Below are positions 1 through 41,204 of a stretch of DNA of 41,204 nucleotides, piece after piece. The DNA lies in contig JANYDS010000089.1 in NCBI GenBank assembly GCA_025363475.1, positions 1-41,204 of the forward strand, given 5' to 3'. Both the position numbers and the translations under genes were made by a program. Below the pieces are notes generated by a model. The model searched no databases. It had not been told where the DNA came from and saw only the letters and a program-made list of their open reading frames with translations. Positions within the stretch are counted from its first letter, which is position 1. Every line of letters starts with the position of its first letter. The stretch comes from Terriglobia bacterium (GTDB lineage Bacteria > Acidobacteriota > Terriglobia > Bryobacterales > Bryobacteraceae).

Positions 1-66
1 CTGCGCGTTCGCGCAGGCGGTCAGGACTCCGCAACTCGGCAGGACCAAACTGTATAGACGGCTCAT
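1..66 (-). CDS. N-terminus of an exported protein or lipoprotein (cut by window edge)
   Basis: Reading leftwards from an ATG at 64-66, 22 codons remain open to the window edge. They encode a signal-peptide-like start, MSRLYSLVLPSCGVLTACAN and on. A perfect AGGAGG (positions 75-80 on the complement) lies 8 bases upstream, which fixes this start; another ATG just upstream (70-72) meets a stop after two codons. The segment contains LTAC, which fits a lipobox, and ANA, which fits a Sec signal peptidase I site, so the product is probably exported or a lipoprotein. The mature protein is outside the window and its function cannot be told. Confidence 0.55.
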   Translation of the reverse strand, partial: MSRLYSLVLPSCGVLTACANAQ

Positions 67-80
67 TGCATAAACCTCCT

Positions 81-120
81 GAGAGAGAGGCCGGAACGTA
101 TTGCGGTCCGGCCTGCTCTC
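81..120 (-). promoter_or_regulatory. Leader hairpin just upstream of the Shine-Dalgarno of the left-edge gene
   Basis: AGGCCGGA at 88-95 pairs perfectly with TCCGGCCT at 107-114, and GAGAG-type flanks (81-85 and 116-120) extend the stem after a small bulge. In the leftward transcript the structure would sit directly upstream of the AGGAGG at 75-80. It could influence translation or mRNA stability, or be the end of an attenuator. There is no T-run, so it is not an obvious terminator. Confidence 0.4.
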
Positions 121-371
121 TGGTGGTGCCCATCAGCTACCCAAAGCACGATCACAAACCCCGAAAATATCGCCATCTCCCCCAGCCATAGCCACTTACC
201 TTACTTACCGCACCTCAATCAATCTACCTTTACCCCAAATCCATGCTAACTTCCAAACCGGCGAATAAGGCCGCTCAAAACAGGGCGCGCCCCTGACAGA
301 CTCGCACCGCTATTTGACAACCGCATACCCAACCGAAGCCAGGGACGCTCCACCTGAAACCGGCGCTCCCA

Positions 372-397
372 GGCCCCGCCTGTCGCACGGCGGGGCC
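372..397. repeat. GC-rich inverted repeat
   Basis: GGCCCCGCC at 372-380 and GGCGGGGCC at 389-397 form a perfect 9-bp stem with an 8-base loop. No T-run follows on either strand, and no gene ends nearby, so its role is unknown. It may be an intergenic palindrome of a type scattered in the genome. Confidence 0.45.
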
Positions 398-441
398 TCC
401 CGCCCGGCAAATGCCAGGAAAAAAAGTATTAATTTGACATT

Positions 442-542
442 CGATCCTACTTTCCACAACCCATCTGTATGAAAACAAACAAATCACCAGTAAATCGGCG
501 ATCCTACTTTATCCTAATTCCGCATTGCTTAACCCTAATTCC
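442..542. repeat. Two pairs of short direct repeats upstream of the metallopeptidase gene
   Basis: CGATCCTACTTT occurs exactly at 442-453 and again at 499-510, 57 bases apart. CCTAATTCC occurs at 513-521 and 534-542, 21 bases (two helical turns) apart. The elements lie 125-225 bases upstream of the GTG at 667. They could be regulator-binding sites, but low sequence complexity in this stretch makes chance a real alternative. Confidence 0.3.
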
Positions 543-666
543 ATCCTAAAAATGACCTAATCCGGCACGCAATCAACATCCCAAAAAGCCCCGGAATGCA
601 AGCTCAGACCCGGCCCGCCCACCACCTCCCCCGCAACCGCCGCCAAATTGCGATAATCACCCTCAG

Positions 667-3138
667 GTGCTCCGAACTCTCCTCATCGCCGCCTTCCTCG
701 CCTCATCCCTCTTCGCAGAAACCGCCGCCGACCTCGGCCGCGCCATCCGCGCCGCCGGTCTTGACCCCGCCGAATGCTACCGCGTTCACGACATCGAGTT
801 CCTTCAGGAGGACATGCAGTTCTACCTCACCAGCGGCTACCTCATCTTCGGCAAACCCGTCCACGGCAATCCCGTCACAGCCGTGTTCTCCGCCGATACC
901 GAAGGTGGTGACGCCGAAGTCCTCCTCCTCCCGCCCGATAAATCCGAACGCCGCACCCTCGCCACCCACACCGGCAGCCCCAACCTCGACGAGCATTTCA
1001 AAACCGCCATCTTCCTCTTTACAGACGCCGCCGTCCGTGACCTCCTCGAACAGGTCCGCACCAGCGAATCCGCCAGGAAAGCTCCGGAAACAGGTGCCCT
1101 GCTCGCTGACCAGTGGAACCCCGCCCTCAACAACATCACCGGTAGTTTTGAATCCCGCATGGTCTTCGATATCCTCAACGCCCGTGACCAGTCGAAGGGC
1201 TTTTTCGAAGCCATCATTCAGGGCCGCAAGCTGGGCAATTTTGACCTCGTCGCCGACCCTCGCAACTACGAACAAATCAACGCCGGTCAGATCACCACGC
1301 AAAACGGCCGCACCTACTGGGATACATGGACGAGTTTCACCACCAAAGCCAGCCGCACCGCCGCAGCTACACCCGTGCCGCTCTTTTCTTCCGAGGAACG
1401 CATCCTCAGTTACCGCATCGAAGCCACCCTCGATGCCGACCTCACCCTCCACTGCATCACCCGCATCCGCATCCAGACCATGCCTGATTCCCGCAACGTC
1501 ATCCCCTTCGATTTCTCCGGTCGCATGCTTGCCACCGAAGCGAAGATTGATGGCGTCCCCGCCGAAGTCTACATGCGCGAATCCGTCCGCAACGGCTTCG
1601 TCCAGACCTCCGGCAATGAACTTCTCCTGGTCATTCCCCCGAACCCGCTCGAACCTGGCTCTGAGCATGAAATCGAAATCCGTCACGAGGGCAAAATCGT
1701 CGCCGATACCGGCCACCAGGTCTATTTCATCGGCGCAAGGGGCAACTGGTATCCCAGCCGCGGTTATCAGTTCGCCACTTACGACGTGACTTATCGCTAT
1801 CCCGTCACGCTTGATCTCGTCGCAGCCGGGCAAGTGAAAGAAGACCGCACCGAAGGCGACCAGCGCATCACCCGCCGCGTCACCGACAGCCCCATCCGCA
1901 TGCTGGGGTTCAACCTCGGGCATTACGACCACAAAGCCGTCGATCAGGCCGGTATGCATATTGAGGTCAGCGCCAACCACGAAATCGAAGAAGCCCTTCG
2001 CCCCCGCCTTGCTCTCAGTGCAGAAGCCGACCGAACTTTTGACGCCGCTGCCAGCAGCACTAGCATCATCCCGCGACGCCGTCTGCCTGGCCAGCCGCAG
2101 ATGCAGCCATCCATCCCGCTCCCCGCCGAACCCACTTTGCTGGCGATTCCCCGGCCCGCCGACCAGCTCGGCCGCATCGCCTCCGATATCGGTGCCGCTC
2201 TGGAGTTCTACCGCTCCCGCTTTGGCGCCCCGCCGCTCAATCACATTGAAGTATCACCCGTTCCCGGGCGCTTTGGTCAGGGCTTTCCCGGCATGATTTA
2301 CCTCTCCACCACTGCCTACCTGCCGTCTGCTTCCCGGCCCGTCCCGGGTTCCGGTAATGTGAGTTCGCGTAACTATGAACAGGTCTTCTTCGGAGAGATT
2401 TTAAGCGCGCACGAAGCCGCCCATCAGTGGTGGGGTAACATCGTCACCTCCGGCTCTTATCACCATGAATGGCTGATGGAAGCGCTGGCCAACTATTCAG
2501 CCCTCCTGTTTCTTGAATCCCGTCGCGGGCCGAAGTTCGTCGATAGCGTGCTCGATGAATACCGCCGCCAGCTCCTCGTAAAAACCGACACCGGAGTCAC
2601 CGTGGAATCCGCCGGTCCGGTCGTCCAGGGCGCGCGCCTCGACAGCGCCGAAGTCCCCGGAGCCTGGACCGCCATCGTATACGGTAAAGGCACCTGGATC
2701 CTCCACATGCTGCGCCGCCGCATGGGAGACGCGCAGTTCGCCAAAATGCTTCCCGAACTCCGCCGCCGCTACGAATGGAATACCATCAACACCGAACAGT
2801 TCCGCCTCCTGTGCGCCGAGTTCCTCCCCGCCAAATCGCCGGACCCAAAACTGGAAGACTTCTTCGACCAGTGGGTCTATGGCACCGGCGTTCCCACTCT
2901 GAAGATGAGCTACTCCGTCAGGGGCAAACCCGGTTCCTACACTCTTACCGGCACCCTCGCCCAGTCCGATGCGCCTGACGGCTTCAGCGTCCTCATCCCA
3001 GTCGAAATTCAAACCGGCAAAGGCAAAGTCATCAAGATGGTGCGAACCAGTTCCGAACCGGTGCCGTTCACCGTCAGTGTCGCCTCCGCCGCGGCCAAAG
3101 CAGTGCTCGATCCCGGTCTGAGCGTTCTGCGACGCTAG
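667..3138 (+). CDS. Exported M1-like (gluzincin) zinc metallopeptidase
   Basis: The 823-residue product begins with a Sec signal peptide (MLRTLLIAAFLASSLFA). Near residues 582-590 it has HEAAHQWWG. The two histidines of HExxH and the glutamate at about residue 605 (HEWLMEALANY) have the HExxH-x18-E spacing of the gluzincin clan, so zinc binding and peptidase activity are likely. The C-terminal part ends in a beta-rich region. The roughly 300 N-terminal residues do not look like a standard aminopeptidase N N-domain, and no GxMEN motif is obvious, so substrate preference is open. The start is GTG without a clear Shine-Dalgarno; it is chosen because the signal peptide begins there. Threonine synthase follows after 16 bases on the same strand, so co-transcription is possible without implying shared function. 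Confidence 0.85.
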   Translation: MLRTLLIAAFLASSLFAETAADLGRAIRAAGLDPAECYRVHDIEFLQEDMQFYLTSGYLIFGKPVHGNPVTAVFSADTEGGDAEVLLLPPDKSERRTLATHTGSPNLDEHFKTAIFLFTDAAVRDLLEQVRTSESARKAPETGALLADQWNPALNNITGSFESRMVFDILNARDQSKGFFEAIIQGRKLGNFDLVADPRNYEQINAGQITTQNGRTYWDTWTSFTTKASRTAAATPVPLFSSEERILSYRIEATLDADLTLHCITRIRIQTMPDSRNVIPFDFSGRMLATEAKIDGVPAEVYMRESVRNGFVQTSGNELLLVIPPNPLEPGSEHEIEIRHEGKIVADTGHQVYFIGARGNWYPSRGYQFATYDVTYRYPVTLDLVAAGQVKEDRTEGDQRITRRVTDSPIRMLGFNLGHYDHKAVDQAGMHIEVSANHEIEEALRPRLALSAEADRTFDAAASSTSIIPRRRLPGQPQMQPSIPLPAEPTLLAIPRPADQLGRIASDIGAALEFYRSRFGAPPLNHIEVSPVPGRFGQGFPGMIYLSTTAYLPSASRPVPGSGNVSSRNYEQVFFGEILSAHEAAHQWWGNIVTSGSYHHEWLMEALANYSALLFLESRRGPKFVDSVLDEYRRQLLVKTDTGVTVESAGPVVQGARLDSAEVPGAWTAIVYGKGTWILHMLRRRMGDAQFAKMLPELRRRYEWNTINTEQFRLLCAEFLPAKSPDPKLEDFFDQWVYGTGVPTLKMSYSVRGKPGSYTLTGTLAQSDAPDGFSVLIPVEIQTGKGKVIKMVRTSSEPVPFTVSVASAAAKAVLDPGLSVLRR

Positions 3139-3154
3139 AATCGTAGTTCCCCCC

Positions 3155-4465
3155 ATGCAACCGGATCTTGTCTGTTTTAACCCTGCCTGCCGCGCGCGGT
3201 TTGGCATCACCGAAGTCCTCTATAACTGCACAACGTGCGGAGGGCTGCTCGAAGCGGCCTACGATTTTTCAGGCATCAACGCTTCTGAACTCAAGACCAC
3301 CTGGCGTGAGCGCCGCATGTCGAATGATCCGCTTTGTCAGAGCGGCGTCTGGCGCTACCGCGAACTCTTCCCCTTTCTCGCGCCCGAAGACGAGCACAAC
3401 ATCATCACCCTGCGGGAGGGCAACACGCCGCTGCTCAAGGCCCCGCGCGCTGCCGAATATGGCGGTCTTGCCGAGATTACCTTTAAGCATCAGGGTTTCA
3501 ATCCCACAGGGTCGTTCAAAGACAACGGTATGACTGCCGGAGCCGCTCAGGCACGCCGCCTGGGCATGAAACGCGTCGCCTGCGTTTCCACTGGTAACAC
3601 GTCTGCATCCATGGCCGCCTATGCCAGCGCGGGCGGGCTCGAACCGCTCATCTTCATCCCCAACGGCAACATCTCTTATGGCAAGCTTGCCCAGGCTCTC
3701 GAATACGGCGCGAAGACCTTCCAGGTCGAAGCCAATTTCGATCAGATTCTGGCTCTCGTCCGGGTCCTCGCTGAACGCCTCGGCATCTATCTGCTCAACT
3801 CCATTAACCCGTTTCGCATCGAAGGCCAGAAATCAATCGTCATCGAAATGATGGACCAGCTCGATTGGCAAGTCCCGGACTGGATCGTTCTTCCCGGTGG
3901 CAACCTCGGCAACGTCTCTGCTTTCGGCAAAGGCTTGCGCGAGATGTACAAACTCGGTTTCATTGATCGCCTCCCGCGGCTTGGCGTCGTTCAGGCCGCT
4001 GGCTCTTCGCCCTTCTACGAGTACATGCTCGATGGCGGCAAAACTCCATTCCACGCCCAGCAACATCCGGAAACCCTGGCCACTGCCATCAAGATTGGCG
4101 ACCCCGTTTCCTGGCCCAAAGCTCAGTTCGAAATCGAAACCACCAACGGTGTCGTGGAGCGCGCGGACGAACAGGAAATCGCGGATGCCAAGGCAGTGAT
4201 TGGGGCTTGCGGCATCGGGTGCGAACCAGCTTCAGCCGCCACGCTCGCAGGCATTCGTAAGCTCACTGCCGCCGGTGTCATTCACCGTAATGCTTCGGTA
4301 GTCGCGATCCTGACCGGCAACGTTCTCAAGGACCCGGACTACATCTATCGCTATCACACAGGCGAACTCAAGGCCCCGGATAACTCACCCATCCGCGCGA
4401 CCTTTGGCAACAAACCGGTTCTGGTTCCGAACGATGCCGACCGCATCGCCGAACTGATCAGTTAA
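3155..4465 (+). CDS. thrC: Threonine synthase
   Basis: This PLP-dependent enzyme converts O-phosphohomoserine to threonine, the last step of threonine synthesis, in the cytoplasm. The 436-residue protein carries the fold-type II lysine motif PTGSFKDNGM, with the Schiff-base lysine at about residue 122. It also has STGNTSASMAAYA, an asparagine loop typical of the family, and the glycine-rich LPGGNLGN phosphate-binding segment. The N-terminus has four cysteines (C7, C12, C25, C28) arranged like a small zinc ribbon, as seen in some archaeal and acidobacterial-type threonine synthases. The length fits the family. It ends facing the sigma factor gene, with a hairpin between. Confidence 0.93.
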   Translation: MQPDLVCFNPACRARFGITEVLYNCTTCGGLLEAAYDFSGINASELKTTWRERRMSNDPLCQSGVWRYRELFPFLAPEDEHNIITLREGNTPLLKAPRAAEYGGLAEITFKHQGFNPTGSFKDNGMTAGAAQARRLGMKRVACVSTGNTSASMAAYASAGGLEPLIFIPNGNISYGKLAQALEYGAKTFQVEANFDQILALVRVLAERLGIYLLNSINPFRIEGQKSIVIEMMDQLDWQVPDWIVLPGGNLGNVSAFGKGLREMYKLGFIDRLPRLGVVQAAGSSPFYEYMLDGGKTPFHAQQHPETLATAIKIGDPVSWPKAQFEIETTNGVVERADEQEIADAKAVIGACGIGCEPASAATLAGIRKLTAAGVIHRNASVVAILTGNVLKDPDYIYRYHTGELKAPDNSPIRATFGNKPVLVPNDADRIAELIS

Positions 4466-4479
4466 CGGACGCGCGGGAC

Positions 4480-4498
4480 ACGCGGCTTTCAGCCGCGT
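4480..4498. terminator. Hairpin between convergent thrC and sigma factor genes
   Basis: ACGCGGCT at 4480-4487 pairs perfectly with AGCCGCGT at 4491-4498 around a 3-base loop. It sits in the 38-base gap between two convergent stop codons, the usual place for a bidirectional terminator. No T-run follows on either strand, so termination efficiency is uncertain. Confidence 0.5.
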
Positions 4499-4503
4499 CC
4501 GTG

Positions 4504-5271
4504 CTAACGCCGCTCCAGCACGCAATCGCTGGAGGTAATACCCGCTGTCTGCAGATTCACCTGCATCTTTTCCAGCGCCGCCCGGTGGATCTGCGAAACG
4601 CGGCTTTCGTTGATGCCCAGTGTGTCACCGATTTCCTTCATTGTCTTCCCGCCCAGGTAATACAGGCCGATCACGGTTTGATACCGCTCCGGCAGCGTAT
4701 GCATAGACATGGAGAGCAGGCTCCGCAGTTCCCGCTGTCCGGTCAGCACGTCAGGATTGAGCGAATCTCCGGCCGGGTATTCCGGTACTGCCTGGTTCTC
4801 GCTCTCCGGAGCGCGGCTCGAGGCCGAGAGCAACCCAACCATCCGCAGTTCCACCGCCACCTGCCGCCAGCGGTCAATATCCATGCCCATCTTGTCGGCG
4901 ATTTCAGCTTCTGTGGGGTTGCGTTCCATCACGGCGGAAAGCTCCCGCGTCACCGCTTCCAGTTGCTTGTGCCGCCGTCGCAGATCGCGTGAAGCCCAGT
5001 CCAGATCCCGCAGGCTGTCAAGGATCGCACCCTTAATGCGATGCTTCGAAAATGCGGCGAAAGAGACCTGCTTGTCGCCATTGAAACGCTGTGCGGCATC
5101 GATCAGGCCCATGATACCGGCGTGTACGAGATCATCCAGATCAACATGCACGGGCAGGCTCTCATAGACGCGCACGGCAATCGCTCGAACCAAAGCCAGA
5201 TGCTTAAGCACTAACGCGTCGCGATTGTTCTCAACTGTTACTTTGGGGGAAAGTGCGGTAGCGGGTGTCAT
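4504..5271 (-). CDS. RNA polymerase sigma factor, FliA/WhiG (sigma-28) type
   Basis: The 255-residue protein has sigma-70 regions 2, 3 and 4. Region 2 spans about residues 22-95 (DLVHAGIMGLIDAAQRFN, then FAAFSKHRIKGAILDSLRDLDW, the FliA/WhiG hallmark). Region 3 holds NPTEAEIADKMGMDI. Region 4 contains LPERYQTVIGLYYLGGKTMKEI followed by a helix-turn-helix (LGINESRVSQIHRAALEKM). It directs RNA polymerase to a specific promoter set, in other bacteria flagellar, sporulation or stress genes. No flagellar gene is in the window, so its regulon cannot be deduced. The ATG is preceded by a weak GAGAG Shine-Dalgarno. Confidence 0.9.
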   Translation of the reverse strand: MTPATALSPKVTVENNRDALVLKHLALVRAIAVRVYESLPVHVDLDDLVHAGIMGLIDAAQRFNGDKQVSFAAFSKHRIKGAILDSLRDLDWASRDLRRRHKQLEAVTRELSAVMERNPTEAEIADKMGMDIDRWRQVAVELRMVGLLSASSRAPESENQAVPEYPAGDSLNPDVLTGQRELRSLLSMSMHTLPERYQTVIGLYYLGGKTMKEIGDTLGINESRVSQIHRAALEKMQVNLQTAGITSSDCVLERR

Positions 5272-5370
5272 GTTCTCTCGCCACTGGAGATTGCATGCAC
5301 ATCGCCAAAATTTTGCCGCTTCGGAAACGGCGGGAAATAAAGAAGTTAACGAACTACCGGCAGAATCCCG

Positions 5371-5592
5371 TCAGCTCTGGTGTTCTGTTTCGGAACCCGT
5401 TTGCGCACCCGGTTCCGAATCGGCCTTGCCAGAACCGCTGTTCCAGCCAGCCTTTTCGGCAATCAGAGTTTTCAACCCCAGTCCGCCAAATAAAGCCAGA
5501 ACGGCATAGAGGACAGTCCCATGGAGTAACCATACAGCTATGGCGACCAGAACCACATACGCCGCCAGAGCACCCCACAGCCTGCTGGTCAT
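5371..5592 (-). CDS. Small two-helix membrane protein, unknown function
   Basis: The frame encodes 73 residues. Two hydrophobic segments (about residues 7-24 and 27-40, LWGALAAYVVLVAIAVWLL and VLYAVLALFGGLG) precede a polar, Ser/Glu-rich tail. It resembles small uncharacterised inner-membrane proteins found beside housekeeping genes. It lies between the sigma factor and a charged small protein on the same strand. No good Shine-Dalgarno is visible, which lowers confidence that it is translated. I do not recognise a named family. Confidence 0.5.
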   Translation of the reverse strand: MTSRLWGALAAYVVLVAIAVWLLHGTVLYAVLALFGGLGLKTLIAEKAGWNSGSGKADSEPGAQTGSETEHQS

Positions 5593-5634
5593 AACTAATG
5601 TTTTGGTGTTGGGAAAGGAAATGAAAACAAAGAG

Positions 5635-5856
5635 CTAATCGTCGTCGCCGTCGTCGTCATCATCGGCAACTGCAACTTCATCATCGTCCATGAACTCGGG
5701 CAGACGCATAGGCCCGTCCAGCACGAAGAGTTCTTCCTCGGTGGATTTCGGACCATCTTTGGGTTGGGCGCGCTTCTGGTTCTTTTCCAGTTGCTTTTCC
5801 TTCCGCTGCTGTTCCTTTTGACGCTTCTTAAAAGACTGTGGTCCGCGGCCGGCCAT
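5635..5856 (-). CDS. Small highly charged protein with Lys/Glu-rich head and poly-Asp tail
   Basis: The start is taken at ATG 5854-5856, because AGGAG lies just upstream; an in-frame upstream codon would add 13 unlikely residues. The 73-residue product opens with MAGRGPQSFKKRQKEQQRKE, a basic Lys/Gln/Glu stretch likely to form a long helix, and ends in a run of aspartates. Comparable short proteins occur in Acidobacteria and Deltaproteobacteria, often annotated hypothetical. The basic-then-acidic layout suggests nucleic-acid or ribosome contact and fits with its neighbour, an RNA-binding protein, but this is inference. Confidence 0.7.
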   Translation of the reverse strand: MAGRGPQSFKKRQKEQQRKEKQLEKNQKRAQPKDGPKSTEEELFVLDGPMRLPEFMDDDEVAVADDDDDGDDD

Positions 5857-5950
5857 ACTCTTCTCCTGAAAAATGAGGTAATCGCGGGGAACCACCCGCC
5901 AGAGGGTTCCCCAAAAAACTAGACGCCTGGCGACGTTGCGTCAGGAACGC

Positions 5951-6310
5951 TTACCAGCGCTGTCCGCCGCCGCCACCACCACGGTTTCCACCGCCGCCGC
6001 TGCCGCCACGACCACCGCCGCCACCAGCACCGCGACCGCCGCCAAAACCACCACCGCCGCCTGCGGGCTTCGGACGCGCTTCATTTACGTTGAGTGCGCG
6101 ACCGTTCATTTCCGCGCCGTTCAACTGGGCGATTGCCGTTTCGGCATCCCGCTTTTCTGTCATTTCCACGAATGCAAAGCCGCGTGGCTGACCGCTGTCG
6201 CGATCCGTCACGATGTTTACGCGCTCTACGCCGCCGTACTGTGCAAACGCTGCGTGCAGGTCTTCCTGCGTGGTCTGGTAACTCAAATTGCCGACAAAGA
6301 TGTTCGTCAT
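5951..6310 (-). CDS. RRM-type RNA-binding protein with glycine-rich tail
   Basis: The start is ATG 6308-6310 (MTNIFVGNLSYQTTQEDLHA), where the RRM fold begins, with an AAGGGA upstream. The single RRM covers about residues 1-80: RNP2 is IFVGNL and RNP1 is RGFAFVEM. A Gly/Arg-rich tail follows, with repeated GGG and RGG-like units. This is the layout of bacterial Rbp proteins, which bind RNA and are often cold-inducible in cyanobacteria and other phyla. An upstream in-frame extension of 29 residues is rejected because it lacks conservation features. The 153-base leader between tonB and this gene could carry its own promoter. Confidence 0.88.
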   Translation of the reverse strand: MTNIFVGNLSYQTTQEDLHAAFAQYGGVERVNIVTDRDSGQPRGFAFVEMTEKRDAETAIAQLNGAEMNGRALNVNEARPKPAGGGGGFGGGRGAGGGGGRGGSGGGGNRGGGGGGQRW

Positions 6311-6440
6311 ACTGTTAATTCCCTTTTTACTATTGGTCTTTGTCGGGACTGCACCAGGCACCTGGACTGCAGATGGAAAGTTAGAACCAGAAAGCACTCG
6401 CGATATTGAGAGGCGGGCAAAGACTCTTTCATCGTAACAC

Positions 6441-6455
6441 GCCCGTGGGGCGGGC
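6441..6455. terminator. Hairpin downstream of tonB
   Basis: GCCCG at 6441-6445 pairs with CGGGC at 6451-6455 around a 5-base loop, just beyond the tonB stop codon (6464-6466). On the complementary strand, where tonB is transcribed, an A-run precedes it and only a weak T-containing stretch follows. It may end the lipid A operon transcript. Confidence 0.35.
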
Positions 6456-6463
6456 TTTTCCCG

Positions 6464-7501
6464 CTATCGCGGCATATTATAGAGGAACGTCATCTGCAAA
6501 ACCACACGGTCCCCTTTAAATTCAGGGGGCAGCGGCGGCAGAGGGTTTGAGGCGCTGATGGCAGCCACAGCCGATTGATCCAGCGCCTTGGCGCCCGATT
6601 CGCTGGCAAACACCACCTTGGCAACCGCGCCCTGTTTGGCAATGGCAAATTCCAGCGTTACCCTGCCACGCTGCCCGAGGCGCGCTGCTTCCGGATAAAC
6701 AGCAAACCAGTTACGCCGCACCGCAGCCAGCACCTGGAGCAGATAAGGCCGGAAGTCCACGCCCATCGGGTCGCTCTTCAATTCCAGATTGGAACGCGGA
6801 CGCCCCGCGGACGGCGGCAGATTCAGACCGGAGCCCGCTGCGGAGTTGTCGTCACCCGTATCGCCGACGGCTTGTCCGGTCTGCACCCCACTGCGTGCCA
6901 GCGTGCGAACTGCAGCTTCGATAGAGGTATTGGGAATGGCGATACCTCCACCAGGCGGACGTGCTCTGGGGGCCTGCATCACAGGTACTTGTTCCAGCAC
7001 CAGTTTCGGCGGTTCAACCGGCGGCGTCACCGGCGCAGGCGGAGGAGGAGCAACGACCGCGACAACCACAGGCTGAGGAGACACTGGTGCCGGTTGCGGC
7101 GCAGGCTGGGGAGCCGGGGGCGGTTGCAGCGGTAAAATCTGGGTCGGCGCAACGGCTTTCGGGGGGGCCGCTTTGGGTGCGGGTGCCTTGATTACCGGCC
7201 GGGGCGCAATGGCTTCAGCCATCAGCTCCTTTTGGATTTTGCCTGTATTCGGCGCTTTCTGCGTGAATTCGGTCGGGATATAGAGGGGCGTGAACCTGCG
7301 CACCACCACCCGTTCAGGCGGTGTTGCGGAGCTTCCGGGGAGCACGGCCAGAGTAAGAATCAGGACAAAATGCAGGCCGGCTGAGACCAATGCGGCAGTG
7401 CGCCAGCGAACCCGGTCGCCCGCATAATCGACATCCAGCAGCAGATTGATTTCAGGTTCCGTGCTGTTAGAGGCGGCGTCGGGTCGCGTTAAGGTTTCCA
7501 T
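6464..7501 (-). CDS. tonB: TonB-like energy transducer
   Basis: TonB couples the inner-membrane proton motive force to outer-membrane receptors. The 345-residue protein has a short cytoplasmic head, one membrane helix at about residues 38-56 (ALVSAGLHFVLILTLAVLP), a long proline/alanine-rich periplasmic linker (about 100-170) and a C-terminal TonB domain. That domain includes RNWFAVYPEAARLGQRGRV and ends in SNPLPPLPPEF and LQMTFLYNMPR. Its start overlaps the oxidoreductase gene by 13 bases, so it is translationally linked to the lipid A operon. No ExbB/ExbD is visible in the window. Confidence 0.87.
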   Translation of the reverse strand: METLTRPDAASNSTEPEINLLLDVDYAGDRVRWRTAALVSAGLHFVLILTLAVLPGSSATPPERVVVRRFTPLYIPTEFTQKAPNTGKIQKELMAEAIAPRPVIKAPAPKAAPPKAVAPTQILPLQPPPAPQPAPQPAPVSPQPVVVAVVAPPPPAPVTPPVEPPKLVLEQVPVMQAPRARPPGGGIAIPNTSIEAAVRTLARSGVQTGQAVGDTGDDNSAAGSGLNLPPSAGRPRSNLELKSDPMGVDFRPYLLQVLAAVRRNWFAVYPEAARLGQRGRVTLEFAIAKQGAVAKVVFASESGAKALDQSAVAAISASNPLPPLPPEFKGDRVVLQMTFLYNMPR

Positions 7502-8442
7502 CCTGCGGCAAGAGTTTTCCTGACCACTCCCGCATGCTCTTCGATCTTATCAAGGACGGCGAGGGCTATCTCTAATGTTTTACGCGCGATACGGCCATTG
7601 AGTTTCGGCGGAACGCGGGTTTCCACCGCATTGAGGAACGCATCGAACTGCAGTTTAAGCGGTTCCCCGTCTTCCACCGGCAACGGGCCGAATGCGATGC
7701 CCTGCGGCCCGCCTACCGTGAAAACGGCTGCCGACCGGTTGGCATAATCCACCGAAATATACTGCTGCGGCTGGAACACCCTCAGCTTACGCACCTTCTC
7801 AGTCGAGACCCGGCTTGCCGTCAGATTGGCGATGCAGCCATCGGCAAATTCCAGGCGCACGTTGGCAATGTCCACTTTCGGCGAAAGAATGGAAATCCCC
7901 GCCGCCCGAATGTCGATCAGTTCCGCTTTCGCCAGTGCCAGAACGATGTCAAGGTCGTGGATCATCAGGTCAAGCACCACGTCAACATCGAGGCTGCGCA
8001 GCGTGAACATACTCATGCGGTGTACTTCAAAAAACAACGGCAGAGTGGCCGTTTTTTCGAGCGCGATTACGGCGGGGTTGAAGCGTTCCAGATGCCCTAC
8101 CTGAATGATCCGGCTGTGGCGATCAGCGGTTTCCACCAGCCGGTCTGCTTCCGCAAGTGTAGTGGCGATTGGCTTCTCGATGAGAACATCGATGCCGGCC
8201 TCCAGCAGAGCGCAGCCGATTTCCGCATGAGTCACAGTGGGCACGGCGACAATCGCGGCATCCACATGGCCAATGATGTCGCGGAAATCGGTGGTTGCTT
8301 CGCAGCCTGGGCGCAAATATTCCTGCGCACGTGCCAGATCTGCATCGACGATGAATTTCAGTTCCGCACGTTCGCTTTCACTGACTACGCGAACATGATT
8401 CTTGCCGAAAGATCCCGCTCCGATGACTGCAATTTTCTTCAT
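7489..8442 (-). CDS. Gfo/Idh/MocA oxidoreductase, candidate GnnA of lipid A synthesis
   Basis: The 317-residue protein has the Rossmann dinucleotide motif GAGSFGKNHVRV at the N-terminus and the family's EKP motif in VLIEKPIATTLAEA at about residue 90. It overlaps lpxI by four bases. In Acidithiobacillus and Leptospira, GnnA is a Gfo/Idh-type enzyme that oxidises the 3-hydroxyl of UDP-GlcNAc, after which GnnB aminates it so that LpxA adds an amide-linked acyl chain. The lpx context makes a GnnA role plausible here, but no GnnB aminotransferase is in the window, so the assignment is inference; the general oxidoreductase call is firm. Confidence 0.85.
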   Translation of the reverse strand: MKKIAVIGAGSFGKNHVRVVSESERAELKFIVDADLARAQEYLRPGCEATTDFRDIIGHVDAAIVAVPTVTHAEIGCALLEAGIDVLIEKPIATTLAEADRLVETADRHSRIIQVGHLERFNPAVIALEKTATLPLFFEVHRMSMFTLRSLDVDVVLDLMIHDLDIVLALAKAELIDIRAAGISILSPKVDIANVRLEFADGCIANLTASRVSTEKVRKLRVFQPQQYISVDYANRSAAVFTVGGPQGIAFGPLPVEDGEPLKLQFDAFLNAVETRVPPKLNGRIARKTLEIALAVLDKIEEHAGVVRKTLAAGWKP

Positions 8443-9251
8443 CCGAGCGCGTCCATCCCGATGATTGCGATGTTCGCGTCAAGCGCCTTCGCCAGCAGTT
8501 CCTCGCGATCAAGCATCAAAGTACGTCCCGCATCCACAGCCAGAGCGGTTGTATTGGTTTCAATCATAGTGTCGATAGTTTGCGGTCCGATACAAGGCAC
8601 ATCGAAGAGCAAATGACGGCGTCGCGCGGAGGCCTTCACCAGAGTCAGGGGCGCACCTTCCACCAGACTGGCGGCGCGCCGCAGCATGGCATCCGTACCT
8701 TCCATAGCTTCGAGTGCCACGCAGGCGCGGTCCGCAATCGCGACGCTTTGGCCCAGATCCAGCCCGGCCAGAGCATGGGCGATCTTCCGGCCGTATTCAA
8801 TATTGCGCATCTCTTCAGAATCCGGCTTGCGCTTCGTTATTTTGCCTTCGGGGGCCAGCAGTGGTTTGAGCAGCAACGTGGAATCGACCAGATGGATGCC
8901 CTCATCCGCCAGCACTTTGGTAACGCCACCGATCAGAGAATCGGTATTCTTGCTGCCCAGAGCGGCCAGCACTTTGATCAGCCGCCAGTCGGGTTTAATA
9001 GACGAAAAGATCTTCGCGTGTTTCACCTGCCCGGCCATCATGATCTCTGTAATGCCTTCACTCTTGCAGATCTCAATCAGCTTGCTCAGTTCACCCAGCG
9101 AAACCCAGTGGCAGCGGTGAGCGGCATGTTCCACGTCCGGCGAGGCTTCCTCTTTAATCGCGATAGCGATGGCCTCATCGCCTTGTTTGCGCGCAGTTTC
9201 GAGCGCGATCACCGGGAAGCGACCATTGCCCGCGATGATGCCGTACTTCAT
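8439..9251 (-). CDS. lpxI: LpxI, UDP-2,3-diacylglucosamine pyrophosphatase (DUF1009)
   Basis: LpxI hydrolyses UDP-2,3-diacylglucosamine to lipid X and UMP, the step done by LpxH in Escherichia coli. The 270-residue protein starts with the family's YGIIAGNGRFPVIALETARK and carries VKHAKIFSSIKPD, then the C-terminal half with AIADRACVALEAMEGTDAML and FDVPCIGPQTIDTM. Length and both halves match the DUF1009/LpxI family. It overlaps lpxA and the oxidoreductase gene by four bases on each side, so the three are translated as a coupled set. LpxB and LpxD are not in the window. Confidence 0.92.
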   Translation of the reverse strand: MKYGIIAGNGRFPVIALETARKQGDEAIAIAIKEEASPDVEHAAHRCHWVSLGELSKLIEICKSEGITEIMMAGQVKHAKIFSSIKPDWRLIKVLAALGSKNTDSLIGGVTKVLADEGIHLVDSTLLLKPLLAPEGKITKRKPDSEEMRNIEYGRKIAHALAGLDLGQSVAIADRACVALEAMEGTDAMLRRAASLVEGAPLTLVKASARRRHLLFDVPCIGPQTIDTMIETNTTALAVDAGRTLMLDREELLAKALDANIAIIGMDALG

Positions 9252-10042
9252 TTCTTGATCACACCGCTCTTGATCACACCGCGTGCCGACCCGGCGATGA
9301 AAGCGAGCAGTTCCTCAACCTCAGCGCAGGCGGGGATTTCGGCCTGAATCCGCTCCACCGCCTGGCTGGTGTTCAGGCCGGCGCGCGTGAGCAGACGGAA
9401 AGCGGTTTGCAGCGATTCAATGGCCGGTTTTTCAAAGCCGCGCCGCGCGAGGCCAACCGAATTGGCACCAAAAACCTGCACTTCCGGCTGGTTGCTGGTC
9501 AGCGAAAACGGCATCACATCCTGCTTGATCACGCTATACGGACCGACGAAGGAATGGCGACCGATTCGGCAGAATTGATGAACGCCGCTGAACGGGCTGA
9601 CGTCCGCCCAGTCTTCAATAGTCACGTGACCGGCCAGTCCCACGCTGTTGCCGAGGATCACGTTGTTGCCGATGTGGCAATCGTGCGCGACATGGGCGTA
9701 GGTCATCAGCAGGCAATCGTCACCGATAGTAGTGTGAAGTCCGCCGCCTGTGGTGCCTCGGTGGATCGTCACAAATTCGCGGATCGTGTTGCGGTTGCCG
9801 ATGGTGGTGAAAGCGCGCTCGCCCTTATATTTTTTGTCCTGAGATGCCACGCCCACCGTCGAATAAGGGTAGAAGACATTATCCTCACCGATAGCGGTGG
9901 GGCCTTCCACGAACAGGTTCGCCATCAGACAAGTGCGTGGGCCAATTTCAACTTCTGCGCCGATGATACAAAACGGGCCTATCTCGGCAGTTTCGTGAAT
10001 CCAGGCCGCAGGATCAACCAGGGCGGTGGGATGAACCGCCAT
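9248..10042 (-). CDS. lpxA: LpxA, acyl-ACP:UDP-N-acetylglucosamine O-acyltransferase
   Basis: LpxA catalyses the first acyl transfer of lipid A synthesis. The 264-residue protein shows the left-handed beta-helix hexapeptide repeats (for example VDPAAWIHETAEIGPFCIIG and GNNVILGNSVGLAGHVTIED). It contains the HVAHDCHIG segment with the conserved histidines used in catalysis, and the C-terminal helical domain. The length is typical. It lies one base after fabZ and overlaps lpxI. If the downstream oxidoreductase is GnnA, the natural acceptor may be the 3-amino sugar nucleotide; the sequence alone does not settle this. Confidence 0.95.
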   Translation of the reverse strand: MAVHPTALVDPAAWIHETAEIGPFCIIGAEVEIGPRTCLMANLFVEGPTAIGEDNVFYPYSTVGVASQDKKYKGERAFTTIGNRNTIREFVTIHRGTTGGGLHTTIGDDCLLMTYAHVAHDCHIGNNVILGNSVGLAGHVTIEDWADVSPFSGVHQFCRIGRHSFVGPYSVIKQDVMPFSLTSNQPEVQVFGANSVGLARRGFEKPAIESLQTAFRLLTRAGLNTSQAVERIQAEIPACAEVEELLAFIAGSARGVIKSGVIKK

Positions 10043-10043
10043 C

Positions 10044-10517
10044 CTATTCGGCTACCGGCGCCTTGTCTGTCAGTTCTTCCGCCGGTTTGTCCTGCAATTT
10101 GCACATGACTTCGGCCTCGGCAACGAGCAAGCCATCTACATACGCCTTGCCTGCCATTTTGGCAACGCTGCCTTTGCGGCGGATGACGGTCATATCCATG
10201 CGCAACTGATCACCTGGGACAACGGGGCGGCGGAACTTCGCGGCGTCCACTGACACCAGCAGAACCAGTTTGTTGTGGCGGTCGGGAATGCTGTTGAGGA
10301 TGAGAACGCCCGCCGTCTGCGCCATCGCTTCGACGATCAAAACGCCTGGCATCACAGGGAAATCAGGAAAATGGCCGATAAAAAATGGCTCATTGGCTGT
10401 GACATTCTTGATGCCTACAATGCGTTCGGCTTCGAGTTCGACGATGCGGTCGACCAGCAGAAAAGGGTAGCGATGCGGCAGAATCTGCCGGATCTGGTTC
10501 ACGTCCATTATTGGCAT
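10044..10517 (-). CDS. fabZ: FabZ, 3-hydroxyacyl-ACP dehydratase
   Basis: FabZ dehydrates 3-hydroxyacyl-ACP in fatty acid elongation and competes with LpxA for hydroxyacyl-ACP, which explains their pairing in many genomes. The 157-residue hot-dog protein has LPHRYPFLLVDRI near the N-terminus. It also has the catalytic histidine in GHFPDFPVMPGVL and the catalytic glutamate in VEAMAQTAG. It is the first recognised gene of the tight leftward lipid A operon. Confidence 0.95.
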   Translation of the reverse strand: MPIMDVNQIRQILPHRYPFLLVDRIVELEAERIVGIKNVTANEPFFIGHFPDFPVMPGVLIVEAMAQTAGVLILNSIPDRHNKLVLLVSVDAAKFRRPVVPGDQLRMDMTVIRRKGSVAKMAGKAYVDGLLVAEAEVMCKLQDKPAEELTDKAPVAE

Positions 10518-10555
10518 GGGGAAACTGCCAGTATACCGCCAGCGTGCCCAGCTTA

Positions 10556-11344
10556 TTAGGTGCGGGCCTTGCCCCAGCTGAAGCGACGGCCGAGGATCAT
10601 TTTTACCAGGATGTGATCGGAGGAACTGGTCATGCCGACGCCGACGCCGAAGTTAAATTCCCAGTTCGGACTGAGGTTGAGATCGGTGACCAGGTAGACC
10701 TGTTGTTGCTGGTCGCGGAGGGGGTCGAAACCAGTGAGGGGGCCGAGTGCGCCGTAATACTCGATTCCGGCGTTGACCTTTTTGCTGAAGTCGTAACCGG
10801 CTTTGAAGTTGGGGGAGAAACCGAGGCCGCCATGTACGCCGGGGCCGTGGAATGAGCGGTCAACGGTGGGGTTGAAACAGAGGTAAAGTTTGCCGAAGTC
10901 TTTGTCGATGATGGGGCGAAGTTCGAGCGTCCAGGTGTCGGGCGAGAAGGCCGCGCGCTGGTAGCCGAATTCGGCGGAAAGGCTGAGGCCGACGGGCAGG
11001 TGTTTTGATTTCGGAACGCTGATGCGGGGGCGGATATGATTGCCCACCCACTGCCAGCCGTTGCGGGAGTCAGCACTGGTGAAGACGTAAAAGCCGGTCT
11101 CGAACCAGTCATTGAAGCCGTGAGTGATTTCGATGGTTTCGTGCAACTGGTGCTGTGTGGGGTAGGATCCGTCCGTGGTAGTTTTGGAACCCTCAAAGGT
11201 GAAGTTGCTGTGGAGTTCAACCATGGTGATGCCTGGGTCGACGAGTTCGGAACCGTAGACCTGGACCTCGTAGTTACCCTGCGCGAGGAGGTAGCTGGCA
11301 GAGCATGCCATCAGGGCTGTGAGCAGAAGGAAGCGGCTTTTCAT
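10556..11344 (-). CDS. Exported, probably beta-barrel outer-membrane protein
   Basis: The start is taken at ATG 11342-11344, which begins a clear signal peptide (MKSRFLLLTALMACSASYLLAQ); an upstream in-frame start would add 15 non-signal residues. The mature part, about 240 residues, has alternating hydrophobic strands with aromatic residues and many short turns (GFNDWFETGFYVFT, LSAEFGYQRAAF, NAGIEYYGALGPL, NWEFNFGVGVGM). The protein ends in ILGRRFSWGKART. This pattern suits a small outer-membrane barrel. It lies 38 bases upstream of fabZ on the same strand and may be co-transcribed. No named family recognised. Confidence 0.75.
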   Translation of the reverse strand: MKSRFLLLTALMACSASYLLAQGNYEVQVYGSELVDPGITMVELHSNFTFEGSKTTTDGSYPTQHQLHETIEITHGFNDWFETGFYVFTSADSRNGWQWVGNHIRPRISVPKSKHLPVGLSLSAEFGYQRAAFSPDTWTLELRPIIDKDFGKLYLCFNPTVDRSFHGPGVHGGLGFSPNFKAGYDFSKKVNAGIEYYGALGPLTGFDPLRDQQQQVYLVTDLNLSPNWEFNFGVGVGMTSSSDHILVKMILGRRFSWGKART

Positions 11345-11385
11345 GCGGATGGAAACTATTCTATTCGACAGGTGCCGGGTGCGGT

Positions 11386-11469
11386 TCACGTAACGAACAG
11401 GATTGGGCGCACGAACTGTGTGAGTCGGTTCAGTTCATTCAAATTATGCTGAAGCAGCGGGTGATTCCA
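11386..11469 (-). pseudogene. Out-of-frame C-terminal tail of the TOPRIM-like gene
   Basis: Directly beyond the in-frame C-terminus of the gene above, a different frame stays open for 27 codons, from WNHPLLQHNLNELNRL to RPILFVT, and ends at TGA 11386-11388. The stretch is helical and reads like a natural protein end. From memory, homologues of the upstream part end in a similar W-x-H-x-LLxHN-x-x-EL pattern with RPILF. Deleting one base from the GGG run at about 11470-11476 would join the frames and give a protein of about 161 residues. Either a real one-base insertion or a sequencing error is possible. Confidence 0.65.
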
Positions 11470-11872
11470 GACCCGGACCGGTTTGATGCCGACAGTCGTA
11501 CGCCAGTTGGCTGCCAATGTCTTCTAAGGCACCGAGTGATGGCTTGAGTTCCTCCGGCTCCCCGAGCGCCCCCAGTACAAAGACCCTGTCAGTCAAATGC
11601 TCGGGAATCGAACGTCTCACTTCGACAATCCGGTTCACGTCACCATCGAAATCTATCAGCAGAACAATCGCCCGGTGAGGGTAAATATTCATTTCCCGGA
11701 TATGTACACTTTCGAAACTATCGACAACTTTACGCCAGCCACCCGCAACTTCGCGGACCTGAAATTTAGTGGTTGGAGCGTCGACATTTAGGAAGAAGCC
11801 ATTGGCCAATTCTCGGTTCGCGTCGTCTTCGGGGAGAACGAATATGTGCGGGCGGTGTCTGTTTACGCTCAT
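11444..11872 (-). CDS. Small TOPRIM-like protein paired with an ATPase, C-terminus frameshifted
   Basis: The readable frame gives 142 residues. Near the start is HIFVLPEDDANRELANGF (E15), and at about residues 68-78 is AIVLLIDFDGD (D74, D76, D78). An early glutamate followed by a hydrophobic strand ending in DxD is the metal-binding layout of TOPRIM folds, as in OLD nucleases, although the match is by pattern only. The last residues after HQTG (ending SPAASA) look random, and the expected end continues in another frame (see 11386-11469). The start overlaps the ATPase stop as ATGA, so the two are translationally coupled. The likely role is as the catalytic partner of the ATPase. Confidence 0.75.
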   Translation of the reverse strand: MSVNRHRPHIFVLPEDDANRELANGFFLNVDAPTTKFQVREVAGGWRKVVDSFESVHIREMNIYPHRAIVLLIDFDGDVNRIVEVRRSIPEHLTDRVFVLGALGEPEELKPSLGALEDIGSQLAYDCRHQTGPGLESPAASA

Positions 11873-12972
11873 GGTTCCAGATCGCCGCGAATCAATGCGC
11901 CTACCAGGTCACCGCTAATCTGAAGGTCGCTTACCCGACGCACCAAGGTTGGTTCCATGTGGCTTTTTCGGTGGAGGAGAAGAGTGTTGTCGTTTGAAAA
12001 CTGCCGGATTGCTTCCGGGTTGTGGGATGCCGCAATAAACTGACCACCCGACTGGAACGTCTTGCGAAGGGATAAGACAAAATGGCCTACCTCGGATAGA
12101 GCGAGGAAATTGTCGGGCTCGTCCCAATAACAAAATACGGGACCATACGCAGTACTCGCGGCAATGACCATTGCACAAATCATGAAGCATTTTTCGCCAT
12201 CCGAAAGATCGCGAAAGGGAACGGTCAGGCTCCCTTGTTCGTTGGCAAACTGGATGCGCAGACTCCTAACGTCTGAACCCACGACGGGATTCTTGATATC
12301 CAGTAAATCCGGCATCACTTGCCTCAGATAGGTGTCAATTCTGGCATAGGCGGACGGCGCGTACGCGACTACACCTGAAAACCACGCAGCGAAATCCGTA
12401 ACCTGGATGTTTGGCTCGAGCGTTTCTTTGTCCGAATCGCCCAAAATCAGGCCCGGCACGGGTCTCAATATCAGCATGCGGGCAAGCCACAACCGGAAGA
12501 CCGAGAGCGGATCGTTATCTGACTGAATGATCGGCAGCGCTACCAGGTGCCAGTCTATATTGAAATGTGCCTCAGGCACCCCTGCCTTTCTTGCAAAAGT
12601 TACCTGGGGGCCGTCTCGGGTGTAGACGGGTGATCCATTTAGACTCAGGCTTTCTGAAAGAATTCGAAGCTCTTTGAATCCCTTCGGGAATTCCAAAGCA
12701 AGGACGTAACCGTATAGTCCGGACTCGAGTTTAACTTCGATTTCAAAACGCATCGGCGTGTCGGTCCGTCCGCGTGTGAAATCGCCCGGAACCACAAGTT
12801 CACCGATCTGGTTCTTGCCGCGCGCGATGTTTCGCAGGAGTTCGAGAGCATACGCCACCGTTGTCTTGCCGACACCGTTATTTCCAATGAGGAGCGTGGA
12901 AGATTGCCCGGAGACTGGCAACTCGAAGTTTTCAAGGCAACGGAAATTATGGACGTAGAACCGCTGTATCAC
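11869..12972 (-). CDS. RecF/OLD-like AAA (ABC-type) ATPase
   Basis: The protein begins IQRFYVHNFRCLENFEL, the RecF/SMC-type first strand. Walker A is GNNGVGKTT (about residues 30-38), the ABC signature is LSDGEK, Walker B is VFCYWDEPDN, and the H-loop is FIAASHNPEAIR. This is a head-only ATPase without a long coiled coil, of the sort found in OLD and related defence or repair systems. The start is taken as GTG at 12970-12972, because the conserved part begins there; an upstream in-frame GTG at 13011 would add 13 residues. No Shine-Dalgarno supports either. It overlaps the small TOPRIM-like gene and follows the serine hydrolase, which is probably unrelated. Confidence 0.88.
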   Translation of the reverse strand: MIQRFYVHNFRCLENFELPVSGQSSTLLIGNNGVGKTTVAYALELLRNIARGKNQIGELVVPGDFTRGRTDTPMRFEIEVKLESGLYGYVLALEFPKGFKELRILSESLSLNGSPVYTRDGPQVTFARKAGVPEAHFNIDWHLVALPIIQSDNDPLSVFRLWLARMLILRPVPGLILGDSDKETLEPNIQVTDFAAWFSGVVAYAPSAYARIDTYLRQVMPDLLDIKNPVVGSDVRSLRIQFANEQGSLTVPFRDLSDGEKCFMICAMVIAASTAYGPVFCYWDEPDNFLALSEVGHFVLSLRKTFQSGGQFIAASHNPEAIRQFSNDNTLLLHRKSHMEPTLVRRVSDLQISGDLVGALIRGDLEP

Positions 12973-13013
12973 ATTAAAATGGTACGCGCATGGCAGCTCA
13001 TGTGCCGCCACGC

Positions 13014-14336
13014 CTATTCGAGCACCGCCTGATTCACCAGACTGTGTGACAGCGCATGAATCGCCCTTGTAGTCGGAATGCTCTGGTGCTGCACCATCCC
13101 CACAACAGCCAGATCGTGCACCGGATCAATCCAGAACCAGGTTCCCGCGATACCCCACCAGCTGAACGTTCCCGTCGGAACCGAATCACCTGCCGCTGCG
13201 GCATCCATCACGACCTGGAAATCCATGCCCCAACCCGTTCCCGCTGCCATGGTCTTCAACGGCTCCGGGTTGACGTGATTGGTCCGCATCATTTCCACTG
13301 TGCGAGGGGCAAGCAGGCGGGCGCCGTTGAACTGGCCGCCCTGCAGCAGCATTTCGCAGAACCGTGCGTAATCCATAGCAGTGGAGAAGAGTCCGCCACC
13401 ACCGGAGGCACCGAGCGGAATCACGGCGGGGTCGGGGCGATTCGGGTCAAACGACAGGCTGGCACCACTGCCGCGATGAACCTGCGCGAGGCGCGCGAGC
13501 TTCTCCCTGGGAACATAGAAGCCGGTGTCTTTCATGCCCAGGGGTTCAAAGATCCGCGTGCGGGCGAAGTCCGCAAAAGACTGTCCGGAAAACTTTTCAA
13601 TCAGGTAGCCCTGCACGTCAACCCCGATGCTGTACGACCAGCGTGTGCCGGGCTGAGCGAGGAGCGGCGTTTTTCCGAGCGCGTCAATCATCGCCTGAAG
13701 GGGCGCGTTCGGGTTAAGGAAATTGCCGTCGATGATCATTTTGTCGACCGGGTTGTTCGGGCTGAGGACGTAGCCGAGTCCGGCGGTATGCGTCATCAGT
13801 TCCCGCATGGTCATGGATCGGCGCGCGTCTTCCAGCTTCAGGCTGCCGTCGTCATTCTTGCCGACATAAACCTTGAGCTTCGAGAACTCGGGGATGTAAC
13901 GGGAGACAGGGTCATCAAGCTGCCACTTGCCTTCTTCATAAAGCATCATCATGGCTACACCGGTGACCGGCTTCGACATGGAGTAGATGCGGAAGATGGA
14001 ATCCTTCTGCATGGCGTCCGCCTTCCGGTTGTCGAGCTGGCCCACGGCGTTGAAGTGAACGACCTTGCCGTGACGTTCGACAAGGGTTACGAGTCCGGCA
14101 ACCTGCTTCTCATCCACCAGACGTTTCATGGCAGCGTCCAGGCGGCGCAGGCGTTCGGTGGACATTCCAACCGATTCGGCGGTCGCGGGAGCAAGATCGC
14201 GCACGCGCTTTTCTGCGGTTCTGGCGGCAACCGCGACGGCGGGATGGGGGCTCTGCGCCAGCGCTGTGAAAGTAAGTGTGGCTGCTGCTGCGAACGTGAA
14301 CATCGCACGCGCAAGAGGGCGGAATGAAAGTTTCAT
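13014..14336 (-). CDS. Exported serine hydrolase, class C beta-lactamase/esterase family
   Basis: The 440-residue protein starts with a signal peptide (MKLSFRPLARAMFTFAAAAT and on, to TALAQ). It has the serine-lysine motif SMSK at residues 119-122, the tyrosine motif region WSYSIGVDVQGYL near residue 235, and the family C-terminus AGTWFWIDPVHDLAVVGMVQ. These are the features of PF00144 proteins: penicillin-binding esterases, D-aminopeptidases and class C beta-lactamases. The family includes many non-resistance enzymes, so beta-lactam hydrolysis should not be assumed. It probably acts in the periplasm. Confidence 0.9.
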   Translation of the reverse strand: MKLSFRPLARAMFTFAAAATLTFTALAQSPHPAVAVAARTAEKRVRDLAPATAESVGMSTERLRRLDAAMKRLVDEKQVAGLVTLVERHGKVVHFNAVGQLDNRKADAMQKDSIFRIYSMSKPVTGVAMMMLYEEGKWQLDDPVSRYIPEFSKLKVYVGKNDDGSLKLEDARRSMTMRELMTHTAGLGYVLSPNNPVDKMIIDGNFLNPNAPLQAMIDALGKTPLLAQPGTRWSYSIGVDVQGYLIEKFSGQSFADFARTRIFEPLGMKDTGFYVPREKLARLAQVHRGSGASLSFDPNRPDPAVIPLGASGGGGLFSTAMDYARFCEMLLQGGQFNGARLLAPRTVEMMRTNHVNPEPLKTMAAGTGWGMDFQVVMDAAAAGDSVPTGTFSWWGIAGTWFWIDPVHDLAVVGMVQHQSIPTTRAIHALSHSLVNQAVLE

Positions 14337-14433
14337 AAGTCTCCCGTGGCTCCCGGTCAGTTTTTGGAGAACCGCGCCGTTCAGTTTATCAAGGAGCGAT
14401 GAATCAGTTTCCGGACGCCAGCCGGGGACGAGT

Positions 14434-15003
14434 TCAACCGCGCGTGATCTCGCGCTGAAGCCAGGCTTTGGCCAGCTTCCAGTCGCGCAGGATGCTTTGC
14501 GGGGAGAGTTTCAGCACGGCTGCAGTCTCTTCTACGCTGAGGCCGCCGAAGAAGCGCAGTTCGATGACTTTGGCTTTGCGGGGATCGATTTCCGCGAGGG
14601 TATGGAGCGCATCGTCAAGAGCGACCAGCTCGCGGTCCTTTGAAATGCCGACTTCTCCAACGTCGTCGAGGTTGAGATTGAAGGCCTCGCCGCCGCGCTT
14701 ATCGGCGCACCGGGAACGTGCGGCATCGGTCAGGATGCGGCGCATCATCTGCGCGGAAACGGCAAAGAAATGGGCGCGGTCCTGCCAGTTGACGCCGGTG
14801 ATGTCGACGAGCCGCAGCCAGGCTTCATTGACGAGGGCCGTGGGTTGGAGGGTGTGGCCATCACGTTCCCCGCGCATGTAGCGGCGGGCCATGCGGCGCA
14901 GCTCAGTGGAAATGAGTGGAGTAAGACGGTTGAGGGCCGCAGGGTCGCCCGCTCCCCAGGCTTTGAGCAGGCCCGTAATTTCCGCAGGTCCGGCGGTTTC
15001 CAT
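14434..15003 (-). CDS. ECF sigma factor, TIGR02999-like
   Basis: The start is ATG 15001-15003 (METAGPAEITGLLKAWGAGD), where the family's conserved sequence begins. The 189-residue protein has region 2 with LISTELRRMARRYMRGERDG and the family signature HTLQPTALVNEAWLRL. Region 4 follows (KVIELRFFGGLSVEETAAVL, then LSPQSILRDWKLAKAWL). Sigma factors of this type are expanded in Acidobacteria and Planctomycetes, where some are linked to Ser/Thr kinases. It is the last gene of the kinase/CHAT/DUF4384 block, 78 bases after the DUF4384-like gene, and is a candidate for its transcriptional output. No anti-sigma factor is evident. Confidence 0.9.
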   Translation of the reverse strand: METAGPAEITGLLKAWGAGDPAALNRLTPLISTELRRMARRYMRGERDGHTLQPTALVNEAWLRLVDITGVNWQDRAHFFAVSAQMMRRILTDAARSRCADKRGGEAFNLNLDDVGEVGISKDRELVALDDALHTLAEIDPRKAKVIELRFFGGLSVEETAAVLKLSPQSILRDWKLAKAWLQREITRG

Positions 15004-15081
15004 TTGACATGGAATTATATCCCGGCTGAGGAAAGAAAACACGCTCCCGCGGACACCCCCGCAGACACAACCGCGCGGGGG

Positions 15082-15969
15082 TCACTTGTAGCGCAGACGC
15101 ACGGTAACCAGCATGGGGTCCCCCGGACCGGTTTGGACACGATAGACGGTCTGCGGCGCGGGGTCATCCTGCGTCAGAGAACGTGTGGAATCCGCAGCAG
15201 CGCGCTGCTCCACTGCCGTCCAGGTCTTCCCGGCTCCGCCAGAGAGTTCGAAGGTTTCCGCTTTGGCCTCCCATTGCTTCTTCCAGCCATTCACCTGTTC
15301 CGGCGACAGCGTCAGCGCGGAAGGCCCGACTTCAACCCCTTCGAGGGGCTTCGGGGTCAACAGCACGGTGATTTCTTCTTCTGCCTGATCGGTGCGGGTC
15401 TTGCGCATGGTGAAGAAGTTGGGGCGGTCGTCCTGGCCTGGAATGTCGATGATTTTGCCGGCGGAGACACGGTTGTCGCCGCCGCGTGTGCGTGCGGTGG
15501 GGAAGATCAGATACGGGGTGCCGCGCTCCCCGCTGGCATAAAGTTCACGGTCAATCACATACAGGTAGCCCTTTTCGGGGGACTCAAACGTGAGGCGCAG
15601 TTTGTCGCCCGGCTGCAGACTGGTGGTGGATGAAACGCGTTCCGGCACCAGGGTAGTGGTTCCCGCTTCTTCCTGCACCAGGATGCGCGCACCGGTATCC
15701 TGCGTCGTGGCGGAGCGGAGGCGCCAGATGGTAACTCCGAGCTGCCTGGCTCCCAGGCGTGCCACAGGGGCAGCCGCTGTCTGCGGGACATACTTCGGGG
15801 CTGTGGCCTGGGTCGTCGCTTTCGGTTGAGGACGTGCCTGGAGAACCGCTTCGGGCACGATGCCGCGGCTTCCGGACTGCGCCGCCAGTGGTGCTGCGAA
15901 ACATCCGGCCAATACCAGAACGACTTGGGAGCGGGTCAATTTGAAGCAGGTTACTTTGAAGCAAGTCAT
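15082..15969 (-). CDS. Exported DUF4384-like protein
   Basis: The start is ATG 15967-15969 (MTCFKVTCFKLTRSQVVLVL), with AAAGGAG six bases upstream and a signal peptide ending about AAPLAAQ. A longer in-frame start at 16080 is rejected because it would overlap the CHAT gene and loses this ribosome site. The region at about residues 130-250 (PGDKLRLTFESPEKGYLYVI, then YLIFPT) resembles DUF4384, the domain also found at the C-terminus of the kinase at 23735-25471. The protein ends VTVRLRYK. It probably resides in the periplasm and may present a ligand- or partner-binding face. It follows CHAT gene 1 at a distance of 74 bases. Confidence 0.8.
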   Translation of the reverse strand: MTCFKVTCFKLTRSQVVLVLAGCFAAPLAAQSGSRGIVPEAVLQARPQPKATTQATAPKYVPQTAAAPVARLGARQLGVTIWRLRSATTQDTGARILVQEEAGTTTLVPERVSSTTSLQPGDKLRLTFESPEKGYLYVIDRELYASGERGTPYLIFPTARTRGGDNRVSAGKIIDIPGQDDRPNFFTMRKTRTDQAEEEITVLLTPKPLEGVEVGPSALTLSPEQVNGWKKQWEAKAETFELSGGAGKTWTAVEQRAAADSTRSLTQDDPAPQTVYRVQTGPGDPMLVTVRLRYK

Positions 15970-15988
15970 GGAAACTCCTTTCATTGTC

Positions 15989-17560
15989 TCTACTTGTTCA
16001 AGCGCAGGAAGGAAGCCGGAACTACAAGCGGGCCGGGCAAATATTAGCGCCAGTCGCCTTGTTGAACGAACGCGGCCCAATAGTAAGGTGATTCCCAGCG
16101 CTTCTGCTTTCTCAGTTCCAGTTGTGCCTCACGTAAAGCCGCAGAAGGTCGTTTGCCGTGGCGCAACAGTTTTTCGTAAAAAGTTGCCATGAGTTCCGCG
16201 GTGGCGCGGTCATTCACATTCCACAGACTGACAATTACTTCGGGTACACCGGCGTAGAGAAACGCGCGGGTCAGCCCCATTACCCCTTCACCGCGCACTT
16301 CTTTGCCGAGCCCTGTCTGGCACGCGCTCAGAACCACCAGGTCCGCTGACAGCTTCGCGTTGTAAATATCGTCCACGCGCAGGAAACCGTCTTCCGGCTG
16401 GTTGTGACTGTCGATTTGTGACAGCACCAGAGCCGAGAGTTCGGGGCGTTCGGTGTCGAGGTATCCATGAGTCGCGAAGTGCAGGTATTTGAATTCGCTG
16501 AGGCGGCCGCCGATCGCCATCGCGCGGCTGGCATCGAAGCCAATGGCCTTCAAATTCGACGAATGGGGCGCAATTCTGAGAATTCTATCCGCTTCCTGCG
16601 CGGTATAGGGAAGGCGTGGAATATGCAGGGCGGTGGCAGCGCTGTTCTTTTCGCCGGCGAGGTGTTCCAGTACGCGGGATGTGTCCGGTCTCACCGCAGC
16701 CATCGTAACCGCACCAGCACGCGGATCAGAACCGTCGAACACCGGGTCAGCAAACACTGCGAGCGATTTCGGTGGCGGCGTGCGTCCGGTGACCTGCGTG
16801 CGGAGCGCGGCGAGAGCCGAAGCTGAAGGCGCGATCACCACCTCATGCCGAACCAGCAAAGGATCGCGGGTTCCTGGTTCCGTAAGCATGGCGAAAGGAA
16901 TACTTTGCAGCGCACCATCAGGCACAATCAGCAGTCGTTTGTTACCCAACGCGGGACCCGCATCACCCAACACCATTCGGCCTAACTCAGCCGCAGCCAC
17001 ATCGAGGGTGCGTGCCGGCGCGCGCGTCGCCATCAGTTGCGCTACGGCCAGCGCCTTCGCTTCGATCTTAGCCCGCGCGGCGAGGACGAACGAACGCAGG
17101 CCATCCTTGCCCACCACCCACAGGTAACTGCGCTCATCGCCCAGCGAGTATTCCAGCAGCAGCGTATCTGCATCCAGCAGGTTCTGCTGAATCTGCGGAA
17201 CCGTCAGAACACCAGGCTGAGATACCGCCGCGTATCTCGGACTGCTCTTGCGGATGGCCGCCTGGACATCCTGATATTCCGCTTCGAGGTCGCGGATTTC
17301 CTGTCTGAATTCAGCCGCACGTTTATCTGCCGCGTTGAGTGCCAGCAGCCGTGAACCCTTGGCGTTCAACCGGTCAGAAATGCTGCGTTCGCGTTCAAGC
17401 AACCCGGCATCAACGCCCTCACGAATAGCGGTACCCGAAGCCGCCATCATTTCGAGAAGACTGCGCGCCCTTGATCGCTCGCTCGTCTCCAGCGCGAGGG
17501 CGTCAGCGCTTCCGGAGCGCATCAGCAGATCGATGTAGAAGGTGTAGGCGTCCTGATGTG
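15989..17560 (-). repeat. Copy 1 of a duplicated catalytic-half segment
   Basis: This segment covers the C-terminal half of CHAT gene 1, about residues 523-1028, and continues about 55 bases past its stop codon, to TCTACTTGTTCAAGCGCAG at 15989-16007. The same 19-base string closes copy 2 (19834-19852). Within the segment the two copies match almost throughout, whereas the upstream halves of the genes are clearly diverged. The left end is a sharp boundary outside the coding region; the right end is approximate. Confidence 0.8.
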
Positions 17561-19130
17561 TGGCGGAAAATGAAGCGCGGAGCTGCTGGCTGTCTACGGT
17601 GAGGCGATCCTTCTCACTGACGCTTATCGCGGCTTCAATGCGCTGACGCGCTTCGCCGGCGTTGCCGCGATTGTCCTCAGTACGGGCCAGGGCCTCAAGT
17701 GCGAGAGCTTCGAGTCTGTGGTTGCCCAGCGCGCGCGATTCCAAGGCCGCCTGCCTCGCGTAATCAGCAGCCGCATTCGAATCTCCGGCAAGGACACCTG
17801 CCGCCGCGAGGTGGAACAGGTCAAAAGCGACAGCGGTGCGATCTCCGACTTCGCGGGCGATACGGAGCGACTCCGCAAGGGCCTGGCGAGCGTCAGTGAA
17901 GCGTTTCAAAGCCGCGAAAGCACGCCCCTGCGCGGCCAGCGCTTCCGCCACCCCGCGGCGGTCCGCAAGCTGCCTTCGCAATACGAGCGCCTCGTCCGCA
18001 TGCTCCAGCGCTGCCTGACTGTTTCCCTCCCTGAGAAGCAGAGCGGCCATCGCTGTGAGCGTGGCGGCAATACCGGGCCTGTCGCCGAGTTCTCTTCGAA
18101 TGAGCAGGGCCTGCGTATACAACCGCTCTTCTTCCGCAGGGTCGCCCAATTGCCCGTATGCGACTCCCATGTTCTGGAGTACCAGACTTTCTCTGCCCCG
18201 TTCGCCAGCGACGCGGAATAATGGGAGGGCCTGGCGGTAGCCGTCCAAAGCCTGTTGCCAATGCGAAAGCTGGAACTCTGTGACAGCGGAATTATTCAGG
18301 GTCAAGCCTTCGTGGAGGCGGAATCCGCCTGCGCGGTCAAGCGCGGCCGCCTGTTGGTAGAGTTTCAGTGCTTCATCGGGTTCTCCCAGCACTGAATAGA
18401 CCCCCCCGGCGGCGTTCCATGCCTCAGCCTCGTCGCGTGGATCGGGGATTGTCCGAAAGGCTGCGGCGGCCTTGTCGTACCAGGGAAGCGCGGCCTTGTA
18501 GTCTCCCGCCTGCATGGAGACGACCCCGAGGTCTTTCGCAGACAGCCCTTCCATGTATCGGTCACCCAGGCGGCTGAAAGAGCTAAGAGCCAGTTCGAAC
18601 TGCGCTTTCGCACGGGTCAATCCGGCAGAGGTCCGGGTGACCATCAGCCCCACTCCCTCGCTGTAATATCTGTAGGCAGCGACAATTTCCGGATCGCCCG
18701 GCCTGGAATCACGGAAGTCGAGGACCTTCACGACGAAGGCGTCACTGCCGGACCGGCCGGGGCGCGTTACCTCAATTGTGTAGTCGCCCGAAATTTCCGC
18801 GATGGCGGCTATGGTTTCCGGGCCGTCGCCGCCATTGTCGAAATCGGATTGAGCGATGAGTTCGGAGCGAGGACCACGAAGAACTACGGCGAGGTCGCTG
18901 CCGGACTGCAAGACCTCGATTCGAAAGAATTGTCCGGCTGTCACTTGGAAGTGCAGGACATCCGGCGCGGATCCGGTCAGGCGGCGCTCCAGGCGCTCAC
19001 CTGGCCGCAGGAACGTGCCGGAGGCTATCTGGGCAAGCAGGGGGACGGGCGACCCGGCACACGAGATCACGCCCGCGACAGCGAGAGAAGCCATCGCGCG
19101 ACGGGACCGGTGCCGGATCGTTGTTCCCAT
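16044..19130 (-). CDS. Exported TPR-CHAT caspase-like protease (copy 1)
   Basis: The 1028-residue protein starts with a signal peptide (to about residue 34, ending in PLLAQ). A PPC-like beta domain (about 38-135; FRIEVLQSGSDLAVVLRG) precedes tandem TPRs from about 145 to 500 (for example EAWNAAGGVYSVLGEPDEAL). A coiled linker follows, then the CHAT domain. The likely catalytic dyad is the second histidine of YLHFATHG (near residue 887) and the cysteine of VLSACQTGLG (near 937). CHAT domains are caspase-related peptidases. The signal peptide places this one outside the cytoplasm, unlike Csx29. It is 11 bases downstream of the beta-rich gene at 19142 and 74 bases upstream of the DUF4384-like gene. 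It shares an almost identical catalytic half with copy 2. Confidence 0.92.
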   Translation of the reverse strand: MGTTIRHRSRRAMASLAVAGVISCAGSPVPLLAQIASGTFLRPGERLERRLTGSAPDVLHFQVTAGQFFRIEVLQSGSDLAVVLRGPRSELIAQSDFDNGGDGPETIAAIAEISGDYTIEVTRPGRSGSDAFVVKVLDFRDSRPGDPEIVAAYRYYSEGVGLMVTRTSAGLTRAKAQFELALSSFSRLGDRYMEGLSAKDLGVVSMQAGDYKAALPWYDKAAAAFRTIPDPRDEAEAWNAAGGVYSVLGEPDEALKLYQQAAALDRAGGFRLHEGLTLNNSAVTEFQLSHWQQALDGYRQALPLFRVAGERGRESLVLQNMGVAYGQLGDPAEEERLYTQALLIRRELGDRPGIAATLTAMAALLLREGNSQAALEHADEALVLRRQLADRRGVAEALAAQGRAFAALKRFTDARQALAESLRIAREVGDRTAVAFDLFHLAAAGVLAGDSNAAADYARQAALESRALGNHRLEALALEALARTEDNRGNAGEARQRIEAAISVSEKDRLTVDSQQLRASFSATHQDAYTFYIDLLMRSGSADALALETSERSRARSLLEMMAASGTAIREGVDAGLLERERSISDRLNAKGSRLLALNAADKRAAEFRQEIRDLEAEYQDVQAAIRKSSPRYAAVSQPGVLTVPQIQQNLLDADTLLLEYSLGDERSYLWVVGKDGLRSFVLAARAKIEAKALAVAQLMATRAPARTLDVAAAELGRMVLGDAGPALGNKRLLIVPDGALQSIPFAMLTEPGTRDPLLVRHEVVIAPSASALAALRTQVTGRTPPPKSLAVFADPVFDGSDPRAGAVTMAAVRPDTSRVLEHLAGEKNSAATALHIPRLPYTAQEADRILRIAPHSSNLKAIGFDASRAMAIGGRLSEFKYLHFATHGYLDTERPELSALVLSQIDSHNQPEDGFLRVDDIYNAKLSADLVVLSACQTGLGKEVRGEGVMGLTRAFLYAGVPEVIVSLWNVNDRATAELMATFYEKLLRHGKRPSAALREAQLELRKQKRWESPYYWAAFVQQGDWR

Positions 19131-19141
19131 GTGGTTTGAGG

Positions 19142-19738
19142 TCAGGAATCGGCGGGATCGGAATCCGGCGTGGCCTCTGCAGCCCAGTCCATATTAGTGG
19201 CTGTGGGCTGCAGGGATGCAACCAGGGTTCCCGTCCCCTTCTGATTGTTGACGAAAGTCCCCTGGATATTTGAGTAGGGCCAGGGCGCGGGGCCCGTGAT
19301 GTTGCCGTTGGCATCGAGAGAGTAGCTGGCGGATTCACCGCTGGAAAGTACGAAGGTGGCAACATCTCCGTCGGAGTCGATTGTCGCTACTCCTTTGGCC
19401 ACCCAACTCCCGCCGATCTGGACCCTGAACGGCAAACCATTGGGCGGCCCCGGACTCACGCTGACGCGGGCAGTCCAGTGCACAGAGCTGCCATTGAGGT
19501 AGATTGTGCCGTTTCCGGTAACCTGACCTGCAAATGTGCCGGTAAGCGGGTTGCTGCCCGTGATAGAGAGTACGCCCGTGCTGGTGTTGATGGTTCCGGT
19601 ATAGGTGGCGGGAGTGAAACCAGTGAGCGTAACGGTGACTGCAACCGCGGGACCAGTGCCCGTTCCGGAAATCAGAATTGTGCCTTTAGCTCCGCCAGCT
19701 TTGATGTGCAGGGGGCCGATGTTCAAAGTAACCGACAT
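19142..19738 (-). CDS. Beta-rich protein without signal peptide, upstream of CHAT copy 1
   Basis: The 198-residue product has no signal peptide. It is rich in Gly, Thr, Ser and Val in alternating patterns (GTGPAVAVTVTLTGFTPATY, ATFVLSSGESASYSLDANG), indicating an all-beta protein, perhaps two repeated sandwich units. Its start has GAGGA seven bases upstream. It lies 11 bases before CHAT copy 1 and 27 bases after the kinase relic. The second beta-rich gene (23015-23707) stands in exactly the same position relative to the kinase, and shares patterns such as TYTGT-I/L and V-x-WTA-x-L/V. It could be a substrate or regulator of the protease. No named family recognised. Confidence 0.8.
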   Translation of the reverse strand: MSVTLNIGPLHIKAGGAKGTILISGTGTGPAVAVTVTLTGFTPATYTGTINTSTGVLSITGSNPLTGTFAGQVTGNGTIYLNGSSVHWTARVSVSPGPPNGLPFRVQIGGSWVAKGVATIDSDGDVATFVLSSGESASYSLDANGNITGPAPWPYSNIQGTFVNNQKGTGTLVASLQPTATNMDWAAEATPDSDPADS

Positions 19739-19765
19739 GAATTTTGTCCTCGTCGCTGATCGAAT

Positions 19766-19834
19766 TTATTGATGCCGAAGCTGAATCACTTCGCCCAGCA
19801 GGGGCTCGGCCGCCCGTAGTTGAACGCCTTGCTT
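19766..19834 (-). pseudogene. Relic of a DUF4384/kinase C-terminus
   Basis: Read leftwards, this stretch encodes GVQLRAAEPLLGEVIQLRHQ followed by TAA (19766-19768). The intact kinase ends GVQLQAAEPVLGEMISLRHK, so 15 of 20 residues match. It is bounded upstream by a stop and by the downstream repeat of CHAT copy 2, and no start codon or longer frame exists. The distance from its stop to the next start codon (27 bases) equals that of the real kinase. It is best explained as what is left of a second kinase or DUF4384 gene after deletion. Confidence 0.8.
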
Positions 19835-21405
19835 CTACTTGTTCAAGCGCAGCAGGGAAGCCGGAACTATAAACTGCCCATAAAAATATTACCGCCAGTC
19901 GCCCTGTTGAACAAACGCGGCCCAATAGTACGGCGATTCCCAGCGCTTCTGCTTCCGCAGGTTCAGTTGTGCCTCACGCAAGGCGGCAGAGGGTCGTTTG
20001 CCGTGGCGGAGTAGTTTTTCGTAAAAAGTTGCCATGAGTTCTGCCGTGGCGCGGTCATTCACATTCCACAGACTGACGATTACCTCTGGCACGCCGGCGT
20101 AGAGAAACGCGCGGGTCAGCCCCATCAGCCCTTCACCGCGGACCTCTTTGCCGAGCCCTGTCTGACACGCACTCAGCACCACCAGATCTGCTGACAGCCT
20201 GGCGTTGTAGATATCGTCCACGCGCAGAAAACCGTCTTCCGGCTGATTGTGACTGTCGATTTGTGACAGTACCAGTGCCGAGAGTTCGGGGCGTTCGGTG
20301 TCGAGATAGCCATGCGTGGCAAAGTGCAGGTATTTGAATTCGTTGAGGCGGCCGCCGATCGCCATCGCGCGGCTGGCATCGAAACCGACGGCCTTCAAGT
20401 TCGACGCATCGGGCACAATTCTGAGAATTCTATCCGCTTCCTGTGCTGTATAGGGGAGGCGTGGAATATGCAGGACGTTGGCAGCGCTGTTCTTTTCGCC
20501 GACGAGGTGTTCCAGTACGCGGGATGTATCCGGCCTCACCGCCGCCAGCGTAACCGCACCGGCACGCGGATCAGACCCGTCGAACACCGGGTCAGCAAAC
20601 ACTGCGAGCGATTTCGGTGGTGGCGTGCGGCCTGTGACCTGCGTGCGCAGTGCGGCCAGTGCAGAGGCCGAAGGAGCTATGACCACTTCATGGCGAACCA
20701 GCAACGGGTCACGGGTTCCTGGTTCCGGAAGCATGGCGAAAGGAATACTTTGCAGCCCACCATCAGGCACAATCAGCAGTCGTTTGTTACCCAACGCTGG
20801 ACCCGCATCACCCAGCACGACTCGGCTTAACTCAGCCGCAGCCGCATCGAGAGTGCGTTCCGGCGCGTGCGCAGCCACCAGTTGCGCTAACGCCATGGCC
20901 TTCGCCTCGATGGTTGCCCGCCCTTCGAGGCGGAACGATTTGAGGCCCTCCTTGCCAACCACCCACAGGTAACTGCGTTCCTCGCCCAGCGAGTATTCCA
21001 GCAGCAGTGTATCTGCATCCAGCAGGTTCTGCTGAATCTGCGCAACCGTTAAAATTCCAGGCTGAGATACCGCCGCGTATCGAGGGCTGCTCTTGCGGAT
21101 GGCTGTCTGGACATCCTGATACTCCGCTTCGAGGTCACGGATTTCCTGCCTCAATTCAGCTGCGCGCTGATCAGCGGCGTTGAGTGCCAGCAGCCGTGAA
21201 CCCTTGGCGTTTAACCGGTCTGAAATGCTGCGTTCGCGTTCAAGCAGCCCGGTATCAACGCCTTCACGAATCGCGGTACCCGAAGCAGCCATCATTTCGA
21301 GAAGGCTGCGGGCGCGCGAGCGTTCGCTCGTTTCCAGTGCGAGAGCGTCGAGTCCGCCGGCACGCATCAGCAAGTCGATATAGAAGCTATAGCCGTCCTG
21401 GCGGG
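19834..21405 (-). repeat. Copy 2 of a duplicated catalytic-half segment
   Basis: This is the partner of 15989-17560. It spans the C-terminal half of CHAT gene 2, about residues 522-1027, plus about 55 bases after its stop codon. The left edge meets the kinase relic directly. The close match, including third codon positions and the non-coding tail, implies recent duplication or gene conversion. Confidence 0.8.
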
Positions 21406-22972
21406 CGGCAAAAAATGTTGCGCGGTGTTGCTGGCTGTCTGTGCCCCGTCGGCTGCCTTCAACCATAGTCAGAGACTGCTCCATATATCCCAGAGCGCCA
21501 GTGACCCGGCCCTGATCCGCTTCGGCCCGTGCGCTGGCTTCGAGCGCAACCGACTCCAACAAATGGTTGCCGATGGCGCGAAATTCGGCCACGGCCAGTT
21601 GGCCGTACTGAAAAGCCCGCGCCGGGTCGTTTGCCGCGAGAAACGTAACGGCGAGAAAGGTCCATGCCTGTCCGGTGCGGCGCCGGTCGCCGACCGAGCG
21701 GGCCATGTCAGCGGCCTGAAGCAGGCATTCAACGGCCTCTTCAAGCCGTTGCAGACGTTGAAGTGCCTGGCCCTTCAGGATCAACACCTGAGCTTCGCTC
21801 CCGCGGCTGCCCTGGACTTTCCTCAATGCCTGCGCTTGCTCCAGATAAGGCAAGGCGCGAGCAAAATCGGCGCGCTGAATGTACGCGCTGGCCATGCCCT
21901 CCAGCGTCGCGGCCTCACCCGGTTTGTCTGCCAGTGCCCGACGTGCCGCCAGTGCACTCTCGAACAAACGGAGGGCCTCATCTGTATCCCCCAACTGGGT
22001 ATACATGATTCCCATGTTGTTCACGACAAGGTTCTCGCGGGTCCGGTCGCCTGCATCCCGCAACAGGGGAAGAGCCTGGCGGTACCTGTCCAGAGCGCGC
22101 TGCCACTGTGACAACTGAGCCTCTACGGTGGCCAAATTATTAAGAGCCAGCGGAATCTTCGTCCGGTCGCCTTCGGCCGAGAACAGAGCAATGGCTTCCT
22201 CGTAAAGCTTCATAGCCGCCGGTGCCTCACCGAGAACGTCACGAACGCCGCCCTCGCTGTTCAGTGCTTCGGCTTCCATGTGGCGATCATGCTGAAGCTG
22301 AAACAATTCCCTTGCAGCCAGATACGAGGAAGCCGCACCGCGAAAATCACCCGCGCGGCCAAGAGCAGCACCCAGACCATATGTCGCAAGCCCCTCCATG
22401 TATTGATCCCGGGACCGGCGAAAGAAATCCCGGCTCAGTGTCAGCTGGTCGATGGAACGGCGCACCGCCTCTGCACTCCGGGCGTTGACCCCTGAATTGT
22501 AGTTGCGGAACGCTGCCACGGTCTCGCGGTCAGAGTCCGATGCATGGCGCATTTCGGCCACGGCGATGGTGTAGTTTTCGGGTGGCCCGGCCGGACTGGC
22601 GCGGCCGACGCTAAGGCGGTAGATACCGGGTACCTCAGTAAGCACAACCAGGATTACCGGCCCGTACTTTCCATTGCCGAAATCAGCCGATGCCACGGAC
22701 TTGCCCGATGGGTCATGCAGCTCAAGATTCAGGTCAGTTCCAGCCTTTAAGACTTCGAGGCGGAGGAATTGCCCGGCTGTCAGAGAGACGCTCGTAACGG
22801 CCGGGCCGCCCGGGCGAATCACCCCTGTCATTACCGCACCGCGATACGGGACCAGGTCATCTGTCGCTGACTGGGCGGGAAGCTCAGGCACGAGGGCAAG
22901 CAGACACAGCAATGCAGAGGCCGCGCGGCCCGTTGCCGTCACCTGTTTTCTCCCGCGTTGCAGTACCACCAA
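19889..22972 (-). CDS. Exported TPR-CHAT caspase-like protease (copy 2)
   Basis: The 1027-residue protein starts at TTG (22970-22972) or the adjacent GTG, just after a G-rich site. It has a signal peptide ending about ELPAQ. A PPC-like domain (FLRLEVLKAGTDLNLELHDP), TPRs (about 150-500), a linker and a CHAT domain follow. The last carries YLHFATHG and VLSACQTGLG, the histidine and cysteine of the presumed dyad. The order and length match copy 1. The N-terminal sensor halves are only moderately similar, while the catalytic halves differ at few positions. The gene follows the beta-rich gene at 23015 by 42 bases. Confidence 0.92.
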   Translation of the reverse strand: MVVLQRGRKQVTATGRAASALLCLLALVPELPAQSATDDLVPYRGAVMTGVIRPGGPAVTSVSLTAGQFLRLEVLKAGTDLNLELHDPSGKSVASADFGNGKYGPVILVVLTEVPGIYRLSVGRASPAGPPENYTIAVAEMRHASDSDRETVAAFRNYNSGVNARSAEAVRRSIDQLTLSRDFFRRSRDQYMEGLATYGLGAALGRAGDFRGAASSYLAARELFQLQHDRHMEAEALNSEGGVRDVLGEAPAAMKLYEEAIALFSAEGDRTKIPLALNNLATVEAQLSQWQRALDRYRQALPLLRDAGDRTRENLVVNNMGIMYTQLGDTDEALRLFESALAARRALADKPGEAATLEGMASAYIQRADFARALPYLEQAQALRKVQGSRGSEAQVLILKGQALQRLQRLEEAVECLLQAADMARSVGDRRRTGQAWTFLAVTFLAANDPARAFQYGQLAVAEFRAIGNHLLESVALEASARAEADQGRVTGALGYMEQSLTMVEGSRRGTDSQQHRATFFAARQDGYSFYIDLLMRAGGLDALALETSERSRARSLLEMMAASGTAIREGVDTGLLERERSISDRLNAKGSRLLALNAADQRAAELRQEIRDLEAEYQDVQTAIRKSSPRYAAVSQPGILTVAQIQQNLLDADTLLLEYSLGEERSYLWVVGKEGLKSFRLEGRATIEAKAMALAQLVAAHAPERTLDAAAAELSRVVLGDAGPALGNKRLLIVPDGGLQSIPFAMLPEPGTRDPLLVRHEVVIAPSASALAALRTQVTGRTPPPKSLAVFADPVFDGSDPRAGAVTLAAVRPDTSRVLEHLVGEKNSAANVLHIPRLPYTAQEADRILRIVPDASNLKAVGFDASRAMAIGGRLNEFKYLHFATHGYLDTERPELSALVLSQIDSHNQPEDGFLRVDDIYNARLSADLVVLSACQTGLGKEVRGEGLMGLTRAFLYAGVPEVIVSLWNVNDRATAELMATFYEKLLRHGKRPSAALREAQLNLRKQKRWESPYYWAAFVQQGDWR

Positions 22973-23014
22973 AGCCCCCCGCTTACTTCCTCAACTCATG
23001 CCACATGAGACGGA

Positions 23015-23707
23015 TTATCGGGCACCAAGTTCGGAAGCCCAGCTGTCCTCGGATCTTCTGTGGTCAGTGGCCACATAGCTCAACCCACCGTTACCCGAGG
23101 CACCCGCAGTCCAGGCAGGGCGACCTGCAACGGTGGCACGTGCGGTGATGGAGCCCCAAATGCCGGTGTAGGTCCTGGCTCCTACGGTGAAGCTGACCGC
23201 GAGCGGTGCCGCCGGGGTTGCCGGAACCGCGCCGTTCATGATCGCGCCGCCGGGACCGAGCGGCACCTCGATTCTGCTCTGGTCAGAATAGTGCAGAATT
23301 CCTGTCCGGCGGTTTTCAGAAATCCTGATACGACCGGGTTGACCACCGAGTCTCGCTTTACCGTGTCTTTTCAAGTCAGCGGTCCAGGTGACGTCAGTTC
23401 CTCCGGAGCCGGCCGTAATACTGGAGTGATCTGAACTGAGGGTTCCGGTGTACGTCCGGGGAGGATATCCGGGCGCGGTCAGGGTAGCGGTAAAAACTCC
23501 GTTCGCGTCCACAGAGCAAGACCCGGATTCTGTCTGATTGTTTACCCTCGGGTCTTCGCTGGGGAAACTGGTGATAGTGGCTGTCAGGAGCGGACCCAAC
23601 GCTATGGGTGTAATTTCCAGAAACTTATCGTAGACCAGAACCTGGTCTCCCATGGTGTATGTGACGTGCATAATGAGCCGAACCGGCTGTGTGATCAAAT
23701 TCGGCAT
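23015..23707 (-). CDS. Beta-rich protein without signal peptide, between kinase and CHAT copy 2
   Basis: The 230-residue product lacks a signal peptide and a membrane helix. It has beta-type alternation (LLTATITSFPSEDPRVNNQT, TADLKRHGKARLG, VSFTVGARTYTGIWGSIT). AAAGGAAAA lies upstream of the ATG. It begins 27 bases after the kinase stop codon, the same spacing as between the relic and the 198-residue protein. I regard the two as distant paralogues from position and faint pattern similarity; full alignment was not possible. Its role is unknown; substrate or adaptor of the protease are the ideas to test. Confidence 0.78.
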   Translation of the reverse strand: MPNLITQPVRLIMHVTYTMGDQVLVYDKFLEITPIALGPLLTATITSFPSEDPRVNNQTESGSCSVDANGVFTATLTAPGYPPRTYTGTLSSDHSSITAGSGGTDVTWTADLKRHGKARLGGQPGRIRISENRRTGILHYSDQSRIEVPLGPGGAIMNGAVPATPAAPLAVSFTVGARTYTGIWGSITARATVAGRPAWTAGASGNGGLSYVATDHRRSEDSWASELGAR

Positions 23708-23734
23708 CAGGCGTTTTCCTTTGTTGTTGTCAGT

Positions 23735-25471
23735 CTACTTGTGCCGAAGCGAAATCATTTCGCCCAGAACAGGCTCGGCCGCCTGTAACTGAACGCCGTG
23801 GCCGGCGGGCGATTTCACCGCACGTCCCAGTCCGCCAAGAAATTGTGCTGTCCGCAGGGCTTTTGCGGGGTCTTTCACTTCTCCCGTATCGCTAAAGGCC
23901 ATAGCGTCCTGCAGAGACTTCACCGGTCCTTTGGAGTAGGCAATCCAAAGCCGCTCGGTTCCCGGATTCGCATCGAAGTCATACCAGCCGGTTTCGAGCG
24001 GTTGATGCGCGGTAAGTGCCGCTGAACCGGAAACCGCAGGATACAGAATCCAAAAGCGGCGGGTACCATTTGGCCCTGGTCCTTCATTGATCAGATACAG
24101 AAACCCGGTCTGGCCAGATTCAATCCGCAGGCGGAATTTGTCGCCGAAATGAAAAGTTTCGCCCGTGGAGGCCACAGACACGGGGCCGCCTTGTTTGCGG
24201 GCTTCCAGAGTGTAAGTCAGCGAGTTCATCGGAACAGCAGCCTGTCTGACGCTGTACCAGGCGCCACCCCCAGCCAGCGCGGCAATGACAGCGAAACCTG
24301 CGAAGGCCGCCGACCGTTTTGACCCGCTCACCGGAACCGCCGGCGTTGCGGCCTCAGACGTCACAGAGGTCAGCGCAGCCCGCACTTCCGCCATAGACTG
24401 AGGGCGCGCCGCCGGGTCTTTACTGAGGCAGCGGTCAATCAGCGCGGCAACCGGGGGCGCAATTGCCGGCGCTTTTTTCGACGGGGGCCGGGGCGCTTCC
24501 CGGGCTATGTTATTCAACGTCGCCAGAACATCGGTACCGCGAAAAGGATGCGTCCGGTAGGCCGCTTCGTAGAGAATGATGCCAAAGGAAAAAATATCGG
24601 AACGGTGGTCCGAGGGCGCCGTTAACGCCTGTTCGGGCGACGTATAAGCCGGGGTGCCCATCAGGCCGCCGCCGATCGTCAGCCCGGTCATCTCGCTGTC
24701 CGCGCCTGCTGCCGCCTGTTTGGCGAGGCCGAAATCCAGCACTTTCACGATACCGTCAGTGGTCACCATGATGTTGGTGGGCTTGAGATCGCGGTGAACG
24801 ATGCCGGCTTCATGAGCCCGCGCCAGCGCTCCGGCAACCTGAGCGACGTACCCGATCAGGGCCTGCGATGACTTAGTGCTGTCGGCAATCAGGCGGTCAA
24901 GTGTAACGCCCTGAATGTATTCCATGGCTATGAAATCCACGCCGCTGTCCGAGTCATATTCATAGATGGTGACGATGTTGGGATGATTGAGCGCCGAGGC
25001 CGCTTTGGCTTCACGGAAAAAGCGGCGCTTTTCAAGGCCGGTCCCGTCAAAACGGGTAATCAGTTTGAGCGCAACAGGGCGGTCCAGACGTGTGTCAACG
25101 GCCTTGTAAACAGCCCCCATACCGCCTTCGCCCAGCTTTTCCAGAATCCGGTACTGGCCAATGATCTGGTCCGGCGACGGATGGCCGGACGCCGATGCGG
25201 AAGGAGAAGCATCAGACTCTGGGGCTAAAGCCGGCCCGTCAAGCAGGCCGGTGCGTTCGTAGGCATTGATCAGGGAATCGATCTCGCTGCGCAGGGCCAG
25301 ATCGGTGCCACAGACTTCATCCAGCCATGCGGGACGCCGGTCTGCCGGGATGGGCAGTGCCGCGTCAAAGATTGCGCCCACCCGCTCCCAGTTTTCGGAG
25401 TCGGGATGGGGCGTGGTGGCCGGGTCACCGGGCGCGGTTTTCTTTTCCTCGTCCATGATCGAATTGACCAT
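23735..25471 (-). CDS. Ser/Thr protein kinase with membrane helix and DUF4384-like sensor
   Basis: The start is ATG 25469-25471, with AGAAGG five bases upstream, giving 578 residues. An N-terminal helical segment (about 25-75, WERVGAIFDAALPIPADRRP, seen in acidobacterial kinases) precedes the kinase domain. Its glycine loop GEGGMG is at 114-119, the lysine of VALKL at 136, HRDLKPTN from 226 and DFG at 246-248. All catalytic residues are present. One membrane helix (about 387-406) leads to an outside C-terminal DUF4384-like domain that ends LRHK. It is thus a PknB-type receptor kinase, the first gene of the CHAT block, and would sense an exported signal and phosphorylate cytoplasmic targets. 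Confidence 0.93.
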   Translation of the reverse strand: MVNSIMDEEKKTAPGDPATTPHPDSENWERVGAIFDAALPIPADRRPAWLDEVCGTDLALRSEIDSLINAYERTGLLDGPALAPESDASPSASASGHPSPDQIIGQYRILEKLGEGGMGAVYKAVDTRLDRPVALKLITRFDGTGLEKRRFFREAKAASALNHPNIVTIYEYDSDSGVDFIAMEYIQGVTLDRLIADSTKSSQALIGYVAQVAGALARAHEAGIVHRDLKPTNIMVTTDGIVKVLDFGLAKQAAAGADSEMTGLTIGGGLMGTPAYTSPEQALTAPSDHRSDIFSFGIILYEAAYRTHPFRGTDVLATLNNIAREAPRPPSKKAPAIAPPVAALIDRCLSKDPAARPQSMAEVRAALTSVTSEAATPAVPVSGSKRSAAFAGFAVIAALAGGGAWYSVRQAAVPMNSLTYTLEARKQGGPVSVASTGETFHFGDKFRLRIESGQTGFLYLINEGPGPNGTRRFWILYPAVSGSAALTAHQPLETGWYDFDANPGTERLWIAYSKGPVKSLQDAMAFSDTGEVKDPAKALRTAQFLGGLGRAVKSPAGHGVQLQAAEPVLGEMISLRHK

Positions 25472-25568
25472 AACACCTTCTGCCTGAGAAAGCGTTGCGG
25501 GCCAGGAAAAAATATAACCGCAGGTCAATTTCTTTGTCGCGGGAGTGAGCTTGCTGCTTCGCCTTTTC

Positions 25569-26705
25569 TCAGTGTTTGGCGAGGATCTGTTCGAGGATCT
25601 GCGGGATTTCGAAGACGGCCCGGTTGTTCTGCTTCTGCACGTGCATCACGAACTCAGCGCGCTGACCGGGGTCGAGCATTCTTGCGACTGCCCCTGCGAT
25701 CTCCGTTTTGAAGTTCCGCAGGGAAATTCCCACTCCCTGTTCTTCCACCCAGTCGGCGTTGTAGCGTTCCTGGGGCAGGGTCCAATTATTGCGTTCGATG
25801 ATCACCGGCAGACCCATTGCTACAGCCTCGCTGATACTGCCCGGGCCGGGCTTGCCAATGAAGAAATCCGACAAACGCATGAAGCGAGGGACTTCCTTTG
25901 TGAAACCTTCAATGTGAATCGGCATCCGCATTTTGAGCGCGCGGAGAGACGCTTCCAGCTTCTTGCTTTTCCCGCAGACAGCGATCATCTGCAGCTTCAT
26001 TCCCGTGGCGTCCAGATCGCGCGCAATCTGGAGCATGGCGGGTGAGCCTTCCCCACCGAACATCATGAAGGCGGTGGGCAGGTCGGGGTCGAGTCCCAGA
26101 GCGGTGCGGTCGCGGGCACGGTCCACTTCGACCGGTTCGTAGAAACGCGGATTCAGAATCATGCCGGAAGTAAGAAACACGCGGTCCGGCGCATGACCAA
26201 GCTGCAGCGCCTGCTGGCGGGCATGTTCTGTGCCGCAGATCAGATATTGCTGCTGCCGTTCGATCCAGAAATGCGGCGGGTAGTCTGCCATATCCGTGAG
26301 GATGGTCACCATCGGCACGTTCGGCATGACTTTCGTCGCGGCGGTATGAAGGGCACGGTTGAAATTCGGGATGACTGAGACCACCATGTCCGGTCGCCGC
26401 TCACTCCAATAGCGCGAGAGCAGCTTGACCTGTTGCGGATGCAGTAGTTTGATGACGGCGTGCATGCCCGTGACCAGTGTGGGCGAACCCAGGGTCCAGC
26501 CCTTGCGCAGCATCAGGTTGTAGATTTCCTGGAGACGGATGCCTGTGAGTTTGCGGAAGACGTCCATCTCATCGAGGAGTTCCTGCAGGTTCATCATCTG
26601 CATGTCCCAGGGGCGCTGTTCGCGGGCTGCGATTTCGCACAGGGCGTTGGCGGCACTGCGGTGGCCTCCGCCTGCGTCGAAGAACACGAGTTCGATGGTC
26701 TTCAT
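25569..26705 (-). CDS. MGDG-synthase/MurG-like glycosyltransferase (GT28)
   Basis: The 378-residue protein has the glycine-rich FFDAGGGHRSAANAL acceptor loop near the N-terminus. The MGDG-synthase N-domain follows (ILTDMADYPPHFWI). The C-terminal nucleotide-sugar site includes FMMFGGEGSP and FIGKPGPGSISEAVAMGLPV. Enzymes of this family add a sugar to diacylglycerol or a related lipid at the inner face of the membrane. No membrane helix is evident; association would be peripheral. It is divergent from a PAP2 phosphatase, which could supply diacylglycerol. The exact sugar and acceptor are not determined. Confidence 0.87.
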   Translation of the reverse strand: MKTIELVFFDAGGGHRSAANALCEIAAREQRPWDMQMMNLQELLDEMDVFRKLTGIRLQEIYNLMLRKGWTLGSPTLVTGMHAVIKLLHPQQVKLLSRYWSERRPDMVVSVIPNFNRALHTAATKVMPNVPMVTILTDMADYPPHFWIERQQQYLICGTEHARQQALQLGHAPDRVFLTSGMILNPRFYEPVEVDRARDRTALGLDPDLPTAFMMFGGEGSPAMLQIARDLDATGMKLQMIAVCGKSKKLEASLRALKMRMPIHIEGFTKEVPRFMRLSDFFIGKPGPGSISEAVAMGLPVIIERNNWTLPQERYNADWVEEQGVGISLRNFKTEIAGAVARMLDPGQRAEFVMHVQKQNNRAVFEIPQILEQILAKH

Positions 26706-26713
26706 TCCTAATA

Positions 26714-26760
26714 GTAATGCGTGCCGATTCTTGCACGGGTTCGCATTTTACACGCATTAC
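26714..26760. promoter_or_regulatory. Perfect inverted repeat in a divergent promoter region
   Basis: GTAATGCGTG at 26714-26723 and CACGCATTAC at 26751-26760 are exact inverted copies, 27 bases apart. They lie between the divergent starts of the glycosyltransferase (26705) and PAP2 phosphatase (26798) genes. A dimeric regulator binding both arms could control the pair together. TTGCAC (26731) and TACAAT (26758) could be part of a rightward promoter, with a longer than ideal spacer. Confidence 0.5.
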
Positions 26761-26797
26761 AATAGTGTTAGACGAGCACCACCAGCCTTACTACCCT

Positions 26798-27319
26798 ATG
26801 ATCCGCATAATTGCAGCCGGAGACCGGAAGCTGATGAGTCAGCTGAACCAGTGGCTGGCACCACGCTGGGTTCGCACGTGGATGGTTTGGGCCTCGCGGG
26901 CGGGCGATGGCTGGTTGTGGGTGGGAATCGGGCTGGCGCTGCTGGTTTTTGGCGGAGCGCAGCGTTTTGATGCACTGGAAGCAGGGTTTATTTCTGTCGG
27001 GGCGGGGATTGTGACGTTTCAGGTGTTGAAGCGTATTACCGGGCGAACGCGGCCGAGCGGACTTGAGACCCACCGCTGGGCGAGTTTGCTGCCTCCGGAT
27101 CGCTTTTCATTCCCTTCGGGCCATACGATTACAGCTTTCTGCGTAGCGGTGCCGCTGGGTTTGTTTTATCCGGCACTGCTGGTGGGGCTGGTGTTTGGTG
27201 CGATGAGTGTGGCCGCATCGCGGGTGTTGCTGGGGTTGCATTATTTAACTGATGTGCTGGCGGGTATCCTAATCGGGTCGGGCCTGGGTGTGGCTGCGTT
27301 CCTATGGGCTGCACGATGA
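26798..27319 (+). CDS. PAP2-family membrane phosphatase
   Basis: The 173-residue protein, from ATG 26798, has several membrane helices (for example WLWVGIGLALLVF and FCVAVPLGLFYPALLVGLVF). It has the three PAP2 motifs: KRITGRTRP, PSGHT and SRVLLGLHYLTDVLAG, with the catalytic histidines in the last two. Such enzymes dephosphorylate phosphatidic acid, undecaprenyl diphosphate or related lipids. An upstream in-frame start at 26717 is possible but would add a non-membrane head and overlap the inverted repeat. No Shine-Dalgarno is visible at either. It overlaps the next gene as ATGA. Confidence 0.9.
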   Translation: MIRIIAAGDRKLMSQLNQWLAPRWVRTWMVWASRAGDGWLWVGIGLALLVFGGAQRFDALEAGFISVGAGIVTFQVLKRITGRTRPSGLETHRWASLLPPDRFSFPSGHTITAFCVAVPLGLFYPALLVGLVFGAMSVAASRVLLGLHYLTDVLAGILIGSGLGVAAFLWAAR

Positions 27320-27879
27320 GGTACGCGCGGTTGATTCCGCTCATGTTCGTGAGTGTGTTGGTCGCGGCGGACAAGAAGGTGCCTCAGGGTCAGGCGGAAA
27401 ATGACGGAGTGGTGGTTACAGCCTCGGTCATGACTGAAGAGCAGATCCGGCAGATTTTCTCCACCGATTTTGGTGGCCATTTCACGGTGCTGGACGTAAG
27501 AGTGGCTCCGAAAGCCGGGAAGCAGGTTGAGGTGCGACTGGATGATTTCCTGTTGCGGTCGAATTCGGATCTGAGCCATAGCGGGCCGCTGGCCGCTGCG
27601 CAGATTGTGGATTCGGGCGCGCTGGTGGTGAAGCAGACGTTTGCGCCGCGGGTGAATGAATCGTCGGCACCGCTGCTGGCGAGTTCGAAGGCGGAAATGA
27701 AAGCAGGGGCAGGGGAGCCGGAACGTCTGGCGCTGCTGAAACAGAAAATGCTGGCGGAGAAGACGATTGAGGCTGCGGAAGAGGGGCTTTTGTTCTTTCC
27801 GCTGGAACGGGAGAAGCCGAAGAATCTGGCGCTGGTGTATACGACTCCGGCGGGGAAAATCCGGCTTCAGTTCAAGTAA
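27316..27879 (+). CDS. Small exported protein of unknown function
   Basis: The start is ATG 27316, overlapping the PAP2 stop (ATGA), which gives 187 residues with a signal peptide (MRYARLIPLMFVSVLVAA). The mature protein has a beta-type section (HFTVLDVRVAPKAGKQVEVR, ending in DDFLLRSN) and a charged helical section (LALLKQKMLAEKTIEAAEEG), and ends in GKIRLQFK. I do not recognise a family. It is translationally coupled to the phosphatase, so it probably acts in the same envelope process. Confidence 0.78.
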   Translation: MRYARLIPLMFVSVLVAADKKVPQGQAENDGVVVTASVMTEEQIRQIFSTDFGGHFTVLDVRVAPKAGKQVEVRLDDFLLRSNSDLSHSGPLAAAQIVDSGALVVKQTFAPRVNESSAPLLASSKAEMKAGAGEPERLALLKQKMLAEKTIEAAEEGLLFFPLEREKPKNLALVYTTPAGKIRLQFK

Positions 27880-27953
27880 GTTACCTCTTGGTGGAATGGG
27901 CGCACCACGCTGCGGATTGCGGAATCAGAAATTAAGTGTTAAAACTGTTAATC

Positions 27954-28472
27954 ATGTTAGTAGCCGATGAGTGTTGGGTCGGGCTGGCCAATTTGCACCG
28001 CGAACATCCCGAGCGAGCAGGTTTCTCAGCCAGGGAAATTATGAACCGGATTGCGGTGGATAGCGCCGGTCCGGTCCGGGCTGGGGTGCAACCTCACCTT
28101 TATCACCACAATGTGGCTAACCTGAAACCGTCCTCAGCAAAGTACCGGATGTTTTTTCGGCTGGATTCGGGAGAGCTGAGGCTCTTCAGGCCAGTAGACG
28201 AGGCGCATCCCGAACGGAGGGGCAAAATTCGGCCCGTGCAGCAAAACCTGCCGCCGGAATTGCAACATCTGGTCCGATGGTACGAGGACGAGTATTGCGG
28301 ACAGATCACACGTCCGGAAGTTGATCCGGTTCTGGCCATGATCGGTGTGGGCAAGGGATTGTGGGCAAATGAAGACGGTGATACGTATATCCGCAGGGAG
28401 CGCGAAGCGTCTGACTGGGTTCGTCCGGAGGTTTCGGAGCGGCCCGGAAATTCCGCCGATGTTGCGGCATGA
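27954..28472 (+). CDS. Probable antitoxin-like partner of the PIN toxin
   Basis: The 172-residue frame begins at ATG 27954 (MLVADECWVGLANLHREHPE); an in-frame GTG at 27936 is an alternative, and neither has a clear ribosome site. The sequence FSAREIMNRI, then PHLYHHNVANL and YRMFFRLDSGELRLFRPVDE, recalls a small family I know only from similar genes placed upstream of PIN proteins. It is longer than VapB antitoxins and shows no obvious AbrB, MetJ/Arc or PHD fold. The stop codon overlaps the toxin start as ATGA, the arrangement expected for a toxin-antitoxin pair. Confidence 0.72.
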   Translation: MLVADECWVGLANLHREHPERAGFSAREIMNRIAVDSAGPVRAGVQPHLYHHNVANLKPSSAKYRMFFRLDSGELRLFRPVDEAHPERRGKIRPVQQNLPPELQHLVRWYEDEYCGQITRPEVDPVLAMIGVGKGLWANEDGDTYIRREREASDWVRPEVSERPGNSADVAA

Positions 28473-28894
28473 GCAGCATTTTCTGGGACTCGAACCTTTT
28501 TATCTACCTGTTTGAACAGAATCCAAAGTTTATGGCAGACGTGGTCCGGCTGCGCAACCGGATGGTGGAGCGTGGGGATAATCTTTTTACCAGTGCGCTG
28601 ACGGTCGGCGAAGTCCTCGCTAAACCATACGCCATGGGAGACTTGGCACTGGCCGAGCGGTATAAGGCCTTCTTCTCAGGGAACGCTATTCATGTTTTAC
28701 CTTTTGATATGATGGCGGCCGAGCAATTTGCGGCGATCCGGATTGACCGTACACTCTCCCGCCCGGATGCGATTCAGCTCGCATGTGCGGCGGCTGGACA
28801 CATAGACTTGTTCATCACGAACGACGAGCGGTTGCACGGCAAAACAATACGCGGCATCAAGTTTGTTACCAGCCTCGAACGCGTTCCGGTTTAG
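28469..28894 (+). CDS. PIN-domain ribonuclease, VapC-like toxin
   Basis: The 141-residue protein has all four PIN acidic positions: D7 (FWDSNLF), E48 (TVGEVLAKP), D100 (SRPDAIQLACA) and D119 (ITNDERL). VapC toxins are metal-dependent RNases that cut tRNA or rRNA and are held inactive by a partner encoded upstream. The gene overlaps the upstream candidate antitoxin by four bases. The length and active site look intact, so the protein should be functional. Confidence 0.9.
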   Translation: MSSIFWDSNLFIYLFEQNPKFMADVVRLRNRMVERGDNLFTSALTVGEVLAKPYAMGDLALAERYKAFFSGNAIHVLPFDMMAAEQFAAIRIDRTLSRPDAIQLACAAAGHIDLFITNDERLHGKTIRGIKFVTSLERVPV

Positions 28895-28949
28895 CAGTTC
28901 TGTTTAGTCATCCGGTGTCTGATCAGGGCATGCCGCTACAATTGCGAGA

Positions 28950-29408
28950 ATGCCTGCGCGCAAGTCTGAACCGCCTCCGGAGATTAACCAGAAGCACTTC
29001 TATTTTAAAGTGGTGGCCAAGTCTTCAAAGATTCACCGCTGGGGCCTTTATGCGGTAGAAGACATTCCGGCGCGCAAAAAGGTGATGGAATATACCGGAG
29101 AACGCATCAGTCGCCGGGAAACTCGGCGCCGTGCGGATGAACAGCCGACTCTGATTTACCTCTTCACTTTGGACAACTACTGGACTCTGGACGGCGGCGT
29201 TGGCGGTAGCGGCGCGGAATATGCCAACCACTGCTGCGACCCCAACATGCAAACCGAAATTAGGAAGGGCAGGATTTTCTACGCCAGCCGGCGCGCCATA
29301 GCGAAGGGCGACGAATTGACCGTAGATTATCGCTTTGCGAAAAATGTGGATAAAGTGCAGTGCAAGTGCGGCGCGGCGATTTGCCGGGGCACGATTAATC
29401 TGCTCTGA
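28950..29408 (+). CDS. SET-domain protein-lysine methyltransferase
   Basis: The 152-residue protein is little more than a SET domain. SSKIHRWGLYAVEDIPA is the N-terminal SET strand, YANHCCDPNMQTEI is the NHSCxPN-type S-adenosylmethionine/active-site motif (with Cys in place of Ser), and DELTVDYRF carries the ELTxDY signature tyrosine. A post-SET cysteine cluster, CKCGAAICRGTI, follows. These enzymes move a methyl group from S-adenosylmethionine to a lysine. Bacterial members often have unknown targets. The gene lies 55 bases after the toxin on the same strand and is probably separately expressed. Confidence 0.9.
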   Translation: MPARKSEPPPEINQKHFYFKVVAKSSKIHRWGLYAVEDIPARKKVMEYTGERISRRETRRRADEQPTLIYLFTLDNYWTLDGGVGGSGAEYANHCCDPNMQTEIRKGRIFYASRRAIAKGDELTVDYRFAKNVDKVQCKCGAAICRGTINLL

Positions 29409-29434
29409 CCGCCAACTCCGGTTTAACGGTGCCG

Positions 29435-29452
29435 GTTAACCAAGTTAACCAA
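29435..29452. repeat. Tandem 9-bp repeat with internal palindromes upstream of the LuxR-type gene
   Basis: GTTAACCAA occurs twice in a row (29435-29443 and 29444-29452). Each copy contains the palindrome GTTAAC. The site is about 110 bases upstream of the regulator start at 29563 and may be an operator, possibly autoregulatory. Confidence 0.4.
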
Positions 29453-29562
29453 AGACACTGGCATTTTTGATGAGACTTTTCCTCATATATCACCACTACG
29501 GATGCAAGAGCTAAAGTTCTGCCAAAGACTGGCCGATATGCTCTCTGAGGTCGGTAATAACG

Positions 29563-30243
29563 ATGAACGAATTTTGCGTCAAAGAGTCCTGTGTAAAAGA
29601 AACCACAGCGAAATCTGTCCTGGTATGCGATACCCAGCCTGTTGCCATTGAAGGCGTCCGTGGTTTGCTCGCCCGTTCGCCGGGCCTGCGTTTTGCGGGG
29701 GCGGTCTGCTCTCTGGACGCCGCCTTTGAACTGGCGCGGAGCATGACGCCGGCTGCCGTTGTGCTGGATAAGGCGCTGGGAACCTCCGCCATTATCGACT
29801 GGCTGCGCCGGGTGGCTGCCAGCGGGATCGCGACGGCCCCGGTGGTTTGGGGTACGGGGATAAATGAACCAGAGGCGCTCAAACTGCTCCAGGCGGGCGC
29901 ACGGGGCATACTGCGGCGTACCTCGGCCCCTGAAACGCTGGTTACGTGCCTTCTGGCCGCGACTTCAGGCAGCACCTGGATGGAGGAGGGCATCTTCGGC
30001 GATTCGGGAAAATTGATACAGCCCCGTCGGTCGCATCTGACACCGCGGGAGCATGAAGTGGCTGAACTGGTGGAAAAGGGTTTGCGCAACCGCGATATTG
30101 CGCGTAACCTGATGATCCAGACCGGTACGGTGAAGATTCACCTGAAACATATTTTTGAGAAAACAGGGGTCCGCGGTCGTTATGGTCTGGCGCTCAATGG
30201 TTTGCGCCAAAAAGGCACCATTGCCCTGATGCCCGCTGCATAG
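29563..30243 (+). CDS. LuxR/NarL-type response regulator with altered receiver
   Basis: The 226-residue protein has an N-terminal receiver-like domain (about residues 17-135) and a C-terminal LuxR helix-turn-helix (about 160-215; LTPREHEVAELVEKGLRNRD, then VKIHLKHIFEKTGVRGRYGL). The phospho-acceptor aspartate appears present in AAVVLDKALG. The conserved lysine near the end of the domain is replaced by arginine in GARGILRRT, so phosphorylation control may differ from the norm. No histidine kinase is adjacent; this is an orphan regulator. The start has a GAGG only 14 bases upstream, so translation may begin elsewhere. Confidence 0.85.
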   Translation: MNEFCVKESCVKETTAKSVLVCDTQPVAIEGVRGLLARSPGLRFAGAVCSLDAAFELARSMTPAAVVLDKALGTSAIIDWLRRVAASGIATAPVVWGTGINEPEALKLLQAGARGILRRTSAPETLVTCLLAATSGSTWMEEGIFGDSGKLIQPRRSHLTPREHEVAELVEKGLRNRDIARNLMIQTGTVKIHLKHIFEKTGVRGRYGLALNGLRQKGTIALMPAA

Positions 30244-30260
30244 GTTGCCCGCTGCCTGAT

Positions 30261-31319
30261 TTACCAGCCGCGAAGATATTGACTGGGCACCGGGCCGTCC
30301 ACGCCAAGAGCTTTGGCGGCCCGTATGGGCCAGTAGGGATCGCGCAGGAGTTCACGGGCCAGCAGGACCAGATCAGCCTGTTCGGTGCGGACTATTGTGT
30401 CGGCCTGGGCGGGTTCAGTAATCAGACCTACGGCACCGGTCAGAATCCCGGCTTCGCGCCGGATCTGTTCGGCGAAAGGAACCTGAAAGCCTGGAGCAAC
30501 GGGGATTCTGGCCCAGGGAACCATTGCACCTGACGAACAATCCACCAGATCCACACCCAGGGGTTTCACGCGCCGGGCCAGTTCCACCGAATCGTCAATC
30601 GTCCAGCCGCCTTCCGCCCAGTCTGTGGCGGAAATGCGGAGGAACAGGGGCAGGGATTCGGGCCAGATTTGCCGTACCGCTTTCACCACTTCAAGCGTCA
30701 GGCGGATGCGGTTGTCGTAGCTTCCGCCGTATTCATCGGTTCGCTGGTTGGCGAGCGGTGACAGAAATTCATGCAGCAGGTAACCGTGGGCTCCGTGGAT
30801 TTCGAGGACTTCAAAGCCGGCAATTAGCGCTCGCCCGGCGGTTGCGGCGAAAGCGGCGACAAGATCCGCAATTTCCGCCAGTGAGAGTTCATGCGGCGCA
30901 GTATCACCCTCGCGAAATGGCACCGGACTGGGGGCTGCGGGAAGCCAGCCGCCGTCGCTATCTGACACAACCTTGCCGCCCAGCCAGGGGGCTGCGGTAC
31001 TGGCCTTGCGTCCGGCGTGGGCGATTTGGATTCCGGGCACACAGCCCTGGGTCTTCATGAACGACGCAGCCTTCGCCAGCGGGGCGATCTGTTCGTCTTT
31101 CCAGAGTCCCATATCGTTGGGCGAAATGCGACCGCGCGCTTCCACGGCGGTGGCTTCCACGATGACAAGTCCGGCACCTCCGGCGGCGCGACTGCCGAGG
31201 TGAACCAGATGCCAGTCCGTGGCGAAACCGTCTTCGCAGGAATACTGGCACATGGGTGAGACGGCGATACGGTTGCGGAATTTGATGCCGCAGATTTCGA
31301 GTGGAGAGAACAGATGCAT
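30261..31319 (-). CDS. NADH:flavin oxidoreductase, Old Yellow Enzyme family (YqjM-like)
   Basis: The 352-residue TIM-barrel flavoprotein has SPMCQYS, with C24 and Y26 in the positions that tune FMN in YqjM-type enzymes. It also has the active-site segment EIHGAHGYLLHEFLSPLANQ with DEYGGSYDNR, and the C-terminal FMN-phosphate region. The family reduces activated C=C bonds with NAD(P)H. The thermophilic-like/YqjM class is indicated by the N-terminal cysteine. It is divergent from the M1 aminopeptidase with only 34 bases between them, so the two promoters must overlap. Confidence 0.92.
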   Translation of the reverse strand: MHLFSPLEICGIKFRNRIAVSPMCQYSCEDGFATDWHLVHLGSRAAGGAGLVIVEATAVEARGRISPNDMGLWKDEQIAPLAKAASFMKTQGCVPGIQIAHAGRKASTAAPWLGGKVVSDSDGGWLPAAPSPVPFREGDTAPHELSLAEIADLVAAFAATAGRALIAGFEVLEIHGAHGYLLHEFLSPLANQRTDEYGGSYDNRIRLTLEVVKAVRQIWPESLPLFLRISATDWAEGGWTIDDSVELARRVKPLGVDLVDCSSGAMVPWARIPVAPGFQVPFAEQIRREAGILTGAVGLITEPAQADTIVRTEQADLVLLARELLRDPYWPIRAAKALGVDGPVPSQYLRGW

Positions 31320-31353
31320 TCGAAATTGATTGTAGCCGTGCTAGTCTCTGGCC

Positions 31354-33855
31354 GTGTGGCTTCGTATTTTCGCAATCACCAGCCTTGGGTTCAGTTTCGC
31401 TCTGACAGTGCAGCCGGCAGGCCTCCCCGCACAGGGAATTTCAAGGGATCTGGCGCGGGACCGGGCGGGTCAGATTTCGAACGTCCGCTATCATCTCCGC
31501 ATTGAACTGCGGAAGAAAGCGGCCACATTACCGGGACACATTACGATAGAATTCGCGCTGGCGACTGCGGGTCCGCTGGTGCTGGATTATCGTGACGGAC
31601 AGGCACGCAACCTGACGGTCAACGATGCGCCGGAGACTTTGCAAACGCGGAACGGTCACATCATTGTTCCGGGTGGCCACCTGCGGAGTGGAGAAAACCG
31701 GATCGAGCTCGACTTTGCGTCCGAAATTGCCGAAGCCAACCGCGCCATTACCCGCTATAACGACAGTCAGGACGGCAGCGAATACCTCTACACGCTCTTT
31801 GTTCCCATGGACGCCGATCAGGCGTTCCCCTGCTTCGATCAGCCCGATTTGAAAGCACGCTTTACGCTCGATGCAACGGCTCCGCCCGACTGGACCGTGA
31901 TTTCGAATACCGCGGGGACAAACGGCCATTTTGACCAAACGAAGCCAATCAGTACCTATCTTTTTGCGTTTGCGGCGGGTCCGTTTGAGCAGCTGGCAGG
32001 GCCGGAAAACGGGACGCCGCTGCGGCTGTTCGTCAGAAAATCCGTACTGGCGCGTGCGCGGGAAGAGTGGCCCGCAGTAGCCGCAACCGCGCGTGAGGGC
32101 ATGTCGCGGATGACGGAGTTTTTCGCCCAGCCTTTTCCGTTTCCAAAATATGATCAGGTGCTGATTCCAGGTTTCCCTTACGGCGGAATGGAACACGCGG
32201 GCGCGACTTTTCTGAACGAAGATACGGTCTTGTTCCGAACCGTACCGACCGTGAGCGATCAGAAGCGCCGCGCTATAACGGTGCTGCATGAACTGGCACA
32301 CCAGTGGTTTGGCGACCTGGTCACGATGCGCTGGTTCGACGACCTCTGGCTGAAGGAAGGCTTCGCGCAGTACATCGCGTATCACACGCAGGCGGAGATG
32401 GAACCCGCGGGGCCGGTGTGGAAACGGTTTTACGAAACGATCAAACCCGCTGCCTATCAGATCGACGGGACCCACGGGACGACGCCGATCTATCAGCAGA
32501 TCACGAATCTGAAAGATGCCAAGTCCGCCTATGGGGCAATTGTTTATCAGAAGGCACCCAGTTTGCTGCGTCTGCTGAATTTCAATCTGGGCGAAGAGCA
32601 TTTTCGGGAGGGCATCCGGATTTATCTGCGCGAACATGCTTATGGAAATGCGGAATGGAACGACTTGATCGGGGCCTTTTCACGGGCCTCGCGAACGGAC
32701 CTCGGCCCCTGGGCGCAAGCCTGGATTCAGCAGCGGGGGATGCCCCAAATTGAAGCTCAATGGGCCTGTTCGGATCAGCGAATTTCGTCGTTTCGCCTGA
32801 ACCAGAGCGATGTCCTGAACGAACGTCACCGATGGCCATTGAAAACGCAGGTTCTCCTGGTATCGGCCACCGGCGAACTGCGGCATGTAACTCCGGATGC
32901 GGTGAAGGGTCAGCCATGCCCGCAGTATCTGTTTCCGAATGACGAAGATCATTCGTATGGTCGCTTCTTATTAGACCCAAAGAGCCAGGCTGCCGTATTG
33001 GACGACCTGCCGCATGTGACAGACCCGTTCCAGCGGTCTTTACTGTGGGGTGCGCTGTGGGATGGAATGCGCGAGGGGCGGCTCGCTGCTGCCGCCTATG
33101 CCGACCTTGCCATGAAGCTGTTGCCGGATGAAAAAGACGCTGAACTGGCGGGGTCAATTCTGTCACGCATGCGCATAGTGTTCACTTCCTATCTTTCGGA
33201 TGCCCAGCGGACGGCGATAGCTGAGCGGCTGGAAGCTCTGTTGATTCGCCAGATGCGGGAAGCCCCTGCTTCGGATCTCCGAATCAGCTATTTCCGCAAT
33301 CTGGTGAATGTGGCATCAACAGCGCATGCGCGGGACGTACTGAAAGACCTTTTCGCAGGCAGAGTTGAGATTCCAGGCGTTCCGCTGCGGGGGCGGGACC
33401 GCTGGAATATCGTCTCGGCGCTCAACGCCTTCGGCGACACAACCATCAGCGGGCCCGAGTCTGACCCGGATGCCCGCAAGTATGCCTATGTAGCTCAGGC
33501 GGGGACAGCAAGCGCAGAGAACAAGAAAAGGTATTTTGCAGCGTACCTCGACGGACCTGGTTTACAGGAGGACTGGATTACCGCAAGCCTGCCGCAGTTC
33601 AATCACTGGAGCCAGGCCGGTTTGACTTTGCCCTTTCTGAAGCCTGCGCTGGAGGCGCTCCCGCAGATGAAGCGGGACAAGAAAATCTTTTTCGTAATGA
33701 ACTGGCTGGCTAGTTTCGTAGATAACCAGCACTCGCCGGAAGCGTTGAAAGTTGTCGACGATTTTTTGGCGAAAAACAAAGCCGACCCTGACCTGAAGCT
33801 CAAAATTCTGGAAGTGCGGGACGAACTGGCGCGAACTGTCCGGCTGCGTCACTAA
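31354..33855 (+). CDS. M1-family aminopeptidase, exported
   Basis: The 833-residue protein starts at GTG with a signal-peptide-like segment. The N-terminal saddle domain of M1 enzymes (about 40-240) is recognisable. The exopeptidase motif is GGMEHAGA near residue 277 (the family usually has GxMEN). The zinc site is HELAHQWFGD (H312, H316), with E335 in LWLKEGFAQY. A long helical C-terminal domain is present, as in ERAP/PepN-type enzymes. It should remove N-terminal residues from peptides, in the periplasm if exported. Its stop is only one base from the convergent metallo-beta-lactamase gene. Confidence 0.92.
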   Translation: MWLRIFAITSLGFSFALTVQPAGLPAQGISRDLARDRAGQISNVRYHLRIELRKKAATLPGHITIEFALATAGPLVLDYRDGQARNLTVNDAPETLQTRNGHIIVPGGHLRSGENRIELDFASEIAEANRAITRYNDSQDGSEYLYTLFVPMDADQAFPCFDQPDLKARFTLDATAPPDWTVISNTAGTNGHFDQTKPISTYLFAFAAGPFEQLAGPENGTPLRLFVRKSVLARAREEWPAVAATAREGMSRMTEFFAQPFPFPKYDQVLIPGFPYGGMEHAGATFLNEDTVLFRTVPTVSDQKRRAITVLHELAHQWFGDLVTMRWFDDLWLKEGFAQYIAYHTQAEMEPAGPVWKRFYETIKPAAYQIDGTHGTTPIYQQITNLKDAKSAYGAIVYQKAPSLLRLLNFNLGEEHFREGIRIYLREHAYGNAEWNDLIGAFSRASRTDLGPWAQAWIQQRGMPQIEAQWACSDQRISSFRLNQSDVLNERHRWPLKTQVLLVSATGELRHVTPDAVKGQPCPQYLFPNDEDHSYGRFLLDPKSQAAVLDDLPHVTDPFQRSLLWGALWDGMREGRLAAAAYADLAMKLLPDEKDAELAGSILSRMRIVFTSYLSDAQRTAIAERLEALLIRQMREAPASDLRISYFRNLVNVASTAHARDVLKDLFAGRVEIPGVPLRGRDRWNIVSALNAFGDTTISGPESDPDARKYAYVAQAGTASAENKKRYFAAYLDGPGLQEDWITASLPQFNHWSQAGLTLPFLKPALEALPQMKRDKKIFFVMNWLASFVDNQHSPEALKVVDDFLAKNKADPDLKLKILEVRDELARTVRLRH

Positions 33856-33856
33856 T

Positions 33857-35326
33857 TTAAAGCAGCGCGCGCATCGCGATAGTTGTACTTCCTGCTGGAA
33901 GGCTCACAAGCAGACCGTCTTTGGAGACTGTTATCGGGCCTTTGAAAAGCCTGGGTGCATCACCCAGAAACGTGGCATTCAGATATGCAAGCGGCAGGGG
34001 CGGAATCGTGTGGTAAAAAACCAGCTGCTTTACTTCCGCCTGCTGAGCGAGCCGTGCCGCGTCCTCAGGCCGGGTGTGATACGAAGGGATATCGGCCATG
34101 ATCTTCGCCGCCGACTTGCGCCCCACGCCCTCTGCCTGATGCTGGATGGCCGCGACCATAGTGGTCTGAAGCCCTTCATGGAAAAGCACATCAACGCCAT
34201 GCGCATATTTAGCGAGCACCGCTGAGGGCGCGGTGTCTCCGCTGATCACGAGGGAGCGCCCCTTGTAATCAAACCGGTAGCCAACGGCCGGAAAAACGGG
34301 CGTGTGGTGTACGGCAAATGCCGTGATGGTCAGGCCATCCTGCTGCAGTACAACCTGACTGGAATCTGAATCCTGCACGATAGTGAAGGGGCGCGCGGTG
34401 CCGCCTGAACCCGTGGGTGGCATAGTTGCCTCGCCGTGGTGCGCGATGCGGTAACCCTTATCCAGCGAATAAGCCTGATTGAAACCTGCGACGACGGTTT
34501 CCACACCCTGCGGTCCAATGACCGGAGTGGGTTCGGTGTGACTCGCGCCGCCCCAGCGCTGAATCATCATATCGCCCAGCCCGGCGATGTGATCGGAGTG
34601 GAAATGAGTCAGCAGAATGGCGTCGATACGGCCCGGCGGGATTCCCATGAGCGCGAGTTTGCGCGCGGTGCCATCGCCGGTATCCACTATATAAACGTGC
34701 TTACCCGCGATCACTGCAATGCACGGGCCGGAACGAGTCGGATCGGCAAGTGGTGAGCCGGAGCCGCAAAGGCCTGCATGAAGGCCGTCCGGAAGAGTTG
34801 CGAGCAACTGGCGATCGAAGTTACGTTCGAGTGTCCGCGTGGCGAGGATCAAGCCCAGTTGCTTCTGAAATACGACGCTGGAAGCGGTGGCAATCACCAG
34901 CAGAATTGCCACTGCGACGAAAAAACGGAAGGAATTGCCGGGCGCCGGACGTTTTCGCAGCGCCATCGTTGCCAGCGCGAGAACAACAATGATGACCAGT
35001 TCAACAGCAAGAGATTGCATCGCGGATTTCGATGATCCGTCCACGACGAAACCGAGGCATCGCCCCAGCACGATAAATGAAAGAAAAATGCCAGGCACCG
35101 ACAGCCACTGGGCAGAGCCTGTGATGGCTCCGCGCAGGGCAAACAGAGCCATGCCGAAGAAGAGGCCGGCGAGGTCTCCGCGAATGGTGCTGAGGCCCGC
35201 GTTTCCCTGTGGCAGGATGGAAAACTGATCCAGTTGTCCGGCCGGTGCAAGAAGGCAGGTGAGGCCCAGTGCCAGCAGCAGGATGCCGCTCAAGCCAGCC
35301 AGCAGTCGGAGTATCCGTTGTGTCAT
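33857..35326 (-). CDS. Membrane DUF4345-like domain fused to a metallo-beta-lactamase-fold hydrolase
   Basis: The 489-residue protein has four or five hydrophobic helices in the first 160 residues (for example ILRLLAGLSGILLLALGLTC and AVELVIIVVLALATMAL). This part, with GDLAGLFFGMALFALRG and VLGRCLGFVVDG, resembles DUF4345. A metallo-beta-lactamase domain follows, with HFHSDHIAGLGD near residues 238-249, and further conserved regions of ribonuclease Z/arylsulfatase-like hydrolases (VVISGDTAPS, then VLFHEG, and a late histidine). Zinc-dependent hydrolysis of an ester or phosphodiester is likely; the substrate is unknown. Placement of the catalytic part inside or outside cannot be settled. Confidence 0.85.
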   Translation of the reverse strand: MTQRILRLLAGLSGILLLALGLTCLLAPAGQLDQFSILPQGNAGLSTIRGDLAGLFFGMALFALRGAITGSAQWLSVPGIFLSFIVLGRCLGFVVDGSSKSAMQSLAVELVIIVVLALATMALRKRPAPGNSFRFFVAVAILLVIATASSVVFQKQLGLILATRTLERNFDRQLLATLPDGLHAGLCGSGSPLADPTRSGPCIAVIAGKHVYIVDTGDGTARKLALMGIPPGRIDAILLTHFHSDHIAGLGDMMIQRWGGASHTEPTPVIGPQGVETVVAGFNQAYSLDKGYRIAHHGEATMPPTGSGGTARPFTIVQDSDSSQVVLQQDGLTITAFAVHHTPVFPAVGYRFDYKGRSLVISGDTAPSAVLAKYAHGVDVLFHEGLQTTMVAAIQHQAEGVGRKSAAKIMADIPSYHTRPEDAARLAQQAEVKQLVFYHTIPPLPLAYLNATFLGDAPRLFKGPITVSKDGLLVSLPAGSTTIAMRALL

Positions 35327-35353
35327 CGTTCTGTAAGTCCGCAGCTTTCTGAG

Positions 35354-37216
35354 TTACTGGTCAGCAGATTCCACAGCGAAGCCGATCTTCTTCATGAGTA
35401 CGTTGAATCGCGGATCTTTTCGCAAGGTATCGTGGCTGGGCGCGACGCGGGTGAACATCAGGACAGGCGACCGTGCGGCCCGGCCTTTTTCCAGCCATAC
35501 GAATGCATTGGCGTTGTCTTCGAGTGCGGTATAAATATCAGCGATCAATACCGCCGGCGCATACGGGCGGGCCTTGAGCTCTTCAATCACAGCCAGGGCA
35601 TCATCGGTGCGCCCGACCAGAGCATAGGCCGCACCCAGTTGCCGCAGCGGCAACGGTGCGCGGCCTGAAAGCCGCACCGCAGTTTCGGCAGCTTCCAGTG
35701 CTTCAGTGAACATACCTTTCGCAAGATACGGAGATACCAGGTAAGCGTAAGTCAGGTAGTAATTCGGTTCCAGGTCGAGTGTTTTCAGGCCGCACGCAAT
35801 TGCTTCGTCGTAACGGCGACTCCAGTAAAGCACCAGACATTCAGCGACACTGAGCACTAAAGAGAGCGGGTCAAGATCCTTGGCCTGAAGCACCTCATCC
35901 AGCGCCTCTTCCAGTCTCCCGTGGGGAACCAGATAGTAAATCGCATAGCGGTGATGAATCTCAGGCATTCCGGGATTTAGTCGCAGAGCGCGGCGAAAAC
36001 CCTGCTCGGCAGCAGCCCAGTCCCAATCGTAAGTCGCGCTTACCAGGGCGCGTGCGGCGTGGGCACCGGCCAGGCTGTGATCCATCTCAATGGCTGCTGT
36101 TGCGGCTTCACGGGCGGCGGGCATCATTGTCTCTGGCGACCGATGGCCGAAGATCGTTTGGAGAACGTATGAGTCGGCGAGGCGGGCCTGAATGGAGGCG
36201 CACAACGGATCGAGCGCCGCAGCTTGCTGCAGGTATTCGATACCCTTCGCCATAGTTGCGGGAGTGCGCTGACTCTCATAGTAGATACCGCGCAGGTAAA
36301 GATCGTAGGCCTGCGGATTACGCTGCCGGTCAGGCCCGGCGGCAGAGAGTCCGGAAGGAACTTGTGTCTTCACAAGGCCGGCAATCGCATCTGAGATTTC
36401 GCGCTGCACGGCGAAGATATCCTGGGTATCGCCTTCGAAGGTTCGTGACCAGATATGGAAACTGGTGGCGACGTCTATAAGCTGCGCGCTGATGCGCAAA
36501 CGCTCCCCCGTCTTGCGCACGCTGCCTTCCAGCACCGCTTCCACATTGAGGTCTGCACCTACGCGGCCAATATCATGCGACTTACCCTGATAGCGAAAAG
36601 CGGTTGAACGGGCGATGACTCGCAACAGCGGAATGCGCGTGAGGGCTGCAATTACATCTTCCGTGAGGCCGTCGGCAAAGTACTCATTCTCCGGGTCCGG
36701 AGAGAAACTGAGGAACGGCAGAACAGCGATGGATGAAAAGCGGCTGTCGGCGTCGAGCCCTTTACCTGCGCCAGGAGATTTTCCCATGGCAGGGGCTCCT
36801 GATGTCGGCATGGCACCGAAGGCAGGCGCATAACTGCCTTTTTTAACTTCGATCAGGATCGGGTCATTCTTCCCGGCAGTGGCGTAGTATTCGGCCAGCT
36901 TGGTCCGGAGACGGCGCGCGTCCACGCGAACGATGGCATCCATACGCGGGTCAAAAGACTTACCGCGTTTGAATACCTCCACGCCTATGACTGATTCTTT
37001 GAGAAAGGCACCGTGGCCCAACAGCGTTTGTTCCACGACAAAACGCAGAAAGCGGCTCAACCCGTCGCTTGCACGAAAGGTGGAACTCGCAAGAATCTTG
37101 CTCAACTGCACCGTTACCGCATCGGCTGGAACATCCAGCTGTGGCGGCTCAACGTTGCCGCGATTTAGAACTTCTGACAATAGCCCGCCCCTACTCGGTT
37201 CGATGGCTGCCCGCAC
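35354..37216 (-). CDS. wHTH-TolB-like-TPR regulator protein
   Basis: The 620-residue protein starts at GTG 37214-37216, with GGGGAGGG close upstream. The first 130 residues (LSRFLRFVVEQTLLGHGAFL, then VDARRLRTKLAEYYATAG) resemble a winged-helix-like head often found in Acidobacteria. The TolB/FlgO-type domain spans about 160-280 (AVLPFLSFSPDPENEYFADG, then EAVLEGSVRKTGERLRISAQ). TPRs fill the rest. Such proteins are annotated as adenylate cyclase-like or transcriptional regulators without proven function. No membrane helix is visible, so it is probably cytoplasmic. It is divergent from the esterase gene. Confidence 0.82.
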   Translation of the reverse strand: MRAAIEPSRGGLLSEVLNRGNVEPPQLDVPADAVTVQLSKILASSTFRASDGLSRFLRFVVEQTLLGHGAFLKESVIGVEVFKRGKSFDPRMDAIVRVDARRLRTKLAEYYATAGKNDPILIEVKKGSYAPAFGAMPTSGAPAMGKSPGAGKGLDADSRFSSIAVLPFLSFSPDPENEYFADGLTEDVIAALTRIPLLRVIARSTAFRYQGKSHDIGRVGADLNVEAVLEGSVRKTGERLRISAQLIDVATSFHIWSRTFEGDTQDIFAVQREISDAIAGLVKTQVPSGLSAAGPDRQRNPQAYDLYLRGIYYESQRTPATMAKGIEYLQQAAALDPLCASIQARLADSYVLQTIFGHRSPETMMPAAREAATAAIEMDHSLAGAHAARALVSATYDWDWAAAEQGFRRALRLNPGMPEIHHRYAIYYLVPHGRLEEALDEVLQAKDLDPLSLVLSVAECLVLYWSRRYDEAIACGLKTLDLEPNYYLTYAYLVSPYLAKGMFTEALEAAETAVRLSGRAPLPLRQLGAAYALVGRTDDALAVIEELKARPYAPAVLIADIYTALEDNANAFVWLEKGRAARSPVLMFTRVAPSHDTLRKDPRFNVLMKKIGFAVESADQ

Positions 37217-37364
37217 ATGCCCTCCCCGTGAATCTCGTCGTAGTCTATCAGAGATTTATCAAGATGCAATCACGGTTAACAAATTAAATTTTTACGTTAA
37301 AAACTTTGAGTAAAGGAAGACTAAGAGCGCACTCGGCTCAGATTTCTGATAACAATGTCTTGTG
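37217..37364. promoter_or_regulatory. AT-rich divergent promoter region
   Basis: The 148 bases between the wHTH-TolB-TPR gene and the esterase gene include an A/T-rich patch around 37270-37315 (GTTAACAAATTAAATTTTTA and on), markedly richer in A/T than its surroundings. Both promoters must lie here. No -35/-10 pair can be assigned with confidence. Confidence 0.45.
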
Positions 37365-38942
37365 ATGCAGAACCGTTATATGAACTTCCTCTTCTTTGCC
37401 GGTGCCGCTTTGTTCGTCGCGCCGCTATCTGCCCAGCAGACTTGTGAAAGTCTTGCGGGCCTGAAGCTGGCGCATACTTCGATTGCGTCGGCTGTCTCAG
37501 TCGCGGCGGCGGGTAACATCCCCGCGCACTGTGCCGTTAAGGCGTCGGCGCACCCCACGAGTGACTCTGATATCAAGTTTGAACTCTGGCTTCCGGCTGC
37601 GGGCTGGAACGGTAAATATGAACAGGTGGGCAACGGTGGCTGGGCGGGCAACGTTCCGGTAGCAGCACTGGCAGAGCCGCTGCGACGGGGCTTTGCGGCT
37701 GCCGGTACTGATGATGGACACACGGGCGGGACTGCCGAATGGGCTATGGGACATCCCGAAAAACTGGTTGATTTCGGTTACCGGGCGGTGCATGAGACCA
37801 GAGTGCAGTCTGGTCTGGTCATTCAGGCTTTCTATGGAAAAGAAGCGAGTCGTAACTATTTTGTCGGTTGCTCCGATGGGGGCAGGGAGGCGCTGATGGA
37901 AGCGCAGCGCTTTGCTGACGACTTCGACGGCATTATCGCCGGCGCGCCTGCCAACAACTGGACTCACACGATTGCCGGACATCTTTGGGATGAACGGGCG
38001 CTGCTGGATGACCCGTTGGGTACCGTGCCTGTTGCCAAGTTGCCTGCGGTGCAGAAGGCTGCCGTGGCGCAATGCGATTTGCTGGATGGCGTAAAAGACG
38101 GCTTGATTGAAGACCCGCGCGCCTGCCATTTCGATCCTGGGACCATTGTTTGCAAGGGTGCGGACGGGCCGGATTGTTTGACTATGCCGCAGGTGACGGC
38201 CATGCGCAAGATCTATGCGGGGCCGAAGAATCCGCGAACCGGCGTGCAGATCCATCCTGGTTTTTCGCCCGGCGCGGAAGGCTTTCCGGATACCTGGGCG
38301 GCGTGGATTGTTCCGGCAGCACAGAGAGCCCCGGCGCAGTTCGGCTTTGGCAATACGTTCTACGGGCAGGCCGTCTATGAGGATCCGAAGTGGGATTTCC
38401 GCAAGCTCGATTTCGATAAAGATGTTGCGTATGCGGATGAGAAAGCGGGGCCTGTGTTGAATTCTTCCAGCCCTGATCTGCGTTCGTTCCGCGCACGCGG
38501 CGGCAAGTTGATTCAGTATCACGGCTGGGGTGACACGGCGATTCCGCCGCAGAATTCGATTGATTACTACGAACTGGTGAAGCAGTTCATGGGCAAGTTC
38601 ATGGACGCTCGCAGCGACGCAGCCAAGCCTGTTGATGATTTCTACCGGTTGTTTCTGGTGCCGGGTATGGGCCACTGTCGCGGGGGCGGGGGACCGAATG
38701 TATTTGGCAACGGCGGAACGGTGGCAGGCGCGACGATGGATCCGGAACGAGATCTGGTGGCGGCACTCGATCGCTGGGTGGAGAAGGGCGTGGCCCCGGA
38801 TCATCTGACCGGAACCGGGAAGGATGCGCTTGATGCGGCGAAAACGCTGACGCGCCCGCTGTGTGTCTATCCGAAAGTCGCGCATTATAAGGGCAGTGGC
38901 GACACCAATGATGCGGCCAGTTTTTCCTGCGTTGTGCAGTAG
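37365..38942 (+). CDS. Tannase/feruloyl-esterase-family hydrolase, exported
   Basis: The protein of about 525 residues has a signal peptide that starts at ATG 37365 or 37380 (MNFLFFAGAALFVAPLSAQ). The family signature surrounds the serine nucleophile in VGCSDGGREALMEAQRF, near residue 170. The late catalytic histidine lies in PGMGHCRGGGGPN. These are marks of PF07519, which contains fungal-type tannases and feruloyl esterases that cut ester bonds of plant phenolics. Many cysteines suggest disulfide bonds. It is followed by the NHL-repeat gene after 18 bases. The actual substrate is not known. Confidence 0.9.
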   Translation: MQNRYMNFLFFAGAALFVAPLSAQQTCESLAGLKLAHTSIASAVSVAAAGNIPAHCAVKASAHPTSDSDIKFELWLPAAGWNGKYEQVGNGGWAGNVPVAALAEPLRRGFAAAGTDDGHTGGTAEWAMGHPEKLVDFGYRAVHETRVQSGLVIQAFYGKEASRNYFVGCSDGGREALMEAQRFADDFDGIIAGAPANNWTHTIAGHLWDERALLDDPLGTVPVAKLPAVQKAAVAQCDLLDGVKDGLIEDPRACHFDPGTIVCKGADGPDCLTMPQVTAMRKIYAGPKNPRTGVQIHPGFSPGAEGFPDTWAAWIVPAAQRAPAQFGFGNTFYGQAVYEDPKWDFRKLDFDKDVAYADEKAGPVLNSSSPDLRSFRARGGKLIQYHGWGDTAIPPQNSIDYYELVKQFMGKFMDARSDAAKPVDDFYRLFLVPGMGHCRGGGGPNVFGNGGTVAGATMDPERDLVAALDRWVEKGVAPDHLTGTGKDALDAAKTLTRPLCVYPKVAHYKGSGDTNDAASFSCVVQ

Positions 38943-38960
38943 GTTGATAGGATAAACACC

Positions 38961-40019
38961 ATGAAATTTCTTTCGCTGATTCTCATTGCGGCACCGCTGT
39001 TTGCGCAGGAGCCGCCGAGGATTCCGTTTGACTCAAATGCTGAACCGCTCAAGCTGCCTGCCGATATGAATTTTGGCGAGGTGCTGGGGATTACGGTGAA
39101 TTCCAAGGGCAGTGTCGTCGTCCTGAATCATCCGGGTACGAGCAGCGGACCGCTTTATGGTGCGGTCTCCACGCAGCTTCTGGAGTTTGACGCGGCGGGA
39201 AAATACCTGCGTGAGATTGGCAAGGGTGTTTATGGTTTGGGCTATTCCCACTCGGTGCGTTTCGATAAATACGACAACCTGTGGGTGGTGGATAAGGGCA
39301 CGATGTCCATCATGAAGTTCAATCCGGCGGGGCGGGTTGTGATGAATTTTGGTCGGCGTGAGGAAGGTCCGGATGAGCACCGCTATCCTGCGGCTGGCCG
39401 CGGAGGTGCGGCACCGGTGCATGTGGATGGTTATTTCAACGGGCCCACGGATGTGGCGTGGGATTCGAAGGACAACATCTACATCAGCGATGGTTATGGG
39501 AATTCGCGGGTGGCGAAGCTGGATAAGCATGGCGACTGGTTGAAGAGCTGGGGTTCGCGTGGGACGGGGCCGGGCCAGTTCAACTTGCCGCATAACATTG
39601 CTGTAGACAAGCAGGACAATGTGTATGTGGCGGACCGGTCTAACCGGCGTATCCAGGTGTTTGATGTTGAGGGCACTTACTTGCGGAGTATTACGATGGT
39701 GGCTCCGTTTGACAAGAAGCGTCATCCTACGCTGGGGAATACGCCGGCAAACCTGCCGGATGAGGCTCAGGCTTGGACGATTTGTATTACTAACACTTCA
39801 CCTCAGTACATATATACTTCGGATGAAAATCCGGGGCGGATTTATAAGATGGGCCTTGACGGGAAGATGCTTGGGTATCTGGGTGAGTCAGGTCATGAGG
39901 CTAAGCAATTCAACTGGGTTCATGCGCTGGCTTGCCCGACTGAGAATACGATTTGGGTTGCGGATATGAATAACTGGCGGATTCAGAAGTTGACGGTGCA
40001 TCCGGAAAAGGCTAAATAA
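38961..40019 (+). CDS. Exported NHL-repeat beta-propeller protein
   Basis: The 352-residue protein has a signal peptide (MKFLSLILIAAPLFAQ) and repeated NHL-type units (DKYDNLWVVDKGTMSIMKFN, DSKDNIYISDGYGNSRVAKL, DKQDNVYVADRSNRRIQVFD), fitting a six-bladed propeller. The family includes peptidyl-alpha-hydroxyglycine alpha-amidating lyase-like proteins, and databases often name such proteins that way, but lyase activity is not established from what is visible. AGGAT lies upstream of the ATG. The gene is probably co-transcribed with the esterase. Confidence 0.88.
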   Translation: MKFLSLILIAAPLFAQEPPRIPFDSNAEPLKLPADMNFGEVLGITVNSKGSVVVLNHPGTSSGPLYGAVSTQLLEFDAAGKYLREIGKGVYGLGYSHSVRFDKYDNLWVVDKGTMSIMKFNPAGRVVMNFGRREEGPDEHRYPAAGRGGAAPVHVDGYFNGPTDVAWDSKDNIYISDGYGNSRVAKLDKHGDWLKSWGSRGTGPGQFNLPHNIAVDKQDNVYVADRSNRRIQVFDVEGTYLRSITMVAPFDKKRHPTLGNTPANLPDEAQAWTICITNTSPQYIYTSDENPGRIYKMGLDGKMLGYLGESGHEAKQFNWVHALACPTENTIWVADMNNWRIQKLTVHPEKAK

Positions 40020-40089
40020 ATTCGTTAAGAAGTCGTCTGGCCTTCAACCGTCGCTCTTCCCGCTTCGGCTAATAACCGGAGCGCGCGGT

Positions 40090-41016
40090 TCACGGATTTG
40101 GCGTAGGAAAAACAGCGGCAAGATCCGGCTCTATCAAGACGAGGTTAGTTCCCAAAGATGCATGGGTGAGGTACTTTCCGCGCACGGCGGGACCCAGTTG
40201 TTCCAGATCATACTCCGGCCTCAGTTCGTCAATGGATTTGCGGTTCGATGCTTTTTTCAAAGAAGCGTCATCTACTAACGCTTTAAGGTCTTCGCTCGTG
40301 AATCTATCTTCCTGCTTATGATCCCGGTAGAATTCGATTGGACTTCGCCCCACACCGCCGGGGAAGAGGCTGGCTCGGGCGTCACTGGTGAATGGAACAG
40401 CTTCGCCGAAGTTTGGAGCGTCTGCACTGTTCGACATTTCGAGCCATCCGGCGAATCCGATCTCAAAAGCCGGGCTTTTGCCGACATTCGAATAATTGAT
40501 GACAGCATGCGAGGTATCCGGGTTCTGCACATAAACGGTGATTACATTAGAGACAGGGTCTCGCTGGATATGGGGGAAATCGATCTCAACTTTGAGCCAC
40601 GCCCTCTGTTCCGCGCGGGCCTCATCTTGAGCAAACGTCAGTTGTGACTGCATTACATTCCATTGAGCGTTTAATTTTGTGACCTGATCTTTCGTAGCTG
40701 CCGCCAGTACGGCGGTATTGTTCGCCTGTACTTTTGCCGCTTCGGCAAGGCTCTTAGTCGCGGACGATTGTTTCTTGGCTTCTTCCGCGAGATCGTGAGT
40801 GTCTAAACCGCCACGATGCATTTCGCTAAGTTGCTTTACTAATATCGCGATGGTGACACCATTGAGGAGAAACAGGGCACACGTAAAGACAGCCATCCAG
40901 ATCGTTGCAGCCGCAGTTTGTCTCGCCGCTCTATCGGCAATCGTTTCTGGCAGGACGTGACTCGGTTCCTGTGATATTTTCTGACCGTCCTTTTTGCTGT
41001 GCATCTTCCTGACCAA
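40090..41016 (-). CDS. Membrane-anchored coiled-coil protein, unknown function
   Basis: The 308-residue frame has one membrane helix at about residues 38-60 (TIWMAVFTCALFLLNGVTIA). A predicted coiled coil follows at about 65-140 (AEEAKKQSSATKSLAEAAKV, then AQWNVMQSQLTFAQDEARAE), then a beta-rich C-terminal domain. The layout is common for single-pass proteins with an outside head. It starts at TTG 41014-41016 with AGGA ten bases upstream; an in-frame ATG at 41002-41004 is the alternative. No family is recognised. It stands apart from its neighbours. Confidence 0.75.
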   Translation of the reverse strand: MVRKMHSKKDGQKISQEPSHVLPETIADRAARQTAAATIWMAVFTCALFLLNGVTIAILVKQLSEMHRGGLDTHDLAEEAKKQSSATKSLAEAAKVQANNTAVLAAATKDQVTKLNAQWNVMQSQLTFAQDEARAEQRAWLKVEIDFPHIQRDPVSNVITVYVQNPDTSHAVINYSNVGKSPAFEIGFAGWLEMSNSADAPNFGEAVPFTSDARASLFPGGVGRSPIEFYRDHKQEDRFTSEDLKALVDDASLKKASNRKSIDELRPEYDLEQLGPAVRGKYLTHASLGTNLVLIEPDLAAVFPTPNP

Positions 41017-41079
41017 AACGCTCTTTCCTTGTCGATTGTGGCACGTCTTAGTTTAGTTAGGCACAATACTGGTCACTTA

Positions 41080-41103
41080 AAACATTTCTATGGTAAAATG
41101 TTT
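41080..41103. promoter_or_regulatory. 24-bp palindrome upstream of the KTSC gene
   Basis: AAACATTT at 41080-41087 and AAATGTTT at 41096-41103 are perfect inverted copies around 8 bases. The site lies in the 119-base divergent space between the coiled-coil gene (41016) and the KTSC gene (41136). It could be an operator for either gene, or a symmetrical A/T-rich part of a promoter. Confidence 0.45.
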
Positions 41104-41114
41104 AAGGGGTGAAG

Positions 41115-41129
41115 ACCTCCACTGGAGGT
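41115..41129 (+). promoter_or_regulatory. Hairpin covering the Shine-Dalgarno of the KTSC gene
   Basis: ACCTCC at 41115-41120 pairs with GGAGGT at 41124-41129 around a 3-base loop. GGAGG (41124-41128), seven bases before ATG 41136, is the ribosome binding site, so the stem would hide it. That arrangement suits control of translation by structure, for instance by temperature or a protein. Confidence 0.5.
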
Positions 41130-41135
41130 TGCCTC

Positions 41136-41204
41136 ATGAACATTACCGCCGTGGAATCGACTACGCTGATCGCGATTGGGTATGACGAAAGTCTGAAGCT
41201 GCTG
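41136..41204 (+). CDS. KTSC-domain protein, N-terminus (cut by window edge)
   Basis: From ATG 41136, 23 codons stay open to the edge: MNITAVESTTLIAIGYDESL and on. The V-x-S-x-x-L-x-A-I-G-Y-D pattern is the start of KTSC-domain proteins, short proteins of uncertain function, some of which are found with lysyl-tRNA synthetase or phage genes. GGAGG lies seven bases upstream and is caught in a hairpin. The rest is beyond the window. Confidence 0.6.
   Translation, partial: MNITAVESTTLIAIGYDESLKLL

Follow-up and report, generated by a model that had tools for sequence, protein, structure and literature searches.

ECF sigma factors have been linked in print both to kinases and to caspase-like proteases. 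As far as the available portions of the source reports describe them, the kinase-linked ones include ECF43 EcfK/PknS and EcfP/PknT, and in the ECF43 consensus QTTA the Thr is the residue that the adjacent kinase phosphorylates (PMC13147305; PMC8999054), while the CHAT-linked ones include ECF54 and CASP-sigma, the latter together with a TPR-CHAT protease (PMC8999054; PMC10028731). In the excerpted account of that CRISPR-associated system, the TPR-CHAT protease Csx29 cuts Csx30, for which the Csx30 C-terminus is required, and uncut Csx30 inhibits the ECF sigma factor (PMC10028731). Caspase-like proteases also accompany sigma factors in the Myxococcus metacaspase-sigma operons and in the EACC2-caspase plus ECF arrangements (PMC3501461; PMC8195603, in the sections available).

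Here, we analysed a stretch of 41,204 nucleotides (hereafter the window; positions 1-41,204 of contig JANYDS010000089.1, assembly GCA_025363475.1) from a Terriglobia bacterium (Bryobacteraceae, Acidobacteriota), in which a kinase, β1, TPR-CHAT1, a relic, β2, TPR-CHAT2, the DUF4384 protein D, and an ECF sigma factor follow one another on the minus strand within 14434-25471 (Table 1), an order and shared strand that ORF coordinates and Pfam bear out as a preliminary description of this DNA had given them. As in ECF43, a Ser/Thr kinase gene accompanies an ECF gene in which Thr replaces the acidic sigma2.2 motif, a likeness of motif and gene company; however, the kinase here bears a DUF4384-like tail and the company is a TPR-CHAT operon, whereas the accessible parts of the ECF43 reports name type VI secretion or polymyxin resistance genes. 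With ECF54, placed in a CHAT, subtilase, or carboxypeptidase context, the locus shares an ECF gene near a CHAT gene, but the kinase and DUF4384 protein present here are not named for ECF54 in the portion of the source at hand (PMC8999054). The Craspase/CASP system likewise combines a TPR-CHAT protease, an ECF sigma factor, and a partner protein, with C-terminal recognition shown for Csx30 in the excerpted text (PMC10028731), but the kinase, the DUF4384 proteins, and the signal-like CHAT N-terminus set this locus apart, and Pfam found no Cas genes among the 18 window ORFs scanned. The Myxococcus and EACC2 cases share only the pairing of a caspase-like protease with a sigma factor; as far as those sources are available, their protease families and partners differ, and they do not describe a kinase/DUF4384/slot architecture (PMC3501461; PMC8195603). 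The preliminary claim of an undescribed system therefore needs narrowing, since kinase-linked and CHAT-linked ECFs are both published; their combination was not found in the literature, among the matches listed.

Table 1. Features of the gene series, with positions as in the window
Feature	Position	Strand	Remarks
Hanks-type Ser/Thr kinase	23735..25471	-	ATG 25471, ORF from 25528; Pfam Pkinase E 6e-49
β1, small beta-rich 'slot' protein	23015..23707	-	W-x-A near C-terminus
TPR-CHAT1	19889..22972	-	PF12770 E 6e-71; PPC weak (E 0.008)
56 bases 3' of CHAT1 stop	19833..19888	-	homologous to DNA between CHAT2 stop and D start
Kinase 3'-end relic	19773..19831	-	BLASTN E 3e-13 to kinase 23800-23742
β2, small beta-rich 'slot' protein	19142..19738	-	C-terminal end ..MDWAAEATPDSDPADS
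TPR-CHAT2	16044..19130	-	PF12770 E 1e-70; His888/Cys937
D, DUF4384 protein	15082..15984 (ATG 15984)	-	PF14326 E 3e-8
ECF sigma factor (Sig-70_X6)	14434..15042	-	PF07638 E 3e-54; TIGR02999 216 bits, cut-off 126

Gene company in other genomes argues that these genes belong together. A scan of 84,980 species gave 39 loci, every one in Acidobacteriota, and 20 of the 34 matches in a search of the phylum were taken in. Among 66 distinct D loci (from 86 stretches, after removal of duplicates and of D matches below 90 bits), CHAT lies directly upstream of D in 23; locus L188 falls outside these because its CHAT is 876 bases from D. The 16 CHAT-D units with at least 5.7 kb of upstream sequence include a kinase in 15 cases and an ECF in 14, so the possibility raised in the preliminary description, that the genes are neighbours in no related genome, does not hold. 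Every one of the 14 ECF-bearing units has a kinase, which adjoins the ECF in 13; L088 and L196 lack an ECF, and L196 also a kinase, within the stretch examined. The commonest order is ECF-kinase-small gene-CHAT-D: 12 of the 14 units place the ECF ahead of the kinase, and only the window and L195 have it after D. The genes form a conserved module, whose ancestral unit is ECF-kinase-slot-CHAT-D: the neighbourhood of kinase, small gene, CHAT, D, and ECF proposed earlier recurs elsewhere, but the proposed position of the ECF after D is not the usual one. More than one CHAT also occurs in L178 (one inverted), L185, and L188. Separately, other CHAT genes of the genus (L038-L040) adjoin small proteins that by eye look like an ECF and an anti-sigma-like protein, and represent a separate type.

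D is the best marker of the system. It is the sole DUF4384 match within its own genome (PF14326, 34 bits against a cut-off of 27), is 56-62% identical to eight aligned relatives, and has no solved relatives at E<=0.1. Its N-terminus is signal-like, eight of the nine D proteins tested scoring at least 1.28 in hydrophobicity and that of L084 scoring 0.54. The kinase tail gave no match to the Pfam DUF4384 model, but D of L084 matches kinase residues 393-507 by BLAST (E 3e-6), and on that match the tail and D are homologous. Residues 406-424 (numbered on the longer ORF), between kinase domain and tail, are hydrophobic and are taken as a putative membrane segment; hydrophobicity is 1.54 in the window kinase and 1.19-2.85 at the equivalent place in nine kinases, in not all of which the segment is clear-cut. 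PADLOC models for TPR match the CHATs and models for kinase domains (PD-T4-6, mad6, PglW, and others; best 25 of 36) match the kinase, with no models for the other proteins, among the matches listed; a reading as an annotated defence system was therefore rejected.

In the window ECF, which has no solved relatives at E<=0.001, the sigma2.2 motif Q-P-T-A replaces the acidic D-x-x-D. Q-x-T-A recurs in 14 of the 16 readable ECFs near D (those of L178 and L187 are not readable and L177 is outside the count), being absent from the ECFs of L037 and L090, and in five of six Sig-70_X6 genes or fragments checked in this genome. The motif is not diagnostic, because two of those five (L199 and L202) show no recognised kinase within 1.5-kb flanks. 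The kinase and ECF of the window are 8.7 kb apart, at opposite ends of one gene run; a terminator-like hairpin between D and ECF is not above chance, and no common promoter motif above shuffles was found upstream of the operon ECF genes.

Both window CHAT domains are unambiguous (Pfam PF12770, E ~1e-70), and the catalytic His and Cys are present in all 29 chosen CHAT proteins that were aligned, window copies included. CHAT1 has a signal-like N-terminus and a PPC-like plus TPR half, followed by a CHAT half downstream of ~21304; in CHAT2, the CHAT half starts downstream of ~17459. Between the two, the protease halves are 92% identical in amino acids, as against 38% for the PPC/TPR halves, the latter value being as between species. 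The change is sharp (chi2 188 versus at most 15.2 in 500 shuffles), with third-position identity of 0.35 to the left and 0.78 to the right of the best single breakpoint, and when N-half was set against C-half, the window pair lay furthest out among 324 pairs (z -4.3; three partial or atypical proteins and one pair with short overlap did not enter these statistics). These comparisons show the two window CHAT genes to be a mosaic, in which the putative sensing half has changed and the cutting half has stayed constant.

The relic corresponds to the last 20 kinase codons and matches them at 49 of 59 bases, the 15 of 20 residues reported earlier being confirmed on the translation; 30 intergenic shuffles gave a best 59-base match of 29, and we reject a chance origin. 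The 27-base gap from stop to next start is, as described, present in both copies. Downstream of the CHAT1 stop, 45 of 56 bases are identical to the DNA 3' of the CHAT2 stop, a similarity that runs to within ~4 bases of the D start codon; from there copy 1 continues as kinase tail. The relic, with the D-upstream-like DNA joined to it, is the junction of a duplication or deletion. A repeat with a real kinase-tail relic is therefore upheld, and the ancestral unit is larger than the three genes suggested. The mosaic identity rules out that the three genes were simply duplicated in tandem as one block in recent times: no plain duplicated block is present, because β and the CHAT N-half have diverged as much as between species, and a simple recent event is impossible, because the N-halves are saturated and the C-halves are 92% identical. 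An assembly artefact through collapse of identical copies is unlikely, because the protease halves differ at ~10% of bases.

In all six operon pairs compared, the slot shows the lowest conservation (e.g., 0.41 versus 0.75 for ECF and 0.75 for D), and slot proteins, of which an operon has one or more, are by this measure hypervariable. β1 and β2 have no family matches in Pfam, NCBIfam, or PADLOC; β1 is matched in one of 149 other genomes of the family, weakly (E 8e-4) and within a larger kinase protein, and in a two-sequence comparison β1 and β2 share 18 residues at E 0.006 and 14 residues at E 0.04, scores too weak to decide homology. Structure prediction gave a poor model of β2 alone (pLDDT 43), while for six related slot units (L110, L114, L115) the best of five models was all-β (pLDDT 70, pTM 0.61), the other four reaching a pLDDT of 51-55. 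That model had 600 PDB matches at E<=10 and none at E<=0.001, lipocalin and PvdP being weak, and a sequence search for solved relatives of the units returned one chance-level match (E 0.57). Despite this variability, 12 of 16 slot proteins carry W-x-A among their final 45 residues, compared with 41 of 643 other ORFs, and the strict form is present in 9 of 16 versus 0 of 643, where the 16 are those of 18 slot proteins left after exclusion of two C70-like ones, the tag had first been spotted in some of the counted proteins, at least four of these are related, and the background takes in all selected 90-600 aa ORFs of L037, L083-L146, and L177-L196, spurious ones included. W-x-A is missing in the slot proteins L139, L178a, and L178b, and L088 has W-S-S.

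We tentatively favour, at somewhat less than even confidence, a reading in which a TPR-CHAT protease and a variable partner or substrate are driven by an ECF that the kinase activates, with two slot+TPR cassettes under one control in this genome. The mechanism and the role of the W-x-A tag are what we infer from motifs, gene order, and conservation. The kinase would respond to an outside signal through its DUF4384-like tail and phosphorylate the Thr of Q-x-T-A in ECF sigma2.2, so supplying the missing negative charge, and the phosphorylated ECF would then transcribe the operon. The TPR-CHAT protease would have the slot protein as its partner or substrate, the conserved protease half reading the W-x-A tag and the variable PPC/TPR half the variable body of that protein. 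Duplication or unequal recombination may here have left two tandem slot+TPR cassettes, each on a near-identical protease half, whereby one kinase and sigma factor would control two specificities.

The most serious alternative, which we consider possible but rather doubtful, holds that slot proteins are no substrates but separate cytoplasmic effectors or adaptors encoded within the operon, and that CHAT, D, and the kinase tail form an envelope-stress or defence protease branch outside the inner membrane. CHAT N-termini are hydrophobic and signal-like (1.55-3.19, n=26), in line with the exported proteases of the preliminary description, export being a prediction from a hydrophobicity score, and most D proteins are signal-like as well; slot N-termini have no evident signal peptide by eye, and CHAT and slot may for this reason not meet. 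Slot hydrophobicity (0.30-2.05, n=16) overlaps the CHAT scores, which softens the export argument and bears on the favoured model and on this alternative alike. Separate effectors would also accommodate the C70-like (papain-like) peptidases that occupy the slot in L177 and L178, and the units of L185 and L187 with no evident slot gene. Set against this, slot and CHAT N-half diverge jointly in the window and the C-terminal tag is common to most slot proteins, which suggests a shared recognition partner.

We regard as improbable that the CHAT N-half and slot merely drift fast and unconstrained while gene conversion keeps the protease halves alike, with no specificity cassette. A 1.5-kb conversion tract would yield a sharp breakpoint, and the N-half is generally less conserved than the C-half across the 323 other pairs (N = 0.66*C - 0.04), but the similarity of the relic, at 83%, and of the 3' flank, at 80%, comes close to that of the C-half (90% of bases), so that the blocks flanking the diverged segment look recent, and the tag is retained in slots despite their hypervariability. 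We regard as similarly improbable a non-CRISPR counterpart of Csx29-Csx30-CASP-sigma, in which the sigma factor would be regulated by the slot protein and released through CHAT cleavage: a TPR-CHAT protease, a small partner protein, and an ECF occur together in both, and in the available text recognition of Csx30 depends on its C-terminal part (PMC10028731), but the ECF is well conserved and the slot hypervariable, the CHAT N-terminus is signal-like, the kinase already provides a route of activation, and a phmmer search of PDB with CHAT2 gave 34 sequences at E<=0.01, all TPR or designed proteins and none of them Csx29.

The kinase-activated reading can be widened, although we think this extension unlikely, to a modular non-CRISPR protease system in which the variable half of TPR-CHAT pairs with a hypervariable, W-x-A-tagged partner under a kinase-activated sigma factor, and in which cassettes would be exchanged and stacked as in self/non-self or conflict systems. 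To our knowledge, few CHAT proteases have a known natural substrate. Most of the proteases here adjoin a likely partner or substrate with a frequent C-terminal tag, and in this genome the sensing half appears to have been swapped naturally while the catalytic half stayed near-constant, all under what looks like a kinase-sigma switch, which would make TPR-CHAT recognition testable outside CRISPR. If the favoured reading is true, caspase-like proteolysis would join the outputs of kinase-linked ECF sigma factors.

The module is a conserved operon, carried in the window on one entire contig (41,204 bases) of a 4.16-Mb genome. The CHAT domains of both TPR-CHAT proteins are unambiguous (E ~1e-70), with the catalytic His-Cys dyad present in each, and β1 and β2 had no match in Pfam, NCBIfam or PADLOC. 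By BLAST, the kinase tail is related to the DUF4384 protein (hereafter D), and the hydrophobic segment preceding this tail is weak in the window kinase, where it scores 1.54 across 19 residues, with some relatives' kinases showing it clearly (up to 2.85). The hairpin after D, in a region with fewer such sites than its shuffles, faintly suggests that the ECF gene may be a separate transcription unit in the window.

Features of the window, in transcription order, and of loci in other genomes (L handles)
Feature	Locus	Positions	Strand	Remarks
Ser/Thr kinase	window	25471-23735	minus	
β1	window	23707-23015	minus	
TPR-CHAT1	window	22972-19889	minus	
Relic	window	19831-19773	minus	remnant of kinase 3' end
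β2	window	19738-19142	minus	
TPR-CHAT2	window	19130-16044	minus	
D (DUF4384)	window	15984-15082	minus	
Terminator-like hairpin	window	15065-15046	minus	between D and ECF gene
ECF sigma factor	window	15042-14434	minus	
Beta-lactamase family gene (PF00144)	window	13014-14336	minus	~100 bases downstream of ECF gene, same strand; N-terminus signal-like by eye
Papain-like C70 protein (Peptidase_C70, E ~1e-5)	L177	7198-8247		between kinase and CHAT
Papain-like C70 protein (Peptidase_C70, E ~1e-5)	L178	7721-9148		between kinase and CHAT
Small gene pair, antitoxin-like and PIN-domain toxin-like by eye	L188	11790-12631		between second tandem CHAT and D
Slot protein of repeated ~240-aa units	L110	5500-6939		each unit ends (D/E)WEAS.RG
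Slot protein of repeated ~240-aa units	L115	4803-7011		each unit ends (D/E)WEAS.RG

D proved the best marker of the operon, being 56-62% identical to eight aligned relatives. Within the family, 26 of 237 genomes carry it (E<=1e-10), as do 18 of 396 drawn from the phylum (E<=1e-20), and two D patterns scanned over 84,980 species returned 39 loci, all titled Acidobacteriota and including Bryobacterales and Blastocatellia. CHAT lies directly upstream of D in 23 of the 66 D loci classified once duplicates were taken out; where such loci had 5.7 kb or more of sequence upstream (n = 16), a kinase was present in 15 and an ECF in 14, and the ECF is placed first in 12 of the 14 CHAT-D units that have one. 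The full order ECF-kinase-slot-CHAT-D, the slot being the small variable gene between kinase and CHAT, was read at L037, L083, L084, L085, L089, L122, L125, and L139, and the ECF follows D in the window and at L195. Among the remaining 43 D loci, 20 have a kinase immediately upstream; in three of these 20 (L189, L190, and L191), a divergent ECF-CHAT pair lies opposite. Multiple CHATs are also present at L178 (one inverted), L185, and L188, as well as at L118, L142, and L189. Other TPR-CHAT genes of the genus (L038, L039, L040, and L048) are followed by a ~175-197-aa ECF-like protein and often by an anti-sigma-like protein of ~250-266 aa, both identified by eye at some of the loci; these CHATs probably represent the ECF54-type association, distinct from the kinase type.

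The doubling in the window left a readable junction. The relic matches the kinase 3' end at 49 of 59 bases (best among 30 shuffles, 29), and the 15 of 20 identical residues and the 27-base stop-to-start gaps in both copies, as given in the preliminary description, were confirmed. Separating the CHAT1 stop from the relic are 56 bases, 45 of which match the DNA after the CHAT2 stop, and this match stops ~4 bases short of the D start codon, so that copy 1 reads "CHAT, pre-D DNA / kinase tail, β2". Such a junction would be expected from either tandem duplication of the segment from the kinase tail to just before D or deletion between two tandem operons.

The CHAT copies are mosaic, with a best single breakpoint at window positions 21304 (CHAT1) and 17459 (CHAT2) over 1,024 aligned codons, before which third-position identity is 0.35 and after which it is 0.78 (chi2 = 188, vs <=15.2 in 500 shuffles). 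The PPC/TPR halves are 38% identical to one another, a level equal to that between either of them and the lone CHAT gene at L083, in another genome (38 and 40%), and the protease halves are 92% identical, vs 65% to L083. For the N-halves, trees of 17 sequences gave a separation of 1.63 substitutions per site and a weakly supported sister relationship (0.70), and for the C-halves 0.10 and full support. The window pair is the most extreme among 324 CHAT pairs, at a z of -4.3 obtained by extrapolating a linear fit into the high-identity range. β1 and β2 matched at no more than chance level by BLASTN and over 18 residues by BLASTP (E 0.006). The β+TPR segment thus looks old and the blocks on either side of it recent, which could reflect replacement of a cassette, addition of a diverged allele in tandem, or conversion that homogenised the flanks only.

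A slot gene is usually present (95 to 479 codons; none evident in L185 and L187), and its product, mostly β-rich by eye, showed the lowest conservation of any operon component in all six pairs compared; for L084/L085, the values are slot 0.41, ECF 0.75, kinase 0.67, D 0.75, and CHAT-N 0.60. At L178, two small proteins have diverged bodies and share a tail, ...VFQVDPEMDVMAE. Elsewhere, up to three slot units per operon constitute a second kind of slot copy-number growth. W-x-A occurs in the last 45 residues of 12/16 β-type slot proteins vs 41/643 other ORFs (90-600 aa, same loci), and the strict form [DSGTN]W-x-A[SGAE] in 9/16 vs 0/643, counts that include proteins in which the motif was first noticed and at least four that are related; it is absent from L088, L139, and both L178 proteins. 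In CASP, according to PMC10028731, cutting of Csx30 by the TPR-CHAT protease Csx29 depends on Csx30 C-terminal residues, a parallel that offers a lead rather than a test of the W-x-A tag.

With regard to signalling, 14 of the 16 readable ECFs carry Q-x-T-A in place of the acidic sigma2.2 motif. ECF43 sigma factors have the consensus QTTA at sigma2.2 and a neighbouring kinase that phosphorylates the Thr (PMC13147305; PMC8999054). QPTA was present in five of six Sig-70_X6 genes or fragments checked in this genome, namely the window ECF, two that a kinase adjoins (L197 and L201), and two with no kinase recognised alongside (L199 and L202); as a family trait found also without a recognised kinase neighbour, Q-x-T-A fits the kinase-activation model without proving it.

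The components belong to known kinds, i.e., ECF43-like kinase-sigma pairs, CHAT-linked ECFs, and the TPR-CHAT together with an ECF of CASP. Among the open-licence matches listed, no description was found of a system uniting them with DUF4384 and a variable partner bearing a tag; one paper among these, on cyanobacterial orthocaspases, has both DUF4384 and CHAT (PMC8283722). CHAT N-terminal segments are hydrophobic, often followed by A-Q (26 scored 1.55-3.19), and D carries such a segment in 8/9 proteins; slot N-termini score 0.30-2.05, overlapping the CHAT range, and are unlike signal peptides by eye only. Should CHAT be exported without the slot protein, the two may not meet, which is the main weakness of the substrate model. 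Most likely, and here we go beyond the demonstrated anatomy and conservation to infer phosphorylation, pairing, and cleavage, the kinase would activate the ECF, which would in turn switch on the TPR-CHAT protease together with the rapidly changing partner paired with it; in this genome, the system would be doubled, placing two specificities under a single switch.
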